Assembly (NCBI GenBank): GCA_003242895.1
Contig: QKMY01000054.1
Location: forward strand, 1 to 64,000
Length of the DNA: 64,000 nucleotides
Reading direction: 5' to 3'
Source: Candidatus Margulisiibacteriota bacterium
Lineage (GTDB): Bacteria > Margulisbacteria > Riflemargulisbacteria > GWF2-39-127
The translations under genes were made by a program, and so were the position numbers. Below, piece after piece: positions 1 to 64,000 of this stretch (within the stretch, counting starts at the first letter, position 1; each line of letters opens with the position of its first letter). The notes under the pieces are model-generated. The model did no database searches and was not told where the DNA came from. It was given only the letters and a program-made list of their open reading frames with translations.

Positions 1-108
1 AATCCTGCAGAATTAAAGAGAAAAATAGATAAAATACTGTTTGTGTTGGGTGAATTAAATAACAAAAAATATGAGCTAAAAACAATAGTTGCTGCTCAGA
101 ATGGTTAA
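1..108 (+). CDS. 3' end of an unidentified protein (truncated by window edge)
   Basis: Reading frame 1 is open from the first base to a TAA at 106-108 and gives 35 residues rich in Lys, Leu and Asn, ending in AAQNG. The amino-acid use looks like real coding sequence, but the piece is too short to place in a family. The gene begins outside the window. A purely chance open frame of this length is possible. Confidence 0.4.
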   Translation, partial: NPAELKRKIDKILFVLGELNNKKYELKTIVAAQNG

Positions 109-505
109 TAAAAATCAAAAAAGAAAGGAGGTGGAAAGTCAGGTTTTGATTTGATTTACTATTGTCTCCTACGGTCAGGTTTTAATTTGATTTGACACGA
201 AATTAAAAGCACCTGGTACGTTACAGGGGGATTTGAAGAAAGAGCTTCACCTGAGCCAAACTGAAAGTAAGCAGTACATAATTGTATGCAAATTCCTGGT
301 GGCTTTTTTAGAAAATGGTGAGCCGCATATATGGTTTGAGGCAAATTTAGTCATGAGCGCAACTCCTGTCAAGTGTGATATTTTATTGTAAATAAAAGGA
401 AATAAACGTGTTGACTATCTCGTTCATTTGCTTAAAATGCACACAGTAAAAAGGTCGAGTGTTAATCACTGGCTATAAACTTCTTGTGAAAGGGAGGTAA
501 TTATT
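109..505. other. Non-coding stretch with one 20-bp direct repeat
   Basis: I see no convincing gene here. The only structure is an imperfect direct repeat of 20 bases (138-157 and 174-193, one mismatch, starting GTCAGGTTTT) spaced 36 bases apart. A 61-codon minus-strand frame at 159-344 has no ribosome binding site and no family features. The last part carries the leader of the DUF2795 gene, with a strong Shine-Dalgarno GGGAGG near 492. Confidence 0.4.
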
Positions 506-694
506 ATGGTAAGTACCGCAATGGTTGAAAAGGCATTAGCTGGAATAGATTATCCAGCTGATAAAAGCAAAATGCTTCAGTTTGCAAAAGAACGTAACGC
601 ATCAAGTGAAGTCCTCGATGTTTTAAATAGAATGCAAGACCGTCAATATACAAGTGCTGCAGACTTGGCACGTGGTGTGGGCGAAGTAGAATAA
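506..694 (+). CDS. DUF2795 family small protein
   Basis: This 62-residue protein matches the DUF2795 pattern: an N-terminal LAGIDYPADK segment, a central acidic/helical part (SSEVLDVLNRM) and the closing DRQYTSAADLARGV. DUF2795 proteins are small helical proteins of unknown function, common in bacteria and often stand-alone. The start is fixed by GGGAGG a short distance upstream of the ATG. It is monocistronic: a perfect inverted repeat follows directly, and the next gene has its own ribosome binding site. No function can be assigned beyond the family. Confidence 0.8.
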   Translation: MVSTAMVEKALAGIDYPADKSKMLQFAKERNASSEVLDVLNRMQDRQYTSAADLARGVGEVE

Positions 695-703
695 TCTACC
701 TGC

Positions 704-736
704 GACATCCGGTGTGTTCCTATTGCACCGGATGTC
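704..736 (+). terminator. Hairpin terminator of the DUF2795 gene
   Basis: GACATCCGGTG (704-714) pairs perfectly with CACCGGATGTC (726-736) around an 11-base loop, about 10 bases after the stop codon. The downstream tail (CTGTATATTTTG) is only moderately T-rich, so it may be a weak terminator or an mRNA-stabilising hairpin. Confidence 0.6.
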
Positions 737-1077
737 CTGTATATTTTGTAAATTATTTCTCCTCATTCAAATAAACCTAAAATACAGTATTTCCTATAAT
801 TAAAACAAAGAATTTTAGTACACTTTCTGTTTGAAAAATGTTATAATAATTTTTGTCTAGGCAAGGCTATGACTGGATTTAACTGTCAGGAAAAGGAATT
901 GATCAGCTCTCTGGAAAGAATTGTAAAATGTTTCCTGCTCAGAGTTGAGCCAAACGTAAAAAGATTGAATTCTTGTTTACAACGCTGCCAAAACTTCACT
1001 TCATAAGCAAATGATAAAATATAAATAAATAATAAAGCAAAAATATTAATTTTTGCTTGAAAGGGAGAGATAGAATA
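737..1077. other. AT-rich intergenic region, no gene seen
   Basis: No frame in this stretch has both a ribosome binding site and protein-like composition. The region is AT-rich and presumably holds the promoter of the next gene, but I could not identify convincing -35/-10 boxes. The last 20 bases contain its Shine-Dalgarno, AAGGGAGAG. Confidence 0.3.
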
Positions 1078-1350
1078 ATGGAAAAACAAAATTATAGTGA
1101 TATATCGGAACAAGAAATATTCGCTACACCCTGGCTAGAAAAAGATATTGATAAAAAACATTCACTGGGCCTGATTCAGATTTATGGTTTGCTTCCGGAA
1201 GAAGACAAAAAAATCATGTTTAAGGATATACATGCGTACTACCAATATAAATATCCTGACAGGTTAGGCTATATTTATTATATGAAATTTATCTATGATT
1301 TTATGAAAATTGTAGTCGGAAATAAAGGAACGCTGGATATTAAACAGTAG
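1078..1350 (+). CDS. Hypothetical protein, 90 aa
   Basis: I do not recognise this gene. The ATG at 1078 sits behind AAGGGAGAG, a better start than the in-frame TTG at 1057. The product is 90 residues, soluble and rich in aromatic residues (an HAYYQYKYPDR segment followed by LGYIYYMKFIYDF), with a mixed charged N-terminus. There is no signal peptide and no cysteine. It is monocistronic and ends in a strong Rho-independent terminator, which supports a real, separately transcribed gene. Confidence 0.7.
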   Translation: MEKQNYSDISEQEIFATPWLEKDIDKKHSLGLIQIYGLLPEEDKKIMFKDIHAYYQYKYPDRLGYIYYMKFIYDFMKIVVGNKGTLDIKQ

Positions 1351-1376
1351 GATAGCTTTGTTTCTAATGACGCTAT

Positions 1377-1415
1377 AAAAACCAGGGAAATCAACGGTTC
1401 TCCCTGGTTTTTTTT
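1377..1415 (+). terminator. Rho-independent terminator
   Basis: The stem AACCAGGGA / TCCCTGGTT with a GC-rich core is followed directly by a run of eight or more T. It lies about 30 bases after the stop of the 1078 gene and is a canonical intrinsic terminator. Confidence 0.85.
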
Positions 1416-1511
1416 GCTGTTCCGATAGCTTAATAAATTACCTCTAGCGAGAATGTATAATTTTTTATACTATAGGTAAGTCAAAAAACTAAAATTAAAG
1501 AGGTGCAAATA

Positions 1512-1778
1512 ATGAGTATCTTCGAAATTATAATGCTACTATGTTTCGGAGCAGCTTGGCCGTTTTCAATATATAAATCATATACATCCCGGTCTACCCG
1601 AGGGAAAAGCATCGTTTTTCTGGTCATTGTTCTGATCGGGTATATCTCGGGAATGTTGCACAAAATCTATTTTTCTTATAATCCAGTTATTTATTTCTAT
1701 ATTTTCAATGCTTTCTTAGTATTGATTGACACACTGCTCTATATCAGAAATTACCTTCAGGAGAAAACCAGAAAGTAG
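1512..1778 (+). CDS. Small three-TM membrane protein (PQ-loop/SemiSWEET-like)
   Basis: The 88-residue product has three predicted membrane helices: roughly 4-20, 35-54 and 60-80. The segment GAAWPFSIYKSYTSRSTRGKS has the Pro-rich first helix plus basic loop seen in small bacterial PQ-loop/SemiSWEET-like membrane proteins, and the C-terminus closes with a positively charged tail. The start is taken as ATG 1512 because AGAGGTG lies 5-7 bases upstream; GTG at 1503 lies inside that ribosome binding site. Function and substrate are unknown. The PQ-loop assignment is an inference from the pattern. Confidence 0.65.
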   Translation: MSIFEIIMLLCFGAAWPFSIYKSYTSRSTRGKSIVFLVIVLIGYISGMLHKIYFSYNPVIYFYIFNAFLVLIDTLLYIRNYLQEKTRK

Positions 1779-1931
1779 GCAGTTTATAACTTTTTCTCGC
1801 ATGATACACTCTCAATTATGTTGTTATAGATTATCCTCATAAACATAATATTGCCAATTTCCTTACGAGAATTCTGCACTTATAATAAATAACAGAATAT
1901 TGTCAGGCAATTCAACAAAACCTTTCTATTC

Positions 1932-1973
1932 TTGACTTAAGTCAATTATTTCCAGGATTTTCCCTGTTAGAAT
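1932..1973 (+). promoter_or_regulatory. FNR-type box and -10 element (class II activator promoter)
   Basis: The perfect palindrome TTGACTTAAGTCAA (1932-1945) fits the FNR/FixK consensus TTGAY-N4-RTCAA. A -10 hexamer TAGAAT lies at 1968-1973, which puts the start of transcription near 1980. The box centre (1938.5) is then at about -41.5, the standard position for class II activation by Crp/Fnr proteins. The downstream gene starts at 2021 behind GGAGG. A Crp/Fnr regulator with an FNR-like recognition helix is encoded at 56578-57225 and is a candidate binder. Confidence 0.6.
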
Positions 1974-2020
1974 AAGAATACCTAATACAGCAAATCTGCT
2001 GATCAATCGGAGGAACTATA

Positions 2021-2194
2021 ATGGAAATCATAGAAGACCTTTTTAACTCACCGATAAAAAAGCTTATAGCTCAGTATCCTGATATAGAGAAATTAGTGAA
2101 ACAGGCAGCATTGCAATCCACAAGAAAGATTCCGATTAAGCAGGTCATTGTGAGCTTGAAAGGAGAAATTCTCGAGAATACGTGGCTCGATTAA
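2021..2194 (+). CDS. Small hypothetical protein, 57 aa, behind the FNR-type box
   Basis: ATG 2021 follows CGGAGGAAC at ideal spacing and opens a 57-codon frame ending in TAA at 2192. The protein is helical and amphipathic (MEIIEDLF, then IKKLIAQYPDIEKLVKQ) with a basic middle and an acidic end ...ENTWLD. I do not recognise a family. The strong ribosome binding site, the regulated-looking promoter and a downstream hairpin argue that it is real. The promoter arrangement suggests induction under low oxygen or by nitric oxide, which is inference. Confidence 0.6.
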   Translation: MEIIEDLFNSPIKKLIAQYPDIEKLVKQAALQSTRKIPIKQVIVSLKGEILENTWLD

Positions 2195-2280
2195 CCAATT
2201 CTATTGAAGCAAAACAAAAAACAATCTTCAAGCATCTCCTATTCTTTCATTGCAAGGAATATTGACGAATATGCATGTGT

Positions 2281-2311
2281 GATGCCATACTTGTATACAG
2301 GGTATGGTGTC
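2281..2311 (+). terminator. Possible terminator hairpin
   Basis: GATGCCATAC (2281-2290) can pair with GTATGGTGTC (2302-2311) through ten pairs including two G-T wobbles, followed by ATTTTCGTTT. It lies 87 bases after the stop of the 57-aa gene. Confidence 0.4.
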
Positions 2312-2733
2312 ATTTTCGTTTAGATCAAAAATACATTAATATTTATATAATTGCGCATTTTTTAAGTTATGGAGCAGCCCCCTGCATAAGCATCCTGACT
2401 TTCTGGTCCATAACCGCGTAACGCCTGGCTTATGATTGCTTCCATATGTGGCATGGCACATAAACCTAAGATATTTATAAACTTATTATTTTGCCTCTGG
2501 AGGTTTTTTCCCAGAATTAATCGAAGTCAATGATTCTGTTCATCTTAATTTTTATAAATTTTTGCACTCCTTAAGGCAACTTGGAGAATTAGTAGTTTTT
2601 TTATCTCTAATACCGTATTCATCGGCTTTTGTATATGTGCATGGTTCTCTTGAGAGCTATTCATGCACATCGTTATATCGTTACTTAACATATCTTAAAG
2701 GTAAGAAAAATAATTTTTTTATAAGGAATGAAT
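2312..2733. other. Intergenic region with a nested inverted repeat
   Basis: No gene is supported here. A 9-bp perfect inverted repeat (ATGTGCATG 2635-2643, CATGCACAT 2662-2670) encloses a second short repeat (TCTCTT/GAGAG), about 65-100 bases before the beta-lactamase-fold gene. It could be an mRNA hairpin or an operator. A 64-codon frame at 2562-2756 begins with TTG, has no ribosome binding site and overlaps the real gene, so I did not call it. Confidence 0.35.
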
Positions 2734-3741
2734 ATGGAAAACTATATCGTCAATAATGATAGCTGCAGAAAAGCTTTTCCTAAAAAAAGAATACTTACAA
2801 TAATCTGGATCAGTTTATGTTTAATTATATTTGCTGTATTTATTGAGTTTAATTCGGTATTTCCGGAAAATGAGCTTTTAGCAAGCGAGAGCAAATCCTG
2901 GCTCTTGGAGATCCATGATTCTATTACAACACAAATAGATAAATACGCCCTGCCCGGAGGGATAGTGGGTGTGTCAATTAAGGACCTTACGACCGGCGAA
3001 TATTTTTCTATAAATGGTGATGTGCAGTTTAATCCGGCAAGTGTTATAAAAGTTCCTGTTATGGTAGAAGCTTTTCACCAAATGGCGCTTGGTAGAATAT
3101 CCATGGATGAGAAACTTTTTTTACACCAGCAAAACAAGATCCAGGGTTCCGGAAGCATACAATATTTGCCTAACGGGTCGGTTTTTACTGTCAAAAGATT
3201 GATTAATCTAATGATCACTGACAGCGATAACACAGCAACTAATATGCTCATTTGCCGATTAGGCACAAAAAACATCAACCAATATATGCGAAAAGTAGGT
3301 CTCCGGCATACCGTATTAAAAGATCCGACAATGTTTTGTAAATTGCCTGGTAAATATAACCTTACTTCACCAAATGATATGTTAATGCTTCTTGAGAAAA
3401 TGTATAAGGGAGAGCTCGTGAGTGCTGACGCCTCAAAACAAATGTTAGATATTATGAAGGCTCAACTCCATAAATGGGGAATTCAGCGCTTTTTACCGGC
3501 TTCTGCAATCGTTGCCAATAAAACCGGATCATTAGATTTTGTAAGAAATGATATCGGAATTATTCTCGATAAAAAACATCCGTATATCTTGTCTATTTTT
3601 TCAAAACAGCTACCATCAAATTATTATGGAAGCGTGCTGGTTGGCTCTATCTCAAAGGTAATATTCGATAGGAGAATGCAACTAAACGGGAAAATGCCTT
3701 CACGGAATGGTAAAAATTACTATACAAGATATGGCGGATAA
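2734..3741 (+). CDS. Membrane-anchored class A beta-lactamase-fold serine hydrolase
   Basis: The protein (335 aa) has one N-terminal membrane anchor (about residues 20-39) and an outward-facing serine acyltransferase domain. The class A/PBP motifs are present in order: S-V-I-K (SxxK, in NPASVIKVPVMV), S-D-N (ITDSDNTATN) and K-T-G (NKTGSL). The omega-loop segment between SDN and KTG (DPTMFCKLPGKYNLTSPNDM) lacks the ExxLN deacylation glutamate, so a penicillin-binding or peptidoglycan role is more likely than resistance. ATG 2734 is preferred to ATG 2728 because AAGGA is six bases upstream. The next two genes, a deacetylase and UppP, also act on the cell envelope. Confidence 0.8.
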   Translation: MENYIVNNDSCRKAFPKKRILTIIWISLCLIIFAVFIEFNSVFPENELLASESKSWLLEIHDSITTQIDKYALPGGIVGVSIKDLTTGEYFSINGDVQFNPASVIKVPVMVEAFHQMALGRISMDEKLFLHQQNKIQGSGSIQYLPNGSVFTVKRLINLMITDSDNTATNMLICRLGTKNINQYMRKVGLRHTVLKDPTMFCKLPGKYNLTSPNDMLMLLEKMYKGELVSADASKQMLDIMKAQLHKWGIQRFLPASAIVANKTGSLDFVRNDIGIILDKKHPYILSIFSKQLPSNYYGSVLVGSISKVIFDRRMQLNGKMPSRNGKNYYTRYGG

Positions 3742-3890
3742 ATAGAAAGTATATTACAATATAACCGCTTTTTCTTTTTGGAAATATAAAGTCGGAAATA
3801 GCCGGATTATTTTTTACATCAGAGAATCTATGAAGATCTTTGCTAAATTAAGGAATAATTCATTGTTGAACACAAGAAGGATGGATTGTA

Positions 3891-4589
3891 ATGAGAAAAT
3901 GTTTAGCTGGAGCTGTATTGTTGCTGTTGCTCGGAACGCACGCTGGTTTTGCTGAAAGTTATGAGCCTATCTGGAGAGTGAACACCACGAACCTAGTCAT
4001 AGCCTTAACTTTTGACGATGGCCCGAAACCTGAATATTCAATCCCGGTCCTTGATATTTTAGATAAATATTGTATTAAAGCAACTTTTTTTATTGTTGGG
4101 AAAATGGCGAAAATCTACCCGGATACCGTTTACCGCATGGCAATATCAGGGCATGAGGTAGGGAATCATACCTTTTCGCATGTCCGCCTGGATACCGTTT
4201 TTAGTCCCCAGGAAATTGAAGACGAGCTGAAGTTAACAAACCAGATAATTGAAAAAATTACAGGGTCCAAACCAAAATACTTCAGACCCCCGGGAGGCAG
4301 GTTCAATCAGTTTGTTATTCAAACTGCGTTTGAAACCGGCCTTAAACAAATTAACTGGAGCCTAACCGCGGCCGATTATATTCCTTTCAGCATCATACCG
4401 GTAGCAAATCAGGATAATTCCGAAAAAATTGTTGAACGGGTTATCTCTCAAACGAGGCCGGGTTCGATAATCCTGCTGCATAATGGCGGGAATGATGTCG
4501 AAAAAGCGTTGCCAAAGATAATTGAACAGCTTCGCCAGAAGGGGTTCAAGTTTGTTACTATATCTGAGTTGCTTGGAAACAACTCATGA
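3891..4589 (+). CDS. Secreted polysaccharide deacetylase (NodB domain)
   Basis: This 232-residue protein starts with a cleavable signal peptide (MRKCLAGAVLLLLLGTHAGF) followed by a complete NodB domain. The motifs are TFDDGP (D42, D43), the metal-binding HTFSH (H93, H97), RPPGG and LLHNG near the C-terminus. Family members remove N-acetyl groups from peptidoglycan, chitin-like or exopolysaccharide chains in the periplasm. It lies between a PBP-like serine hydrolase and uppP, so a peptidoglycan substrate is the best guess. The start is supported by AAGGATGG upstream. Confidence 0.88.
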   Translation: MRKCLAGAVLLLLLGTHAGFAESYEPIWRVNTTNLVIALTFDDGPKPEYSIPVLDILDKYCIKATFFIVGKMAKIYPDTVYRMAISGHEVGNHTFSHVRLDTVFSPQEIEDELKLTNQIIEKITGSKPKYFRPPGGRFNQFVIQTAFETGLKQINWSLTAADYIPFSIIPVANQDNSEKIVERVISQTRPGSIILLHNGGNDVEKALPKIIEQLRQKGFKFVTISELLGNNS

Positions 4590-4735
4590 GATTGAATGGT
4601 TAATTGATGCAGGATTGGGTTAATTAATAGTCTGTAAACTTAATTTTTTTTTAGCCTGCAAGATAAGAAAGAACAAAAGACGTTTGCTTGCTGCACGTAC
4701 TGGGGCTGAATTGAGCTAAAGGAGGTTTTTCAGTT

Positions 4736-5560
4736 ATGGTAGAAGTTATCTTATTATTGAAAGCGGCATTTTTGGGAATCGTTGAAGGAATAACGGAATT
4801 CCTGCCTATCAGCAGTACGGGACATATGATTCTCGTCGATCACTATGTCAAACTTTCGAACAATCATAGTTTCACAACAGCTTTCGAAGTGATTATTCAA
4901 TTAGGGGCAATTTTATCAGTAGTCGTCTATTTCTGGAACAAGCTCTGGCCGTTCAGCGGAACTCGTACAGAGAGAACAGAAACCTGGCAAATATGGTTTA
5001 AGGTGTTAGTCGCGGTATTGCCTGCCATAGTAATAGGGTTAAAATTCGATGATTTGATTGAAGAAAAGCTGTTTAATGCTACAACAGTATCGATAGCATT
5101 AATTTTTTATGGCATTATATTAATACTTATCGAAATATATAATAAAAAGAAAAACTCATTTGCGATTACTAATGTTCGAAATATCGGTTACGACAAAGCC
5201 TTTATGATCGGGATATTTCAATGTCTCGCAATGGTTCCCGGGACATCACGTTCGGCATCAACGATTATTGGCGGGATATTATTAGGACTTAATCGTGCTG
5301 TTGCCGCTGAATTTTCATTCTTCCTGGCAATCCCGACAATGATGGGTGCCACACTGCTAAAAATAATCAAAGAAGGCTTTTCTTTTAGTGTTATTGAGTG
5401 GATTTCTATAGCCTGCGGATTCGTTGTTTCTTTTGTCGTGGCTTTTGCAGTGATCAAGTTATTCATGGAATATATTAAAACTAAGGACTTCAAAATTTTT
5501 GGATACTATCGAATAGGTCTGGGAATTGTAATCCTGTGGCTACTTTTTTTCAATCATTAA
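4736..5560 (+). CDS. uppP: Undecaprenyl-diphosphatase UppP/BacA
   Basis: The 274-residue integral membrane protein carries both UppP signatures: the Glu-rich EGITEFLPISSTGH segment (residues 17-30) and PGTSRS (168-173), which hold the catalytic residues. It dephosphorylates undecaprenyl diphosphate to recycle the lipid carrier for peptidoglycan and O-antigen synthesis. Length and membrane topology are normal. GGAGG lies at the proper distance from ATG 4736. A short GC-rich inverted repeat (GGCGT/ACGCC) just after the stop may terminate transcription before the convergent gene. Confidence 0.93.
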   Translation: MVEVILLLKAAFLGIVEGITEFLPISSTGHMILVDHYVKLSNNHSFTTAFEVIIQLGAILSVVVYFWNKLWPFSGTRTERTETWQIWFKVLVAVLPAIVIGLKFDDLIEEKLFNATTVSIALIFYGIILILIEIYNKKKNSFAITNVRNIGYDKAFMIGIFQCLAMVPGTSRSASTIIGGILLGLNRAVAAEFSFFLAIPTMMGATLLKIIKEGFSFSVIEWISIACGFVVSFVVAFAVIKLFMEYIKTKDFKIFGYYRIGLGIVILWLLFFNH

Positions 5561-5618
5561 ATTGCAGTTGGGGCGTACCTTGGCACGCCGCCCACTGGTC
5601 TGTTGGAATAATCCGGAG

Positions 5619-6413
5619 TTAAAAATCTCCCCAGTTAAAAGACAGAGAATAAACAAGATTCCGAAGCCTAAGACCGCTTTCGAAGTCATCGGCTATAAAG
5701 CTGCCTTTTCTATCGCTTGAAATATCCTGTGATAACAAATATGATCCTGATAATCGTATTGCAACTTCGTTATTAAAAATGAACTGTATTCCCGTTTTTG
5801 GTTCAATAACCCAGAACAATTTTGAATACATGTTTTTCTCTGATAATAAGTTTAATTTGCCTGCTCCGATTAAAGACCCGCAGAACAGCGAACATGCAGG
5901 TATTCCCATCGGTATTTGATAGAGGAAATCGAGTCCGCCGTAAAAAATAAATAAAGATCCTTTTTTATCACTGTAACCTGTTTCCATGTATCCCCCTGAA
6001 GCTGCACCTCCGAAGTAAAAATTTTTGCCAATAAGTTGATATCCTCCAATTCCTAAGAAAATGATCGAAGAATTTTTAAATGACGGAACGCAATTAGCGG
6101 TAAATTGTTCATTAATTAACGATTTTTGAAAAGATTGGAGGGGGACATATTTCATAAACAGTTCCCCATTCTCTTTCCTTCTGTTATCTAGCCAGGACGT
6201 GTGTTCGAAGTAAGCGCTGGGGATTATATTGGATTCCTGATTTTTGTTTGCTACGCTATCTCTGGGAAGTAAATAATGGTTGTCCTCCGCACCTTGTTGG
6301 GTGTTTATAGGATTTTCTATCTGGTCGTAATTTTGGTTTTCATTATAAGCATAGGAATTAATGGACGATAAAACTATGAGTAACAGTAAAGAAAATCTTA
6401 GTTTATATTGCAT
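5619..6413 (-). CDS. Secreted protein, probable outer-membrane beta-barrel
   Basis: The 264-residue product has a signal peptide (MQYKLRFSLLLLIVLSSINSYAY). The C-terminal half alternates hydrophobic and polar residues, is rich in Gly, Tyr and Phe (LGIGGYQLIGKNFYFGGAASGGYMETGY) and ends in Phe (LVYSLSFNWGDF), the usual C-terminal pattern of outer-membrane beta-barrels. The N-terminal 90 residues are polar and probably disordered. The start is ATG 6413, with the G-run GGGGGGAG six bases upstream, rather than the ATG six codons earlier. I cannot assign a specific family or cargo. Confidence 0.65.
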   Translation of the reverse strand: MQYKLRFSLLLLIVLSSINSYAYNENQNYDQIENPINTQQGAEDNHYLLPRDSVANKNQESNIIPSAYFEHTSWLDNRRKENGELFMKYVPLQSFQKSLINEQFTANCVPSFKNSSIIFLGIGGYQLIGKNFYFGGAASGGYMETGYSDKKGSLFIFYGGLDFLYQIPMGIPACSLFCGSLIGAGKLNLLSEKNMYSKLFWVIEPKTGIQFIFNNEVAIRLSGSYLLSQDISSDRKGSFIADDFESGLRLRNLVYSLSFNWGDF

Positions 6414-6615
6414 CGTACTCCCCCCCATCATACTTTAATTGCAGGGATTGTATCAAATACGACAGCCACTTACAATAAACTGATAACGAAGGTAATATCA
6501 GGAAAAAGGAGAAATCTGACTATTTCAAGGATGATTGGTATTTGCACCACCACGTCGTTCAACCCGGATAATTCTTTGATTCTAAATGAGCCTTAATTTT
6601 GATTTCTACAAATAG

Positions 6616-6647
6616 AAAGGGAACAGAAAGAAGCCTCTGTTCCCTTT
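6616..6647 (-). terminator. Rho-independent terminator
   Basis: AAAGGGAACAG (6616-6626) and CTGTTCCCTTT (6637-6647) form a perfect 11-bp stem with a 10-base loop. Read on the minus strand it lies just past the stop of the 6669-7229 gene and is followed by TTTCTATTTG. Confidence 0.75.
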
Positions 6648-6668
6648 TGTTGAACTTCAGAACAAAGC

Positions 6669-7229
6669 CTATCTGGCTCTTTCTGGTTTTCTCTCCTGCA
6701 GGTCCCCATTCTTTCTTTGCTGTCCGCGTTGATCTTTCTGGTTACGGCCGCCGGTCCGTAATGTCTCTTCAGCCCGCTCTGCGCCGGAAAAAACATCCCG
6801 AGCCTTCTGCTGGAGTGTATTCAAATCAGCAGCATTGACCCCGTCCTTAGCTGCGCTGATTGCAGCTTCTACATCATTCCTGGCACTCTCGATTGCATCA
6901 GCCATAGGAGTGTTATTATTCTTGCTCTGCTGGTCCAGATAATTAAATACCCCGACCTGCCCACCTTGTTCCTTCGGTCCTTCAAGGATATTAAGAGCTT
7001 TTACAAGATTATCTCTTCCAGCTTGCAGTGTAGTCGCCTTGAATGCCAAAGTGGCAAATTCCTGAACGGAATTTAACGCACCCATAGCACCCTTGACACT
7101 GTTTATCCGCACTTGATCTTTTTGCTTAGTACCATCTTGCGCCTTTGTTCCCTGCTGCATCGTATCCTGTGCAAATCCTACCGTCGAAAAAACCCCGATT
7201 ATTGCAATGGCTATTATAAGATTTTTCAT
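6669..7229 (-). CDS. Secreted hypothetical protein, Gln/Lys-rich, 186 aa
   Basis: A clear signal peptide (MKNLIIAIAIIGVFSTVGFAQ) is followed by an alpha-helical, Ala/Gln-rich body without membrane segments and a basic, disordered tail (GRNQKDQRGQQRKNGD and onward). There are no cysteines. The family is unknown to me; the helical body could be a small periplasmic chaperone or adaptor. AAAGGGGG lies upstream of the ATG. It is monocistronic with its own terminator. Confidence 0.65.
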   Translation of the reverse strand: MKNLIIAIAIIGVFSTVGFAQDTMQQGTKAQDGTKQKDQVRINSVKGAMGALNSVQEFATLAFKATTLQAGRDNLVKALNILEGPKEQGGQVGVFNYLDQQSKNNNTPMADAIESARNDVEAAISAAKDGVNAADLNTLQQKARDVFSGAERAEETLRTGGRNQKDQRGQQRKNGDLQERKPERAR

Positions 7230-7411
7230 GACTTACCCCCTTTTCATACATTTTTATAAAAATTATTAGCTCTTGTAATGGATACTACTTCTGTCATAGA
7301 GAACGGTCAACTATTTCTGTTTCCCGCTATTTTCCTCCAATCGGTCACACTTTCAGAGGAACTTAGATGAGCATTAAGTATCCATTGATCCATCAAACTA
7401 ACTAATGCTAG

Positions 7412-8632
7412 TCAGGCAGCCTTCTTATAAACATTTTCATACTGTACCGGATGAGAACCTGCCAGTTCCTGCCTATAATCTCGTCCTATTTCATCCATTG
7501 TCCGCCTGATAACCATTTCGCTTGGAGCGCCACCGGAATTGACCTTATTCTGGTACATGAAATACCTGTAATCCGGAGGAATCTGATCAAAAGGAACAAA
7601 CTCTGTCCCCATAGCGGTCAGATTAACCTGATTAGCTAATACCTCCCTGACATAGTCAACATTTGACTCGAACTTAATTTCGGCTGGAAGGCTTTGTGGT
7701 AATATTGACTCAGGTTCACGGCCTTCGTATCGTCTCATCATATCCGCAGCAATTTTTAGATGCTCGATTTCCATGCGCAGGTTTCGTTCCCACATGCTTC
7801 GAATACGCGGGTCCGGCTCCTGAAGCATAAAAGAATAATAGAGATAGCATTCATTATATTCATGAAGCAACCATTGCTCGAACCATGACATTGTCGGATC
7901 CATAAGGGATTCATAATGAGTAACGTGTGCTTCTTCAATCTGTCCTATTTCAGCATATAAGCCACGCCCAACCATATCAGAAAAACGATTGCCGACATTC
8001 ATATAATAATTCATAGTTTGTTGTTCTCCGGCAACAATAGTCAGAAGATGCAGCTTCGTGAGGATATCAGCACTATCCTTGTTTATTGGTCTCCTTACGT
8101 CATCGAATGGAAACCGGTGTTCCATAATAGTCGGCCTGCCGGGTATAATCTCGGTGTACTGTTTGGTTACCGAAGCGGCTTCCTTACCTTCAGTGAGCAT
8201 CATGAGATTCGCATAGCGATAGAGATGATCAAAATCCTCCAACAGCCCGAAATCCAGAGCAGCTTTAACGTAAGAGTCCGGCTCTGTCCTTGCAAGATAG
8301 GCAGTGAGATCTACGGCTACCTGTTCGTACCCTATCGTCACCTCTAAGGTCGATTCGTTGCCCGGAACCATCCAGTTGACCATTTTCTGCTGCTGCTGTT
8401 CGAGCCTGCGCCCCAGCGCTAATGTCTGTTTCAGTTCAGGGTCACTTGTGTGCCGGGCAAACATATGAGAAAAAAGCGCAGCTTCTACTTCGATACCATT
8501 CATCAGGATGATCCTTGCTCTCGTATATGGATCAACGGTGTTCTTATCATATGGCTGCATGTTAACCTCTGACCAACTGCTGATCTGGTCATCTATTGCT
8601 ATACCCTTTTCTTGAAGTGGATTAAAACCCAT
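7412..8632 (-). CDS. Ferritin-like (diiron-type helical bundle) domain protein, 406 aa
   Basis: The sequence is almost entirely helical and contains repeated acid/His helices typical of ferritin-like diiron carboxylate proteins: NGIEVEAALFSHMFARH near 46-62, LLEDFDHLYRYANL near 130-143, QIEEAHVTHYESL near 230-242, and LLHEYNECYLYYSF with RMEIEHLKIAADMM near 256-300. Two four-helix bundles in tandem are plausible. There is no signal peptide. Such proteins store iron or handle reactive oxygen, but the exact role is unknown. AAAGGGGG precedes the ATG. It is transcribed alone and sits next to a secreted protein gene on the same strand, with 182 bases between them. Confidence 0.55.
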   Translation of the reverse strand: MGFNPLQEKGIAIDDQISSWSEVNMQPYDKNTVDPYTRARIILMNGIEVEAALFSHMFARHTSDPELKQTLALGRRLEQQQQKMVNWMVPGNESTLEVTIGYEQVAVDLTAYLARTEPDSYVKAALDFGLLEDFDHLYRYANLMMLTEGKEAASVTKQYTEIIPGRPTIMEHRFPFDDVRRPINKDSADILTKLHLLTIVAGEQQTMNYYMNVGNRFSDMVGRGLYAEIGQIEEAHVTHYESLMDPTMSWFEQWLLHEYNECYLYYSFMLQEPDPRIRSMWERNLRMEIEHLKIAADMMRRYEGREPESILPQSLPAEIKFESNVDYVREVLANQVNLTAMGTEFVPFDQIPPDYRYFMYQNKVNSGGAPSEMVIRRTMDEIGRDYRQELAGSHPVQYENVYKKAA

Positions 8633-8761
8633 AATTTTCCCCCTTTCAATTTATAACATTACGATTAAACATCCTCTTTGAGGCGGGGATGATACTACAT
8701 CTCCGTGGAAAGTAAAAGGAATATTGCACATTAAACTTATACGGCATCTTTCGAGAAAATT

Positions 8762-8847
8762 ACATGCGGGCTAAGCTGCTCAAATACTTTAATCGAGTAG
8801 GAGGTAGGGGCTTTCCTTAACAAGAAAGCTCCCCATGCTGGGCGCAC
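8762..8847 (-). mobile_element. Probable degenerate 5' end of a group IIC intron
   Basis: Read on the minus strand, the stretch begins GTGCGCCCAGCATGGGG at 8847, the GUGYG start and first helix of bacterial class C group II introns. It continues with TTAAGGAAAGCCCC and AGCTTAGCC, which resemble early domain I. The left boundary is uncertain. There is no reverse transcriptase gene or domain V nearby, so this would be a truncated relic. It lies directly behind a terminator hairpin (8852-8889), the normal target of class C introns, and shares its first 15 bases with the better preserved relic at 22313-22464. Confidence 0.5.
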
Positions 8848-8851
8848 AAAC

Positions 8852-8889
8852 AAAAAGATCTATAAGGATTGTTCCCTATAGATCTTTTT
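8852..8889 (-). terminator. Rho-independent terminator of the MORN-repeat gene
   Basis: On the minus strand AAAAAGATCTATAGG pairs with CCTTATAGATCTTTTT, with one bulged base, around a short loop. It ends in TTTTTGTTT and lies about 35 bases after the stop at 8924. The T-tract runs straight into the intron-like sequence. Confidence 0.75.
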
Positions 8890-8923
8890 CAATTAACTAT
8901 TTATTAATTCTCAGGCCTTCAAC

Positions 8924-9343
8924 TTAGCCATTCTGATTATGGACCTCATGGTTCACTTTAATTCCATTCTTGTATAAATCTATAAAATGAATTACGCCGC
9001 CGGTATGATACTCTTTGTATACCCCGTCCAGCTTGCCATTCTTCCAGGAAGCTTCTGCTTTTAGCTCTCCCAACTCATTATACATCCGGCCAATCCCGTT
9101 CTGTCTGTTCTTTTGATAAGCAACTTCGGCCCTTACGTTCCCATTATCGAAATAATATTTGCACAAACCTTCTTTAACGGCATTCTTATAAGGCACTTCT
9201 TTAATCAACTGCGCATCCTTATCATATTCTTTGGTAACTCCGTCGACTCTCCCGTTCTTGTAGGTCGTCTCCGATTTGAGTGCTCCATTATTGTGATATT
9301 CTTTATGAATACCATCTATTTTTTCTTCTGTACTTTGTTTCAT
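8924..9343 (-). CDS. MORN-variant repeat protein (YwqK-like)
   Basis: The 139-residue protein consists of about five repeats of 22-24 residues with the pattern G.hKEYh.nGalk.E..YKnG..dG (for example DGIHKEYHNNGALKSETTYKNG and DGVYKEYHTGG). This matches the MORN_2 repeat (PF07661) found in YwqK-type proteins, some of which are annotated as antitoxins. The repeats fold into a beta-sheet used for protein binding. There is no signal peptide and no toxin gene next door, so an antitoxin role is not supported here. The gene is monocistronic, with its own terminator. Confidence 0.8.
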   Translation of the reverse strand: MKQSTEEKIDGIHKEYHNNGALKSETTYKNGRVDGVTKEYDKDAQLIKEVPYKNAVKEGLCKYYFDNGNVRAEVAYQKNRQNGIGRMYNELGELKAEASWKNGKLDGVYKEYHTGGVIHFIDLYKNGIKVNHEVHNQNG

Positions 9344-9719
9344 CTAATTTCCCTTCTGCCAAAACCTTTTTGCAACTATAAAAAGTCGCTATTATACTTA
9401 AAATTTTCATTATTAGTTATCTCTTCCAGCTAGAAATTAACCAAAAAGACTACTTAAGCAAGAACCTTCATATATGACAAATAATAGAGGATAATTAGTA
9501 ATTTCGGTTCAATTATATACCGGATCAACATGAAAATTTAAAATTTTAATATTATAATTATACCATAAAAACCAGAAAATTTATATGGGTGATTCTGTCC
9601 CGTATAACCGGCGATTTTGCCTTCCTTATAGCACCCAGTCTGTGAGTTGAAATAGATGATACTCTCTATTGCAAAAAAGCCAGCCCAGGATATTATGTGC
9701 CGAGAAAGGGGATGAGTTG
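9344..9719. other. AT-rich intergenic region between divergent genes
   Basis: This stretch presumably contains the promoters of the MORN gene (minus) and the 2TM gene (plus). I see no confident -35/-10 pair, no tRNA and no riboswitch core that I can name. A frame on the minus strand (9538-9795) overlaps the start of the 2TM gene and has no ribosome binding site. Confidence 0.3.
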
Positions 9720-10001
9720 ATGGACACAAGTGAAGAATACAAAGAGGCACAAGCACGGGTGCGGCAACTACGCGAATTTTATAGTCATATGGCAACCTAT
9801 ATCGTGGTTAACCTTGGGTTATTTCTCATCAATATTATTACCGCGCCTCATGACATATGGTTTTATTGGGTCGTGATTGGCTGGGGAATCGGGCTTATAT
9901 CTCATGCATTCAGAGTATTCGGCATAAGCGGAATATTCGGACCAGAGTGGGAAGAAAAAAAGATCAAAGAACTTATGGAAAAAGACAAGCAGAAAAAATA
10001 A
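9720..10001 (+). CDS. 2TM domain small membrane protein
   Basis: The 93-residue protein matches the 2TM domain (PF13239). It has a charged N-terminal helix (EEYKEAQARVRQLREFYSH), two membrane helices (YIVVNLGLFLINII and WFYWVVIGWGIGLISHAF) joined by APHDIW, then the G..W-E-x-K-K-I-x-x-L-M tail. Function is unknown; the fold is shared with the sensor part of some LytTR and histidine-kinase proteins. AAAGGGG lies eight bases before ATG 9720, which fixes the start. It is convergent with the TetR gene, 41 bases apart. Confidence 0.85.
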   Translation: MDTSEEYKEAQARVRQLREFYSHMATYIVVNLGLFLINIITAPHDIWFYWVVIGWGIGLISHAFRVFGISGIFGPEWEEKKIKELMEKDKQKK

Positions 10002-10042
10002 TCACTGCGCAAGCAGGACACCCTTCAGCAAAAAAAATTGCC

Positions 10043-10609
10043 TTATGAGTATATTCCGTACTGGAACTGGCGAAGGGCAGTATAAACGAGTTGCTCATCA
10101 AGCTCTGTGTACCCGTTTAATCCAAGCATAATATAACTGTTTACCATACCCAAATACGTGAAGGCATAGGATTGCTGCCGACCCTTCATATTGCCATGAT
10201 TATGCGCTGCCTGCATAAACATCTTCTCGATAATTACATGTAGTTCTTTATGGAAACTTGCTACAATCATAAATGACTCGCTGTTAGGTGGAGCGAACCA
10301 TAAGGTAAGTTGCAATCGATAAAAAATAGGATTTTCTTTGGCGAAATGAAAAAAAGCCAACGTCGATTTTTCCAAGGTAAAAGGCAAATCCCCGTTGTAA
10401 TAAGCCGCGTTCCGAACACTATCACATAATTTGTCGAAATGCTCGGTTAGAATTGCTTTCAAAAGCCCTTCTTTATTCCCATAGTAATGATAAAGAGTAG
10501 GCTTAGTGATCCCTGAAGATACCGCAATTTCCTGTACCCCTACCGCCTCGTAACCATGCATTGAAAACAAGTTAAGTGCAACTTTTAGTATTTTTGTCTT
10601 ATTATCCAT
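10043..10609 (-). CDS. TetR/AcrR family transcriptional regulator
   Basis: The 188-residue protein has the TetR N-terminal helix-turn-helix: KTKILKVALNLFSMHGYEAVGVQEIAVSSGITKPTLYHYYGNKEGLL, with the hallmark TxxxLYxHF-like TLYHYYGNK. A helical ligand-binding domain follows. No neighbouring transporter is evident on the same strand. A perfect inverted repeat ATACCG-AA-CGGTAT about 150 bases upstream is a likely operator, consistent with autoregulation or with control of the small gene and Hsp20 gene to the right. The ligand is unknown. Confidence 0.85.
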   Translation of the reverse strand: MDNKTKILKVALNLFSMHGYEAVGVQEIAVSSGITKPTLYHYYGNKEGLLKAILTEHFDKLCDSVRNAAYYNGDLPFTLEKSTLAFFHFAKENPIFYRLQLTLWFAPPNSESFMIVASFHKELHVIIEKMFMQAAHNHGNMKGRQQSYAFTYLGMVNSYIMLGLNGYTELDEQLVYTALRQFQYGIYS

Positions 10610-10757
10610 ATAATTTTCTTACTGTTATATTCTTTAAATTCGCCGATTATAAAAATTGAACAGCTTAAGCACGCGCACAACACGGTTTATTCATGATAAG
10701 CTATTTAGGTTCCTCCGGTTACCAAGTCATCAGTTACAAGATTAACTGCCCCTCAGC

Positions 10758-10771
10758 ATACCGAACGGTAT
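10758..10771. promoter_or_regulatory. Candidate TetR-family operator
   Basis: ATACCG-AA-CGGTAT is a perfect 6+2+6 palindrome in the intergenic region upstream of the TetR gene; ACCG/CGGT half-sites are common in TetR-family operators. A second, weaker inverted repeat (AATCCCT 10782-10788, AGGGATT 10803-10809) lies 10 bases further right. Binding by the neighbouring regulator is inferred from proximity only. Confidence 0.5.
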
Positions 10772-11002
10772 AGACATTGTCAATCCCTAAAACTAAGGGA
10801 CGAGGGATTCCGGTATTTATACAAAATTTAAGTAGTGTCCAGCAACCTTGTCCAGAAAACAAACATCCTTAGCGATGACCGATAGCTCTTGTAATCAAAA
10901 AAAAACCCTTGCCTAGAAGCATTTTACATAAATCATCATAATTGGCATAAAAAATGTTTATTCCTTACCTGAAAACATAAAGTAGCAAAGGAGATGAATC
11001 TA

Positions 11003-11137
11003 ATGAACAAACTCAAACAAACCACATTCAACAAAATGATGGAAAAAGCCAGAACGGAGAAACCAATAATGTCACTTATAAAAATAGAAATGGCATTAGA
11101 TTCAAAAAAAGTAAATCTGCTGCTAAATAATAATTAA
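11003..11137 (+). CDS. 44-aa small protein, copy 1 of a two-member family
   Basis: ATG 11003 is preceded by AAAGGAG and opens exactly 44 codons before TAA at 11135. The product aligns without gaps to the 44-residue product of 49791-49925: 20 of 44 positions are identical, including MEKA at 13-16 (FEKA in the other), P-I at 21-22, S-L at 24-25, D33, KKVN at 35-38 and a terminal NN. Conservation of length, start and frame between two distant loci strongly supports translation. The protein is basic and amphipathic. I do not know the family. It precedes the Hsp20 gene by 82 bases and may be co-transcribed with it. Confidence 0.65.
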   Translation: MNKLKQTTFNKMMEKARTEKPIMSLIKIEMALDSKKVNLLLNNN

Positions 11138-11219
11138 AAAAGGTGGTGAGCAAAAGCAATTAATAAATGAATAAACTATTAAGAACATTTAAAAAAAACT
11201 AAGATAAGGAGAGCTAAAA

Positions 11220-11648
11220 ATGTTAACATTATGGACACCAAGACAATTATCAACTTTTGAAAGATTATTCGATGATTTTTTTAAAACCAGCGACCTAAGT
11301 CAATACCATGAAAAAACCTATTCGCCCAATATAAATGTGCGAGAAACAAAAGACAAAGTGATAATAGAAGCGGAACTGGCAGGACTAGAAAAAGAAGCGG
11401 TAAAAGTAAAATTCGAAAACGGCGCATTAAAGATAAGTGGAGAAAGAAAATTCGGGAAAAAGGCACAGGATGAAAAGTACTATGCAGTAGAAATAAGCTC
11501 CGGATCATTTGAAAGGATAATTCCTATCGATGAGAATTTTATCAAAGCTGATACTATAAAAGCTAATTTCAAGAACGGCATACTTACTGTTGAACTCGAT
11601 AAAGCCGAAGAAAAAAAAGCAAAAGAAATTGAAGTTCAAATCTCATAA
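11220..11648 (+). CDS. Hsp20-family small heat-shock protein
   Basis: The 142-residue protein is a typical alpha-crystallin-domain chaperone. It has a short N-terminal arm (WTPRQLSTFERLFDDFF), the alpha-crystallin domain from about residue 38 (NINVRETKDKVIIEAELAGL, then FENGALKISGERK) with the late A-x-x-x-N-G-I-L-T motif (ANFKNGILTVEL), and a C-terminal I-x-V motif (EIEVQIS). It holds unfolding proteins in the cytoplasm. AAGGAGAG precedes the ATG. I see no CIRCE element upstream. Confidence 0.93.
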   Translation: MLTLWTPRQLSTFERLFDDFFKTSDLSQYHEKTYSPNINVRETKDKVIIEAELAGLEKEAVKVKFENGALKISGERKFGKKAQDEKYYAVEISSGSFERIIPIDENFIKADTIKANFKNGILTVELDKAEEKKAKEIEVQIS

Positions 11649-11673
11649 CCCTCCTTACCGGAAGGTCCTCCTT

Positions 11674-11704
11674 TACAGCCCTTGCCTAACCAGTAAGGGC
11701 TGTA
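11674..11704 (+). terminator. Hairpin after the Hsp20 gene
   Basis: TACAGCCCTT (11674-11683) and AAGGGCTGTA (11695-11704) form a perfect 10-bp stem with an 11-base loop, 25 bases after the stop. The tail is not T-rich, so it may act as a stabilising hairpin or a weak terminator. Confidence 0.55.
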
Positions 11705-11811
11705 AGCCCTAAATAAAAAATAAGTTAAGCATGTAGAAACCGCCGCTTTACAAAACTATGCTATATTAACAACAAAGAAGAAGGGTTCGAAAAAGATTAC
11801 AGAGGATTTTG

Positions 11812-13020
11812 TTACTCATAGCGCAGTGCATCTACAGGATTCATTTTGGCTGCTTTCCGGGCAGGATAATAGCCGAAAAACAGACCGGTAGCGAATGAAA
11901 CGCCGAAAGCCAGGATAATAGAAAACGAGCTAATTGCCATCGGCCACTTACTGAAAATAGAAATGATTTTTGCGAAAACTACGCCCCAGAATATCCCGAT
12001 TATTCCGCCGACAAGACAGAGCACTACAGCTTCGATAATAAATTGATTTAAGATATCGGATTCATACGCGCCTATAGCCTTACGGATACCGATTTCCCGG
12101 GTCCGCTCAGTTACCGATACCAATAAGATATTCATAATGCCAATTCCTCCAACAATGAGAGAAATCAGGGCGATACTGCCCAGTAACACCGTAAACGAAC
12201 GGGAAACGTTATTCATAGTATCAAGCAGTTCCAATTGAGAGCGTATGGTAAAATCGTTCTCTTTATCGCCATTTAGCTTATGCTGTCGTCTTAATGTCCT
12301 GATTATAATTTCCTCGACTTTATCAGTATCTTTCTTATTCACAACAGAGGCATAGATTGCCCTCAGGGAATCATCCCCGGACAACCTCTTTTGTTCCGTA
12401 GTTATCGGGATAAAAATCTGGTCATCTTCATCGCTCCAGCCCGAATTTCCTCGCGCCTTATACACACCGATGACCTTAAAAGCGAGGCGGTTGATCCTGA
12501 TCTCTTCTCCAATCGGGGTTTCCCCTCCGGAGAACAAATTCTCCGCAACCGTATTGCCCAAAACACAGACTTTCGCCGCGGAATCAACCCTCGCTTCGTT
12601 AAAGAAGGTTCCTGATCCGATCTCATAATTGCGTACCATGAAATATTCCGGGGAGACCCCCAAAACACTGGTATTAGAATTATTCCCCTTATACTTCACC
12701 TGGCCTCGAACCGATGCCTCTGAGGCAACAACGGCTAAATCCCCGACTTTATTAGCAAGCGCCTTTGCATCATCGAGATTAAGTCTTTGAGCCACATCCG
12801 TTTGAACCAGTCCAGTCCGGCTGAGCCCTGAACGCACTGTCAGCAGATTCGTTCCCATTTTTTCGATTGACGAGGTTATCGACATCTGGGCGCCTTTACC
12901 AACAGAAAGCATTGAAATTACCGCTGCAATTCCGATCACTATACCCAGCATGGTCAGCGATGAGCGCATTTTATTTGACAAGATTGAAGTTACCGCCATC
13001 TTAAAGTTTTCGATAATCAT
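11812..13020 (-). CDS. MacB-type ABC transporter permease (FtsX/MacB_PCD)
   Basis: The 402-residue protein has the MacB arrangement without its own ATPase: a first membrane helix at about 20-40 (MLGIVIGIAAVISMLSVG), a large periplasmic domain (about 45-270), and three C-terminal FtsX helices with TERTREIGIRKAIGA between them. It powers substrate or lipoprotein release across the envelope by a mechanotransmission mechanism. Its start overlaps the stop of the ATPase gene (ATGA), so they are translationally coupled. It is the last gene of a four-gene operon with ATPase, adaptor and TolC-like channel. Confidence 0.9.
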   Translation of the reverse strand: MIIENFKMAVTSILSNKMRSSLTMLGIVIGIAAVISMLSVGKGAQMSITSSIEKMGTNLLTVRSGLSRTGLVQTDVAQRLNLDDAKALANKVGDLAVVASEASVRGQVKYKGNNSNTSVLGVSPEYFMVRNYEIGSGTFFNEARVDSAAKVCVLGNTVAENLFSGGETPIGEEIRINRLAFKVIGVYKARGNSGWSDEDDQIFIPITTEQKRLSGDDSLRAIYASVVNKKDTDKVEEIIIRTLRRQHKLNGDKENDFTIRSQLELLDTMNNVSRSFTVLLGSIALISLIVGGIGIMNILLVSVTERTREIGIRKAIGAYESDILNQFIIEAVVLCLVGGIIGIFWGVVFAKIISIFSKWPMAISSFSIILAFGVSFATGLFFGYYPARKAAKMNPVDALRYE

Positions 13021-13694
13021 GATCGTCCCTCTTCTATCTCATGAATAACTCCGTCTTTAATATGAATAATTTTTTGCGCCTGCTCTGCTACATGCCGATC
13101 ATGAGTTACCATAAGGATAGTCTTTTTTTCGCTATGAAGATTCTTGATCATTTGCAGAATCTGTTCGCCGGAACGGGAATCCAGATTACCAGTCGGCTCA
13201 TCAGCCATAATTATCTTGGGGTCATTCACCAGTGCGCGTGCGATAGCTACCCGCTGTCGCTCACCCCCGGATAATTGCCCGGGATAGTGGTTAGCCCGGT
13301 GAGATAATCCTACTAGTTCAAGTAATTGTTCAGGTTTTCCATGCTTATTTTTGGTTCGGTTATATATCATAGGTAATTCGATATTTTCTTTTGCAGAAAG
13401 TCTGGTAATCAGATTGAAAGTCTGAAAAATGAACCCGATTTTGCTCCGTCGAATTTCTGAGAGTTTCCTGGTGTTCATGACTGCCACGTTCTCGTTATCG
13501 AGAAAAAAATTCCCGCTACTTGGATAATCGAGACACCCCAAAATATTCATCAATGTCGATTTGCCTGAGCCTGAAGGACCCATTATGGCAATATATTCGC
13601 CTTCTTCAATATCGAGAGTTATCCCCTTTAAGACAGGAACAACATCTTCTGCCATTTGATATATTTTTTGAATGTTTTCTAAGCGTATTAACAT
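13017..13694 (-). CDS. MacB/LolD-type ABC transporter ATPase
   Basis: This 225-residue ATPase has all expected motifs: Walker [10 protein letters not shown], signature [15 protein letters not shown], Walker [13 protein letters not shown] and the switch His in VTHD. Sequence and size are those of the LolD/MacB family, which energise FtsX-like permeases rather than import systems. The gene lies one base downstream of the adaptor gene and overlaps the permease gene by four bases. The substrate could be a drug, a peptide or a lipid; it cannot be read from the sequence. Confidence 0.93.
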
Positions 13695-13695
13695 A

Positions 13696-14871
13696 TTAGC
13701 GTCCTATACGTCCCATCATCCGCATTGAAGACTGTGCTCCGCCCCTCTGATTATTACTATTATCCAGACCCTTACCTTTTTGTTTTACGTAGACGGTATC
13801 GCCTTCATTTAGCCCGCGAATAATCTCGGTATACTCCCCGTTATCCAGGCCTTTTTCTATCTTCCTCTTGACATAATCATTGTTTTCTTTTAGCAAAACG
13901 AAACTACTCTTCTTTCTGGTAACAATAGCTTGCGAGGGAAGTGACAGTACATTTATTTTCTGGGAAACTACAATTTCTGCCGTTGCTGTCATTCCAGGCT
14001 TAAGACTGGCTTTGTGCTTATCGGTTATCTCTATTTCTATATCAAAAACGGTAACATTTGATTTGTTGGTAGCTTTTGGGGATATGTGAGTGATAACACC
14101 CTCAAATATCCGGTTTTCGTAGGCATCAACGGTTATATTAACTTTCTGCCCGACATATATCTTGCTGATATCGACTTCATCGACTTCTGCCTTTGCAATA
14201 ATCCGGGAAATATCACCAATCACGAAAATCAGAGTTCCGCCATTATTAGAAGATATCCCTGATGAAATAATCTGCCCTTCTTCTATAAGCTGCTGGAGAA
14301 TAACACCATTGATAGGTGCCTTTATTTCGGTATCTGCATAGCGCAACTCTTCTGCTTTGAGTTGTTCCTGCGCATTTATTAAAGCTGCTTCCTGGATCTT
14401 CATGTCAGCACCTGCCAGGGTCCTGCTGCTCTCAGCTTGCAGCAACTGTTCAGAAGTTATGAGCTTATCTTTCGCCAGGGTAGCTTGCTGTTTATAAATC
14501 CGTGCAGCTTCTTTGCCTTTCTCTTTTGCCTGGGTCATACGTGCCTCAGCTGCCATAACGCTCGCTTGGTTCTGACGAATTCTCGACAACTCTTCGGTCT
14601 TGTCCAGTTCTAATAATAATTGACCATTATTTACAATATTTCCTTCTTTTACATGAAGCTTTAACACATTCCCACTGGCTTTTGACTTCACTTCGATTTC
14701 CCGGTAAGCATTAATAGTACCGGAAGAGGACACTACAACCTGTAAGGTCCTCCGTTTCACCAATTCAGAAGAATAAGCGGTCCCTTGATCCCCTTTAGCC
14801 GTTTTGAAGTAAACGCCGCCGGCAACAGCCACAATCGTTACGATAACACCCAGTACTATTTTTTTATTCAT
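13696..14871 (-). CDS. MacA/HlyD-type periplasmic adaptor protein
   Basis: The 391-residue protein has an N-terminal membrane anchor (KKIVLGVIVTIVAVAGGVYF), a lipoyl half-motif (VKSKASGNVLKLHVKEGNIVNNGQLLLELD), a long coiled-coil hairpin (about residues 95-180), the second lipoyl half (IKAPINGVILQQLIEEGQII) and beta-barrel/MP domains, ending in a Gly/Arg/Met-rich tail. It bridges the inner-membrane ABC permease and the outer-membrane channel. GGGAGAG lies just upstream of the ATG. It is followed after one base by the ATPase gene. Confidence 0.9.
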   Translation of the reverse strand: MNKKIVLGVIVTIVAVAGGVYFKTAKGDQGTAYSSELVKRRTLQVVVSSSGTINAYREIEVKSKASGNVLKLHVKEGNIVNNGQLLLELDKTEELSRIRQNQASVMAAEARMTQAKEKGKEAARIYKQQATLAKDKLITSEQLLQAESSRTLAGADMKIQEAALINAQEQLKAEELRYADTEIKAPINGVILQQLIEEGQIISSGISSNNGGTLIFVIGDISRIIAKAEVDEVDISKIYVGQKVNITVDAYENRIFEGVITHISPKATNKSNVTVFDIEIEITDKHKASLKPGMTATAEIVVSQKINVLSLPSQAIVTRKKSSFVLLKENNDYVKRKIEKGLDNGEYTEIIRGLNEGDTVYVKQKGKGLDNSNNQRGGAQSSMRMMGRIGR

Positions 14872-14888
14872 TATTCTCTCCCATACAC

Positions 14889-16289
14889 TTAGTTGAGCCT
14901 AAAAATTGCTTGGAGATTGGCCCTTAATGCTTCCAGTTGATAATAGGTCTTCAAATAATTAACCACGAGCTGATAATAACCGATTTGCGAATTTTTCAGG
15001 GAACTCTGGTCCTGAACAATTTTATCAGTAGTGATTAATCCCAGTCTGAATTTTTTTGTCTCTATTTCCAGGAACTTTTCAGAAAGATCTCTGATATCTT
15101 TAGCTGTAGAAATCCTTTCCTTAAGTACCTTTAGATCTTTCATCGCGTCATTGGAGTGGATTACGGTTGTCTTACGAATTATATCATAGTTTAATTTTTG
15201 CTGTTCCAATACTATGTTTTCTTTTTCGAGGGCAGCATCGCTTTTTTTATTGCCAAAAAGATATTGGAAGCGAAGACCTAAAGAATATACTTGATTTGAT
15301 AATGAATAACTGTCAGCAAAGGTTTTGGCATTGTCGCCATAACCAAGAGAAGCATCAAAAAAAGTTCCAGGCAAATCCTGATTACGCAAATACGAGATAT
15401 TAGTCTGAATCTTATTCGCCATTAGCTCGGATATTTTCAGGTCCGGGTTCCGTCTGAGAATATCATCCGTGCTAATCAGGCTATAAGTAGGCATTCCAGG
15501 TTCGACCGGATCAGGTACGATATAGTTACTTGAGGCCACCCCCACCAGCAACGCCAGTGCTTCACGGTTCTTTTCGATTACACTTTCTGCGGCTAGCTTG
15601 TCATCTTCCGCTTTTTTGAAAGCAATCTGGGCTTCCATGACGTCATAAGGGGTTACCAGATTAAGGGATTCTTTCTTCTTATTCTCTTCAAAAATGTATC
15701 TGGCATGTTCGAGGTTCTTTTCGGCGATCTCTTGACTTTTAATGCTCAAAAAATAATCACAGTATTTTGTGATCGCATTCATAATATAATCATTACCATA
15801 TTTAAGGTAATCCTGCTGGGCTTTCTCCTTATCTAATCTGGCGAGAATAATCGAATATTCAGTAGCATCCTTGCCATAACCACTGAACAGCGGCTGAGTA
15901 AAAGTTAAGGAGAGATTGGAATTGTAAGGCGACGTTTGGGCATCGTTCTTAGAGTTGTCAAAATTCACCGAAAGATCAGCTCCTGTCGATAGCTTCTGTG
16001 AGACGCCGATCTTTGCAGCTAAAGTATCACTTGTAGCACCGCCGAGCGCCGACTGCCCATGTTTGTTCGTGAGCGAAGCCTGAAAAGCCGGGTCATAGAT
16101 TCCTTCCTTCTCACGAACCGTAATTGCAGCTGACTCCAGGTTCATACGTTGTGATTGCAGATCCTGGTTACTTAACCATACGTTCTGGATGAATTCACTG
16201 AGCGTCAATGTCTGAGCAAAAACAGTATTATTGCTCAAAATAGTACATACCAATAAAGAAAAAAAGATATTTCGAATAGTTCTTATCAT
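14889..16289 (-). CDS. TolC-family outer-membrane efflux protein
   Basis: The 466-residue product has a signal peptide (MIRTIRNIFFSLLVCTILSNNTVFAQ) and two OEP repeats: long helices (LTLSEFIQNVWLSNQDLQSQRMNL and IALLVGVA-like LALLVGVASS) alternate with beta-strand pieces. This is the trimeric outer-membrane channel of the tripartite pump encoded by the next three genes. ATG 16289 is chosen because AGAGGG lies nine bases upstream and the signal peptide then starts correctly; an ATG seven codons earlier lacks this. First gene of the operon. Confidence 0.9.
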   Translation of the reverse strand: MIRTIRNIFFSLLVCTILSNNTVFAQTLTLSEFIQNVWLSNQDLQSQRMNLESAAITVREKEGIYDPAFQASLTNKHGQSALGGATSDTLAAKIGVSQKLSTGADLSVNFDNSKNDAQTSPYNSNLSLTFTQPLFSGYGKDATEYSIILARLDKEKAQQDYLKYGNDYIMNAITKYCDYFLSIKSQEIAEKNLEHARYIFEENKKKESLNLVTPYDVMEAQIAFKKAEDDKLAAESVIEKNREALALLVGVASSNYIVPDPVEPGMPTYSLISTDDILRRNPDLKISELMANKIQTNISYLRNQDLPGTFFDASLGYGDNAKTFADSYSLSNQVYSLGLRFQYLFGNKKSDAALEKENIVLEQQKLNYDIIRKTTVIHSNDAMKDLKVLKERISTAKDIRDLSEKFLEIETKKFRLGLITTDKIVQDQSSLKNSQIGYYQLVVNYLKTYYQLEALRANLQAIFRLN

Positions 16290-16367
16290 TAAATTATACC
16301 CTCTCGCCATTTATTTAAACAAAGGATGTTATTAAAATGTTCCACCAATTTTATATCTTGATTTTTA

Positions 16368-16649
16368 CTATGGCTGATGCGCCGACTTGATGGCATTACT
16401 ATAGCTGTTGCCAGCGGCGGGAGCAATATAAGGAGATGACCACCCATCGACATTCCCATTATTAAGCGCAAGAAGCAGTATAAGCAGCCCGATCATCGAC
16501 GATAAGTTCCAGGACAGCCCGCATAAAAGTGAGCCGATGGAAAACGTAGCCAAATAGTTCTCAATCCTATCTAAAAATTTTAAAAGTAAGTTTTTGTAGA
16601 GTTTCTTTAAGTCCTTTTCAATTACGTCCAAATAAACAACCGTAGACAC
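16368..16649 (-). pseudogene. Frameshifted ParE/RelE-type toxin remnant
   Basis: The first 40 residues (VVYLDVIEKDLKKLYKNLLLKFLDRIENYL) match the start of RelE/ParE toxins. After FSIGS the frame becomes hydrophobic and unlike any toxin, while the neighbouring frame reads MRAVLELIVDDRAAY, a plausible continuation of the RelE beta-sheet (ELRVDDRAYR-like), before a stop. This suggests a frameshift at about position 16525. It overlaps the antitoxin gene by 32 bases, far more than normal, which also points to decay. An active toxin is unlikely. Confidence 0.55.
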
Positions 16650-16860
16650 CTAATCGTTTCCTCAATACCTCTGAACTTATTATCTTGCTCTGCGGATCTT
16701 CAAATCTATCTTTTGCTATCTGAGCATCAGAGTACTCTTCAAAATAAAACTTCAAGGCTTCTACTACGTAATATTTTTCAGGTCTATGAGTGGACTCGGC
16801 AATCTCATGTAATTTGTTTGCAATGCCTTCAGGTAATCGAAAAGATTTTGATTTAGTCAT
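16618..16860 (-). CDS. RHH-type antitoxin (RelB/CopG-like)
   Basis: The 80-residue protein begins with a ribbon-helix-helix: SFRLPEGIANKLHEIAESTHRPEKYYVVEALKFYFEEY, the standard pattern of RelB/CopG antitoxins paired with ParE/RelE toxins. The C-terminal third (AKDRFEDPQSKIISSEVLRKRLG) is the toxin-neutralising tail, and the last residues (VYGCLFGRN) look like a frameshifted extension into the toxin gene. The RHH dimer would bind its own promoter and neutralise the toxin. The partner at 16368-16649 looks broken. Confidence 0.7.
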   Translation of the reverse strand: MTKSKSFRLPEGIANKLHEIAESTHRPEKYYVVEALKFYFEEYSDAQIAKDRFEDPQSKIISSEVLRKRLGVYGCLFGRN

Positions 16861-16901
16861 ATAATTTCAGCTTTATTAATCCGACAAATCCCTAGTCTTT
16901 A

Positions 16902-18593
16902 CTATGATTTCTTCTCGATCTTACTCCAGGAATCACGTAATGCGACGGTCCGATTAAAAACCAGAGTATCTGCTGTAGCATCCGTATCGACACAAAAGTA
17001 GCCCTGCCTGAGAAACTGATATGGTGTTCCCGGTTTTGCTTCTTTCAATCCGGGTTCAACTTTGCAGGCCTTTACTTCTAACGAGTTAGGGTTCAGGTTT
17101 TCTTTATAGTCTTTTCCTTCTTCGACTGCCGAAGGGTCTTCCTTGGCAAAAAGGTGGTCATATAAACGAACCTGCACATCAAGTGCATGGGCAGTCGATA
17201 CCCAGTGCGAAGTCCCCATAACTTTACGGCCATCTTGTGACCAGCCGCCACGGGTCTCCGGATCGTAAGTACAATGAAGCTCAAGGATCGCTCCGGTAAC
17301 CTCGTTCTTCACAACACGCTCGCATTTAATATAATATGCATGTTTAAGTCGAATTTCTCTCCCTGGTGCTAAGCGAAAGAACTTTTTAGGCGGATCTTCA
17401 AGGAAATCGTCTTGTTCAATATAGAGCTCCCGTGAAAATGGGATCTTACGAGTTCCGGCACTTGGATCTTCCGGATTATTCTCTGCATCCAGCCACTCAA
17501 CTTGTCCTTCAGGATAATTATCAATAATAACCTTAAGCGGATCGAGCACAGCCATAACTCGCAGCGCTCGCTTATTGAGGTCTTCTCTTAGACAATGATC
17601 GAGAAGAGCGAAATCGATCGTACTATTAGTCTTGGCGACACCTATCCGATCACAGAACTCACGGATCGATTCCGGAGTATAGCCACGCCTGCGCATTCCG
17701 GCAAGAGTCGGCATTCGCGGGTCATCCCAACCGTTGACAAATTTGCCTTCAACTAGTTCAAGCAATCTTCGTTTACTCATAACCGTATAAGTAAGATTAA
17801 GCCGTGCAAACTCTATTTGCTGAGGATGAGCCCCTACCCTAAGTTCATCAAGGACCCAGTCGTACAGCGGTCGATGGTCTTCGAACTCTAAGGTACAAAT
17901 AGAATGGGTAATCCCTTCCAATGAATCAGAAATACAATGTGTATAATCATACATCGGATAAATACACCACTTGTCACCAGTCCGGTGATGAGTGGCTTTT
18001 TTTATTCTATAGATTATTGGATCTCTCATATTCAGATTCGGGGAAGCCATGTCGACCTTCGCGCGAAGAACTCGAGCACCTTCTTCGAACTCGCCGCCTT
18101 TCATCCTCACAAAAAGATCGAGGTTCTCTTGAACAGCACGTTCACGATAGGGACTGTTTGTTCCAGGCTTGGTTAGCGTCCCTCGGTATTCCCGCATTTG
18201 CTCAGGGGTCAAATCACAAACATAAGCCTTGCCTTCATTGATTAACTGAAGTGCGTACGCATAGAGCTGATCAAAATAGTCCGAAGCGTAATAAAGTCGA
18301 TCATCCCAATCGAACCCTAGCCATCTGACATCTTCCTGAATAGAATCAACATATTCAACATCTTCCTTTGCAGGATTGGTATCATCAAACCGGAGATTGC
18401 ACATTCCTCCGTATTTTTTAGCTGTTCCGAAATTAAGACATATTGATTTAGCATGTCCGATATGCAAGTATCCATTCGGTTCAGGTGGAAATCTGGTAAT
18501 TACTTTTCCGCCGTGCTTATTAGTTTTTATGTCATCCTCGACAATCTCGTGGATGAAATTAGTTGAGCCTGTGGTTTCTATCATTTCTGTCAT
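16902..18593 (-). CDS. glnS: Glutaminyl-tRNA synthetase
   Basis: The class I synthetase charges tRNA-Gln directly with glutamine. The HIGH motif appears as [15 protein letters not shown] near the N-terminus and the KMSKS motif as VMSKRRL. The GlnRS-specific DDTNP and YDYTHCISD segments and the two C-terminal beta-barrel anticodon-binding domains are present. The start is taken at ATG 18593 behind AGAGGGG, giving 563 residues; the ATG eight codons earlier has no ribosome binding site. GlnRS is patchily distributed in bacteria; many use GatCAB instead. Confidence 0.95.
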
Positions 18594-18854
18594 GGTCGTC
18601 TTGACCCCTCTCTTCATCTGATTAACTTTTAAATAAAATTTTTGATTCTCATTATATGCCTACACTATGCCTTCGATAATATTTTACCATATAATAATAC
18701 TTTGGAAGATAGAAAATTACGCTCCTCCTCGAAAGAAGTTCGGTGCTCTCCCGCAGTAACATATATTTCTAAATCCAGTCGATATAAAGATAGAAGAATT
18801 GAGAAAATCTGCTTATCGGAGTAGAATTAAAATTACTTAATTAAGGAGATGAAT

Positions 18855-19385
18855 ATGAATAATTTTTTGCATAACATATCAGAGATGATAAAAAAAGCTC
18901 AAGAGAGCGAATATTCAGAGGATTACCAAAGAATTAGTTCTTTAATTCACGACGTGAAAACGATTATCCAGGAAAATATCCAAAACAAAACCAGAGCAGA
19001 TATCGAAGCCGTAATCCACAAGCTGGAAAATAATCTCCGGTTAACAGATAGCGACATTAATTATATCAGACTATGGATCATTGGCGACGCCATTAATTAT
19101 AAGAGAATGGAAAATAATTTCGATGATTGGCTCAGCGAACTTAAACGATTGGAAGAAGTCATCACATCCTACGCAGAGAATGGAAACCTGGAAATGGGTG
19201 ATTATTACAAGCTTCAGGGAATAATGGAAGATTCTGCCAGGCTTATTCCAAACATTATTAATTATCTCGAAAAAAAAGAGAGAATTAATAATTTTGAACA
19301 ATATTTTAGAGATAATTATGAACAAAACAGAAAAATAATTATAGACATTCTGGAAACAAAATTAAACGCGGGCTTAGGGCAATAA
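18855..19385 (+). CDS. Helical hypothetical protein, 176 aa
   Basis: I do not recognise a family. The protein is acidic/basic mixed, almost entirely helical with likely coiled-coil stretches (ADIEAVIHKLENNLRLTDSDINYIRLWIIGDA and LSELKRLEEVITSYAENG). It has no signal peptide, membrane helix or cysteine. ATG 18855 is preferred over ATG 18849 because AAGGAG is six bases upstream. It precedes a sensor histidine kinase by 106 bases on the same strand, so it may belong to that signalling unit, but this is only positional. Confidence 0.65.
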   Translation: MNNFLHNISEMIKKAQESEYSEDYQRISSLIHDVKTIIQENIQNKTRADIEAVIHKLENNLRLTDSDINYIRLWIIGDAINYKRMENNFDDWLSELKRLEEVITSYAENGNLEMGDYYKLQGIMEDSARLIPNIINYLEKKERINNFEQYFRDNYEQNRKIIIDILETKLNAGLGQ

Positions 19386-19491
19386 GTATTCTTTCCGTTT
19401 CGGCGCATGTCTTTTCTCCATTAGCATATTATGATAATCAAAATTATTGTGCTCTCACTCTAAATTATGTATTATTAGAGAAAGGGAAAAA

Positions 19492-21594
19492 ATGATTAAT
19501 AGATTCACCTCTGCTATTGTTTATTTATTTATAGTCTCGCTAATGATTACATCTTCATCATTTGCCATGGATGCGCTCGTCATAAATAACCCTGGAAGTT
19601 ATTATAAACTTGGAACTAAGCTTGAAACGTTTGAAGATAAAAGCAGAACGCTAACTATTTACGATATTATGAAGCCAGATATTTCAAATAAATTCATACG
19701 AAGTAAAAAACAAGTTCCCAACTTCAGTTATACGAAATCAGCTTACTGGGTGAAGTTCAAAATAAAAAATAATTTGCCGGACCAGAAAGATTGGCTTCTT
19801 ATTGTGGTAAAAACACAAACCGATAAAATAAACCTTTATATTCCGGAAAAAAATGGAGTAATAACAGTAAAACGCGCAGGAAGATTGTACGAGTTCAAGG
19901 AAAGAGACGTCCAGCACCAGAATTTCATTTTTAAGTTAAGAATTGAACCCGGGACAGAAAGAACCTTCTACATGCGCTTCGAATCGATAGAAGGCATGTC
20001 GATACCAATACAACTATGGTCACCGGAACAATTTACAGCCCGTGACCATAAGGAGCAGATCGCTCACGGTATTTATTATGGCTGGGTACTCGTTATGATT
20101 ATCTACAATATGTTCCTTTTCTTTGCCCTCCGTGATAAGAATTACTTATATTATGTTATGTTCATAAGCAGTTCTCTACTTTTCATAGCTACCAAGAATG
20201 GAATAACCTATGAATATACCGTTCCCTTATGGAATTCGCGAATTTTCTTATTTTCATTGGCCAGTACTGTGTTTTTCATATACTTGTTCTCCAGAAACTT
20301 TCTGGTTACAAAGAAATACCTACCTCGCTTTGATAAAATAATTGTGTTCTTGACTACCCTTAGCGGCCTTATTGCGGTTCTTTCCATATTTGCCAATTAC
20401 AGACTCATGAGTAAACTGGTTCTCATGATGATAGTACTAGCCCCTATCTTTATTCCAGTAGGCATCATCTGCTGGAAAAAGGGATACCGCCCGGCACGAT
20501 ATTTTCTCCTGGCCTGGGCAGCACTCATTACTGCCGCAGTTGGAAATGTAGGATTATTACTGAATATTTTGCCAAGAACTTTTATTTCACAGTATGGAGT
20601 ACAGATCGGCTCTGCCCTCGAGATAGTTTTGCTATCTCTAGCATTGGCAGATAGGATAAATGATTTACGGGAGGAAAAAGAGAAAGCCGCACAAGAACTC
20701 CAAAAAGCCCACACAAAACTAGCACAACACGCAAGCATCCTAGAGCAAAAAGTAAAGGCCAGGACCCTCCAGCTGGAAATGAAAAATGAAATATTACTCG
20801 AACAGAAATCTGAATTAGAAACGGCAAATGAACAAATAAAAAAACAAGAAGCCATGCTTATTCAACAAGGAAATCTAGCTATTCTGAAAGATATTACTGC
20901 GAGTATTACGCATGAGATCAACACACCGCTACTCACTATTTCACTTATATCAGGTAATCTAAAAAATTATTTACCGACTCTATATGATGCAGCCAAAATT
21001 AAAGATGATCAAGCATATAATAATACCTATGAACTTTATGAAGAAGATTCAACGATGCTACAAGATGCGCTCAATCAGATACGGCAGCAGCTCTTAAACC
21101 TGAAATCCTTCATAAAATTCCAGGATCATAGTGATAATTTCAATATAAATGAGGAAATTGAAACAACCTTAAGCATATTAAATTTTAAGCTCCTTACCGA
21201 TATAACCATAGTAAAAGATCTTGATCAAACAATACCTCACATAAAAGGTAGCGCCGCCCTAATGAATCAGGTATTAATGAACTTGATAAAAAATGCAGTT
21301 GATGCAAAAAAAGACAAAACATCGGGAATAATTAAAATAAAGACCTATGAAAAAGAAAACAATATCATCATAGAAATTATTGATAATGGAATTGGAATAA
21401 ACTATAGCGACTTAGCCCGATTATTTAAAAATAACTTTACTACTAAGAAAAATGGATTGGGAATCGGATTGAGGTTATCCCATGAGATCATCAGAAAATT
21501 AGGTGGTATTATTGAAGCAGAAAACAATCCTGATTCCGGGACTACCTTCCGGATACTATTAAATAAACAGTCCTCTTATCAGAATAGTGTCTGA
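19492..21594 (+). CDS. 7TMR-DISM sensor histidine kinase
   Basis: The 700-residue kinase has a signal peptide, a periplasmic 7TMR-DISMED2 beta-sandwich (about residues 25-175; YTKSAYWVKFKIKN is typical), seven membrane helices (about 185-390), a coiled coil (about 395-460) and a cytoplasmic kinase core. The phospho-acceptor is H474 in ASITHEINTP; the ATPase domain shows NLIKNAVDA, DNGIGI and GLGIGL. DISMED2 domains often bind carbohydrates. No response regulator is adjacent, so it is an orphan. ATG 19492 follows AAAGGG; the upstream in-frame start is poor. Confidence 0.92.
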   Translation: MINRFTSAIVYLFIVSLMITSSSFAMDALVINNPGSYYKLGTKLETFEDKSRTLTIYDIMKPDISNKFIRSKKQVPNFSYTKSAYWVKFKIKNNLPDQKDWLLIVVKTQTDKINLYIPEKNGVITVKRAGRLYEFKERDVQHQNFIFKLRIEPGTERTFYMRFESIEGMSIPIQLWSPEQFTARDHKEQIAHGIYYGWVLVMIIYNMFLFFALRDKNYLYYVMFISSSLLFIATKNGITYEYTVPLWNSRIFLFSLASTVFFIYLFSRNFLVTKKYLPRFDKIIVFLTTLSGLIAVLSIFANYRLMSKLVLMMIVLAPIFIPVGIICWKKGYRPARYFLLAWAALITAAVGNVGLLLNILPRTFISQYGVQIGSALEIVLLSLALADRINDLREEKEKAAQELQKAHTKLAQHASILEQKVKARTLQLEMKNEILLEQKSELETANEQIKKQEAMLIQQGNLAILKDITASITHEINTPLLTISLISGNLKNYLPTLYDAAKIKDDQAYNNTYELYEEDSTMLQDALNQIRQQLLNLKSFIKFQDHSDNFNINEEIETTLSILNFKLLTDITIVKDLDQTIPHIKGSAALMNQVLMNLIKNAVDAKKDKTSGIIKIKTYEKENNIIIEIIDNGIGINYSDLARLFKNNFTTKKNGLGIGLRLSHEIIRKLGGIIEAENNPDSGTTFRILLNKQSSYQNSV

Positions 21595-21983
21595 CATTAT
21601 TATTTGCTAACCCGCTATAAAGGAAATTAAGACGATTTCCGAAGATAAATGAAATGAACGCAATCAATAAGTATGACAAGATTAAGATAAACAAACACGA
21701 AGTCCCTATTCTATATTAACTCAAAGACTTAATTACCGCCATAATAGTCCTTTCCAGTCAGTAAGCAGCCTCCCTTGTCTCACCCAAACAAAAGCCGCCT
21801 AACCCCATTGTCGTGACATACTGTTCAAATTTATGGATAACCTTCCGCCTGGAAAACTAATTATAGCTTATCTTTCTTGTATGATAAGACATACGTGAGA
21901 AATAAAGTTTAAGATATCATAAAAAAGGGTATAATATATAAGTAATTTAAATGTTCAATTGTAAATACCCAAGGAGGTGAAGT
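21595..21983. other. Intergenic region with likely promoter of the next gene
   Basis: No gene is visible. A TATAAT-like -10 (GGGTATAATATATAAG, about 21930) is a likely promoter for the small gene at 21984. A short inverted repeat CTTATC/GATAAG (21867-21872, 21883-21888) lies upstream of it. AAGGAGGTGA directly precedes ATG 21984. Confidence 0.4.
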
Positions 21984-22265
21984 ATGAATATTAATACCCA
22001 ATATAGCGAATACGGATATTCATCTAATCTACAAAGAAGTGGAAATACCGAAGAACCCAAACAAATAGAAGCAAAAAAGCCGGAACAGGTACAACCACCC
22101 CAAGAAGAACAAAAAAATCAAAAAGTCGAAGAAATAAAGGAACAAAAAGAAGAAAACATTAAGGCTGAAAACAAAATAAAGCAAATCCAAACATACAACC
22201 CTAACGGTATAGCCACAAAAACTGCATCGCCGGATACCTCATCAACTCAGTCATTCTTTGCATAA
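21984..22265 (+). CDS. Low-complexity Glu/Gln/Lys-rich small protein, 93 aa
   Basis: The start is well supported by AAGGAGGTGA. The protein has a Tyr/Ser-rich N-terminus (NINTQYSEYGYSSNLQRSG), a highly charged Glu/Gln/Lys/Pro middle (residues 23-70, e.g. QPPQEEQKNQKVEEIKEQKEEN) and a Thr/Ser-rich tail ending in SFFA. It is probably disordered or a single coiled coil. I do not recognise a family. Its stop lies about 50 bases before the intron relic, and a small hairpin with a T-rich tail (about 22287-22309) may end the transcript. Confidence 0.6.
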   Translation: MNINTQYSEYGYSSNLQRSGNTEEPKQIEAKKPEQVQPPQEEQKNQKVEEIKEQKEENIKAENKIKQIQTYNPNGIATKTASPDTSSTQSFFA

Positions 22266-22312
22266 CCGATTTGTACGGGGAAAAAAGCAACTGCAGGTTG
22301 TTGTTGTTTCTA

Positions 22313-22464
22313 AATTCATGTCCACAACATATCTGCCAGAGCTTTGCCGCCGACTTCCTTCAGATTCCACCTCACGATGGACACGCTTGTCTTAAGCTAA
22401 CGGTTGCACTATCAACCCCCGTATCGGTTTCACACCGACTAGAAAGCGCCCATGCTGGGCGCAC
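22313..22464 (-). mobile_element. Truncated group IIC intron (5' part of domain I)
   Basis: On the minus strand the sequence starts GTGCGCCCAGCATGGGCGC at 22464, the GUGYG 5' end and first stem of bacterial class C introns. It continues with segments that match the known class C (Oceanobacillus-type) domain I: GTTAGCTTAAGACAAG, CGTGTCCATCGTGAGG, TGGAATCTGAAGGAAG and CGGCGGCAAA. Similarity fades after about 150 bases. No reverse transcriptase, domain V or 3' end is present, so it is a relic. It sits immediately behind the hppA terminator T-tract, the exact target preference of class C introns. Confidence 0.78.
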
Positions 22465-22472
22465 AAAAAAAA

Positions 22473-22496
22473 AGTCCCCGGATAAAAACGGGGACT
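22473..22496 (-). terminator. Rho-independent terminator of hppA
   Basis: On the minus strand AGTCCCCG pairs perfectly with CGGGGACT around an 8-base loop and is followed by nine T. It lies 26 bases after the hppA stop. The T-run borders the intron relic directly. Confidence 0.9.
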
Positions 22497-22521
22497 CTCA
22501 TTTAACTTAAAATAAACTCTT

Positions 22522-25005
22522 TTATGCGTTTTGCTTTACTGCTTCTTTTGACTGATTTATATTATTTTTTTTTTCGGAATCAATACCTATTGCATCAGTA
22601 CTTTCAATCCTTGGAGGTATTCGCATACCATAAAAAGATCGAGCAACAAAAAATAAAGCTATTAAGAAAAATACTGCACCAACGTAATAAGCATACCCTC
22701 TGAACGCAGGGGAGATGGCAATTTCCATTGCCAATATACCGAACAAAGTTGTGAACTTAATGATCGGATTTAGTGCAACAGATGAAGTATCCTTAAAAGG
22801 ATCGCCAACAGTATCTCCAACCACGGTAGCATTATGCAGCTCAGAGCCTTTTTCTTTTAATTCAACTTCTACAAGTTTTTTTGCATTGTCCCAGCATCCG
22901 CCGGCATTTGCCATAAAAATAGCTTGAAACAAACCAAAAATTGCAATAGAAATAAGATAACTGATGAAAAACGCTGCCGGTGCATTAGATTTAACTGGCG
23001 CGGAAAAGAATGCAAACGCTAAAGCAAAGGAAAATATTGCAATAAAAATATTGAACATCCCTTTTTGCGCGTATTGAGTACATATCTTTACTACTTCTTT
23101 AGAATTCTCAGTTGAAGCGCTCTTACTGCTGCTATCAAGATCAATATTATTCTTAATATATTCTACCGCTCTATATGCACCAGTAGTAACAGCTTGTATA
23201 GAAGCTCCGGTAAACCAGTATACAACTGATCCACCAGCTAAAAAACCTAATAACGTATATGGATTCAACAAATTAAGTATAGATTCTGGCTCAATACCCA
23301 AAGACTTCTTCATTAACAGGATTAAGGAGAAAATCATTGTTGTTGCTCCAACAACAGCCGTTGCGATCAGAACTGGCTTAGCAGTTGCCTTAAAGGTATT
23401 ACCTGCACCGTCATTTTCTTCTAAATAATCTTTTCCAGCTTCGAAGTCAGGCTTGAACCCAAAATCTTTTTCAATTTCTTTACTTATGTTCGGTAACGTC
23501 TCAATAAGGGACAATTCGAAAATAGATTGCGCATTGTCAGTTACTGGCCCGTAGCTGTCAACAGCGATGGTAACTGGTCCCATACTGAGAAAACCGAAAG
23601 CAACCAGTCCGAAGGCAAATACAGTTGAATACTCCATAAAATTAGAAAGCCCAGTTTGACTTGCAAGATAGGCGATAAACATAAGGCCCATAATAACAAT
23701 TCCTTGCCAGAATGCGCTGAAGTTACCAGCAACTAAACCAGACAGGATATTGAGGGAAGCTCCACCTTCTCTTGAAGCTATTACAACTTCTTGTGTATGT
23801 TTTGATTTTGTACTTGTAAATACTTTGGTAAATTCTGGAATAAGTGCTGCACCAATTGTTCCACAGCTAATTATTAATGATAGCTTAAACCATATTTCAT
23901 ATGGAAGAGAACTCAACTGCCAGTAACTTGCTAAAAAGGTTACCACAATAGAAAGAATTGAGGTAATCCATACTAATGATGTTAATGGAAATTCAAAATC
24001 AATTTTTTCTTTTCCACTGAACATTAGGCTTACAAGGCCATTATTGATGTAATAAGCAACTATTGAAGTTACTATCATAAGAATTCTCATTACGAATATC
24101 CAAGTTATCAGGTCAGCCTGATAATCAGGGAATACCCCTAATATTATAAAGCTGATTAAAGCAACACCGGTTACGCCATATGTTTCGAACCCGTCAGCAG
24201 TCGGTCCAACGCTATCTCCCGCATTATCACCGGTACAGTCAGCAATAACTCCAGGATTTCTTGGATCGTCTTCTTTGATCTTAAAAACAATCTTCATCAA
24301 GTCTGAGCCAATATCTGCAATTTTAGTAAAAATACCGCCACAGATACGAAGTGCACTGGCTCCTAATGATTCACCAATTGCAAAACCGATAAAACAAGCA
24401 CCGGCATACATCTTAGGAACGAATAACAGAATGATAAGCATCAAAATAAGCTCTACACAGATAAGAAGCACACCGATACTCATACCGGACTGCAAAGGAA
24501 TATTGAGTACTTTTAGCGGTTTCTTTTCAAGTGAAGCAAAAGCTGTCCGGCTGTTAGCCAAAGTGTTAATCCTGATTCCAAACCATGCCACACCATAAGA
24601 TCCAAGGATACCGATTACTGACCAGGCAAGGATTAAGAGGACTCCATTTAACGGCATTTGCTGCAGAACCTTGAAATAGTAAAATATGCAGGCACCAATA
24701 AAAAGTTCTAAAATAACAAGAAATTTTCCTTGCTGAATTAAGTAAGTCTTACAGGTCTCAAAAATTACCTGTGAGATATTCAGCATGGATTGATGAGCAG
24801 GCATACTCTTTACTCGAGCATATTTATATAACCCAAAGCCCATTCCTAATAAGCATATACCTAAACCTAGTATCAACAGATTATGTTGCGTTGCATTGAG
24901 ATCAGGGATAATTAAATCTGCTTCGCTTGCCATCAACGGACTTGAAAAAACAAATAGAAAAACGCTAAAAATAATACTCTTCAACTTTTGATTATTCCAA
25001 AACAC
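22522..25005 (-). CDS. hppA: Membrane-bound ion-pumping pyrophosphatase
   Basis: The 827-residue protein couples pyrophosphate hydrolysis to ion export. The catalytic loops are clear: DDPRNPGVIADCTGDNAGDSVGPTADG, VDSYGPVTDNAQ, GGCWDNAKKLVE and GDTVGDPFKDTSS. The segment GNTFKATAK carries Lys where K+-dependent enzymes have Ala, so a K+-independent type is expected. It is longer than most (about 670-770) because of a cleavable-looking signal peptide and an extra N-terminal membrane region. GGAG precedes the ATG, and a 21-bp inverted repeat lies in the leader. It is downstream of ech on the same strand, 111 bases apart. Confidence 0.95.
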   Translation of the reverse strand: MFWNNQKLKSIIFSVFLFVFSSPLMASEADLIIPDLNATQHNLLILGLGICLLGMGFGLYKYARVKSMPAHQSMLNISQVIFETCKTYLIQQGKFLVILELFIGACIFYYFKVLQQMPLNGVLLILAWSVIGILGSYGVAWFGIRINTLANSRTAFASLEKKPLKVLNIPLQSGMSIGVLLICVELILMLIILLFVPKMYAGACFIGFAIGESLGASALRICGGIFTKIADIGSDLMKIVFKIKEDDPRNPGVIADCTGDNAGDSVGPTADGFETYGVTGVALISFIILGVFPDYQADLITWIFVMRILMIVTSIVAYYINNGLVSLMFSGKEKIDFEFPLTSLVWITSILSIVVTFLASYWQLSSLPYEIWFKLSLIISCGTIGAALIPEFTKVFTSTKSKHTQEVVIASREGGASLNILSGLVAGNFSAFWQGIVIMGLMFIAYLASQTGLSNFMEYSTVFAFGLVAFGFLSMGPVTIAVDSYGPVTDNAQSIFELSLIETLPNISKEIEKDFGFKPDFEAGKDYLEENDGAGNTFKATAKPVLIATAVVGATTMIFSLILLMKKSLGIEPESILNLLNPYTLLGFLAGGSVVYWFTGASIQAVTTGAYRAVEYIKNNIDLDSSSKSASTENSKEVVKICTQYAQKGMFNIFIAIFSFALAFAFFSAPVKSNAPAAFFISYLISIAIFGLFQAIFMANAGGCWDNAKKLVEVELKEKGSELHNATVVGDTVGDPFKDTSSVALNPIIKFTTLFGILAMEIAISPAFRGYAYYVGAVFFLIALFFVARSFYGMRIPPRIESTDAIGIDSEKKNNINQSKEAVKQNA

Positions 25006-25031
25006 ATTATTCTCCTTTTTTTCTTTATTTA

Positions 25032-25052
25032 GAATTTAGTACATCTAAATTC
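25032..25052. promoter_or_regulatory. Inverted repeat in the hppA leader
   Basis: GAATTTAG-TACAT-CTAAATTC is a perfect 8+5+8 palindrome ending 27 bases before the hppA start codon. On the minus strand it overlaps a weak promoter-like pair (TTGAAT, 17 bases, TAAATA). It could be an operator or an mRNA hairpin controlling hppA independently of the upstream ech genes. Confidence 0.45.
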
Positions 25053-25116
25053 AATCTACCTCGCGTGAGTGATAGATTTTTATGACCAAACATGCGCTTT
25101 TTAGGATTGGTATCAA

Positions 25117-25437
25117 CTATGAAGCCATATTTACAGCAAGAACCGGATCCGTATAATGGTTATCCATATTCAGGCATTTTTTTGGGCAACTATCTACACA
25201 ATAATTACAGGTGATACACTTTAACGGATCAATATGCCATATTTTTCCAGCCCGATCTACTGAAATTGCTCCAGTCGGACATTTTTTCTGACAAAGAGTG
25301 CAATAGCTACATTGTTCCGCATCAAAAACAATTTTCCCTCTCGTATTGGCATACGATTCTCTTACTTGAAACGGATACATTGCCGTAGCTGGCTTGGTAA
25401 ATAAATTTTTAATAATAATTTTAGCAATATCGAACAT
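25117..25437 (-). CDS. echF: Ech-type hydrogenase subunit F (two-[4Fe-4S] ferredoxin-like, NuoI-related)
   Basis: The 106-residue protein carries two ferredoxin motifs: C43-x2-C46-x2-C49-x3-C53 and C74-x2-C77-x2-C80-x3-C84. The N-terminal part (FDIAKIIIKNLFTKPATAMYP) is the membrane-associated helix of NuoI/EchF-type subunits. It delivers electrons from soluble reduced ferredoxin to the hydrogenase module. It is the last of six genes in the exact order of echABCDEF, nine bases after echE. Confidence 0.92.
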   Translation of the reverse strand: MFDIAKIIIKNLFTKPATAMYPFQVRESYANTRGKIVFDAEQCSYCTLCQKKCPTGAISVDRAGKIWHIDPLKCITCNYCVDSCPKKCLNMDNHYTDPVLAVNMAS

Positions 25438-25446
25438 TAATAGTTA

Positions 25447-26526
25447 TCACCTTTCCGTACAGCTAATACACGGATCAATAGTCAATACTAGAACAGGCAC
25501 ATCAGCCAAATCACAACCTTGCAATGTTTTTGTGAGCGCCGGAACATTGGCAAAGGTAGGAGTTCTCACCCTCATTCGTTGCAAGTTCTTGGTACCATTA
25601 CCCTTTAAATAATAAACAACCTCACCTCGCGGTTGTTCAGTTCTTATGAAAATTTCACCATCCGGGTTACCGATAACTTTTACTTCGATAGGACCTTCTG
25701 GCATTGAATCAGCCATTTGTTTAATTATATCAATTGATTGAAAAATTTCCTTAATTCTCACAACACAACGTGCATAACTATCTCCGGCAGTCTCAATTAT
25801 AGGTTCAAAAACAATATCTTTATAAGACCCATAACCTAATACGCGAGCATCCTGACTAACACCACTTGCCCTTAACACAGGCCCAACTGCACCCAAGGAA
25901 TAAGCATCATCCTTCGAAAGCACACCAACACCTACGAGTCTATGTTTAACAGAATAGTCCGATATAAAAACATTCGTGACATCTTTAATCTCTTTCCTAA
26001 ACCCATCTAATTGCCCGATAATTCTCACCAATGTCTCGTTATCAATATCTTTTCTAACCCCACCGACTTTGCATGACCCAAAAATAACACGTCCACCAGT
26101 TGTTTCTTCAATAATATCGAGAACTTTTTCACGAATTTTCCAGCACATCATAAATAAATTTTCGAACCCAAGCGCATCAGCCATCAAGCCTAGCCACAAA
26201 AGATGACTATGAATTCTTGACATTTCTGACCATATAACCCTAAGAGATTTGGCTCTATCAGGGACTGTAATGTTCATCATACCCTCAACCCCGTGACAGT
26301 AAGTCATCCCATGAATAAAGCTGCAAATACCACAAATGCGCTCTGCAACGTATACCAGTTCAATAAAATCTTTTTTTTCAACTAACTTTTCAAGTCCTCT
26401 ATGAATAAACCCAATAGACGGAATAGCTTCGAGAACCCTCTCATCTTCAACAACTAGATCGAGGTGTATTGGTTCCGGCATTACCGGATGCTGAGGACCA
26501 AAAGGAATAATTGTACGTTTTGACAT
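25447..26526 (-). CDS. echE: Ech-type [NiFe] hydrogenase large subunit E
   Basis: The 359-residue protein is a NuoD-related hydrogenase catalytic subunit. All four Ni-Fe ligands are present: C65-G-I-C68 in AERICGICSF and C353-I-S-C356 in the terminal DPCISCTER. Complex I NuoD lacks these cysteines, so this is a true group 4 [NiFe] hydrogenase making or consuming H2. The protein ends three residues after the last ligand, so no C-terminal extension for protease maturation is visible, as in EchE. GAGGA precedes the ATG. Confidence 0.95.
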   Translation of the reverse strand: MSKRTIIPFGPQHPVMPEPIHLDLVVEDERVLEAIPSIGFIHRGLEKLVEKKDFIELVYVAERICGICSFIHGMTYCHGVEGMMNITVPDRAKSLRVIWSEMSRIHSHLLWLGLMADALGFENLFMMCWKIREKVLDIIEETTGGRVIFGSCKVGGVRKDIDNETLVRIIGQLDGFRKEIKDVTNVFISDYSVKHRLVGVGVLSKDDAYSLGAVGPVLRASGVSQDARVLGYGSYKDIVFEPIIETAGDSYARCVVRIKEIFQSIDIIKQMADSMPEGPIEVKVIGNPDGEIFIRTEQPRGEVVYYLKGNGTKNLQRMRVRTPTFANVPALTKTLQGCDLADVPVLVLTIDPCISCTER

Positions 26527-26529
26527 AAT

Positions 26530-26928
26530 TTAGTCCTCTCTACTTTCATTCACACCTTGCTCGATTACAGATGCACCAACAACTGATTTACCTGTATTAA
26601 AAGGTGTTTTGATAGCTGTTTTATAAAAATTGCCGTTAAAATTAATGTTTATATTACTTACATTCACACCAAAAAGATCATGTATCTCGTTCTCATAAAC
26701 AAAAGCACCCCAATAAATACCGCTGATACTTGGAACTTCTGCATCATCTTTAATAGTAATTCGATAGTTTACAAACTGATAATCTTTATCAAAAGAATAA
26801 TTGATTTCAAGATCATCAAGCTTGGTACAGCCAACCTGAACAAGGCGATAACCATTGTTAGCCATTTCCGTAACCTTAGCTAAAAGGTCGATAGTTTCAA
26901 TCTCAATCATTTGTTCTTTATCTGACAT
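26530..26928 (-). CDS. echD: Ech-type hydrogenase subunit D (NuoC-related)
   Basis: The 132-residue protein has the short form of the 30-kDa complex I subunit fold. The diagnostic segment near the middle reads YWGAFVYENEIHDLFGVNV, matching the E-x-x-D-x-F-G signature. It helps dock the large subunit to the small subunit. ATG 26928 is preferred because AAGGA lies seven bases upstream; the ATG at 26961 would overlap the end of echC and has no ribosome binding site. Its place between echC and echE fits the canonical order. Confidence 0.85.
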   Translation of the reverse strand: MSDKEQMIEIETIDLLAKVTEMANNGYRLVQVGCTKLDDLEINYSFDKDYQFVNYRITIKDDAEVPSISGIYWGAFVYENEIHDLFGVNVSNININFNGNFYKTAIKTPFNTGKSVVGASVIEQGVNESRED

Positions 26929-26950
26929 ATTATTATCCTTAACAACTATA

Positions 26951-27382
26951 TTATTTAGCATTTAATTTCTTATATTTTTCATCGAGCACTCCGAGAGCTT
27001 TAACAACGCCATCGATTATCGATTCCGGTCTTGCTGCGCATCCCGGCACATAGACATCTACGGGAATTAACTTATCCGCGCCACCCATAACGTTATAGCA
27101 TTCGCTGAAAATTCCTCCTGAAATAGCACAAATGCCTACAGCAATAACTACCTTTGGTTCGGGCATTTGATTATAGATATTCTCAATAACCGTCTTATTT
27201 TTCTCATTGACTGATCCGGTAACTAAAAAAAGGTCTGCCTGTTTTGGATTGCCGGTATTAATAACTCCAAATCGTTCAACGTCATATACTGGGGTTAAGC
27301 AGGCAAGCACTTCAATATCACAACCGTTGCAGCTTGACGCATCATAATGTATAAGCCATGGGGATCTCTTTAAATATGACAT
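26951..27382 (-). CDS. echC: Ech-type hydrogenase small subunit C (NuoB-related)
   Basis: The 143-residue protein binds the proximal [4Fe-4S] cluster through C18-x2-C21, C85 (AVGICAISGG) and C115 (VPGCAARPE), the NuoB/EchC pattern. It passes electrons from EchF to the Ni-Fe site in EchE. ATG 27382 gives the proper N-terminus (MSYLKRSPWLIHYDASSCNGC), with GAGG upstream and 17 bases to the previous stop. A longer start at 27484 would overlap echB and add an atypical segment. Confidence 0.93.
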   Translation of the reverse strand: MSYLKRSPWLIHYDASSCNGCDIEVLACLTPVYDVERFGVINTGNPKQADLFLVTGSVNEKNKTVIENIYNQMPEPKVVIAVGICAISGGIFSECYNVMGGADKLIPVDVYVPGCAARPESIIDGVVKALGVLDEKYKKLNAK

Positions 27383-27399
27383 AACCGGATTAACCTCAA

Positions 27400-28251
27400 T
27401 TATAAAATAAACATCAGAACAAGAATATTCCCTAATCCAAAAACCAAAGCAACAATCCATGATGATTTCAACATAAACTGCCATTTGACCCTAGCATAAC
27501 TATTATCTATAAATATTTCCAGAAAATAAGTTGCCAGGCCAACAATAATCGCGAGAATTGGATTAAAAGAAAAAAACAAATAAACAATACCAAGAATGAA
27601 TACTTTCTCGTACCAATGTGATATCTCTATTAAACCTAAGGTTTTTCCAGAGAATTCGGTAGTAATTCCGCTAATCAGTTCCTGATGTGCGTGATGTGAC
27701 ATCGATAGATCGAAGGGAGATTTTCTGAATTTAATAGTGATAACATAGAGCAATCCGATAAATATTCCAAGTAAATAGATTATCATAGGACCTTTAAACA
27801 TAACAATCTGACTGACATTAAAACTTTTTGTTACCATATACATACCTATGACGGTAAAAAGCATCATTGGTTCATACGACATTATCTGGATAAGCTCCCG
27901 GTTCGCACCAACATGACTATAAGGAGAGCTGGTTTTGAAGCCGCCGAGAACAAAGAAAATATCAGCTAAGGTTAAGGCAAAAAATATTAAAAGAAGATCT
28001 CCGCCAGTAAAAAACAAAGCACCGACAAAAACGACGAAAATCAAATAGAAAAAAACGAAATAGTTTTGTGATCTTCTCACTGCAAGATTCTCTTTTTGAA
28101 AAAGCTTTCGCACATCGTAGAATGGCTGAAGTAATGGAGGTCCAACCCGACGCTGCATTCTTGCAGATATCCGTCGATCAATACCAGTCAAAAATCCACC
28201 AATTAACGGCGCAAAAAATATATAAGAAATTATTATGATTAATAGCTTCAT
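27400..28251 (-). CDS. echB: Ech-type hydrogenase membrane subunit B (NuoH-related)
   Basis: The 283-residue protein has about eight membrane helices and the NuoH/EchB signatures: GIDRRISARMQRRVGPPLLQPFYDVRKLFQKE in the first cytoplasmic loop, and an acidic/His loop (SPFDLSMSHHAHQELISGITTEFSG). It anchors the soluble arm and forms part of the ion path. The start overlaps echA by four bases (ATGA), showing translational coupling. Confidence 0.93.
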   Translation of the reverse strand: MKLLIIIISYIFFAPLIGGFLTGIDRRISARMQRRVGPPLLQPFYDVRKLFQKENLAVRRSQNYFVFFYLIFVVFVGALFFTGGDLLLIFFALTLADIFFVLGGFKTSSPYSHVGANRELIQIMSYEPMMLFTVIGMYMVTKSFNVSQIVMFKGPMIIYLLGIFIGLLYVITIKFRKSPFDLSMSHHAHQELISGITTEFSGKTLGLIEISHWYEKVFILGIVYLFFSFNPILAIIVGLATYFLEIFIDNSYARVKWQFMLKSSWIVALVFGLGNILVLMFIL

Positions 28252-30131
28252 ATAAGTGTTATCCCAAACATAATTACTAAAAATATACTCGTTAAAATAA
28301 CGGCGATTTTTGAAAGTTTTGCTTCACCAAAAAAAGGTTCCAAATAATAATTACCTAAATGTATTTCCTGAACTTGTCCTAATGACCCGAGAAATTGTGT
28401 GTTCGGGGTAATGTTCGCACCATTCATATTTGTATCTACCAATTTTACTTTTTTGGTATAAGCCAGAAAACTAAAGGGGAATAGCATTACCAATACAAGC
28501 ATAATCGACATAATAATGAGATTACCGCCTCCCATTGATGTCGTCTGTCCATAGACACTGATGACATAAGGTTCGATAAGTATCATAGACAGGAAGGGAA
28601 AAACTGCACAAACGGCAATAGTAAAAAATGCTAATACATAAAGAGCTAACCACTCTTCTTTGCTAATTGTGTTTTCAATAACTTCACGGATATTTACTAC
28701 ACTTATTAACTTGCCCATCCACTTAACCCAGAAAACCATTGTAGCGGCACTTCCAAAAACTACCAGCGCTGCTAAAACCGGACTAACATCAATAAGGGCT
28801 TTTAATACCGCCCACTTACTTATCAACATACCAAACGGGGCGACAAACATACCAGCCATACCAATAAGCATCATAATTGCTACTTTAGGCATACTGATGA
28901 TTAGGCCATCCATATTTTCGATATTCTTACTGCCAATCTTCTGCTCAACAACTCCTACGCACAAGAAAAGAAGACATTTCGCTATGGCATGGAAAATCAC
29001 GAGCAAAATACCCGCCCAAACCGCTTCATAGGTGCCGATACCCGCACAGACTACAATCAACCCTAAATTAGCAATGGTAGAGTAAGCCAATACCTTTTTG
29101 GCATTGCTCACAGAAATCGCCATCAATGAAGCAAGAAGGAAGGTGGTTCCGCCCACCAATGCAACCATATACCCGGCCCAGGTACCCATCATTAAAGGGG
29201 CAAGTTTCAACATAATATAGACGCCCGCCTTAACCATCGTACTTGAGTGAAGCAGTGCAGATACTGGCGTGGGAGCTACCATCGCGCCCACCAACCAGGA
29301 AGAAAACGGCATCTGAGCGGACTTCGTAATACCGGCAAAGCTTATAAGAACAGCCGGAACAATAACAACAATACTGCCTAAAGCCAGCATTTTGTCGAGC
29401 TCAACAACTCCGGTAGAAAAATAAAGATAAACAATTGCTATTGCAAAAGCAAGACCACCCAGCAAATTCATGACTAATGCTCGCAAGGAGTTCTCGATTG
29501 AAATGTCAGTCTTCTTGTAGCCAATTAACAGGAATGAACACAAGGTTGTAATTTCCCAGAAAAAATAAAGCCAGATTAAGTTATTAGAAAACACAATACC
29601 AAACATGGCAGATAAGAAAAGGAACAAGACAAAGAAAAAGAAACGACTTCGATCTTGCAACTCCGACTTATCATGGCTATGAAGGTCTTTCATGTACCCT
29701 AAGGCATAAACGCAGATTAAGCTGCCAATAATGCCAATAATAAGCGCCATTATAATGGAGAACTTATCAACAAACAGATTATGCTCCGGGTTAATAAGAT
29801 GTCCGGTAGTAAGTTCGAAATAGCTAATAATAAGACATTGTAAGGCAATTAACAACGAAATAAGATATTTTTTGTGTTTAATCCCAACATAAAAAACATA
29901 AATTGCCAGGACTATTTCTATCGCCAGCATTGCATTAGTTATTAAGTGCGATTCTAATTTAAAAAATATTGCATCATGGGCAAAATTAATATAAAGGAGA
30001 TAGATTGATGCGGCTGAAATAGCGGCTGCGGCTACCTTAACAATAATACTTCGCAGTTTATCATTTGAAACTAAAAGTAATAGGGTCGCAGTTAAAAAAG
30101 GAAATATTATTAAAAACAACAATAAATTCAT
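28248..30131 (-). CDS. echA: Ech-type hydrogenase ion-pump subunit A (NuoL/MrpA-related)
   Basis: The 627-residue protein has 14 or more membrane helices and the proton-antiporter fold of NuoL. The conserved SSMVKAGVYIMLKLAPL and FHAIAKCLLFLCVG segments hold the key lysines, and an acidic helix lies near FFFWEITTLCSFLLIG. It is the ion-translocating subunit driven by ferredoxin-dependent H2 formation. It is first in the operon, and a promoter-like pair lies 46-74 bases upstream. Only one antiporter-like subunit is present, as in true Ech enzymes. Confidence 0.92.
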   Translation of the reverse strand: MNLLLFLIIFPFLTATLLLLVSNDKLRSIIVKVAAAAISAASIYLLYINFAHDAIFFKLESHLITNAMLAIEIVLAIYVFYVGIKHKKYLISLLIALQCLIISYFELTTGHLINPEHNLFVDKFSIIMALIIGIIGSLICVYALGYMKDLHSHDKSELQDRSRFFFFVLFLFLSAMFGIVFSNNLIWLYFFWEITTLCSFLLIGYKKTDISIENSLRALVMNLLGGLAFAIAIVYLYFSTGVVELDKMLALGSIVVIVPAVLISFAGITKSAQMPFSSWLVGAMVAPTPVSALLHSSTMVKAGVYIMLKLAPLMMGTWAGYMVALVGGTTFLLASLMAISVSNAKKVLAYSTIANLGLIVVCAGIGTYEAVWAGILLVIFHAIAKCLLFLCVGVVEQKIGSKNIENMDGLIISMPKVAIMMLIGMAGMFVAPFGMLISKWAVLKALIDVSPVLAALVVFGSAATMVFWVKWMGKLISVVNIREVIENTISKEEWLALYVLAFFTIAVCAVFPFLSMILIEPYVISVYGQTTSMGGGNLIIMSIMLVLVMLFPFSFLAYTKKVKLVDTNMNGANITPNTQFLGSLGQVQEIHLGNYYLEPFFGEAKLSKIAVILTSIFLVIMFGITLI

Positions 30132-30176
30132 AAGTCACAATACTTTTTCTGATAATTATTTTTGGAACCGTTTATT

Positions 30177-30205
30177 ATTTTAATACATCAGAAGTAATCC
30201 TGCAA
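30177..30205 (-). promoter_or_regulatory. Likely promoter of the ech operon
   Basis: On the minus strand TTGCAG (30205-30200) is followed after 17 bases by TAAAAT (30182-30177), about 46 bases before the echA start codon. The -35 match is weak, the -10 good. I see no terminator between the upstream glutamine amidotransferase gene and this site, so read-through is also possible. Confidence 0.4.
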
Positions 30206-30251
30206 GACCAAATATATTTTTTCTTTTTCGAATCAACTCCTTTGGACATTA

Positions 30252-30956
30252 TCAGGAATTAAGTATCTCCAGGTTCGTCAACAACCGAACCATCTGTTGA
30301 TTTGCAGAAATGAGGTTATCCTTATTTTCTTCACTGACTATCGAGGCTTCCGGCTGTATATAGCTGGAAGTAACGAGCTCTTCCCGACAATTTTCGATTA
30401 GATTGTGCAGGCTCTGGGAAGACGCTTCCAAGTGGAATTGCAACCCCAGGACTCTATTCTGATAAATAAAGGCCTGGTTCACACAGGCCTCACTCTGAGC
30501 TAGACGCTGGGCCCCAACCGGGATTTCAAAGGTATCGCCATGCCAATGGAAGGCCATAAACGTATCAGGAAAACTACTAAACATCGGAGACTGACGTCCT
30601 TGCGCTGTAAGATTCACCTGAAACCACCCGATCTCCTTGCAGGTATTGCGTTTTACTTCAGCACCCAAAACAGCGGCAATCAGTTGGGCACCCAAACAAA
30701 TCCCGAGAACAAGCTTGTTACTATCGATGGCCTGTTTAATAAACGCTTTCTCCTGCGCAAGCCATCCATACCGGTCTTCATCATAGACCCCCATCGGCCC
30801 TCCCATTACGATTAGCCAGTCAAAGGTATCCTGAGCGGGAAATGTATCTCCCCGATACAACAGCGTGGACGACAAAGTATTATTGCTCTCTCTGGCCCAC
30901 AGGCTAATCATGCCGGGGCCTTCGAACGGTACATGCTGTAAATAGTGAATTCTCAT
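30252..30956 (-). CDS. Class I glutamine amidotransferase (GMP synthase-like, stand-alone)
   Basis: The 234-residue protein has the class I GATase catalytic triad: the nucleophile Cys in LGICLGAQL, the His in LGLQFHLE and its following Glu. It also has the oxyanion segment MGGPMGVY. No synthetase domain follows, so the acceptor is unknown; related stand-alone proteins act on diverse amines or as gamma-glutamyl hydrolases. It stands between the V-ATPase and ech operons on the same strand, 77 bases after ntpK, and might be transcribed from the V-ATPase promoter. TAGGAG precedes the ATG. Confidence 0.88.
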   Translation of the reverse strand: MRIHYLQHVPFEGPGMISLWARESNNTLSSTLLYRGDTFPAQDTFDWLIVMGGPMGVYDEDRYGWLAQEKAFIKQAIDSNKLVLGICLGAQLIAAVLGAEVKRNTCKEIGWFQVNLTAQGRQSPMFSSFPDTFMAFHWHGDTFEIPVGAQRLAQSEACVNQAFIYQNRVLGLQFHLEASSQSLHNLIENCREELVTSSYIQPEASIVSEENKDNLISANQQMVRLLTNLEILNS

Positions 30957-31033
30957 TTGATACTCCTACTAATATTATAGAAAAAGCTGACATATCTGCC
31001 GGTTATTTGTTAGCCTAATATTACGAGAAAAAA

Positions 31034-31474
31034 CTACACTTTTGGCAGGGCAGTTAAAGAAAATACCATAACAAAAAGGGCTACCGTTTCTATGATACCG
31101 AGAACCATAATATAGTTGGCAAATCCTTTTCCTGACTCAACCATTGCATCTGCTGCACTGGCGCCCGCTTTCCCCTGCATCCAGGCCGATAAGGCCAAAG
31201 CTATACCCGCAACCAGGCCTATGAGCATTTGATAAGGGTACGTCTCCGGGGGCAAATTGGCAGTTTTTATTGCGTTACGCAGGATCATTCCGTATATTGT
31301 CTGCGATAACGGAGCGCCGACAAAAGCGATTAAAATGAACGGAGCAGCCTTGTTCTGCATAAACGCTTTCTTCCAGGCACCAATAGCCGCCATCCCTGCA
31401 ACTCCAGTCCCCATAGCTGAACCAACTGCTGCTATTGTTAAGGACAATCCCATATCACCTAGCCCACTAATCAT
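31034..31474 (-). CDS. ntpK: V-type ATPase rotor ring subunit K
   Basis: The 146-residue proteolipid has four membrane helices (two hairpins fused), as in NtpK. Candidate ion-binding residues match the Na+-type ring of Enterococcus: S57-Q58 in PLSQTIYG, Q100 in AWMQGK and E129 in GIIETVAL (T64/Q65/Q110/E139 there). This suggests Na+ rather than H+ coupling, which is an inference from alignment by eye. It is the last gene of the V-ATPase operon, with AGGAGGAAG before the ATG. Confidence 0.93.
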   Translation of the reverse strand: MISGLGDMGLSLTIAAVGSAMGTGVAGMAAIGAWKKAFMQNKAAPFILIAFVGAPLSQTIYGMILRNAIKTANLPPETYPYQMLIGLVAGIALALSAWMQGKAGASAADAMVESGKGFANYIMVLGIIETVALFVMVFSLTALPKV

Positions 31475-31501
31475 ATTTTCTTCCTCCTTTTAATATTAAT
31501 A

Positions 31502-33322
31502 CTATTCATTATTCTCACCCTTTTGTTCTCTTTCGTGCTCAATGCCATCAAATGGTTGATAATACTTTCCATTCCAGGATATCCCCAAATGTCCGGAAAA
31601 TTCCAGCATATTAAGCCTGATCCCATGCACAATTACAGCCATAAATCCCAGAATGATATTTAAACTATGGCCCAGAAACAATATTGTTGCAGCAATTAAG
31701 CCGCTGACAACACTATCTACGCCTCCGGCTAAGGCCATCTCATTAAAACTGGCAGACATTATTGCCGAGGCATACCCTACAGCAAAAAGCCGCAAATAGG
31801 AGACAACATCGGAGAAAGAGCTAATGACGTCAAGAATCAAATTAGGAAGTATCGAAACGCTCCCTTTGATAATATTTTTTTGAAAATTTGCGAATATGAG
31901 AACAAGTCCAATTCCTGTAATTAAGAGACCCCCGCCATAAGCCGGAAACGGATTTCCAAGGACCAGTGTACCGGCGGCAAAGAACATTCCCCAGATTATC
32001 GAGATCCAGCCAAGTTGGGCCAGGACCTTTATAGAATTAGCAATACGCAATCCTTTTAATATATGTGCTATTGTTAATTGTATCGCTCCCAACAGAAAGC
32101 AGAGGGAGATAATATTGTCTCTGCTACCTTCCGAAAAACTGCTTAATTGAGCAATAATAAGGCTATTAAAAAAAGGCAGCTGAGCGATTTTTTCAAAGCC
32201 AAACCAGGACCCGGTAATTGCTCCCCAGATTATGGTCAAAATACTCAGCGTGTACAAAAGGAAAAAAGGTTCGGAAGGGGCGGTTTTATACTTTTGCCTC
32301 ACCAGAAAGGTTATGCCCAGAAACAACAGCCCATACCCGGCATCGCCAATTAGCATCGCAAAGAAAATAGAAAAAAAGATAAGGAAAACCAGGCTGACAT
32401 CATGTTCATCGTAGCCGGGGAATGTATTCATGAACTTAAAGATAGGATCAATAATTCTTATCCATTTAGGATTGGTAATGTACACAGGCGTGTCGCTTAC
32501 ATCATCAGGCGGCTCAATAACATAGCCTGCCGCCGATTTTTCGGCCACTTCAATTATGACTTTCAAAAACTTTTCCGGGCAATAACCCTGAACATAAGAA
32601 AATTGGCTTTCTTCATGCATGCCATGTTTAACTTGTAGCAGCTTCAGGTTAGCCTGCATTTTTTTTTTATAGTGCTGCAACCCGGGAAAATAAGCTGCAT
32701 TCGCAGTAAAATAATCAAATATTCCCTGTTGGGCCACACTGATCTTTTCCAGGTCAGCTTTGAGTTTCTGATATGATATTTCAGGCAATTCGATTTTCTC
32801 AAAAGGGAGAACCGAAGGTTCTTTATAACAGATTTCGACAAACCATATGAGATGTTTTTCTTTTTTAATCGTTATGATGGGCGCAGTGCCTTTGATCCTC
32901 TTATATTCGTCAGGGGAGGTTTTATAGAAAGAAAGAAAGATTCCTTTTTGCTCAAACCGCTTAATGTCTTCAAGGGAAACAGTTCCCCACCCGGAATACC
33001 AGTTGAGCTGAGCTTCCAAGGTTTTTCTAAGGGAATCCAGTTCTTCAAGCTGGCTATGCTTATTAGCGATCGTGCGTGAGAGCTCAACATACGCGGCATC
33101 CGAACTATCGCGAACACTGCCTAGCTTGTGGTTATAAGGAGTAAGAATTGAAATTGCTCTGTCTACAATAGTAAGTTGCTCTACTACGGTATTGATATCG
33201 CAGGAAACCGGGGACTGGCTGGGCTTAATGTGCAAGACGCCGGCAGTTCTAAGCTGCTGAATAAAAGAGTCCCGCTCTTTTTCAGTAACTATCAATGTTA
33301 GTTTTTTCATTTTTTCTATCAT
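31502..33322 (-). CDS. ntpI: V-type ATPase subunit I (stator a-subunit)
   Basis: The 606-residue protein has an N-terminal cytoplasmic coiled-coil half (about 1-310) and a C-terminal half with eight membrane helices, the layout of V-ATPase a/I subunits. The stretch DVISSFSDVVSYLRLFAVGYASAIMS contains the essential arginine of the ion half-channel (SYLRLF), and the final GHSLNIILGFMAVIVHGIRLNMLEF is typical. It forms the interface with the K ring. The gene is three bases downstream of ntpD. Confidence 0.93.
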   Translation of the reverse strand: MIEKMKKLTLIVTEKERDSFIQQLRTAGVLHIKPSQSPVSCDINTVVEQLTIVDRAISILTPYNHKLGSVRDSSDAAYVELSRTIANKHSQLEELDSLRKTLEAQLNWYSGWGTVSLEDIKRFEQKGIFLSFYKTSPDEYKRIKGTAPIITIKKEKHLIWFVEICYKEPSVLPFEKIELPEISYQKLKADLEKISVAQQGIFDYFTANAAYFPGLQHYKKKMQANLKLLQVKHGMHEESQFSYVQGYCPEKFLKVIIEVAEKSAAGYVIEPPDDVSDTPVYITNPKWIRIIDPIFKFMNTFPGYDEHDVSLVFLIFFSIFFAMLIGDAGYGLLFLGITFLVRQKYKTAPSEPFFLLYTLSILTIIWGAITGSWFGFEKIAQLPFFNSLIIAQLSSFSEGSRDNIISLCFLLGAIQLTIAHILKGLRIANSIKVLAQLGWISIIWGMFFAAGTLVLGNPFPAYGGGLLITGIGLVLIFANFQKNIIKGSVSILPNLILDVISSFSDVVSYLRLFAVGYASAIMSASFNEMALAGGVDSVVSGLIAATILFLGHSLNIILGFMAVIVHGIRLNMLEFSGHLGISWNGKYYQPFDGIEHEREQKGENNE

Positions 33323-33324
33323 TA

Positions 33325-33933
33325 TTACACCGGATACGCCGATTTCTTTTGAATTTTTGATTTGGCAATCTTTCCCTTAGCGACTGCGGCTGTCTGGACA
33401 TCGCCCAAATAGATACCTATTTTCTTTATATGATCTTTTGTCTGAGGTATCTTTACCTTTTCAAAAAGATTAACCCGTTGAGTCGTAATCCTTAGCTCGT
33501 CCTGAACCAGGGCAAGTTGCTTATCGAGTATTTCCAGCTTAACACTAAGCACCATCCTTTGCTTGAGGACCACTATCCCTGTATCTACCCAAAGTGGAGT
33601 ACCATAAAAATCGTAGTCCAGCACTTCGAACTCCATACCGGCAAAGGTTGGCACATCAATTCCTGCTATATTGCCGGTTCTGGTAATTACCGACTTTACA
33701 CTAAGAAGCTCTTCAATTCCGGCATTTTCACTGAAAACATCAATCCACGCAGAAAGCTTCGTTTCTAATTCGGTCTTTTCTGCCCGCACTTGCCCAGCCA
33801 AGTGAATTATTTTTATGATCTCTGCCTGCAACTGCTGCTTTTTGAGCAATAGCGTCGGAAGGTACTGATTATACCGTTTGAGAGCATCTTTCTGTTTTTT
33901 TAATTCGTTCTTAGTTAGTTTTATTTTTTCCAT
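33325..33933 (-). CDS. ntpD: V-type ATPase subunit D (central rotor shaft)
   Basis: The 202-residue helical protein fits the D subunit. An N-terminal coiled-coil helix (KIKLTKNELKKQKDALKRYNQYLPTLLLKKQQLQ) and a C-terminal helix (ALVQDELRITTQRVNLFEKVKIPQTKDHIKKI) form the antiparallel shaft that rotates in the A3B3 head. The tail is basic (GKIAKSKIQKKSAYPV). Subunit F, which normally caps D, is not encoded in this operon. It lies nine bases after ntpB. Confidence 0.9.
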   Translation of the reverse strand: MEKIKLTKNELKKQKDALKRYNQYLPTLLLKKQQLQAEIIKIIHLAGQVRAEKTELETKLSAWIDVFSENAGIEELLSVKSVITRTGNIAGIDVPTFAGMEFEVLDYDFYGTPLWVDTGIVVLKQRMVLSVKLEILDKQLALVQDELRITTQRVNLFEKVKIPQTKDHIKKIGIYLGDVQTAAVAKGKIAKSKIQKKSAYPV

Positions 33934-33942
33934 TATTAACTT

Positions 33943-35247
33943 CTAGGACAATCCATTCTTCGGCCAGAATTCGCTAATTAGCTCTGATCTGAAGTTGGTT
34001 TCTTCGGGATTAAAGCAATCGCCTAAAATTTTCCAACCGCTGTCTAAGGCTTCTTCTAAAGGAATATTCACCTTTAAATCCATCATCTGGTTTTCGAAAA
34101 GTTTTCCGTATTTAAGAAGCTTGTTATCCCAATCGCTCATCCTGAAACCCATTGACCGCTTTTCTTCGGTTTCTTTGTACTGGGAATAAAGCTGGATCAT
34201 TCCGTCCATTATGGCACGATGATCTTTTCTTGAATCTTTATTGACTAGCTGCTTCAAACGGCTCAGTGAACCAAACGGCTCAATTCTGCCATTCTTGAGA
34301 TAGAATTGTCCTTCAGTGATATACCCGGTATTATCCGGTACCGGATGGGTGACATCATCGCCAGGCATCGTGGTAACTGCCAGGATAGTAATCGACCCGG
34401 CGCCCTCAAAATCGACAGCTTTCTCGTACCTGAAGGCTAATTGGCTATAGAGATCGCCAGGATACCCACGGTTTGAAGGCACTTGTTCCATGGTAATGGC
34501 AATTTCCTTAAGCGCATCGGAATAGTTCGTCATATCGGTCAATAATACCAGAACCTTTTGTCCCTTGAGGGCAAATTGTTCTGCAACTGCCAGTGCAAGG
34601 TCAGGTACCATTATACCTTCAACTATCGGATCGGCGGCAGTATGAATAAAGAAAATACTCCGGCTGAGGGAACCGCCGTCTTCCAGGGTTTGCTTAAAAT
34701 ACATATACTGGTCATATTTCAAGCCGATCCCGCCCAAAACGATGAGATCAACTTCCGTTTGCAGGGCTATTCTGGCAAGGAGTTCGTCATAAGGTTCACC
34801 GGAAACCGAAAATATAGGTATCTTTTGAGATTCAACTAAAGAATTAAAAAGATCGATCATAGGAATGTTCGTACGGACCATTTTGCTGGGAACAATCCTC
34901 TTAACCGGATTGGCAGAAGGTCCGGCAATCTCAACCAGATTATCGAGAATATGCGTACCATTATCGCGGGGCTTGCCGCTACCGTTAAATATCCGGCCTA
35001 ACATGTTTTCGGAAAACCCGACTTCCATAGGATGCCCAAGGAACTTGACTTCATCGCCCGTAGAAATCCCTCGCGACCCGCTAAAAACCTGTAAATAGAC
35101 AATATCCTGATCAAGACGAATCACTTGCGCCAAAGAGCTGCCTCTTTTTGAGGTTACCTCGGCTAATTCATTATAGGCCACATCCTGTGCCTTAACGGTT
35201 ATAACATTACCGGACATGCTCAAAATCTTTGTACAGACTTTTCTCAT
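33943..35247 (-). CDS. ntpB: V-type ATPase non-catalytic subunit B
   Basis: The 434-residue protein has the B-subunit pattern: an N-terminal beta-barrel, no Walker A P-loop, and the conserved [42 protein letters not shown] and [15 protein letters not shown] segments (about residues 70-250). It alternates with subunit A in the hexameric head and contributes an arginine finger to the catalytic site. Its ATG overlaps the stop of ntpA. Confidence 0.95.
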
Positions 35248-36971
35248 TAATTATCTCCTTCCAGTATGTGGAGTATTTCTTTTTCCTGGGCAATAAATTC
35301 CGGAGAATTCCATGGTTTGTAGTTCCAATCAATAAACTTGTGCCGTAAATGATAAAAAAACTCTCTCGCTTCTTTCTTATCCCTAAAAGACAATTCTTTC
35401 TGGAGAATAGTTATCACACTATCAAAAACCCGTTTTTGCCTGTCTGCAGAGGTTGCTGCGTCTACTTCATCAAAAGCATTCTGTTGTAAATAAACGCTAT
35501 CGATAAAATCACTTTTGAGATAGAGCGTGTAATCATCAACAGACGTACCCTCTTCTCCGACAACTTTCATCATCTGGTTAACATTATGCCCGTTCAAAAG
35601 GACCTGTTTAGCGATTTCGACATGATCCCGGGCAATTATACTTTTGTATTTGCTCCAGCTCTCCAGAGGATCAATTGACGGGAACTTCCTGGCATTAGCT
35701 CTATCCCGAGACAGTCCATGAAAGGCACCCACAACCTTAAGCGTGCCCTGAGTGACCGGTTCCTCGAAGTTTCCTCCTGCCGGACTCACGGTGCCGCCAA
35801 TGGTCAGACTTCCGATCGAGCCATCGAATAATTCTACCAGCCCCGCCCGTTCGTAAAAACTGGCAATACGAGATTCCAGGTAAGCCGGATAGGCCTCTTC
35901 CCCCGGGATCTCTTCTAATCTGCCGGAGATCTCCCTCATTGCCTGCGCCCAGCGAGAAGTCGAATCGGCTAGCAGCAATACTTGCAGCCCCATTTGCCGA
36001 TAGTATTCTGCCGTTGCCGCAGCTGTATAGACAGAAGATTCCCTGGCGGCTACCGGCATAGAGGAAGTATTACAGATTATTATGGTCCTTTCCATGAGCG
36101 ACCGGCCGGTTTTAGGATCAAGGAGTTCCGGGAATTCTTTCAGCGTTTCGACCACTTCTCCGGCTCTTTCTCCGCAAGCCGCGATAATTACGATATCAAC
36201 ATCGGCATATCTGCTGGTCAGTTGCTGCAACACCGTTTTTCCTGCGCCAAAAGGCCCGGGAATACAATACGTCCCACCTTTTGCTATAGGAAAAAGGGTG
36301 TCGATGATCCTTACTTTGGTTATTAACGGCTCCGTTGGCGGGAGCTTTTTTTGATACGCAGTTACCGGTATCTTAACCGGATAATTGAAGACCATGGTCA
36401 AGTCCAGCGTTTTGCCTTTGCTGTCTTTGATCACAGCAATCTTTTCATTAATAGTGTAACTACCCGGAATAATAATTTCTTCTACGGTATATTCATCCGC
36501 TAAATAGAACGGGACCATGATCTTGTGCCTGAATATCCCTTCCGGGACATAGCCCAGCGGATATCCTGCCAGCACCTTGTCTCCTTTTTGGGCGAGCGGT
36601 GTGAAATCCCATTTCGTGTCATCAGATAAGGCTTTCTTTTCAACACCTATCGGCAGAAAGAATCCACACTCTTTCGCAAGGCCTGGCAACGGGTTCTGAA
36701 GCCCGTCAAAGATCTGGGCCATCAGCCCAGGCCCAAGCTGGACCGAAAGCATATCCCCGGAAAATTCCACATTGTCCCCGACCTTAACCCCGGTAGTATT
36801 TTCGAATACCTGAAGAAAGGCTACATCTCCATTGATCCGGATCACTTCTGATTTCAAACGTTTGTTGTGCGTTATTACATAAGCGACTTCGTTCTGCATG
36901 ATATCTCCGTCAAACCGGATTGAGATCATGTTACCGTTTACAGAAAGTACTTTACCTATTTGATTGTTCAT
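35247..36971 (-). CDS. ntpA: V-type ATPase catalytic subunit A
   Basis: The 574-residue catalytic subunit has the A-type P-loop GPFGAGKT, the Walker B-like [33 protein letters not shown], and the catalytic GERAGEV glutamate region. The extra 'bulge' domain of A subunits is present ([16 protein letters not shown] and on). It hydrolyses or makes ATP at the A/B interface. Length fits the spirochaete/Chlamydia/Bacteroidetes type (about 575-590). The gene overlaps the end of the DUF2764 gene by 20 bases. Confidence 0.96.
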
Positions 36972-37458
36972 ACGTTACCTCACATAATTGATAGAATTTT
37001 TCTTTACCTTTATTCTTATCAAAGTTTGCTAATCTTTCTAAGATTCCGGTTTTGATACAATAAATCATCAAAAAATTTATATCAAAATGATACATAAATT
37101 CTTTATCTTCCAAAAAATCCCACTTTACCTGTTCATATGATATTTCCATCAAAAGCGGGTCGGACTGTTCCAATATCTTTTTGCTGTTCCGGTCAAGGTC
37201 CTGCTGATTATGCCCGGGTTTCCTTGCCTGAGCAAGACTTGCCTTAAGGGAATGTTCAAACGCAATCCATTCCTTTAAAAAGTTATTATTGCCTTTATAT
37301 GCCTTAAAATTTTTGTTATTAACGAGAGTTACCTCGTCAAGATCTTTTTCAGAAAGCCATTTTTTACATTCTTCTAAAAAAACAGCCACGGTTATAGGCG
37401 GATTCGCAGCAAACTTCAGGTGCGGCAAAGAAGCCGCTAAATAATAATAACTACCCAT
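36952..37458 (-). CDS. DUF2764 family V-ATPase-associated protein
   Basis: The 168-residue protein begins GSYYYLAASLPHL, the N-terminal signature of DUF2764 proteins, which occur only in V-ATPase operons of Chlamydiae, Bacteroidetes, spirochaetes and relatives. It stands where subunit C is found in other operons and probably replaces it as the link between head and ring; its C-terminus (WDFLEDKEFMYHFDINFLMIYCIKTGILERL) is C-subunit-like. ATG 37458 follows GGAG by five bases; the earlier ATG would overlap ntpE more and lacks a ribosome binding site. Confidence 0.8.
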   Translation of the reverse strand: MGSYYYLAASLPHLKFAANPPITVAVFLEECKKWLSEKDLDEVTLVNNKNFKAYKGNNNFLKEWIAFEHSLKASLAQARKPGHNQQDLDRNSKKILEQSDPLLMEISYEQVKWDFLEDKEFMYHFDINFLMIYCIKTGILERLANFDKNKGKEKFYQLCEVTYEQSNR

Positions 37459-38062
37459 TACTGCTCCTATCCAGTATTTTAACAATTCTGGGATTAAGAT
37501 AGGCTTTTAAGGTTTGGGCAATTGCTTCGTCGGTAAAATCATAATATGAATTACTATCTTTGAGTCCGATCCTGAACCCTTTTTCGACTTTATCGGACCC
37601 CTTGATTGTCAGCTCTTCGGCTAAGACTTTTTTAAGCATATTATCAGACATTTTATCCAGAGCGGTTTTGTCGGCCGGGCTCAACACTACTTCCAGAGCA
37701 GTCGTCCCATCTGTATTAAATTGTGCCGCGATCTTAAGCAGCATCTCCTTAATCACTTCAGGACTCATTTCCCCTGAAATTTCTCTCTTCATAATAGCAT
37801 CAAAAAGATCAATAATCTTTGATTTCAGTGCCAGTACCGTATCCCTGCCAGCCAGGCGAAGGGCTTCTTCCCCGTTTTTGATGATCCTCTCAGATTCCTC
37901 CTTCGCTTGCCGGATAATTTCTTCTTTCTGCTTATCGGCCTCGTGGAGCTTGTTCTTAGCTTCGGCGTGCGCCTGCTCAATAATTTTGTCGGCAGTACTG
38001 CGGGCTTCTTCAATACCTTCTTTTTTTATTTTTTCAATAAGACTTCCCAATTCTGACGTCAT
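37451..38062 (-). CDS. ntpE: V-type ATPase subunit E (peripheral stalk)
   Basis: The 203-residue protein has a long N-terminal coiled coil (about 5-85, rich in Ala, Glu, Lys) and a compact C-terminal domain ending in DFTDEAIAQTLKAYLNPRIVKIL, the pattern of V-ATPase E subunits. It forms the peripheral stalk, usually with subunit G/H, which is not seen in this operon. ATG 38062 lies seven bases after GAGGAG. It is the first V-ATPase gene and begins only 30 bases after rnfB. Confidence 0.88.
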   Translation of the reverse strand: MTSELGSLIEKIKKEGIEEARSTADKIIEQAHAEAKNKLHEADKQKEEIIRQAKEESERIIKNGEEALRLAGRDTVLALKSKIIDLFDAIMKREISGEMSPEVIKEMLLKIAAQFNTDGTTALEVVLSPADKTALDKMSDNMLKKVLAEELTIKGSDKVEKGFRIGLKDSNSYYDFTDEAIAQTLKAYLNPRIVKILDRSSNG

Positions 38063-38092
38063 AGAATGACTCCTCATTATATAGAATATTTT

Positions 38093-38887
38093 TTAATCGA
38101 TCATAACAATAGCTTTTGCCGGACATACTTTTGCGCATTCGCCACAGTTGGTGCACTTTACAGGATTAATCTTCGCAAGCGGCCCTTCCATGCCGATTGC
38201 AGCCGGAACGCAGACCTTAACACATTTCATACAGCCCATACAGCCGACAGTACAATTCTTTTTGGTTGCCATCCCGGTATCTTTCGACCGGCATAACACC
38301 GTATATCTGCCGGATACCGGAACCAGCTCAATAAGCTTCTTGGGACAAGCCGCAACACACTTGCCACAGGCAGTGCAAAGAGCTTCATTGACTACGGCAA
38401 CCCCATTCTCGATGCCAATTGCACCAAATGGACAGGCCGTCAGGCACGTACCAAAGCCCAGACATCCGTGAGAACATGATTTGTGCCCTGCGAATATCGT
38501 TGAGGCAGCAACGCAATCCCGAATACCATAATAATCATATTTACCGACAGCCGCAGTACAATTACCGTTACATAATACCCTGGCTGCTTTTTTTTCGGTT
38601 TGCGCTACTGACAAACCCATAATTTCTCCGAGTTTAGCAGAGACTTCACTTCCACCTACCGAACAGGCCTCGATCGGCGCACGCCCCTGCGCAACAGCTG
38701 CTGCAAAGCCATCACACCCGGGAAAGCCACACCCGCCACAGTTTGCCCCCGGCAGCGATTCCCGAATCAATGCCACTTTTTCGTCAACGCTAACAGCAAA
38801 AATCTTTGCCGCATACGAAAGCCCGATACCAAATAAAATCCCCATACTGCCGAGAACAGCTATTGGAGATAATATTGTCTCTATCAT
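38093..38887 (-). CDS. rnfB: Rnf complex subunit B (multi-cluster ferredoxin)
   Basis: The 264-residue subunit has an N-terminal membrane helix, the RnfB domain GANCGGCGFPGCDGFAAAVAQG (binding one [4Fe-4S]), an uncommon Cys-rich middle (CNGNC, SCSHGCLGFGTCLTACP), and two further ferredoxin pairs (CTACGKCVAACP, CTVGCMGCMKCVKVCVP, CTNCGECAKVCP). This long clostridial-type RnfB takes electrons from soluble ferredoxin. GAGGTG precedes the ATG. It is the last rnf gene and runs almost directly into the V-ATPase genes. Confidence 0.95.
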   Translation of the reverse strand: MIETILSPIAVLGSMGILFGIGLSYAAKIFAVSVDEKVALIRESLPGANCGGCGFPGCDGFAAAVAQGRAPIEACSVGGSEVSAKLGEIMGLSVAQTEKKAARVLCNGNCTAAVGKYDYYGIRDCVAASTIFAGHKSCSHGCLGFGTCLTACPFGAIGIENGVAVVNEALCTACGKCVAACPKKLIELVPVSGRYTVLCRSKDTGMATKKNCTVGCMGCMKCVKVCVPAAIGMEGPLAKINPVKCTNCGECAKVCPAKAIVMID

Positions 38888-38917
38888 TATTTTTCACCTC
38901 TTCGAAATAATCTTAGC

Positions 38918-39511
38918 CTATTTAATTAACCCCTGAAATCCAAAAAAAGCCAGAGAAACCAGCGATGCAGAAATTAATGAAATGGGAAACCCTTTAAGGT
39001 TTTCCGGGATATCGGAAAATACCAGTCTTTCCCTGATACCCGCAAAAAGAACTATCGCTAACGTAAAACCCATACCAGCAAACGTCCCGTATAAAAAAGA
39101 ATCAAGGAAATTGCTCCCTTTCTGAACATTAATGATACAAACACCCAAAACAGCACAATTCGTTGTTATCAAAGGCAAATAAACTCCCAGGGCTTTATAG
39201 AGCGCCTGGCTGGTCTTCTGGATAATCAGCTCAACAAGTTGCACAAGCGTGGCGATTACCAGGATAAAAGTTATTGTCTGCAGATATTCAAGGTGAAACG
39301 TAACAAGAATATATTCCTGTACCATCCAGGTTACAGCAGAAGAGATCGCCATTACAAATACCACAGCAACCCCCATCCCCAAGGCAGTATCGGTCTTGCG
39401 CGACACTCCGAGAAAAGGACAGATTCCCAGAAACCTTACCAAAACAAAGTTCTCGATGAGTACTGCACCAAGAAAAGCCGTCATTATTTGTTGCAACATA
39501 CCTTCACTCAC
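38918..39511 (-). CDS. rnfA: Rnf complex membrane subunit A
   Basis: The 197-residue integral protein has six membrane helices and the RnfA signatures: LIENFVLVRFLGICPFLGVS near the N-terminus and TTNCAVLGVCIIN in the middle, whose cysteines hold an [2Fe-2S] or [4Fe-4S] cluster shared with RnfE at the membrane centre. RnfA and RnfE form the pseudo-symmetric core of the ion pump. GGAGTGAG precedes the ATG. Confidence 0.96.
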   Translation of the reverse strand: MSEGMLQQIMTAFLGAVLIENFVLVRFLGICPFLGVSRKTDTALGMGVAVVFVMAISSAVTWMVQEYILVTFHLEYLQTITFILVIATLVQLVELIIQKTSQALYKALGVYLPLITTNCAVLGVCIINVQKGSNFLDSFLYGTFAGMGFTLAIVLFAGIRERLVFSDIPENLKGFPISLISASLVSLAFFGFQGLIK

Positions 39512-39523
39512 TCCTCTTTGCGC

Positions 39524-40231
39524 CTATTTTTTCGCGGAACACTGGGCTACCGGTTCCTGCCGAACAACCGTTTCCGGCACTGGTTGTGTTTCGGATACAG
39601 TTTTGCACGGAGCCTTACACCCGCTACACCCTGAAGCAGTTATTTTGGTTATCGACAGCTTATTTGTCAGGCCTATTAACATTCCAAAGGCCAGAAACCC
39701 TCCCGGAGGAAGTATCATTATCAAAGCCGGACTATATGACTCTCCAAACAATTTAAGGCCAAGGATCGTCCCGTTCCCAAGTATTTCCCGAAAACTTCCC
39801 ATAACGAGAAGCGCAAGCGTAAACCCGATACCCATTCCAAGTCCGTCAAAAGCCGAAGCTAGAGGAGAATTCTTGGAAGCAAAAGTTTCTGCCCTTGCCA
39901 AAATAATACAATTGACCACAATGAGAGGAATGAATATCCCCAAAGCTTTGTCTATAGAAGGCACATAAGCCTTCAGCAACATCTGGACAATAGTGACAAA
40001 CGAAGCGATAACAATAACAAATGCCGGTATCCGGACTTTAGCCGGTATAGATTTTCTGAGTATCGATATGACGAAGTTCGACCCGATCAGGACAGCGGTC
40101 GTGGATATGCCCATCCCAATGCCATTAATTGCGGACGTTGTGACCGCCAGAGTAGGGCACGTCCCGAGGACAAGTTTTGTGGTAGGGTTTTCGGTTATAA
40201 TGCCATTTTTAAGTATTTTAAATAAGTTCAT
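39524..40231 (-). CDS. rnfE: Rnf complex membrane subunit E with Cys-rich tail
   Basis: The 235-residue protein is the partner of RnfA: six helices, N-terminal GTCPTLAVTTSAINGIGMG and IPLIVVNCIILARAE with the cluster-binding cysteines. After the last helix there is a soluble extension containing SGCSGCKAPC and ending PVAQCSAKK; such a Cys tail is not part of the minimal RnfE and might bind metal or a cofactor. The start overlaps rnfG by four bases. Confidence 0.95.
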   Translation of the reverse strand: MNLFKILKNGIITENPTTKLVLGTCPTLAVTTSAINGIGMGISTTAVLIGSNFVISILRKSIPAKVRIPAFVIVIASFVTIVQMLLKAYVPSIDKALGIFIPLIVVNCIILARAETFASKNSPLASAFDGLGMGIGFTLALLVMGSFREILGNGTILGLKLFGESYSPALIMILPPGGFLAFGMLIGLTNKLSITKITASGCSGCKAPCKTVSETQPVPETVVRQEPVAQCSAKK

Positions 40232-40800
40232 TCAGCGCGGACCTCCTGAGCAATAAGGGACTTAGCAAACGCTGCAGAGTTGTTCACGGCAAGCGTCACC
40301 GCTTTTGAGGTAATCGTGGCTCCGCTGATCGCTTGTATTTCGTTATCGGCAGACGGTTTTATTTTGACGACTGTCAGCACCTTCTTAATGCTTTTTTTTA
40401 TGTACTGGTTTATGAAACCCGGTTCTGCTGCTTTCGTGCCGAGACCCGGAGTTTCTTTATTCTCTCCGATCTTGACCCCTGACAGGCTGCCATCCATTTT
40501 TATTCCTACGGTTACATTGATTGCGCCTCCATACCCTTTCGGAGTTGATGAAAAAACATAGCCGATCGTTTTGTCAGAGGCCACACCCCGATAGGCTGCT
40601 TTAATTTCGGAAGAAGTAGAAACAGGCAGAGATTCAAAGCGTTCGGCTGCCGGAAGGACTTCTTTTCGTTGCTGCTGAGCGCTTTCAATGACCCGCTGTT
40701 TGATAACATCTGCCGTCAAGGAATTAACAACGGCCAGACAAAATCCAAAAAAGACACAAATAAATAGAAGCGAAAGTGTTGGTTTGAGCATGTCACGCAT
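40228..40800 (-). CDS. rnfG: Rnf complex subunit G (covalent FMN)
   Basis: The 190-residue protein has one N-terminal membrane helix and an external FMN-binding domain. The flavinylation motif is ISGATITSKAV near residue 165, where the second Thr (S-G-A-T) receives FMN from ApbE, encoded at 46608. It carries electrons in the periplasm-facing part of Rnf. ATG 40800 is chosen because GGAGG lies 11 bases upstream; a GTG four codons earlier abuts that site. It overlaps rnfD by eight bases. Confidence 0.94.
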   Translation of the reverse strand: MRDMLKPTLSLLFICVFFGFCLAVVNSLTADVIKQRVIESAQQQRKEVLPAAERFESLPVSTSSEIKAAYRGVASDKTIGYVFSSTPKGYGGAINVTVGIKMDGSLSGVKIGENKETPGLGTKAAEPGFINQYIKKSIKKVLTVVKIKPSADNEIQAISGATITSKAVTLAVNNSAAFAKSLIAQEVRAE

Positions 40801-41791
40801 TGGCTTTTTCACCTCCGGATTTCTTTGCTATCCCGAATTTTTTGGGGATAGTATACGCGTCGATCAATGGAACCGTCAGATTCATTAGCAGAATAGAGTA
40901 CGACACCCCTTCCGGGTATCCCCCATATAATCGAATAACCGCAGTTAACAACCCGCAGCCTGTTCCCATAATAAGTTTACCCCTGGAAGTAATCGGGGAG
41001 GTAGTGTAATCAGTCGCCATAAAAAAAGCCCCCAGCATTAATCCACCGGCAAAAATATGATAAACAAAATTACCGGTAAACAGGGTAGTCCCACCAAGCG
41101 TCCAGGTCAGCAACGCGGTTGTTCCGATAAAAGATAAAGGGATCTCAAGGGTTATGATCCTCCGGTATACCAAATAGGCCGCGCCGATTAACAGTGCCAG
41201 GACAGAAGTTTCGCCAATACATCCACCGACATTCCCGATGAACAAATCCATGAGGTGCGGTAGAGATCCGGCGGCTTCTGTTCCGGTTTTTATAAGGGCC
41301 AGCGGAGTCGCAGACGCCATCGCGTCAGGCGTAGCAGAGGCAACCGCATCAAGTCCCGGGTTTACCCAGGTTGTCATCGCCACAGGCCAGGACGCCATGA
41401 GAAAAGCTCTCGCAGCAAGCGCCGGGTTAACGAAATTATGACCTAAACCTCCAAACATATGTTTCACTATAACGATCGCAAATAGACCGCCCAGAGCGGC
41501 AATCCACAGGGGAATGCCGGGTGGCAGATTAAACGCCAGTAATATCCCGGTGACAACTGCACTATAATCACTTATGGTAATAGCTTTCTTCATGAACTTG
41601 TTAGCCGCCATTTCAGCAATAACGCAGGCAAGCACCGTAACGAGGATCACCAAAAAGGCTCTTAGCCCGAAAAAATAGATAGAAGCAGCAAGTGCCGGCA
41701 TCAGAGCAATAATGACATCTCTCATAATACTGGAAGTAGAAACCTTGCTTCTCAAATGAGGAGAAGAACCTGCGATTAAATTAAGCTCCAT
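40793..41791 (-). CDS. rnfD: Rnf complex membrane subunit D (covalent FMN)
   Basis: The 332-residue protein has about nine or ten membrane helices, with the NqrB/RnfD segments GGLGHNFVNPALAARAFLMASWP and GCGLLTAVIRLYGGYPEGVSYSILLMN. The FMN attachment site is expected in SATPLALIK; a second, near-identical SATP occurs six residues before (DAVASATPDAMASATP), a local duplication. RnfD contributes to ion translocation. AAAGGGG precedes the ATG. Confidence 0.95.
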   Translation of the reverse strand: MELNLIAGSSPHLRSKVSTSSIMRDVIIALMPALAASIYFFGLRAFLVILVTVLACVIAEMAANKFMKKAITISDYSAVVTGILLAFNLPPGIPLWIAALGGLFAIVIVKHMFGGLGHNFVNPALAARAFLMASWPVAMTTWVNPGLDAVASATPDAMASATPLALIKTGTEAAGSLPHLMDLFIGNVGGCIGETSVLALLIGAAYLVYRRIITLEIPLSFIGTTALLTWTLGGTTLFTGNFVYHIFAGGLMLGAFFMATDYTTSPITSRGKLIMGTGCGLLTAVIRLYGGYPEGVSYSILLMNLTVPLIDAYTIPKKFGIAKKSGGEKANA

Positions 41792-41803
41792 TGTCGATCC
41801 CCT

Positions 41804-43120
41804 TTATTTCTTTTTCGCCAGTTTCTGAAGTTCGGCTTTGACATAGCGAATTGATTGTACCAGGTGCCTTTTTGCCGGGCAGACGTAGGAACAGCTTCCG
41901 CATTCTATACAATCAGCCGGGCTGTATTTAACAGTATCCTCTATCAAGCCCTTTGTCATGTTAGCGTTAATGTATAAGGGCAATAATCCCATCGGGCAGA
42001 CGGTTGCGCATTTGCCGCACCGGATACATGCGCTCTCCTTCAGGAGCTCAGCATCTATCCGATTAAAGGCCAGGAGCGCGTTCGTATGCTTAACGACCAT
42101 GTTATCAAGCGAAAACTGAGCTATTCCCATCATCGGGCCACCCATAATAATCTTTAACGGTTCCTGCGCAAAACCGCCGCAAAATTCGAATACGTCTTTT
42201 AATGGCGTACCGATAAGTACTTCTACGTTTTTAGGTTCTTTGACTGCCGATCCGGCGATAGTTACACGTTTTTTAATCAGCGGCATACCGGTCTTAATAA
42301 ATCCGGCAATGAACGAAGCCGTATTAATATTCTGAACAAGAACTCCTACATCGGCAGGAAGTTTTCCGCCCGGGACTTCTCTTCCGGAAACAGTATATAT
42401 CATCTGCTTCTCTGCTCCCTGAGGGTAAACCGTTCTTAAGGACGCGACTTTGATATCCGGATCATCCCTGAGGAGCCGGGTTAAGAGTTTTATGGCTTCA
42501 GGCTTGTTCGATTCAATTGCTATAAAGGCTTTTTTTATTCCGGCAATATCCATGATAATTCTGGTGCCGTCAATAATGCCCTGCGGATTCTCCATCATCT
42601 CCCGGTAATCGGAGGTTATGTACGGTTCGCATTCCGCCCCGTTTATTATTAGCACTGCAAGTGTTTTGCCAGGTGGCGGTGATAGTTTAACTGAAGTTGG
42701 GAACCCTGCGCCGCCAAGACCAACAATACCTGATTCACGGATCGCGCTGATCAATTCTTTTGTTGGAATATTCCCCGGAGGCATGATTCCTTCATACACT
42801 TCCTGCAAACCATCGGGTTCGATTTCAACCGAAGGAACTTCGAACCCACCGGGATAAAGGACCGGCTTCACGTTAAGCACTACCCCGGATACGCTTGAAT
42901 GCACCGGAGCTGAGATAAAGGACTCGCTATCCCCGATCTTCTGGCCTACCTTTACTTTGTCCCCTTTTTTTACCAGGACAGCACAAGGCGCTCCAATATG
43001 CTGAAGCATTGGAATGACAACTTTTTTTGGTATCGGCATCGTCACCGTCGACATCTCGGAGGTATGTTTGTGATGCGGCAATTTTATACCGCCTTTAAAG
43101 GTTTTTAATATTTGTTTCAT
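41804..43120 (-). CDS. rnfC: Rnf complex subunit C (NADH-binding)
   Basis: The 438-residue peripheral subunit has an N-terminal lipoyl/barrel-like part (KKGDKVKVGQKIGDSESFISAPVHSSVSG), the NAD/FMN-binding GLGGAGFPTSVKL and EPYITSDYREMME segments, a SLBB domain, and two C-terminal ferredoxin motifs (CIRCGKCATVCP, CIECGSCSYVCP). It exchanges electrons with NAD+/NADH. It is first in the rnf operon, 60 bases after a good promoter -10 box. No strong ribosome binding site is visible. Confidence 0.96.
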   Translation of the reverse strand: MKQILKTFKGGIKLPHHKHTSEMSTVTMPIPKKVVIPMLQHIGAPCAVLVKKGDKVKVGQKIGDSESFISAPVHSSVSGVVLNVKPVLYPGGFEVPSVEIEPDGLQEVYEGIMPPGNIPTKELISAIRESGIVGLGGAGFPTSVKLSPPPGKTLAVLIINGAECEPYITSDYREMMENPQGIIDGTRIIMDIAGIKKAFIAIESNKPEAIKLLTRLLRDDPDIKVASLRTVYPQGAEKQMIYTVSGREVPGGKLPADVGVLVQNINTASFIAGFIKTGMPLIKKRVTIAGSAVKEPKNVEVLIGTPLKDVFEFCGGFAQEPLKIIMGGPMMGIAQFSLDNMVVKHTNALLAFNRIDAELLKESACIRCGKCATVCPMGLLPLYINANMTKGLIEDTVKYSPADCIECGSCSYVCPAKRHLVQSIRYVKAELQKLAKKK

Positions 43121-43179
43121 TTTGAAAATTTCACTTTTGTCCTTTTTTTGAATTCTAACCGAATGAGAAAAACAAAATT

Positions 43180-43208
43180 ATTATAACATAAGAATATAAG
43201 CATCCCAA
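43180..43208 (-). promoter_or_regulatory. Promoter of the rnf-V-ATPase operon
   Basis: On the minus strand TTGGGA (43208-43203), exactly 17 bases and a perfect TATAAT (43185-43180) form a sigma70-type promoter 60 bases before the rnfC ATG. No other promoter-like pair or terminator is seen between rnfC and ntpK, so it may drive the whole 12-kb unit. Confidence 0.7.
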
Positions 43209-43284
43209 ATAAAAACATATTTTATTCATTAAATAGCTAAAAAAGCGTATTTTGAGGTTAGTTAGTTCGGCAATAGCACGAATC

Positions 43285-44304
43285 TCATTCCAGCGTGGTT
43301 TGCCCGTTTTGTAGATTTATTAAGTCCCTATGCAGTTGCGCATATTCTTCTGCCAAACATTCACAATTAGATAATACATTCAGCAAGGGATCACTTTGTG
43401 ATTCTTTGATATATTTTATTTCAATATTATTGCAAAAAGATATATTCAGCGGGTTAAATGATAACTCTTTATTGATTTCCTGGCGATTAAATACCGCATA
43501 TGAAGTTGCTATCCCAGTGAGATCAATGCTTTTCTCATTTTTTAAAAGATTATACAAATTTTTCCAGTGCTCACCTTCTAATGTACCTTTATTAGGCTTC
43601 ATCAAAGTATTAATCCAGCCTACGTATATTTTAGATTTCAGCTGGGAAAGAGATCTAACCGGATAATGTGCGATTCTTAATGCTCTTATATCTACCCGTT
43701 TATTTTGTTTTTCAGACAACAAGCCTTTATCGAGTGTAATATCATGATTGCCCATGGCGACAGTCAGAGGATATTTTTCGATAATGGTTTTTGTTATAAC
43801 TACCTTAGAATAATCCTCTAAACTGTCTGAACGGATATGATTGATTCTTTTAGGGATGAATGGCTCATCCTTCTTATCATAAACAGTAGGGATATATGTC
43901 TGCCATTTTATGTAATATATTTTATCTAATTCTAACAATTGGAATATTTCTTTGGGATTAAGTTCAGGATCAATTGTTGTGATATACTCATCAGCATCCA
44001 ATGGAAAAATAATATCAGGAGATAACCGCTTCACCGATTCATTCAATAAGAAGGTCATCTTTTCACTCTGATTATGGGAAATTGTTTTATCTTCCATAAT
44101 AATTATTGGTAAGCCTTCGGCGAGCAGCCGGTTTAAGATCCATAAAGTGCTGTCAGAACTGTTATTATCCATTATTATCATGGAATCTACTACATTTAAG
44201 TTATATCTGACAAAAGATTCAATATTATCAGCTTCATTTTTTACAACTGAAATTGAACATGATTTTGGAGTTGCGGTTTCTACTTTACTGTTCTGTTTTT
44301 GCAT
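43285..44304 (-). CDS. Glycosyltransferase family 2-like protein
   Basis: The 339-residue protein starts with a GT-A nucleotide-sugar fold: CSISVVKNEADNIESFVRYNL, MIIMDNNSSDSTLWIL and the metal-binding D-x-D in FPLDADEY, as in Glyco_tranf_2_4/GT92-like proteins. The C-terminal part is helical and of unknown role. There is no signal peptide. It is separated from the rnf promoter by about 75 bases and read in the same direction, but it is probably a separate unit because rnf has its own promoter. Substrate unknown. Confidence 0.8.
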   Translation of the reverse strand: MQKQNSKVETATPKSCSISVVKNEADNIESFVRYNLNVVDSMIIMDNNSSDSTLWILNRLLAEGLPIIIMEDKTISHNQSEKMTFLLNESVKRLSPDIIFPLDADEYITTIDPELNPKEIFQLLELDKIYYIKWQTYIPTVYDKKDEPFIPKRINHIRSDSLEDYSKVVITKTIIEKYPLTVAMGNHDITLDKGLLSEKQNKRVDIRALRIAHYPVRSLSQLKSKIYVGWINTLMKPNKGTLEGEHWKNLYNLLKNEKSIDLTGIATSYAVFNRQEINKELSFNPLNISFCNNIEIKYIKESQSDPLLNVLSNCECLAEEYAQLHRDLINLQNGQTTLE

Positions 44305-44426
44305 TACTTTTTAACTTTCTATTATTTGCCGTTAAGAGATACTAATGACCAACCTCAAAATCAGTAGTTGAGTTTGCTGATCAATTCCATACTACCTATA
44401 GTATAGCAAAAAAAGAAAGGCTACTA

Positions 44427-44831
44427 GTGGCAGTCAGCCACCCCTTGGTTATGGCTTCAAATCCTTCTTTTATGCCTGAGCCTACAATAAGAATCACCTC
44501 GCAGGACGCCACAACCGCAGCAAGCTTAGTGACACAAAATGCAGGCTGCCTAACCGGAGGGCGGGACAATATAGATAATGGATTTATTAATGAATTTAAA
44601 AACTTTTATGTAACATTTCCTAATTCAACTTATCCATCAGCAGGAGATTATCCGACATATTCAACAGGGAACATAATAACAGATGATGATTATAATGGTA
44701 TTGAAAATACTTGGCAGTCGACACACGGTTGCCCTTCTGGTGTGACAGGCGCTTTAAAACAAGAAGTAGGTCAGTATTATTGGATTGAGCGATATATCAA
44801 CAGTTTGATAGATATGCCTTATGGAGATTAA
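44427..44831 (+). pseudogene. C-terminal fragment of a pectate-lyase-like protein
   Basis: Residues 23 onward align by eye with the C-terminal region of PelA-type pectate lyases. DATTAASLVTQNAG and RDNIDNGFINEFKN correspond to the helix pair before the Ca-binding part; TDDDYNGIENTWQSTHG corresponds to D-x-D-x-DGMPDxWE-x-x-xG, and YYWIERYINSL to GYTNLEEYLNSL. The catalytic beta-helix is missing and no signal peptide is present. A GTG start with AAAGG upstream exists, so a short product could still be made, but a relic of a larger secreted gene is more likely. The Ca-binding acids are partly lost. Confidence 0.5.
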
Positions 44832-44845
44832 ACGAAGGAATAAAG

Positions 44846-44872
44846 TGCGCCCCAGTTAAAACCAGGGGCGCA
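44846..44872. terminator. Bidirectional-type hairpin between convergent genes
   Basis: TGCGCCCC (44846-44853) and GGGGCGCA (44865-44872) form a perfect GC-rich stem with an 11-base loop between the plus-strand fragment and the minus-strand lipoprotein gene. Tails are not strongly T-rich on either side. Confidence 0.6.
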
Positions 44873-44891
44873 TTGTGCTCTCTATTATTTC

Positions 44892-46298
44892 CTAGCTAGG
44901 GTCAATATACCATACTTCAGAATGGTAATTATTCCCCATATTGTCGATATCACTCCAAAAAGCATATAAACGGTCATGAAATTTTGTAAACACTGAATAA
45001 CTCAACAAAACATTGTAGTTATCGCCGTTAATAACTAGGCTAGACCAATTCTTGCCGTCAGTAGATTGTAATACTTTCATTCCCACCACACCTTTTTCCG
45101 CAAAACGCTCAAAAAAGCAAAGCTTATCGTCGTATACCGTTAAAAGTTCGCCCCTCATGTCAGTTTTTAATATTTGCCAAGTATGGGCATCAGTCGAATA
45201 TAATAATTTGCCATTTGTTAATATAAATAATTTGTCTTTATAAACAGCTGCTTGGTTAGGTAGAACATTGCCTTTCTCTAAATTTTGAAGAGCAGAGATT
45301 GAGAATGAGTTCCAGTCCTTACCGTTTTCAGATTCCCATACAGTATCATTTTCTATGGTCATGAGCTTATTATTAAAAACCAATGGATTGAATGGAGCAA
45401 CCGCTTGATTTGTCATTTTATCCCATTTAATAGCATCAGAACTATTATGAACACCATTCGGACCTAGCAACCAGATCTTATTTTGAAATACTACTGCTCC
45501 ATTATTATTTATTACATAATTACCAGTTGGTACTAAAACTTGCGTCCAATTGTTCCCATTTTCATCGCTATACCAAATATCGTTAACCAAATCACCAGAT
45601 GTTGGCCCTTTGTTTCCGCCTATGATATATAACCTATCTTTAAACTCTATTGCGGAAAATCCCCATCGCCTTGGAAATGGCGTCGGTATAACCTGATGCC
45701 AAATGAATTTATCAGTTTCCACTCCATCCGGAGTAAAAACCTTCACCAACTTCAAATGCAGCTTTCCGCTATAGGCCTGGTTACCGGCATTAGTCCAGTC
45801 ACCTGACACATTCATGTCCACCGTAGTTGACAGCGAACTTGCCGCAAATGGCGCTGTCCAGGTTTGCAGCACTACTGTGTTTTTATTGAGTTCAATTGTG
45901 CCGTTGGAACAATCTACCTTAACCGGCAGGATACTCGTCGGGTTATCCTGTCCGACAAGCCCATCCTCGTCCAGATACCCCCGCAATTCAATGCGGATTA
46001 ATCCAGGAGTGGTTGTATCCTGGCAATCTACCAAAAAGCTTAAGAGTTCTGACTTGCCTTCAGCTAGCGTAATTGAATCGGGACCGGTTACACACTGGGG
46101 TTTGATAGTGCCGGCCCTTACCATAGAGGTTGATATATTGACTGTTCTCTCTGAAATAACCGTCTCTTGATCTTGATTCACACCACCAGTCGTGTTTTTC
46201 GCACTATCATCCGTAAGGTCCTTCGTTATTTGCCCACACCCAATAAGCCCAATACTCAACACTGCTGCCACTATGATGAGACAAACCTTGTATCGCAT
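44892..46298 (-). CDS. Lipoprotein with Kelch-like repeats
   Basis: The 468-residue product has a lipoprotein signal (MRYKVCLIIVAAVLSIGLIGC, lipobox LIGC). An N-terminal Ig-like beta region (about 60-200) is followed by five to six repeats of about 45 residues with the pattern F.d+lyiigG......-iWyS.dg.nWt (FKDRLYIIGGNKGP, IWYSDENGNNW, VWESENGKDWNSF, LLYSTDAHTWQIL), which would form a beta-propeller. It probably sits in a membrane facing the periplasm or outside. ATG 46298 has GGGGGGGAG upstream; the longer frame lacks a signal peptide. Confidence 0.8.
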   Translation of the reverse strand: MRYKVCLIIVAAVLSIGLIGCGQITKDLTDDSAKNTTGGVNQDQETVISERTVNISTSMVRAGTIKPQCVTGPDSITLAEGKSELLSFLVDCQDTTTPGLIRIELRGYLDEDGLVGQDNPTSILPVKVDCSNGTIELNKNTVVLQTWTAPFAASSLSTTVDMNVSGDWTNAGNQAYSGKLHLKLVKVFTPDGVETDKFIWHQVIPTPFPRRWGFSAIEFKDRLYIIGGNKGPTSGDLVNDIWYSDENGNNWTQVLVPTGNYVINNNGAVVFQNKIWLLGPNGVHNSSDAIKWDKMTNQAVAPFNPLVFNNKLMTIENDTVWESENGKDWNSFSISALQNLEKGNVLPNQAAVYKDKLFILTNGKLLYSTDAHTWQILKTDMRGELLTVYDDKLCFFERFAEKGVVGMKVLQSTDGKNWSSLVINGDNYNVLLSYSVFTKFHDRLYAFWSDIDNMGNNYHSEVWYIDPS

Positions 46299-46547
46299 AC
46301 GACTCCCCCCCTTTTTACCGATTTGGGGTCGTTGTAGCACAAAGCAAGATTTGTTACCAGACTATTTTTATAAACCTTTATATAATCATTTTTGGTTATT
46401 ATTTTTTCTACAAATATTCTCATAACAGTCCAGTCGTTATCGCATTGGTTTTGACTATAATCTACGGTAATTCTCACGAGGAAACAATCCGACACCCAAA
46501 TCGCCGAGGATGTCTGAGGAGCCTACGAAGACACATTATTAACATCT

Positions 46548-46576
46548 TTAACACCCAGAATAAGACATGATATAAT
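46548..46576 (+). promoter_or_regulatory. Promoter of apbE
   Basis: TTAACA (46548-46553), 17 bases, then a perfect TATAAT (46571-46576) place a transcription start near 46583, 25 bases before the apbE ATG. A conventional sigma70-type promoter. Confidence 0.65.
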
Positions 46577-46607
46577 TCCCCCAATAATACTTTACGGAAC
46601 CTTTTCA

Positions 46608-47657
46608 ATGAACAAACTTATCTCTCTATTTCTATTATTATTATTATCCACCGCACTGCTAGTCTCCTGCGCCTCTAATTTCGACAGGCCTTACGACTCG
46701 GCTGATCTTGCAATGGGTACGGTCATCACACAAAAAATATACGGTAAAAACGCAAAACAGGTCGCCCGGGAAGCAATAACCAGGGTGAAACAATTAGAAA
46801 GCCTGATGACGGTATATACTCCCGGCGGCGAGATTCATAAACTTAATACCCTGGCAGGGCAAGCCAAAGTAAAACTTAGCCCAGAATCCATGTATGTGCT
46901 GAAAAAATCGCTGGAATACGCGACATTAAGTAACGGAGCCTTCAATGTCATGGTCGGTCCGTTATCAAAAAGATGGCGCGTTACCTCAGAAAACCCTTCA
47001 GTCCCAACACCAGCAGAAATAAAAAAGCTTTTAACGCTGATTGATTACAAAGGTCTGAAGCTCTACGAAAAAGAGTCTTCAGCCAAGCTTGCGATGAAAG
47101 GGCAAATAGTCGATCTCGGAGGCATCGCGAAAGGGTTCGCAGGGGATGAAGTTATAAAAATATATAAAGAAAAAGGCATAAAATCAGCATTTATAAATGT
47201 CGGCGGCAATATTGTCGCGTTAGGGTATAAACCGGACGGGACTTCGTGGAATATCGGGATTCAACACCCCAGGGAAAAAAACGGGACCTATATCGGTACA
47301 GTTAGGCTCGCCAACAAAGCTATTGCCACATCCGGCGATTATGAGCGGTTTTTTATGAAAGGCAATAAACGGTACCACCACATTTTTGATCCCAAGACCG
47401 GATATCCTTCGGAATCAGACCTCATGAGCGTTACGATCATTGCAGATCAAGCTATCGATGCCGATGCATTATCCACTGCAACCTTCGTTCTGGGATTAAA
47501 AAAAGGCCTGCGCCTGATAGATAGCATAAAAGGAATAAACGCAATCTTTATTACCGGAGATAAAAAAATATATATAACCGAAGGATTAACCGGGTCTTTC
47601 GCACTGAATGCTAATGAGAAAGAATTTGAATTGTTGAATGGGAAAACCACCCAATAA
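46608..47657 (+). CDS. apbE: FAD:protein FMN transferase ApbE (lipoprotein)
   Basis: The 349-residue protein has a lipoprotein signal (LLLLLLSTALLVSC, Cys21) and the ApbE domain: AMGTVITQKIYG, VDLGGIAKGFAGDEV, NVGGNIVALG, SGDYERFF and HIFDPKTGYP. It attaches FMN to threonines of RnfG and RnfD in the periplasm. It lies 3.5 kb from rnfC but on the opposite strand with its own promoter, so it serves the complex without being in its operon. Confidence 0.95.
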   Translation: MNKLISLFLLLLLSTALLVSCASNFDRPYDSADLAMGTVITQKIYGKNAKQVAREAITRVKQLESLMTVYTPGGEIHKLNTLAGQAKVKLSPESMYVLKKSLEYATLSNGAFNVMVGPLSKRWRVTSENPSVPTPAEIKKLLTLIDYKGLKLYEKESSAKLAMKGQIVDLGGIAKGFAGDEVIKIYKEKGIKSAFINVGGNIVALGYKPDGTSWNIGIQHPREKNGTYIGTVRLANKAIATSGDYERFFMKGNKRYHHIFDPKTGYPSESDLMSVTIIADQAIDADALSTATFVLGLKKGLRLIDSIKGINAIFITGDKKIYITEGLTGSFALNANEKEFELLNGKTTQ

Positions 47658-47858
47658 AAATAATTTATTAGACGGCTTTACGAAAAAGTATAATGTTCAT
47701 AATTTGATGTATTTTGAGCAATATACGGATTCTTATAATACAATACAGCGAGAAAAAAGAATTAAAATTGCCCTGCTATTTTATGGGAGCTCCCTTGAAA
47801 AGTCGACTCATCCCATTTATTATAGATAACTAGCAGACAATAAAAAGGTGCATTATTT

Positions 47859-48455
47859 ATGGCAAAAAAGAAGAAAAAATCCAGGATAAAAACACGCACA
47901 AAACCGGCTAAAAGCTACCTCAAACTTTATATTTTTTTGTTTTTATTCGTTGTTATAGCTATCTTTGCACCTTTATATTTATATAAAGACAATGACAAAG
48001 CCAAAACTGCCAATAAAAGCAGAGTCCATATAAAATCAACGAATATCGCCAAAAACATGGTGAAAGTAAAGTTGTTCTACTATAACAGCAAAAAAGCTAA
48101 AAACATCGATAAGGAGATGACAGGCAATCCGGCCTCGATCATAGCAGTACAGCGTGAAATTACCCCGTCCAGAACCCCCATTAAAGATACGATAAACCTC
48201 TTACTGGAAGGCCGGCTAACAGCAAAAGAAATAACCGAAGGGTTCAGTACCGAATTCCCTTATCCAGATTTTACGCTGCAAGATGCCACACTAAGCAAAG
48301 GAATATTAACCCTAACCTTTAATGATCCGAACAACTTCTCAAGCGGAGGTTCGGCACGGATTATGATGTTGCACAACCAGTTCATTAAAACCGCGAAGCA
48401 ATTCCCGCAGGTGAAGGAAGTGCGATTTAAGCCGGATTATTTGTTTCAGCCTTAA
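47859..48455 (+). CDS. Membrane-anchored GerMN domain protein
   Basis: The 198-residue protein has a very basic N-terminus (MAKKKKKSRIKTRTK), one membrane helix (about 24-43) and an extracytoplasmic GerMN domain. That domain is recognised by VKVKLFYYNSKK, IIAVQREITPSRTPIKDTINLLLEGRLTAKE and the end LHNQFIKTAKQFPQVKEVRF. GerMN domains occur in sporulation and lipoprotein contexts but also in non-sporeformers, where they have unknown envelope roles. AAAGGTG precedes the ATG. Confidence 0.88.
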   Translation: MAKKKKKSRIKTRTKPAKSYLKLYIFLFLFVVIAIFAPLYLYKDNDKAKTANKSRVHIKSTNIAKNMVKVKLFYYNSKKAKNIDKEMTGNPASIIAVQREITPSRTPIKDTINLLLEGRLTAKEITEGFSTEFPYPDFTLQDATLSKGILTLTFNDPNNFSSGGSARIMMLHNQFIKTAKQFPQVKEVRFKPDYLFQP

Positions 48456-48461
48456 CCTGAT

Positions 48462-49640
48462 TTATGGTTTAAAGTTAATGATAATGTTGGTTACTTCAGC
48501 GATACTGCCAATCCTCATTGGAGGTCCCCAGGTACCTACCCCACAAGAAACATAATAATGCGTTTGACCATCTCTCAAGTAACCCCAGCTTTTTTTGAAA
48601 ATCATATTGGTAATAAAGCTATTCGGGAATAGCTGCCCGTTATGCGTGTGTCCGGATATCTGAAAATCTATTTTATTATTATAAGCATCTTTAAGATTCC
48701 GCGGCTGGTGGTCCATCAGGAGTAAGGGGTAATTTTTGTCGATACCGGTCATAATATCCTGTAACTCTTTTCTTTTCTTTCCTGTAAACCGGAACCGGCT
48801 CGAATCCTCTCTGCCAATCAAATAAAAGCTGTTATTTACCAGCGCCTTTTCGTCTCGAAGGTACTTGATCCCATATTGAGAAAGATAATGCACCGCAGAT
48901 TCAACTCCACCAATATACTCATGATTGCCGGTACTGGCGAATACCCCGAATTTGGACTTAATTGCCTTAAGCTCGTCACCCATATTATATTTAATTACCG
49001 GCGCAAGATCTTCATCAACCACATCACCGGGAAGAAGGACAATATCAGGATTTAGGCTATTCACGGTATCAATAATATGTTTCAGGCGAGAGTTACGGAT
49101 CAAGGTACCTAAATGAATATCACTCACAGCAACGAGATTAAGCGTCTTCAACGTACCCGCCTGCTTGGGTATATCCAACCTGATTGTCGTGACTCTGATA
49201 TTCTTTGAATTAAGGTGCCCAAAAACCGTTAGCGCTGTCACCAAAGCTACGAAAGTCCAAGACCTTAGCAGCATAGTACCGGCTATTCTGGTACCTGGAA
49301 CCAGATGAAAAAAAGTTAGCAAAAAAATGATTACATCGGCAGCTAAAAAAAACAAAAACAGATAATATGCAATTCCTAACCAGAACGAGCCAACCAGAAT
49401 TATCGTCCCACTCACGATACCGGAATTAACACGCTCAATAATCCTCCCTACCAAAAAAGAACTGGCTACCGCTATAAAAGTTATTCGATAAATTAACAGC
49501 CATAAACGATTATTAGGAATGATCGCCAGCAATTTACCGTAGATATAATAATTCACTAAAATGTATAAAAACATTATCAACAAAATTATCGAAATCAACA
49601 TTATGTAATACAGCATATTTTTCATATTTTTTCTTGCCAT
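48462..49640 (-). CDS. Membrane-bound metallophosphoesterase (YkuE-like)
   Basis: The 392-residue protein has about four or five N-terminal membrane helices (residues 8-150) followed by a calcineurin-type phosphoesterase domain. The metal motifs are in order: SDIHLG, PGDVVDE, STGNHEY, LLMDHQP and SGHTHNGQLFP. Related proteins (YkuE, YaeI) act on membrane-linked pyrophosphates or lipids such as UDP-diacylglucosamine. The exact start is uncertain: ATG 49640 abuts AAAGG, while ATG 49625 has it 13 bases upstream. Confidence 0.88.
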   Translation of the reverse strand: MARKNMKNMLYYIMLISIILLIMFLYILVNYYIYGKLLAIIPNNRLWLLIYRITFIAVASSFLVGRIIERVNSGIVSGTIILVGSFWLGIAYYLFLFFLAADVIIFLLTFFHLVPGTRIAGTMLLRSWTFVALVTALTVFGHLNSKNIRVTTIRLDIPKQAGTLKTLNLVAVSDIHLGTLIRNSRLKHIIDTVNSLNPDIVLLPGDVVDEDLAPVIKYNMGDELKAIKSKFGVFASTGNHEYIGGVESAVHYLSQYGIKYLRDEKALVNNSFYLIGREDSSRFRFTGKKRKELQDIMTGIDKNYPLLLMDHQPRNLKDAYNNKIDFQISGHTHNGQLFPNSFITNMIFKKSWGYLRDGQTHYYVSCGVGTWGPPMRIGSIAEVTNIIINFKP

Positions 49641-49790
49641 CCTTTAGTTCTATGCACGGCGTTGATATAACCAAAAACGTATAACAACTGCAGCTCAACC
49701 CTTGGTTATAGAATAACAAAATAAAAAAATTACGTATATATTATATTTCTTCCTCTCACAGGTTGTTAACCATACTGCGCCCTCTAAGAT

Positions 49791-49925
49791 CTAATTATTG
49801 CTGATAAATATATTAACCTTTTTAGTATCAAATACTATTTCCAATTTCATAAGAGATATGATCGGCTCTTGATTAACGGCTTTCTCGAACATCTGGTTTA
49901 TTAAAGCATTATCCTGATTGTTCAT
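49791..49925 (-). CDS. 44-aa small protein, copy 2 of a two-member family
   Basis: The ATG at 49925 follows AAAGGGG by nine bases and opens exactly 44 codons, ending in TAG at 49793-49791. The product aligns gap-free with that of 11003-11137 (20 of 44 identical): shared EKA at 14-16, P-I at 21-22, S-L at 24-25, D33 with KKVN at 35-38, and final NN. A second ATG three codons earlier lies inside the ribosome binding site. The protein is amphipathic, without cysteines. The surrounding 600 bases hold no other gene. Confidence 0.65.
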   Translation of the reverse strand: MNNQDNALINQMFEKAVNQEPIISLMKLEIVFDTKKVNIFISNN

Positions 49926-50285
49926 GGCACTCATCCCCTTTACTTAACCTTACCTATCTTGTATCAACTTTCATGCCAAATATTATCCTGGCTTTTTATC
50001 CCGGATAATTCCTTTCCAGTTTCTTCTAAGAAAATTTTTGGCAATAAGTACTGAATATTCTCTTAGCCACAAGCTCTCTAACTGCCATATTTTCTACATA
50101 ATTAGTTTTTTTGAAAAAACTCGCTGGAATTATCAGGGTTAATAACTGAACATGTAAAGAATTAGAGAAAGCATATCAGTTTCTCCTAAAAATCCTGGAG
50201 AACCAGGCTACAATACCTGCCAAACCTCCATTGACTTTTTTTTATATTAATATATCATAATGCCTGGTCAATTTAGGGAGGGAAA
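49926..50285 (+). promoter_or_regulatory. Intergenic region with promoter of the lipoprotein gene
   Basis: The stretch is otherwise featureless. Near its right end TTGACT (50231-50236) is followed after 16 bases by TATCAT (50253-50258), a good promoter 28 bases before the lipoprotein start codon. GGGAGGG directly precedes that ATG. Confidence 0.5.
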
Positions 50286-50942
50286 ATGCGTTATATTTCT
50301 TTTTGCCTGCTAGCGTTTTGCTTGCTGCCGATTAACGGCTGCATACAAATCTCTGCGAGCCCTGATCCCCCGCAGCTCCCCAGCTTTGTTACACCTTCCT
50401 CAATTAAGATAAAGGGGCCTGCTTCACAAACCGATACCGCGAAATTAATTTCTACATTTATTTCCGATATAACTCTATTTACCAACCTATCGAGCAATAT
50501 ATTAAAGGAAACTGAGAGCACGGTCCCGCAAAAAAATAACAAAGCCTCGATTTGGACAATAACCTCTCCGCCAGGATATAAAGCGTCTACCGTCACAATC
50601 ACAGGAACGCCGGTGTCGGAAAACGTAATTTCATGGGATATTGCCATCAATGATAGCCCGTTTGTATCCGGAACAAGCAATAACGAAGCTACAGAAGGGT
50701 CCTGGACCTATGTGCTAGGCAGAGAAAAAATAACATCCGCATGGAATAACAGGCCGCCCACCATATCTATCATTCTCTCTATGGAAAAAACAAATACGAA
50801 TGAAACTGTCCGCTACATCATTAATAATAACCGAAAATTCCAAAACGGTTCCTTTAGCATCACGAAAAACGGAGGGCCGATCTACAATGCTGTGTGGGAT
50901 AAAAAGGGTTCAATCACTGAAAATATTAATGCTTTATCGTGA
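50286..50942 (+). CDS. Lipoprotein of unknown function, 218 aa
   Basis: A short lipoprotein signal (MRYISFCLLAFCLLPINGC, lipobox INGC at Cys19) is followed by a Pro/Ser-rich linker and a beta-rich domain (YKASTVTITGTPVSENVISWDIAIND, SWTYVLGREKITSAWNN). I do not recognise a family. It is transcribed from its own promoter and convergent with ldhA. GGGAGGG precedes the ATG. Confidence 0.75.
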   Translation: MRYISFCLLAFCLLPINGCIQISASPDPPQLPSFVTPSSIKIKGPASQTDTAKLISTFISDITLFTNLSSNILKETESTVPQKNNKASIWTITSPPGYKASTVTITGTPVSENVISWDIAINDSPFVSGTSNNEATEGSWTYVLGREKITSAWNNRPPTISIILSMEKTNTNETVRYIINNNRKFQNGSFSITKNGGPIYNAVWDKKGSITENINALS

Positions 50943-51003
50943 TATCCGGTTAGAAATAGAATTGTTATGTTCTTGCGTCACCTGAGTTATGATAGCTCAG
51001 TGA

Positions 51004-52053
51004 TCAAAAGCAGCGGCCTTTAAGCTGCTTAACACAGACTTTCTCGTCACATTTGTAGCAAATCTCATTCTCCAGTTTGCTGTCAGCAAAATAATCCTTA
51101 ATATTCTGTAAGGTAGTATGGGCAATAGTGGCTAACGCCTCTTTGGTAAAAAATCCCTGATGAGCAGTCACCAGTACGTTCGTAAAGGAAAGCAGCCTTG
51201 CCAGCGTATCATCTTCCACTACCGTAGCCGAAAAATCTTCGAAAAAATATTCACTTTCCTCTTCATAGACGTCAAGCCCGGCTGAACCAATTTTCTGCGA
51301 CTTGATCTCTTCAATCAATGCTTTGGTATCGATCAGCTTGCCACGTCCGGTATTAATAATCATGACCCCGGCTTTCATCTTCGCCATGGTCTGAACATTT
51401 ATCAGATGGAAGGTTTCTTTGGTAAGCGGGCAATGAAGCGAAATAATGTCAGACTTATTAAAAAGAGTATCAAGATCAACATATTCAAATTTCTCTTCCT
51501 TAGCGAATTGTTCATCCGGGAACTTATCATAAGCCAGCACTTCCATCCCAAACCCTTTTAATATTTTGACCAGGCATTTCCCAATTTTTCCGGTCCCGAT
51601 AATTCCGGCGGTCTTTCCGTGCATCTCAAATCCCAACAGACCTTTAATCGTAAAGTTATTATCCCTTGTGCGGTAAAAAGCCTTGTGGGTCTTACGATTG
51701 AGCGTAAGCATCAGGGCTACGGCATGTTCCGCAACAGTATAGGGAGAATAAGCTGGAACTCTCACAACGTGGATATTATTGTAGCTGGCTTTCAAATCAA
51801 CATTATTATACCCGGCACTTCGCAGTGCAATAAGGTCTATGCCGGATTCTTTGAGGACGTCGATAACCTTTGCATCCATAGTATCGTTCACAAAAGCACA
51901 GACAACGTTAAAACCTTTCGCGAGACTAACAGTGTCATCACTTAACCGGTTTTCAAAATACTTTATATCAAAGCCAAATTCTCTATTTGTAGAATTAAAA
52001 GACTCGATGTCATAGGCTTTCGCATCGAAAAGAGCAATTTTTGTTTTAATCAT
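51004..52053 (-). CDS. ldhA: D-lactate dehydrogenase (2-hydroxyacid dehydrogenase family)
   Basis: The 349-residue enzyme reduces pyruvate to D-lactate with NADH. The NAD motif GIIGTGKIGKCLVKILKGFG, the substrate Arg in ALRSAGYNNVDL, the Glu in the D-x-x-E DVYEEESEYFFED loop and the catalytic His in VTAHQGFFT are all present and fit LdhA. The C-terminus carries an extra Cys-rich tail (CYKCDEKVCVKQLKGRCF) that could bind metal or form disulfides. ATG 52053 follows AAAGGGAGG. It is a fermentative NADH sink that fits the Rnf/Ech context. Confidence 0.92.
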   Translation of the reverse strand: MIKTKIALFDAKAYDIESFNSTNREFGFDIKYFENRLSDDTVSLAKGFNVVCAFVNDTMDAKVIDVLKESGIDLIALRSAGYNNVDLKASYNNIHVVRVPAYSPYTVAEHAVALMLTLNRKTHKAFYRTRDNNFTIKGLLGFEMHGKTAGIIGTGKIGKCLVKILKGFGMEVLAYDKFPDEQFAKEEKFEYVDLDTLFNKSDIISLHCPLTKETFHLINVQTMAKMKAGVMIINTGRGKLIDTKALIEEIKSQKIGSAGLDVYEEESEYFFEDFSATVVEDDTLARLLSFTNVLVTAHQGFFTKEALATIAHTTLQNIKDYFADSKLENEICYKCDEKVCVKQLKGRCF

Positions 52054-52115
52054 AATAAAACCTCCCTTTTTACCGCGTTCGCTCATTATACCTGCAAATG
52101 ATAATTACACAAGAG

Positions 52116-52145
52116 TTGAACCTGCGAACCCTTTTCACGGTTCAA
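52116..52145. promoter_or_regulatory. Inverted repeat between ldhA and the glycan cluster
   Basis: TTGAACC (52116-52122) and GGTTCAA (52139-52145) form a 7-bp inverted repeat with a 16-base spacer, 63-92 bases upstream of ldhA. It may be an operator of ldhA. It does not match the Rex consensus well. Confidence 0.35.
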
Positions 52146-52271
52146 TTGATAATATTTTGGAGATAATTACAGTATTTTTTCTTTGACAAAAGATTTACGA
52201 AACAATAAGAACTGTTCGCGAACGAGCCCAGCAAATTGAAATATTTATTTCCTGCCTATATAATAAATGAT

Positions 52272-52883
52272 ATGGAATTAAAGCATCTGGTAAAGCTGTT
52301 CGGCATAATAAACAAAGAAAATGGTATATTTTTAGAGGCTGGCGCTAATGATGGTATTTTTGATTCTTATACTTATTATCTTGAGAAAGATAAACATTGG
52401 AAAGGGGTTCTGGTTGAACCCTCAATAAACGCCTTTCATGCCTGCGTTAAAAATCGTCCTCATAGTTATTGTATCAATGCAGCCCTTACAAATGACGAAC
52501 AGGCAGATAGCCTGTCCGGGGATTTTGATGGACACCCGATGTCAAGTATAGAGGGAAAAAGGTTGAACCGGATGTCTAATGTTTCGGTTAAAGCGTTAAC
52601 CTTGAATAAAGTATTTGCAAACCATTTAAAAGATATCCCAGTTGACTTAATGTCTATTGATGTAGAAAATTATGAATTGCCAGTTCTAATGGGACTGGAT
52701 TATAGCCAATACAGACCAAGATTTATATTAGTAGAAATCTATACGCCGACCTTCCTTGATACCGTAAACTTTTTATTAAGGAATGATTACGCATTAATAA
52801 CCAATATTACAGGGTTCAATCCGATAGATAATCCGGCCTGGGACGGTACCCATAATGATTATTTATTTGGAAGTTTAAGATAA
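52272..52883 (+). CDS. FkbM-family methyltransferase
   Basis: The 203-residue protein has the FkbM (Methyltransf_21) fold: the SAM-binding GIFLEAGANDGIFDSYTYYLEK, the acidic post-I residue in VLVEPSINAFHACVKNRP, and VDLMSIDVENYELPVLMGLD. Such enzymes O-methylate sugars in surface glycans. It opens a five-gene glycan cluster. ATG 52272 is chosen; a TTG at 52236 would add 12 residues, and neither start has a clear ribosome binding site. Confidence 0.85.
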   Translation: MELKHLVKLFGIINKENGIFLEAGANDGIFDSYTYYLEKDKHWKGVLVEPSINAFHACVKNRPHSYCINAALTNDEQADSLSGDFDGHPMSSIEGKRLNRMSNVSVKALTLNKVFANHLKDIPVDLMSIDVENYELPVLMGLDYSQYRPRFILVEIYTPTFLDTVNFLLRNDYALITNITGFNPIDNPAWDGTHNDYLFGSLR

Positions 52884-52953
52884 TGGGAAGGTTGTAAACC
52901 AGAATAGTGCCAGGAACCGGCCACCCAGGACCACTTATTCCGAAGGAAAATAC

Positions 52954-55107
52954 ATGAGTATTACTGCTGAAGAGTTCAAACATCTGGAGAACGCGAAGCT
53001 GCATTTGGGATGCGGCAATCATCGCATTGAAGGATATATAAATATTGATATCAGCCAAACTGAGACCACCGACTTATCTATGGACCTTGCCCAGTTGCCG
53101 GTATTGCCGGTATCGATAGGGTGCGCTTTCAGTAATGCTTTTTTTGAGCATCTCTACCGTAGCAAAAGAGTCTGTCATCTCTACCGTATCCGCCAAGCTC
53201 TAAGTAAGAATGGGTTTGTTTGTTATATAGGCATACCATATTTTACAAATGTGGCAAAGTTTTACCTGGACAAATCTGCCGGAACGGCAGGTCCTGTTTT
53301 TGATCTCTACAATGTATTCCGCTATACTCATGGAGATCCTGAAGATAGTATGGTAAGAAATTACCAAGCGCAACTGCATAAGTCGCTGTTTAATGAAGAG
53401 GAATTGAATACGCTCCTTGTACAGGCAGGGTTCACGAGTTGGGCTATATTCGAATATGGTTTTCCCGGAGATTATAGCGAATTGCCAGTTAATATAGGAT
53501 TCTACGCGTGTAACAATAGCGACATCCCTTTAGAGCAGGCAGTCCTCAGATATCTCAAACCTCTGGATGGTATTCTTATCAGACTGAAAACCTTGCACTT
53601 ACTTTCGATCAATAACAATCAACTGCTTTGTAAACCCGCAGCACTTAAGGAGATAGCGAATACGGTGGTTTCCGTATATACGCAAGCAAATAACTTCAAC
53701 CATGATAAGGCGATTAAACTATCCTGGGGAGAATATTATAAATATATATATTTCCACGGCTATCATAATGATCCGGCACTTCCTATCACATTATTAAAAA
53801 TTGAGAGCCTACCTGCAGAATTGTCTACGTTTTTCCAGCGGTTCTTTGGTCTTTGTGATATGTATATGAAACATCCGAACGCCGAGTGGTTTGTCTCGTT
53901 AGATAGCCGGACATTTATTCATCCGTATAATCTTCAAAAAGCTCTGGCAACGCTTGATCCTGATACGGCGATTTATGCCGGAGGACCGGGACTTTTTTTG
54001 AGCCGCGAACTTATGAAACTTTTGTTTGGAAAAAGAGAGGCTTTCCTTATTTTTGCGAAGCAGCTCTTTGATAATAATAAGGATACCCAGACTACGATTG
54101 ACCTGTGTCTTAGTTATTACCTCCGGCACGTTATGAATATTGGATTAACGCAACTAGGCGGCACCTATAATAATCCCCTGAATGCACGAGAGGCCTTTCG
54201 CTCCGCAGAACACACAGATATCGTTGCGGTTTACAATACTGATTGCAAACGAATCCGGCAATTTCATGAGGATGCCCGGCTTGGAAGGGATATATTTGCG
54301 AGCACGTCGTTACCGGCATTACAGGAAGAGCACATTATAACCGGGAACAGGTTCCGGCGATTAGCAGACTGTGTTATCGATCAATGTGCTTCGGACTTAT
54401 TCATTTCGCCGGACAGGAATATATATTTTGTAAAAACTGACTATTATTTAGATCTTTTTATCGAACAGGTTTTACCAAAGATTAATTTCCCTTTTATACT
54501 AATTACTCATAATTCTGACCATCCAGTAAACAATATCACTCTCTTAGAGAATAAATATTTAATCAAGTGGTATGGAATGAACTGTCATATCAAGCATCCG
54601 AAACTACAACCAATACCAATCGGTATTGCGAATGAAGAATGGCCACATGGCAATAAAGAGGCCCTCGTGAAGGTTATGGAGAAAACCACTGTTAAAAAAA
54701 GCATGGTTTACTGCAATTTTAACCTTGCAACTAATATGAAAGACAGGCTCAAAGCACTGAATGAGCTCCAGCATTGCAGTTTTATCGCTTATGATTTTTC
54801 TCAACATAACTACGAAGAGTACCTTACCATATTGGCTTCTTACAGCTTTACCATTTCTCCCCCGGGTAACAGTATAGATTGCCATAGAATCTGGGAATCT
54901 ATTTACGTAGGGACAATCCCTATCATTCTTAAGCATACAGCGATGGAATCATTCTATGATCTGCCTGTTGTTGTGATTGATAACTGGACTGACCTCACCG
55001 AAGACTTCCTGGAAAAAAAATACCAAGAAATTGTAGGAAGAACTTATCCGGCTAAACATGATTTTTTGTGGTATAAAAAAATGATACTTGCTGGCACTGA
55101 TACCTAA
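52954..55107 (+). CDS. Three-domain fusion: methyltransferase, Fringe-like glycosyltransferase, exostosin-like glycosyltransferase
   Basis: The 717-residue protein joins three parts. Residues about 10-175 are a small SAM-binding domain (LHLGCGNHRIEGYINIDIS, then AFFEHLY). Residues about 230-410 resemble a Fringe/GT31 domain: AEWFVSLDSRTFIHPYNL around D317 stands for the D-D-D motif, followed by IYAGGPGLFLSREL. Residues about 455-715 are exostosin/GT47-like: FTISPPGNSIDCHRIWESIYVGTIPII near 630. It would both extend and methylate a glycan. AAGGA precedes the ATG. No membrane helix is seen, so it should act in the cytoplasm. Confidence 0.75.
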   Translation: MSITAEEFKHLENAKLHLGCGNHRIEGYINIDISQTETTDLSMDLAQLPVLPVSIGCAFSNAFFEHLYRSKRVCHLYRIRQALSKNGFVCYIGIPYFTNVAKFYLDKSAGTAGPVFDLYNVFRYTHGDPEDSMVRNYQAQLHKSLFNEEELNTLLVQAGFTSWAIFEYGFPGDYSELPVNIGFYACNNSDIPLEQAVLRYLKPLDGILIRLKTLHLLSINNNQLLCKPAALKEIANTVVSVYTQANNFNHDKAIKLSWGEYYKYIYFHGYHNDPALPITLLKIESLPAELSTFFQRFFGLCDMYMKHPNAEWFVSLDSRTFIHPYNLQKALATLDPDTAIYAGGPGLFLSRELMKLLFGKREAFLIFAKQLFDNNKDTQTTIDLCLSYYLRHVMNIGLTQLGGTYNNPLNAREAFRSAEHTDIVAVYNTDCKRIRQFHEDARLGRDIFASTSLPALQEEHIITGNRFRRLADCVIDQCASDLFISPDRNIYFVKTDYYLDLFIEQVLPKINFPFILITHNSDHPVNNITLLENKYLIKWYGMNCHIKHPKLQPIPIGIANEEWPHGNKEALVKVMEKTTVKKSMVYCNFNLATNMKDRLKALNELQHCSFIAYDFSQHNYEEYLTILASYSFTISPPGNSIDCHRIWESIYVGTIPIILKHTAMESFYDLPVVVIDNWTDLTEDFLEKKYQEIVGRTYPAKHDFLWYKKMILAGTDT

Positions 55108-55137
55108 TGATTAAGCGGTATGAACAATCTGGCAACG

Positions 55138-55791
55138 CTATGTAGCCAGAACCATTTTGCATTTTTCAATAAAATTATTAACTTGTGATGATATTGAAAA
55201 TTGATGATAAACCAAATCGTTTTCGTACGTTGTTCCATTGCCAAACCACCCGGTTTCGCCTAACTGCCACTGGTTTCCATTGCTATGCGTTTTTCTCAGA
55301 ACATCGACACAAATACCTTTATCCTGGCAGATATAGGTTATTTCTTCTGCAACATCACTCCGGTAGTTTTCTGTAAAAGATGGTCTACCCAACTTTTCGT
55401 ACAAGTCTTTCGTAATCAAAAAACAGGCAGGACCGGCGTAAATATGGTTAACCGAAGCGTTACAGTTACACTGCTGCTCTATTCCCAGGATACCTTCCTT
55501 TTGCAAAAATCGGGATAACAAATAGTCAATCGCATCTTTGCGCAAAGGAATACAATCAATATCGAAAAAGATAAAAATATCCGCGTCTATCGCTCTCATA
55601 ATATAATCCATAAAATCCGGGTGCCGCATATCGCCATGGAACTGGTTGAGCGTAAAACCAAATTTATTAAAGACTTGTTTCTGGTAGGCAGGCACCTCTG
55701 TCAATTGTATGTTTTCAAAACTGTAGCTCGAACAAAAACAGGTATAATCCCGGTACTTAAAGGTGGTTATTTCTGAGACATTTGCCGACAT
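55138..55791 (-). CDS. Glycosyltransferase-like protein (GT-A fold, DxD)
   Basis: The 217-residue protein shows a GT-A pattern: FHGDMRHPDFMDYIMRAI before FIFFDIDCIPL, with the D-x-D metal site, then IYAGPACFLITKDLYEKLG and a C-terminal FGNGTTYENDLVYHQF. Family membership is uncertain; it may transfer a sugar to the glycan built by its neighbours. ATG 55791 lies six bases after AAAGGG. It follows the GT25 gene by 12 bases and forms a two-gene minus-strand unit. Confidence 0.7.
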   Translation of the reverse strand: MSANVSEITTFKYRDYTCFCSSYSFENIQLTEVPAYQKQVFNKFGFTLNQFHGDMRHPDFMDYIMRAIDADIFIFFDIDCIPLRKDAIDYLLSRFLQKEGILGIEQQCNCNASVNHIYAGPACFLITKDLYEKLGRPSFTENYRSDVAEEITYICQDKGICVDVLRKTHSNGNQWQLGETGWFGNGTTYENDLVYHQFSISSQVNNFIEKCKMVLAT

Positions 55792-55803
55792 GCGCATCCC
55801 TTT

Positions 55804-56469
55804 CTATTGGATTGCCGATTCATACAGCCCCACTTGCGAGCCTTGGATGACAATAGGCGGCTCCAGCCAGTATACCTTCAGATTATGCAGCTGGAACTGG
55901 TAGCATAACTCGAAATCAATCGGCAAGTTAAACGGTTTTATTGTCGTTAATATTTTAGCTAAGGCTGATTTTTTGAGCAGAAAAGAGTCTGTGCACTTGC
56001 ACGCGGGATGGTCTCTCCAGTAAAAATGAACATCCGGCAAGGGAGCTTTTATTCGCAGATTACATCCATTTCCGATAAAAACAGCATCAGCATCAGCCGG
56101 CAGTCCTTGGAACATATGATCAAAAATTGCTACAAAGTTATCACAGAAAACCACATCGTCCTCAAGAAAAAGTGAATACTCGCTATCCTGAGCCAAGGCA
56201 TGTGAAAAGGCATATAAATGTTTCATAGTCAGAGATATCTCTGATTTTTTTAGTATCCTATACGGCGTGTCACCAAAAAGCTTTGTTTTTTGCCGCCAAA
56301 TCTCCTGATTATCAAAATAATACTCGCTGCCGTCAAGTTGTTCCTGATCGAAACTTGTTACCCAATACGCAGTAAGGCCAATGCCGGTAAGGACATTTTC
56401 AAGCCTTATCCGTCGATCGACTAGTTTTGTATAGTGCATTACGTATATCGGAATGTCTTTTATTAACAA
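55804..56469 (-). CDS. Glycosyltransferase family 25 (LPS-type)
   Basis: The 221-residue protein matches GT25: IPIYVMHYTKLVDRRIRLENVL at the N-terminus, AYWVTSFD, the E-x-K-S segment KKSEISLTMKHLYAF and the catalytic acidic motif SLFLEDDVVF. A short C-terminal cap follows. GT25 enzymes add galactose or glucose to LPS or lipooligosaccharide cores in the cytoplasm, which supports a diderm envelope. The start appears to be TTG 56469 behind GGAAG; an ATG ten codons later is the alternative. Confidence 0.85.
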   Translation of the reverse strand: MLIKDIPIYVMHYTKLVDRRIRLENVLTGIGLTAYWVTSFDQEQLDGSEYYFDNQEIWRQKTKLFGDTPYRILKKSEISLTMKHLYAFSHALAQDSEYSLFLEDDVVFCDNFVAIFDHMFQGLPADADAVFIGNGCNLRIKAPLPDVHFYWRDHPACKCTDSFLLKKSALAKILTTIKPFNLPIDFELCYQFQLHNLKVYWLEPPIVIQGSQVGLYESAIQ

Positions 56470-56577
56470 CGAATGCTTCCGTTTCTATCGCGGTATCTTA
56501 CTATTAAACTATACCCGCTGCAGTTCTGTCCAGGAACACCGTGCGGACAACTACTACAGAAGAAAAACATATCGCCT

Positions 56578-57225
56578 TTAGAGCGAAAACGCTTTTAAGT
56601 CTTCTATGTTCCTGATCAGAATTGTTTTCCCGGATACGTCGACGTACCCCAGTCTATTGAGCTTGGCAAAGGTCCTGGATAAGGTTTCCGGAATCGTACC
56701 CAGTTTGTTGGCCAGATCTTTTTTGGGGAACGACAATTCGATTATGGCTTGGTTGTTCTTCACGGGGATATCGTGCTCCTCAAGATATCCCAAAAGATAG
56801 CGGGCTAAACGAACGGGCAGGTCCTGCATTGAGACATTATCGATGGCTTGATTCAAAAACAGGCATCTCCGTGCTAAGGTTTCAATGAAAAAAAAGGCTA
56901 AGCGATTATCATGCTGCGTTGAAGCGTAGACTTCCTGTTTGTTATAGCTTATTAACTTACTGGGTTTCACCGCCTGGGCTGAAACCGGGTAATTTATTCC
57001 GGCAAAGACCAGAACTTCGGCAAAGATATCTCCGGCGAAAGCCCGCCGGACTTCGATCTCTTGGCCGGAAGAATCAAGCTTGTAGATGCGTACCTCGCCT
57101 TCTATTATATAGAAAAAATTTTCTGCCGGGGTTAGGGCATGAAATACATGCTCACCTTTAGTGAAGGTTTTACTATGGGCAACGGACGCTAGTATATCTA
57201 CCCACTTGGCTGAATCATTTTGCAT
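56578..57225 (-). CDS. Crp/Fnr family transcriptional regulator
   Basis: The 215-residue protein has an N-terminal cyclic-nucleotide-like beta-roll (GEHVFHALTPAENFFYIIEGEVRIYKLD, GDIFAEVLVFAG), a dimer helix and a winged HTH. The recognition helix PETLSRTFAKL carries Glu, Ser and Arg at the positions FNR uses to read TTGAT half-sites, so it should bind TTGAY-N4-RTCAA boxes such as the one at 1932. No N-terminal Cys cluster is present, so the signal may be heme/NO or a ligand rather than O2 through Fe-S. The start (ATG 57225, or TTG 57261) is uncertain. Confidence 0.88.
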   Translation of the reverse strand: MQNDSAKWVDILASVAHSKTFTKGEHVFHALTPAENFFYIIEGEVRIYKLDSSGQEIEVRRAFAGDIFAEVLVFAGINYPVSAQAVKPSKLISYNKQEVYASTQHDNRLAFFFIETLARRCLFLNQAIDNVSMQDLPVRLARYLLGYLEEHDIPVKNNQAIIELSFPKKDLANKLGTIPETLSRTFAKLNRLGYVDVSGKTILIRNIEDLKAFSL

Positions 57226-57284
57226 TTGAAGCGCACACTTTCTTTTCTCTGAGACAGTCAATGCCGGAACACGATACGAACGCG

Positions 57285-57491
57285 TTAAACAACATCGTAT
57301 CCCTGGTCCTCGATTGTTTCTCGAATACGGGCAATTGAGACTATCGCTTCGTCATATTCGACTGAAGCGGTATGGCTCTTCAAGTCGATTTCAACCCCGC
57401 TAACACCACTAAGCCCACCTAAAGCATTCTTAATCGAACTTACGCAATGCTGGCAACTCATGCCCTCAACATTAATGATTTCTTTTTTCAT
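57285..57491 (-). CDS. copZ: Copper chaperone CopZ (HMA domain)
   Basis: The 68-residue protein is a single heavy-metal-associated domain with the Cu(I) motif GMSCQHC (Cys13, Cys16) and the usual end IEDQGYDVV. It delivers Cu(I) to the CopA ATPase encoded 17 bases upstream in the same minus-strand unit csoR-copA-copZ. It acts in the cytoplasm. Confidence 0.95.
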   Translation of the reverse strand: MKKEIINVEGMSCQHCVSSIKNALGGLSGVSGVEIDLKSHTASVEYDEAIVSIARIRETIEDQGYDVV

Positions 57492-57508
57492 CTTCTCTCC
57501 TCCATCTT

Positions 57509-59716
57509 TTATTGTTCGTGGTAGGTATTCGCGAACTTTATCCGTTTAAGGCTTAGCGAATTAGTAACTACCGATACCGAACTGAATGCCATTGCCGCCC
57601 CGGCAATTATAGGATTCAAAAGGCCGGACGCAGCAAAAGGGATACCGATAATATTATAAATAAAAGCCCAGAACAGGTTCTGCCGTATCTTTCCCATGGT
57701 TTTCTTTGATAATCGAATGGCCTCAGGGATTGATCGCAAATCACCCCGGATAAGCGTAATATCAGAGGATTCAATCGCAATATCGGTTCCTGTTCCTATA
57801 GCAATTCCTATATCAGCCATGGTTAATGCCGGGGCATCATTAATCCCATCACCGACCATTGCGACAACTTTCCCCAGCTTCCGAAGTCTTTCAACCTCTC
57901 GAACTTTATCGGCAGGTAATACCTCTGCCAGTACATTCTCGATACCGACCTGCTGAGCAATAGCCTGCGCGGTCCTCTTATTATCTCCGGTGATCATATA
58001 CACTTCCAGCCCCAGGTCTTTCAGTTCAGCTATCGCTTCACGAGAATGCTCTTTGAGCATATCTGCCAGAGCAATTACGCCGGCCAAAACGTTATCAACA
58101 GCAATCAACATGGACGTTTTTCCTGCTTCTTCGAACTGAGCGATTGCGGTCTGGGCTATCGTGGAATCAAGCTTATTGTCTTGCATAAAAGCTCTGGTAC
58201 CAATGAGGACCGTTTTGTCACCGACCCTTGCTTTGATTCCCTTTCCGGGGACAGCTTCAAAAAAAGCCGGATCGTCCACCTGGGGGTAGGCTTGCTTTGC
58301 AGCCTGGTAAATTGCAGCTCCCAGCGGGTGTTCCGAACGTTTCTCCGCACTCCCGGCAAGCTTGAGAATCTCCTTTTCGCTAAGCGAACTGAAAGATTTA
58401 ACGTCCGTAAGTACCGGAGTTCCCTTGGTTATGGTCCCTGTCTTATCGAAGACGACCGTTGTGAGCCGATAGGCTTTCTCCAGGCTCTCGCCGCTTTTAA
58501 TAAGAATGCCTCTCTGAGCGCCGATACCAGTTCCGACCATGATCGCAGTCGGAGTTGCCAGCCCTAAAGCACACGGACAGGAAATCACCATAACTGCAAC
58601 CGCAGCGATCACACCGAAACTGAAGTCCCCGGCAAAAAAATACCAGACTAAAAACGTAGCAAGCGAAATCAGCAAAACTACCGGGACGAAAACAGAGGCA
58701 ACCTTATCTGCCAACCGCTGAACCGGCGCTTTCGAACCTTGCGCCTCTTCTACAATTCTTATTATGCTCGAAAGCAGGGTATCTTTGCCCACCTTGCTTG
58801 CCTGGAACATAAAAGCTCCATAACTGTTAATGGTTGCCCCGATGACACTATCGCCCCGGCGTTTTTCTACCGGCAGGCTCTCCCCGGTTATCATGCTCTC
58901 GTCAATAGCCGAGGTCCCTTCGATAATCTCGCCATCTACCGGCACCTTTTCTCCTGGCCTGACAAGAATGATGTCTCCTATCTGTACCGATTCAATAGGG
59001 ATATCGTCCTCTTTTTGACCGCGCACTACCCTTGCAGTTTTCGGCTGCAATTTGAGGAGCTTTTTGATAGCTTCCGAGGTCCTTCCCCGTGCGAGAGCCT
59101 CCATATACTTCCCAAACAGCACCAGCGTAATAATTATTGCTGAAGCTTCAAAATATAACTCGCGGTGTAAATCCATATGCGCACTTTTAAAAAAGCCGTT
59201 ATAAACACTAAAAAAATAGGCGGCGCTGGTTCCCATCGCAACCAGCACATCCATACCGGGACTCCCGGACCTAAGATTATGATACGCATTTTTATAAAAC
59301 CTAAACCCGATTATAAACTGCACAGGAGTTGCGACCAGGAGTTGAAACCAGGGACTATGAAGAAACCCTACGGGGAGGTTCCCTAGCGCGAGGACCATTG
59401 CAATTACAAGCGGTGCCGACAAGAGAGCCGAAACGATGACCAGATTTCTCAAGCTGCGTATTTCTTTTTCCCGTATTTCTTTCTCGCTATCCGCCCTGGA
59501 AACAGGATCAACAGTCCCATAGCCTAAGGCTCTAATGGTATCGAGAAGCCCGGGCTCTGCTATGAGGGCATCATCATACTCAATATTCGCCTTTTCCGTA
59601 CTTAAATTAACCGCTACGGCTTTGACACCAGCGAGCTTGTAAAGTCTCTTCTCTATGCGGGCAGAACAGGAAGCACACGTCATTCCGGTTATCATAATCG
59701 ATGTTTTTTTATGCAT
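57509..59716 (-). CDS. copA: Cu(I)-exporting P-type ATPase CopA
   Basis: The 735-residue ATPase has one N-terminal metal domain (GMTCASC, C14 and C17), eight membrane helices, the metal-transport motif SCPCALG, the TGE loop ([11 protein letters not shown]), the phosphorylated Asp in [10 protein letters not shown], the HP motif (SEHPLG) and GDGINDAP. These define a P1B-1 copper exporter. It is 12 bases downstream of csoR and cotranscribed with it. A single HMA domain rather than two is common in bacteria. Confidence 0.96.
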
Positions 59717-59728
59717 GAATTTCTTTCG

Positions 59729-60034
59729 TTACTTAATCATTTTTCCTATGGTGACCAGAAGCTCATCGATAACACCAGTATCACCATTCGCGAGTTGCTC
59801 AACAACGCAGCCCCTTATATGAGCTTCTAAGAGCAATTTAGTGACGCCGGTTAATGCTGCCTCTACCGAGGCTATCTGATGCAGCACATCATCACAATAG
59901 ACATTTTCCGAAACCATCTTACTAATACCTCGCACCTGGCCTTCGATCCGATTCAGCCTCGTTACAAGATCTTTCTTTAACTTCTCACAGTGAGGAGCAG
60001 TTCCGTTTTTGTTCGAATTCAAATTATTGTCCAT
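59729..60034 (-). CDS. csoR: CsoR-type copper-sensing repressor
   Basis: The 101-residue helical repressor has the Cu(I) ligands in the CsoR spacing: C47, H72 and C76 (C-x24-H-x3-C), in VYCDDVLHQI and EAHIRGCV. The N-terminal extension carries HC at 15-16, typical of many CsoR/FrmR proteins. Cu(I) binding releases it from DNA and derepresses copA and copZ. A G-rich CsoR-type site lies 9-32 bases upstream of its ATG, so it autoregulates. Confidence 0.93.
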   Translation of the reverse strand: MDNNLNSNKNGTAPHCEKLKKDLVTRLNRIEGQVRGISKMVSENVYCDDVLHQIASVEAALTGVTKLLLEAHIRGCVVEQLANGDTGVIDELLVTIGKMIK

Positions 60035-60042
60035 TATTCACC

Positions 60043-60066
60043 TTATACCATACCCCCCTACCCTAT
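60043..60066. promoter_or_regulatory. Candidate CsoR operator
   Basis: On the minus strand the sequence ATAGGGTAGGGGGGTATGG, followed by TATAA, closely resembles the G-rich ATAC/GGGGGTATGGTA operators bound by CsoR upstream of copper operons. It overlaps the csoR-copA-copZ leader just before the csoR ATG. Confidence 0.55.
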
Positions 60067-60291
60067 TATTTTATCAGAAGAAAAACTTTTATTCAATTAT
60101 TTTATTAAATTGGAATCTCGTTCAATGAGATTTCCTAAACATAAGCCGGGCATTAAAAACAGGCTTAATTCAGGCAAATTTTTTCTATTGAAATTAAATG
60201 TAAATCTTGTTATTTTACCTCGCAACAACAGACGGATCACTGAAAAGAACACAAGAACGCTTACCAACTAGCTAAAAAAGGAGTACATGCT

Positions 60292-61704
60292 ATGACGTAC
60301 GATTATGATGCAATTGTGATTGGCGGAGGAACTGCAGGACTGGCATTCGCCGTGTCTGCCGTTTCACTCAAAGCTAAAGTAGCAATAATTGAATCGAACA
60401 AATTTGGCGGTAGCTGCATTAACTCCGGTTGTATCCCCTCAAAGGCGTTTTTACATAGTGCCCATGTCGCACACCAGATTGCTACGGCCCACGAATTAGG
60501 GATCGACGCCAGAATTGAAAAAATTGACCTATCGACAATCATGTCGCGGGTTAACCATATTGTTGATGACGATTATGAGCACACCCTTGAAAAATACAAG
60601 AAACTGGGTGTTAGTATCATTGATGGACGAGGAGAGCTTCTTGATAACCATTCCGTCAAGGTAGGAGACAACACCTATACGGGAGAACATATAATAATTG
60701 CTTCAGGATCACGCCCTGTGATTCCTCCGATTAAAGGACTGACGGATGTGCCATTCTTAACCAACGAGACAATCTTTGATATGAAGCAGTTGCCCAAAAA
60801 TCTGACAATACTCGGAGCCGGATCAATAGGACTGGAGTTCGGGCAGGGATTCGAATTCCTGGGTTCCCAGGTCTCTATAATTGATATGGTCCCTACAATT
60901 TTTCCGAAAGATGATCCGGAAGTCAGCGGATTCATGGAGCGTATTTTCAGCAGCGAAAACATTAACCTTTATCTCTCGTCATCCATTGAAGAAGTAAAAC
61001 AACAAGATGGAAAACTGATTACCACTATTGAAAAGGACGGGAAAAAGATCGACATCATCGGCGATGCGATTTTTGCGTCCCTGGGAAGGATGCCGAATAC
61101 CAAAAACATGGGGCTGGAAACTATAGGCGTCGAACTTGACCCCAAAGGGTATATCAAGACGAATGCCTTCCTTCAAACCAGCATCCCGAATATCTATGCC
61201 TGTGGCGATGTAGTCGGACCCTACAAATTTACCCATATGGCAAATTATCAGGGATTTACGATAGCAAAAAATATTATATTAAAAGAGCCGACCGAAATAG
61301 ATTATTCGGAAGTTACCTGGTCAATCTACACAAAACCGGAAGTCGCCCATGTCGGGTATACTGAGCAAATGGCCAAAGAAGCGAACCTGTTCGGAGACTC
61401 TATTGTGGTTAACTTCGAACGGACCGAACGAGCCGTAATAGACAGCGATACAGGCTTTCTCAAGCTAATTCTCGATAAAGACAACCTGATAATTGGAGCG
61501 ACGCTGATCAGCGAGAAAGCAGGGGATATGATCAATACCGCAGCAGTTGCCATAAAAGAAAGGCTTGATCCGACCTTCTTTATTACACTCATTTATTCGT
61601 TTCCGACGGAAATTTCTATCTATAAATATGCCGGACTTGAATTCTTAAAGAAAGTATATAAAGAAGATCAGCGGAAAAAAATACAGTATAAATTTATTGA
61701 ATGA
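60292..61704 (+). CDS. Flavoprotein disulfide reductase (mercuric reductase/dihydrolipoyl dehydrogenase-like)
   Basis: The 470-residue protein has the FAD motif IVIGGGTAGLAFA, the redox disulfide C42-INSG-C47 in GGSCINSGCIPSK, the NAD(P) motif ILGAGSIGLEFG and YACGDVVGPYKFTH. The C-terminal dimer segment reads LIYSFPTEIS where active dihydrolipoyl dehydrogenases have HAHPTLSE, so the catalytic His-Glu pair is missing. It is therefore probably not a true lipoamide dehydrogenase; RclA- or MerA-like functions are alternatives. AAAGGAG precedes the ATG. It lies next to the copper genes, divergently. Confidence 0.88.
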   Translation: MTYDYDAIVIGGGTAGLAFAVSAVSLKAKVAIIESNKFGGSCINSGCIPSKAFLHSAHVAHQIATAHELGIDARIEKIDLSTIMSRVNHIVDDDYEHTLEKYKKLGVSIIDGRGELLDNHSVKVGDNTYTGEHIIIASGSRPVIPPIKGLTDVPFLTNETIFDMKQLPKNLTILGAGSIGLEFGQGFEFLGSQVSIIDMVPTIFPKDDPEVSGFMERIFSSENINLYLSSSIEEVKQQDGKLITTIEKDGKKIDIIGDAIFASLGRMPNTKNMGLETIGVELDPKGYIKTNAFLQTSIPNIYACGDVVGPYKFTHMANYQGFTIAKNIILKEPTEIDYSEVTWSIYTKPEVAHVGYTEQMAKEANLFGDSIVVNFERTERAVIDSDTGFLKLILDKDNLIIGATLISEKAGDMINTAAVAIKERLDPTFFITLIYSFPTEISIYKYAGLEFLKKVYKEDQRKKIQYKFIE

Positions 61705-61811
61705 TCTTAGGATTAAAAATCCGGAACTCGAACTAAGTAAGGACAGCTTGTGCCAAATGGTTTTTTCTAACTAATTCGAGTTCCGGGTTTGCCCCATATC
61801 CAGTTCACGCG

Positions 61812-62765
61812 TTAAAAGGATTGTGTTTCCCCGAATTTCATGACGATAAAGCTCTCTTCGTCGATACCTTTTTCTTTTAAAGTCTTTTTTAAAAATACCG
61901 GCGGCTCGTTCGGATGATTGTCTGCCAACTTAAAGGTTCCCCAATGCATACCGATGGATTTCTCGGAATCGATGTCACGGTGCATCTTCACTGCTTCGGG
62001 AGGGTTAACATGGACCGGACGCATAAACCAGCGCGGAGCGTACGCTCCGATCGGAATCAGCGAGACCTTTAGCGGTCCGAACCGCTCACCGATTTTTTTA
62101 AATACCGGCGAATATCCCGTGTCCCCGGCAAAAAATATCTTGCCGGATTTGCTTTCAAGAATCCATCCTGACCACAGGGCTTTGTTCATATCGAGGAGTC
62201 CCCGTCCGGAAAAGTGCTTGAGCGGAACGCTATGGACCGTAAGCCCTTTGAACATGACAGACTGCCACCACGGAACTTCCAGGACATTCGTAATTTTCCT
62301 TTTATTAAACCATTTTTTTAATCCCGGAGGCACAAAGTAACATACGTTATTTCCCAACTTCTTTATTGTCGGGGCATCGAGATGGTCGTAATGGTCATGG
62401 CTAATCAGCACCGCATGGATTTCCGGGAGTTTGTCGAACTCAATCCCCGGAGGCACAAGCCGGCGGAAATTAGCAATTGGGACAGGGGAAGCATAGGTAC
62501 TGAATATCGGATCAGTGAGGATATTGACCCCTCCAACTTGAATCAGGAAGGTCGAATGGCCAATCCAGGTTATCTGGATTTTACGGGGATTAGGTTTGCT
62601 GATTCTTTTGCTATCCGGTTTAACAATGGCAGTCTTAAAGGTTACAAGCTCTTCTGCAGGTACTGCCGGGACTTCTTTCTGCCCAAAGCCTAATTTCCAG
62701 CGAATTACATTCACATAATTACTTTTTACTTTTTTCATTCCTACTATCTTCTGCACAGGTAACAT
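61812..62765 (-). CDS. MBL-fold hydrolase (NAPE-PLD/UlaG-like)
   Basis: The 317-residue protein has a metallo-beta-lactamase fold: TWIGHSTFLIQVGGVNILTDPIFS, the metal-binding SHDHYDHLD, PLKHFSGRGLLDMNKALWSGW, FAGDTGYS and GMHWGTF. The WSGW/PRWFM pattern and the STYASPVP loop are those of NAPE-PLD-like (RomA-type) hydrolases acting on phosphodiesters or lipids. No signal peptide is seen. It starts within four bases of the mnmA stop, so it is translationally coupled; the exact start is uncertain (62765 or ATG 62738). Confidence 0.88.
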   Translation of the reverse strand: MLPVQKIVGMKKVKSNYVNVIRWKLGFGQKEVPAVPAEELVTFKTAIVKPDSKRISKPNPRKIQITWIGHSTFLIQVGGVNILTDPIFSTYASPVPIANFRRLVPPGIEFDKLPEIHAVLISHDHYDHLDAPTIKKLGNNVCYFVPPGLKKWFNKRKITNVLEVPWWQSVMFKGLTVHSVPLKHFSGRGLLDMNKALWSGWILESKSGKIFFAGDTGYSPVFKKIGERFGPLKVSLIPIGAYAPRWFMRPVHVNPPEAVKMHRDIDSEKSIGMHWGTFKLADNHPNEPPVFLKKTLKEKGIDEESFIVMKFGETQSF

Positions 62766-62768
62766 GCA

Positions 62769-63848
62769 TTATTTTTGAATAATTCCGCCTCCAACAACCG
62801 TATCCTGATCATAAAAAACGATAGCCTGTCCGGGAGTTATCGCCATCTGCGGATTATCAAAAGTAACACGGATATCTCCATTTTCCAATGGCTCAACCCA
62901 GGCGGTTTCTTCATGCTGCACATAGCGTATTTTTGCGCTTAATTTCATCGGCTCACTGAGCCTGTCGATACTGATCCAGTTAAGCTCAGACGCGATAAGC
63001 CGATTACTGTAAATATCCTCTTTGGGCCCAACGACAACCGCATTGTTCGTATGGTCAATTGCCACCACATAAAGCGGATATTCCGCTGCGATCCCAAGCC
63101 TTTTTCTCTGCCCGACCGTGTAATAATGAATTCCTTTATGTTCGCCAAGCTTCTTACCCTGCGTATCTAAGATCGGTCCCGGCAGCGTAGCACCTTCGAG
63201 CAGGCTCGTATAGCCTTGAGCAACGAAGTTCTGGCTCTCAGGTTTGTTCTCAAGTCCGAAGCCTTTCTGTCTCGACATCTCCCGGATCTCTTCTTTGGTA
63301 TACTGACCTAACGGGAAGATACACTGTTTAAGCTGTTCTTGTGACAGATAAAACAAGAAATACGTCTGATCCTTCTTAAGGTCTTTTGCGCGCTTGAGCA
63401 GGTACCGCTGACTGGTTTCGTTATAGGCGACATTAACGTAATGACCTGTAGCGAAGTAATCAAATGAGATATTACTTTTTTTGACATTATCGAGTAGCGC
63501 CCCGAATTTGATCTTGCTGTTACATTTGATACACGGATTCGGGGTTCGCCCGAAAAGATATTCCTGCCTGAAGTAATCAAGCACGTGATGCTTGTATTCT
63601 TTTCTTAAGTCTATAACATGGAAGGGGATACCTAACTGCCGGGATATTTTTTCGGTCTGGGCAATCTCTTCTTCTTCTCCCGGACCATAGCAGGCATGCT
63701 GGGTAACGCCGTTTGAAGGGGTACAGCCGCCATCCCAAATCTGCATTGTTACGCCAATAACATTATAGCCCTGGTCTTTTAGGAGAGCGGCGGTTACCGA
63801 AGAATCGATACCTCCGCTCATTCCAACAATTACGGTCCCTTTATCCAT
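62769..63848 (-). CDS. mnmA: tRNA 2-thiouridylase MnmA (Cys-triad subfamily)
   Basis: The 359-residue enzyme makes the 2-thio group of wobble uridine in tRNA Lys/Glu/Gln. It has the PP-loop GMSGGIDSS, the central domain GLENKPESQNF and the C-terminal barrel. The canonical second catalytic Cys (usually ICF after ESQ) is absent. Instead C53 (HACYG), C106 and C109 (NPCIKC) form a triad suited to bind a [4Fe-4S] cluster. It overlaps the end of nadA by eight bases. Confidence 0.93.
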   Translation of the reverse strand: MDKGTVIVGMSGGIDSSVTAALLKDQGYNVIGVTMQIWDGGCTPSNGVTQHACYGPGEEEEIAQTEKISRQLGIPFHVIDLRKEYKHHVLDYFRQEYLFGRTPNPCIKCNSKIKFGALLDNVKKSNISFDYFATGHYVNVAYNETSQRYLLKRAKDLKKDQTYFLFYLSQEQLKQCIFPLGQYTKEEIREMSRQKGFGLENKPESQNFVAQGYTSLLEGATLPGPILDTQGKKLGEHKGIHYYTVGQRKRLGIAAEYPLYVVAIDHTNNAVVVGPKEDIYSNRLIASELNWISIDRLSEPMKLSAKIRYVQHEETAWVEPLENGDIRVTFDNPQMAITPGQAIVFYDQDTVVGGGIIQK

Positions 63849-64000
63849 ACTTTATCATCTCTTCCAGCGATCTTTTCGCCGATTGAATAATTTCATCAGA
63901 TAATTTAATTTCATACTGCTCATCTTTGAGCGCCAGATATATATCTTGAATGGAAGTCTTTTTCATATTCAGGCAGGTTTTTAACGTACCGGCAGGATAA
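63841..64000 (-). CDS. nadA: Quinolinate synthase NadA, C-terminal part
   Basis: The last 52 codons of a minus-strand gene continue beyond the window edge. The sequence YPAGTLKTCLNMKKTSIQD then ALKDEQYEIKLSDEIIQSA and ending LEEMIKYG matches the C-terminus of NadA. The Cys in TCLNM is the third [4Fe-4S] ligand. NadA condenses iminoaspartate with dihydroxyacetone phosphate for NAD synthesis. The gene ends eight bases into mnmA, so the two form an operon, a possible functional link through Fe-S enzymes. Confidence 0.9.
   Translation of the reverse strand, partial: YPAGTLKTCLNMKKTSIQDIYLALKDEQYEIKLSDEIIQSAKRSLEEMIKYG

Follow-up and report, generated by a model that had tools for sequence, protein, structure and literature searches.

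Microprotein families that are narrowly distributed or lineage-specific are common, as catalogued for Enterobacteriaceae (PMC11188072), and that survey suggests that microproteins may act as regulators of neighbouring proteins during stress. The small ORFs analyzed here resemble the families of the survey in that they are intergenic ORFs within the range of 15–70 codons and evolve under purifying selection. They differ in lineage and sequence, in the presence of three paralogues in one genome and in encoding soluble rather than transmembrane proteins. The second system for comparison comes from a survey of the sigma-54 regulon, where IbpA-type small heat-shock proteins (sHSPs) are found among the predicted sigma-54 targets (PMC12316311). 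As for those genes, sigma-54-like -24/-12 elements are present for the hsp20 gene that neighbours one of our small ORFs and for a second hsp20 gene of the same genome. The arrangement differs in that a 44-residue ORF lies upstream of the former, while paralogous hsp20 genes have no such small ORF. Narrowly spread small families are routinely missed because they find no support outside their lineage, and paralogy within one genome supplies evidence that cannot be obtained by comparison between species. We know of no sHSP operon that includes a 44-residue upstream ORF.

Coding capacity and paralogy of the small ORFs

The window, i.e. the whole stretch of 64,000 nucleotides that was analyzed, contains two related ORFs of 44 codons. 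Copy 1 (11003–11137, plus strand) translates into MNKLKQTTFNKMMEKARTEKPIMSLIKIEMALDSKKVNLLLNNN and copy 2 (49791–49925, minus strand) into MNNQDNALINQMFEKAVNQEPIISLMKLEIVFDTKKVNIFISNN, each followed by a stop codon. The preliminary description had placed both ORFs correctly and left the strand of copy 2 unstated; it is the minus strand, and translation of the plus strand of 49791–49925 gave no coding product. Translation and alignment bear out the equal length of the two proteins and their identity at 20 of 44 residues without gaps. Each copy also has a ribosome binding site of its own, as had been claimed. Shine-Dalgarno (SD) sequences of the type AAAGG(A/G)G, recognized by eye, lie 9 nt before each ATG, namely AAAGGAG at 10987–10993 on the plus strand for copy 1, which starts at 11003, and AAAGGGG at 49935–49941 on the minus strand for copy 2. 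In both copies an extra in-frame ATG occurs 9 nt (three codons) further upstream; since it abuts the SD sequence, the start giving 44 residues is likelier. The assertion that both ORFs fall below the usual length limits of gene calling was incorrect, as 44 codons exceed the limit of modern callers (about 30 codons for Prodigal). Family members may therefore already be annotated as 'hypothetical protein'.

To relate the two copies, copy 1 was used as a query against the 3.35-Mb genome, which returned copy 2 at E = 6.4e-8. In 100,000 residue shuffles the highest number of identities was 13, so none came up to 20. Among the 227 small ORFs of the window, the pair of equal length that ranked next showed 22% identity. 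The differences between copies 1 and 2 number 15, 6 and 28 at the first, second and third codon positions, respectively. The NG86 estimates are 0.37 for dN and 2.56 for dS, which gives a dN/dS of about 0.15; as dS is near saturation this value is rough, and its direction is clear. The predominance of substitutions in third codon positions together with this ratio indicates that the proteins are under selection.

A profile built from copies 1 and 2 detected a third member in the same genome (G000:C19:85017-85127, E = 9.8e-4). The ORF of copy 3 (contig C19, L003 1474-1605) starts with GTG and encodes a protein of 43 residues, VKKGKELVAHILERTLSREPIVVWTKFEFIIDEKKFSFLSNNN. Its SD sequence TAAGGAGG is located approximately 9 nt upstream of the GTG, a spacing similar to that of copies 1 and 2, and its C-terminus is NNN, as in copy 1. 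Eleven columns are invariant in the three copies (M1, E14, P21, I22, K27, E29, D33, K35, K36, N43 and N44), where the GTG initiator of copy 3 is counted as M. The search with a three-row profile did not find a fourth member in the genome. By the two E-values and the invariant columns, the three copies share common descent. The preliminary description had named the lack of any homologue and a dN/dS near one as grounds for rejecting the family; we found a homologue in the same genome and a ratio far below one between the window copies, and the ORF pair thus proved to be a genuine family. These analyses demonstrate that the ORFs are coding, paralogous and under purifying selection, and they are presumably translated in the cell.

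Distribution and protein features

No convincing relative was found among the 74 genomes of the phylum that were searched, of which the nearest are seven genomes of the same class. Pattern scans followed by tblastn likewise gave no convincing relative in 85,000 species genomes or in 2.9 million viral contigs; since these scans need exact short motifs as well as confirmation by tblastn, they could overlook relatives with an identity of about 35%. Searching plasmids with tblastn resulted in zero matches and searching phages in one, which was not convincing (E = 5). Pfam, NCBIfam and PHROGs do not contain such a family, the profile search of the PDB gave nothing (best E = 1.4), and Rfam gave nothing at the loci of copies 1 and 2. 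The search in related genomes that had been proposed as a check succeeded within the genome itself, where the third paralogue was found, and gave no orthologues in the 74 genomes of the phylum. The suggestion that the family may be undescribed agrees with the missing matches in Pfam, NCBIfam and PHROGs and with the lack of relatives in the phylum genomes searched. Because no convincing relative was detected in the genomes and databases searched, the 44-residue family is lineage-specific and, as far as the searched libraries show, undescribed.

The proteins share an N-terminal segment that looks amphipathic and in which positions 8/9, 12/13 and 16 are hydrophobic. It is followed by an E/K-P-I joint, the core K-h-E-h-h-h-D-x-K-K-(V/F), further hydrophobic residues and a terminal N-N. 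The GRAVY values of the three copies are -0.53, -0.15 and -0.30. None of the three contains a membrane-spanning hydrophobic helix, the core being broken by the conserved K, E and D, and a signal sequence is not evident. AlphaFold2, run on the two-row alignment of copies 1 and 2, predicted helices at residues 3–18 and 21–42/43 with a pLDDT of 76 and a pTM of 0.35. A beta hairpin would be an equally good fit to the alternation K27-E29-h30-h32-D33 / V37-h39-h41, and none of the tests of residue periodicity was significant.

Genomic neighbourhoods and putative sigma-54 promoters

Copy 1 is followed in tandem, 82 nt downstream on the same strand, by an hsp20 gene (11220–11648, plus strand) encoding an sHSP of 142 residues (PF00011, E = 1.3e-19), and no terminator is predicted between the two. 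An operon of copy 1 and hsp20 is thus supported as a prediction from the sequence. Downstream of copy 2 lies a gene for a calcineurin-like metallophosphoesterase of the membrane type (48462–49640, minus strand). The gap between them contains a sigma-70-like promoter (11/12), so that co-transcription of copy 2 and the metallophosphoesterase gene is uncertain. Copy 3 has a glycosyltransferase gene on one side and a convergent chemotaxis receptor gene downstream, with no stress gene adjoining and, on its own strand, no gene a short way downstream. Overall, the neighbourhoods of the three copies have nothing in common. The genome has three further hsp20 genes, all of which lack the small ORF, and no such ORF was found beside hsp20 in the genomes of the same class.

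The sigma-54-like -24/-12 element TGGCATAAAAAATGT (10943–10957, plus strand) lies 45 nt 5′ of the copy 1 ATG and is weak at -12, and the sigma-54-like element TGGCATGAAAGTTGA (49964–49978, minus strand) lies 38 nt 5′ of the copy 2 ATG. The pattern TGGCATRNNNNWTGH has only two matches in the window, each just 5′ of copy 1 or copy 2 and on the correct strand (0.48 expected); the count is post hoc, since the motif was noticed by eye before counting, and 10 of 100 shuffles contained at least two matches anywhere. Using a scoring matrix of approximate frequencies, the copy 1 site reached 9.5 bits, with 64 positions of the window scoring 9 or more. By the same approximate matrix the best score upstream of copy 3 is 4.4 bits, which was counted as no site. 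The genome contains rpoN (PF04552, 138.9 bits, contig C75). The looser pattern TTGGCATRNNNNWTG was not enriched genome-wide (20 matches vs 17 in the control).

The hsp20 paralogue nearest to the one beside copy 1 (46% identity) is located on another contig (G000:C22:54920-55392, L063/L069; hereafter hsp20 C22). As an observation independent of the window motif, it carries a near-consensus sigma-54 site, TGGCATAAAAACTGCT, 50 nt before its ATG. This class of pattern has 7 matches in the genome vs 1 for the reversed control, and only the hsp20 C22 site among the 7 stands directly before an SD sequence and a start codon. The site suggests that sigma-54 may govern sHSPs in this lineage. Judged by the -24 GG, the -12 part and the spacing between them, the upstream element is good for copy 2 and hsp20 C22, whereas that of copy 1 is weak at -12 and copy 3 has none. 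For copy 2 and, more weakly, for copy 1, these elements support a putative control by sigma-54.

An upstream activator motif shared by copies 1 and 2 and hsp20 C22 did not stand clearly above shuffles. Copy 2 is preceded by a pair of related palindromes of the type TTATC-n3-GATAA, TTATCCCGGATAA (49996–50008), approximately 18 nt upstream of the sigma-54-like site, and its partner TTATCAGGGTTAA (50130-50142). Near-matches to the palindrome are over-represented in the window (17 vs 4.8 expected). The palindromes are a possible candidate for a sigma-54 activator site, which we treat as a lead only. Elsewhere in the genome, sigma-54-like sites precede a TadE-like gene and a flagellin-like gene (at L030) that starts MNINNISEHSYLP.

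Possible roles of the family and other features of the window

We infer that the proteins may act as stress-induced accessory microproteins, two members of which would belong to a sigma-54 stress regulon together with sHSPs (probability about 0.4). The copies belong to a genuine lineage-specific family of small soluble proteins (43–44 residues), and the genome carries three or more of these paralogues at dispersed loci. RNA polymerase carrying sigma-54 probably transcribes two of the three copies, and copy 1 would most likely open a sigma-54 operon of two genes, the second being hsp20. The copy 1 product would most likely be made together with the sHSP and bind a larger partner, such as a chaperone, a client or a protease, as a helper or adaptor. 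The narrower proposal that a 44-residue Hsp20 partner made from a sigma-54 promoter adjusts how the chaperone assembles or hands off its clients, with the paralogues suited to other stresses, is speculative and rather unlikely. The family is a well-supported addition, and its regulatory setting with sigma-54 and hsp20 is testable. If the link to Hsp20 is true, the family would provide a bacterial small chaperone with a partner that is itself a small protein; if it is false, it would be another orphan microprotein family.

The genuine family could instead have a role unrelated to heat shock, for example in regulating envelope or motility functions, as an adaptor in them, or as a small binding protein of a general kind; hsp20 would then lie beside copy 1 by chance. 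This would fit the membrane-type metallophosphoesterase gene after copy 2, the position of copy 3 between glycosyltransferase and chemotaxis receptor genes, the lack of shared neighbours and the sigma-54-like sites before flagellin-like and TadE-like genes, but not the sigma-54-like site that copies 1 and 2 have in common with the separate hsp20 C22. Since the genes around copies 2 and 3 lend no support to a general link to Hsp20, we give the unrelated role and that of a stress helper equal weight. It is improbable that the ORFs are leader peptides or upstream ORFs whose translation regulates the downstream gene and that no trans-acting protein is involved. Copy 1 and copy 2 each come first, ahead of another gene on the same strand, but the amino-acid sequence is conserved at a low dN/dS, and a gene placed in this way is not found close to copy 3. 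That the copies encode a small toxin, an antitoxin or some other product of a mobile element, for which small dispersed paralogues would be typical, is quite improbable given that the hydrophobic membrane segment is absent, that none of the adjoining ORFs is the partner in a known system and that PHROGs, phages, plasmids and viral contigs contain no convincing match.

Two further explanations concern the sequence itself. The core resembles the C-terminal domain PSP1 (PF04468; RicT/YaaT) in the spacing E-x-x-h-D-x-x-K-h after P-I/P-M, and the family could thus be a degenerate or miniature PSP1 domain, with the PSP1 hairpin cut to 44 residues. Copy 1 has a weak match to the Pfam model (13.5 bits, E = 0.094), and the E(+4)D(+7)K spacing is the same in the genome's own PSP1 protein. 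However, the match is below the cut-off of 27 bits and copies 2 and 3 have none, so that only one of three members matches. The full domain spans 86 positions, of which the far shorter small proteins cover approximately 34, and AlphaFold2 gives two helices with low confidence and not a hairpin. PSP1 homology, considered after the sub-threshold Pfam match and the spacing, was rejected by hhalign (probability 1.4%, 18 columns), and we regard this origin as highly improbable. The short length and the K/N-rich, AT-rich sequence would suit a chance likeness of two AT-rich non-coding ORFs, but the shuffle test, the third paralogue, the bias in codon positions and the conserved SD spacing speak against it. 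The statistics make chance similarity very unlikely, to a degree that is close to negligible.

Several other features were observed in the window. An ORF of 93 residues rich in K, E and Q (21984–22265, plus strand) has the strong SD sequence AAGGAGG and starts MNINTQYSEYGYSS. The Rfam model group-II-D1D4-3 matches 22320–22381 on the minus strand with 39 bits, covering 62 bases of a model of 170 positions; the match is probably either spurious or a remnant left by deletion. A long run of energy genes on one strand (22522–43120, minus strand) comprises genes for a proton pyrophosphatase, complex I/hydrogenase-like subunits, a V-type ATPase and an RnfC/Nuo51-like protein.
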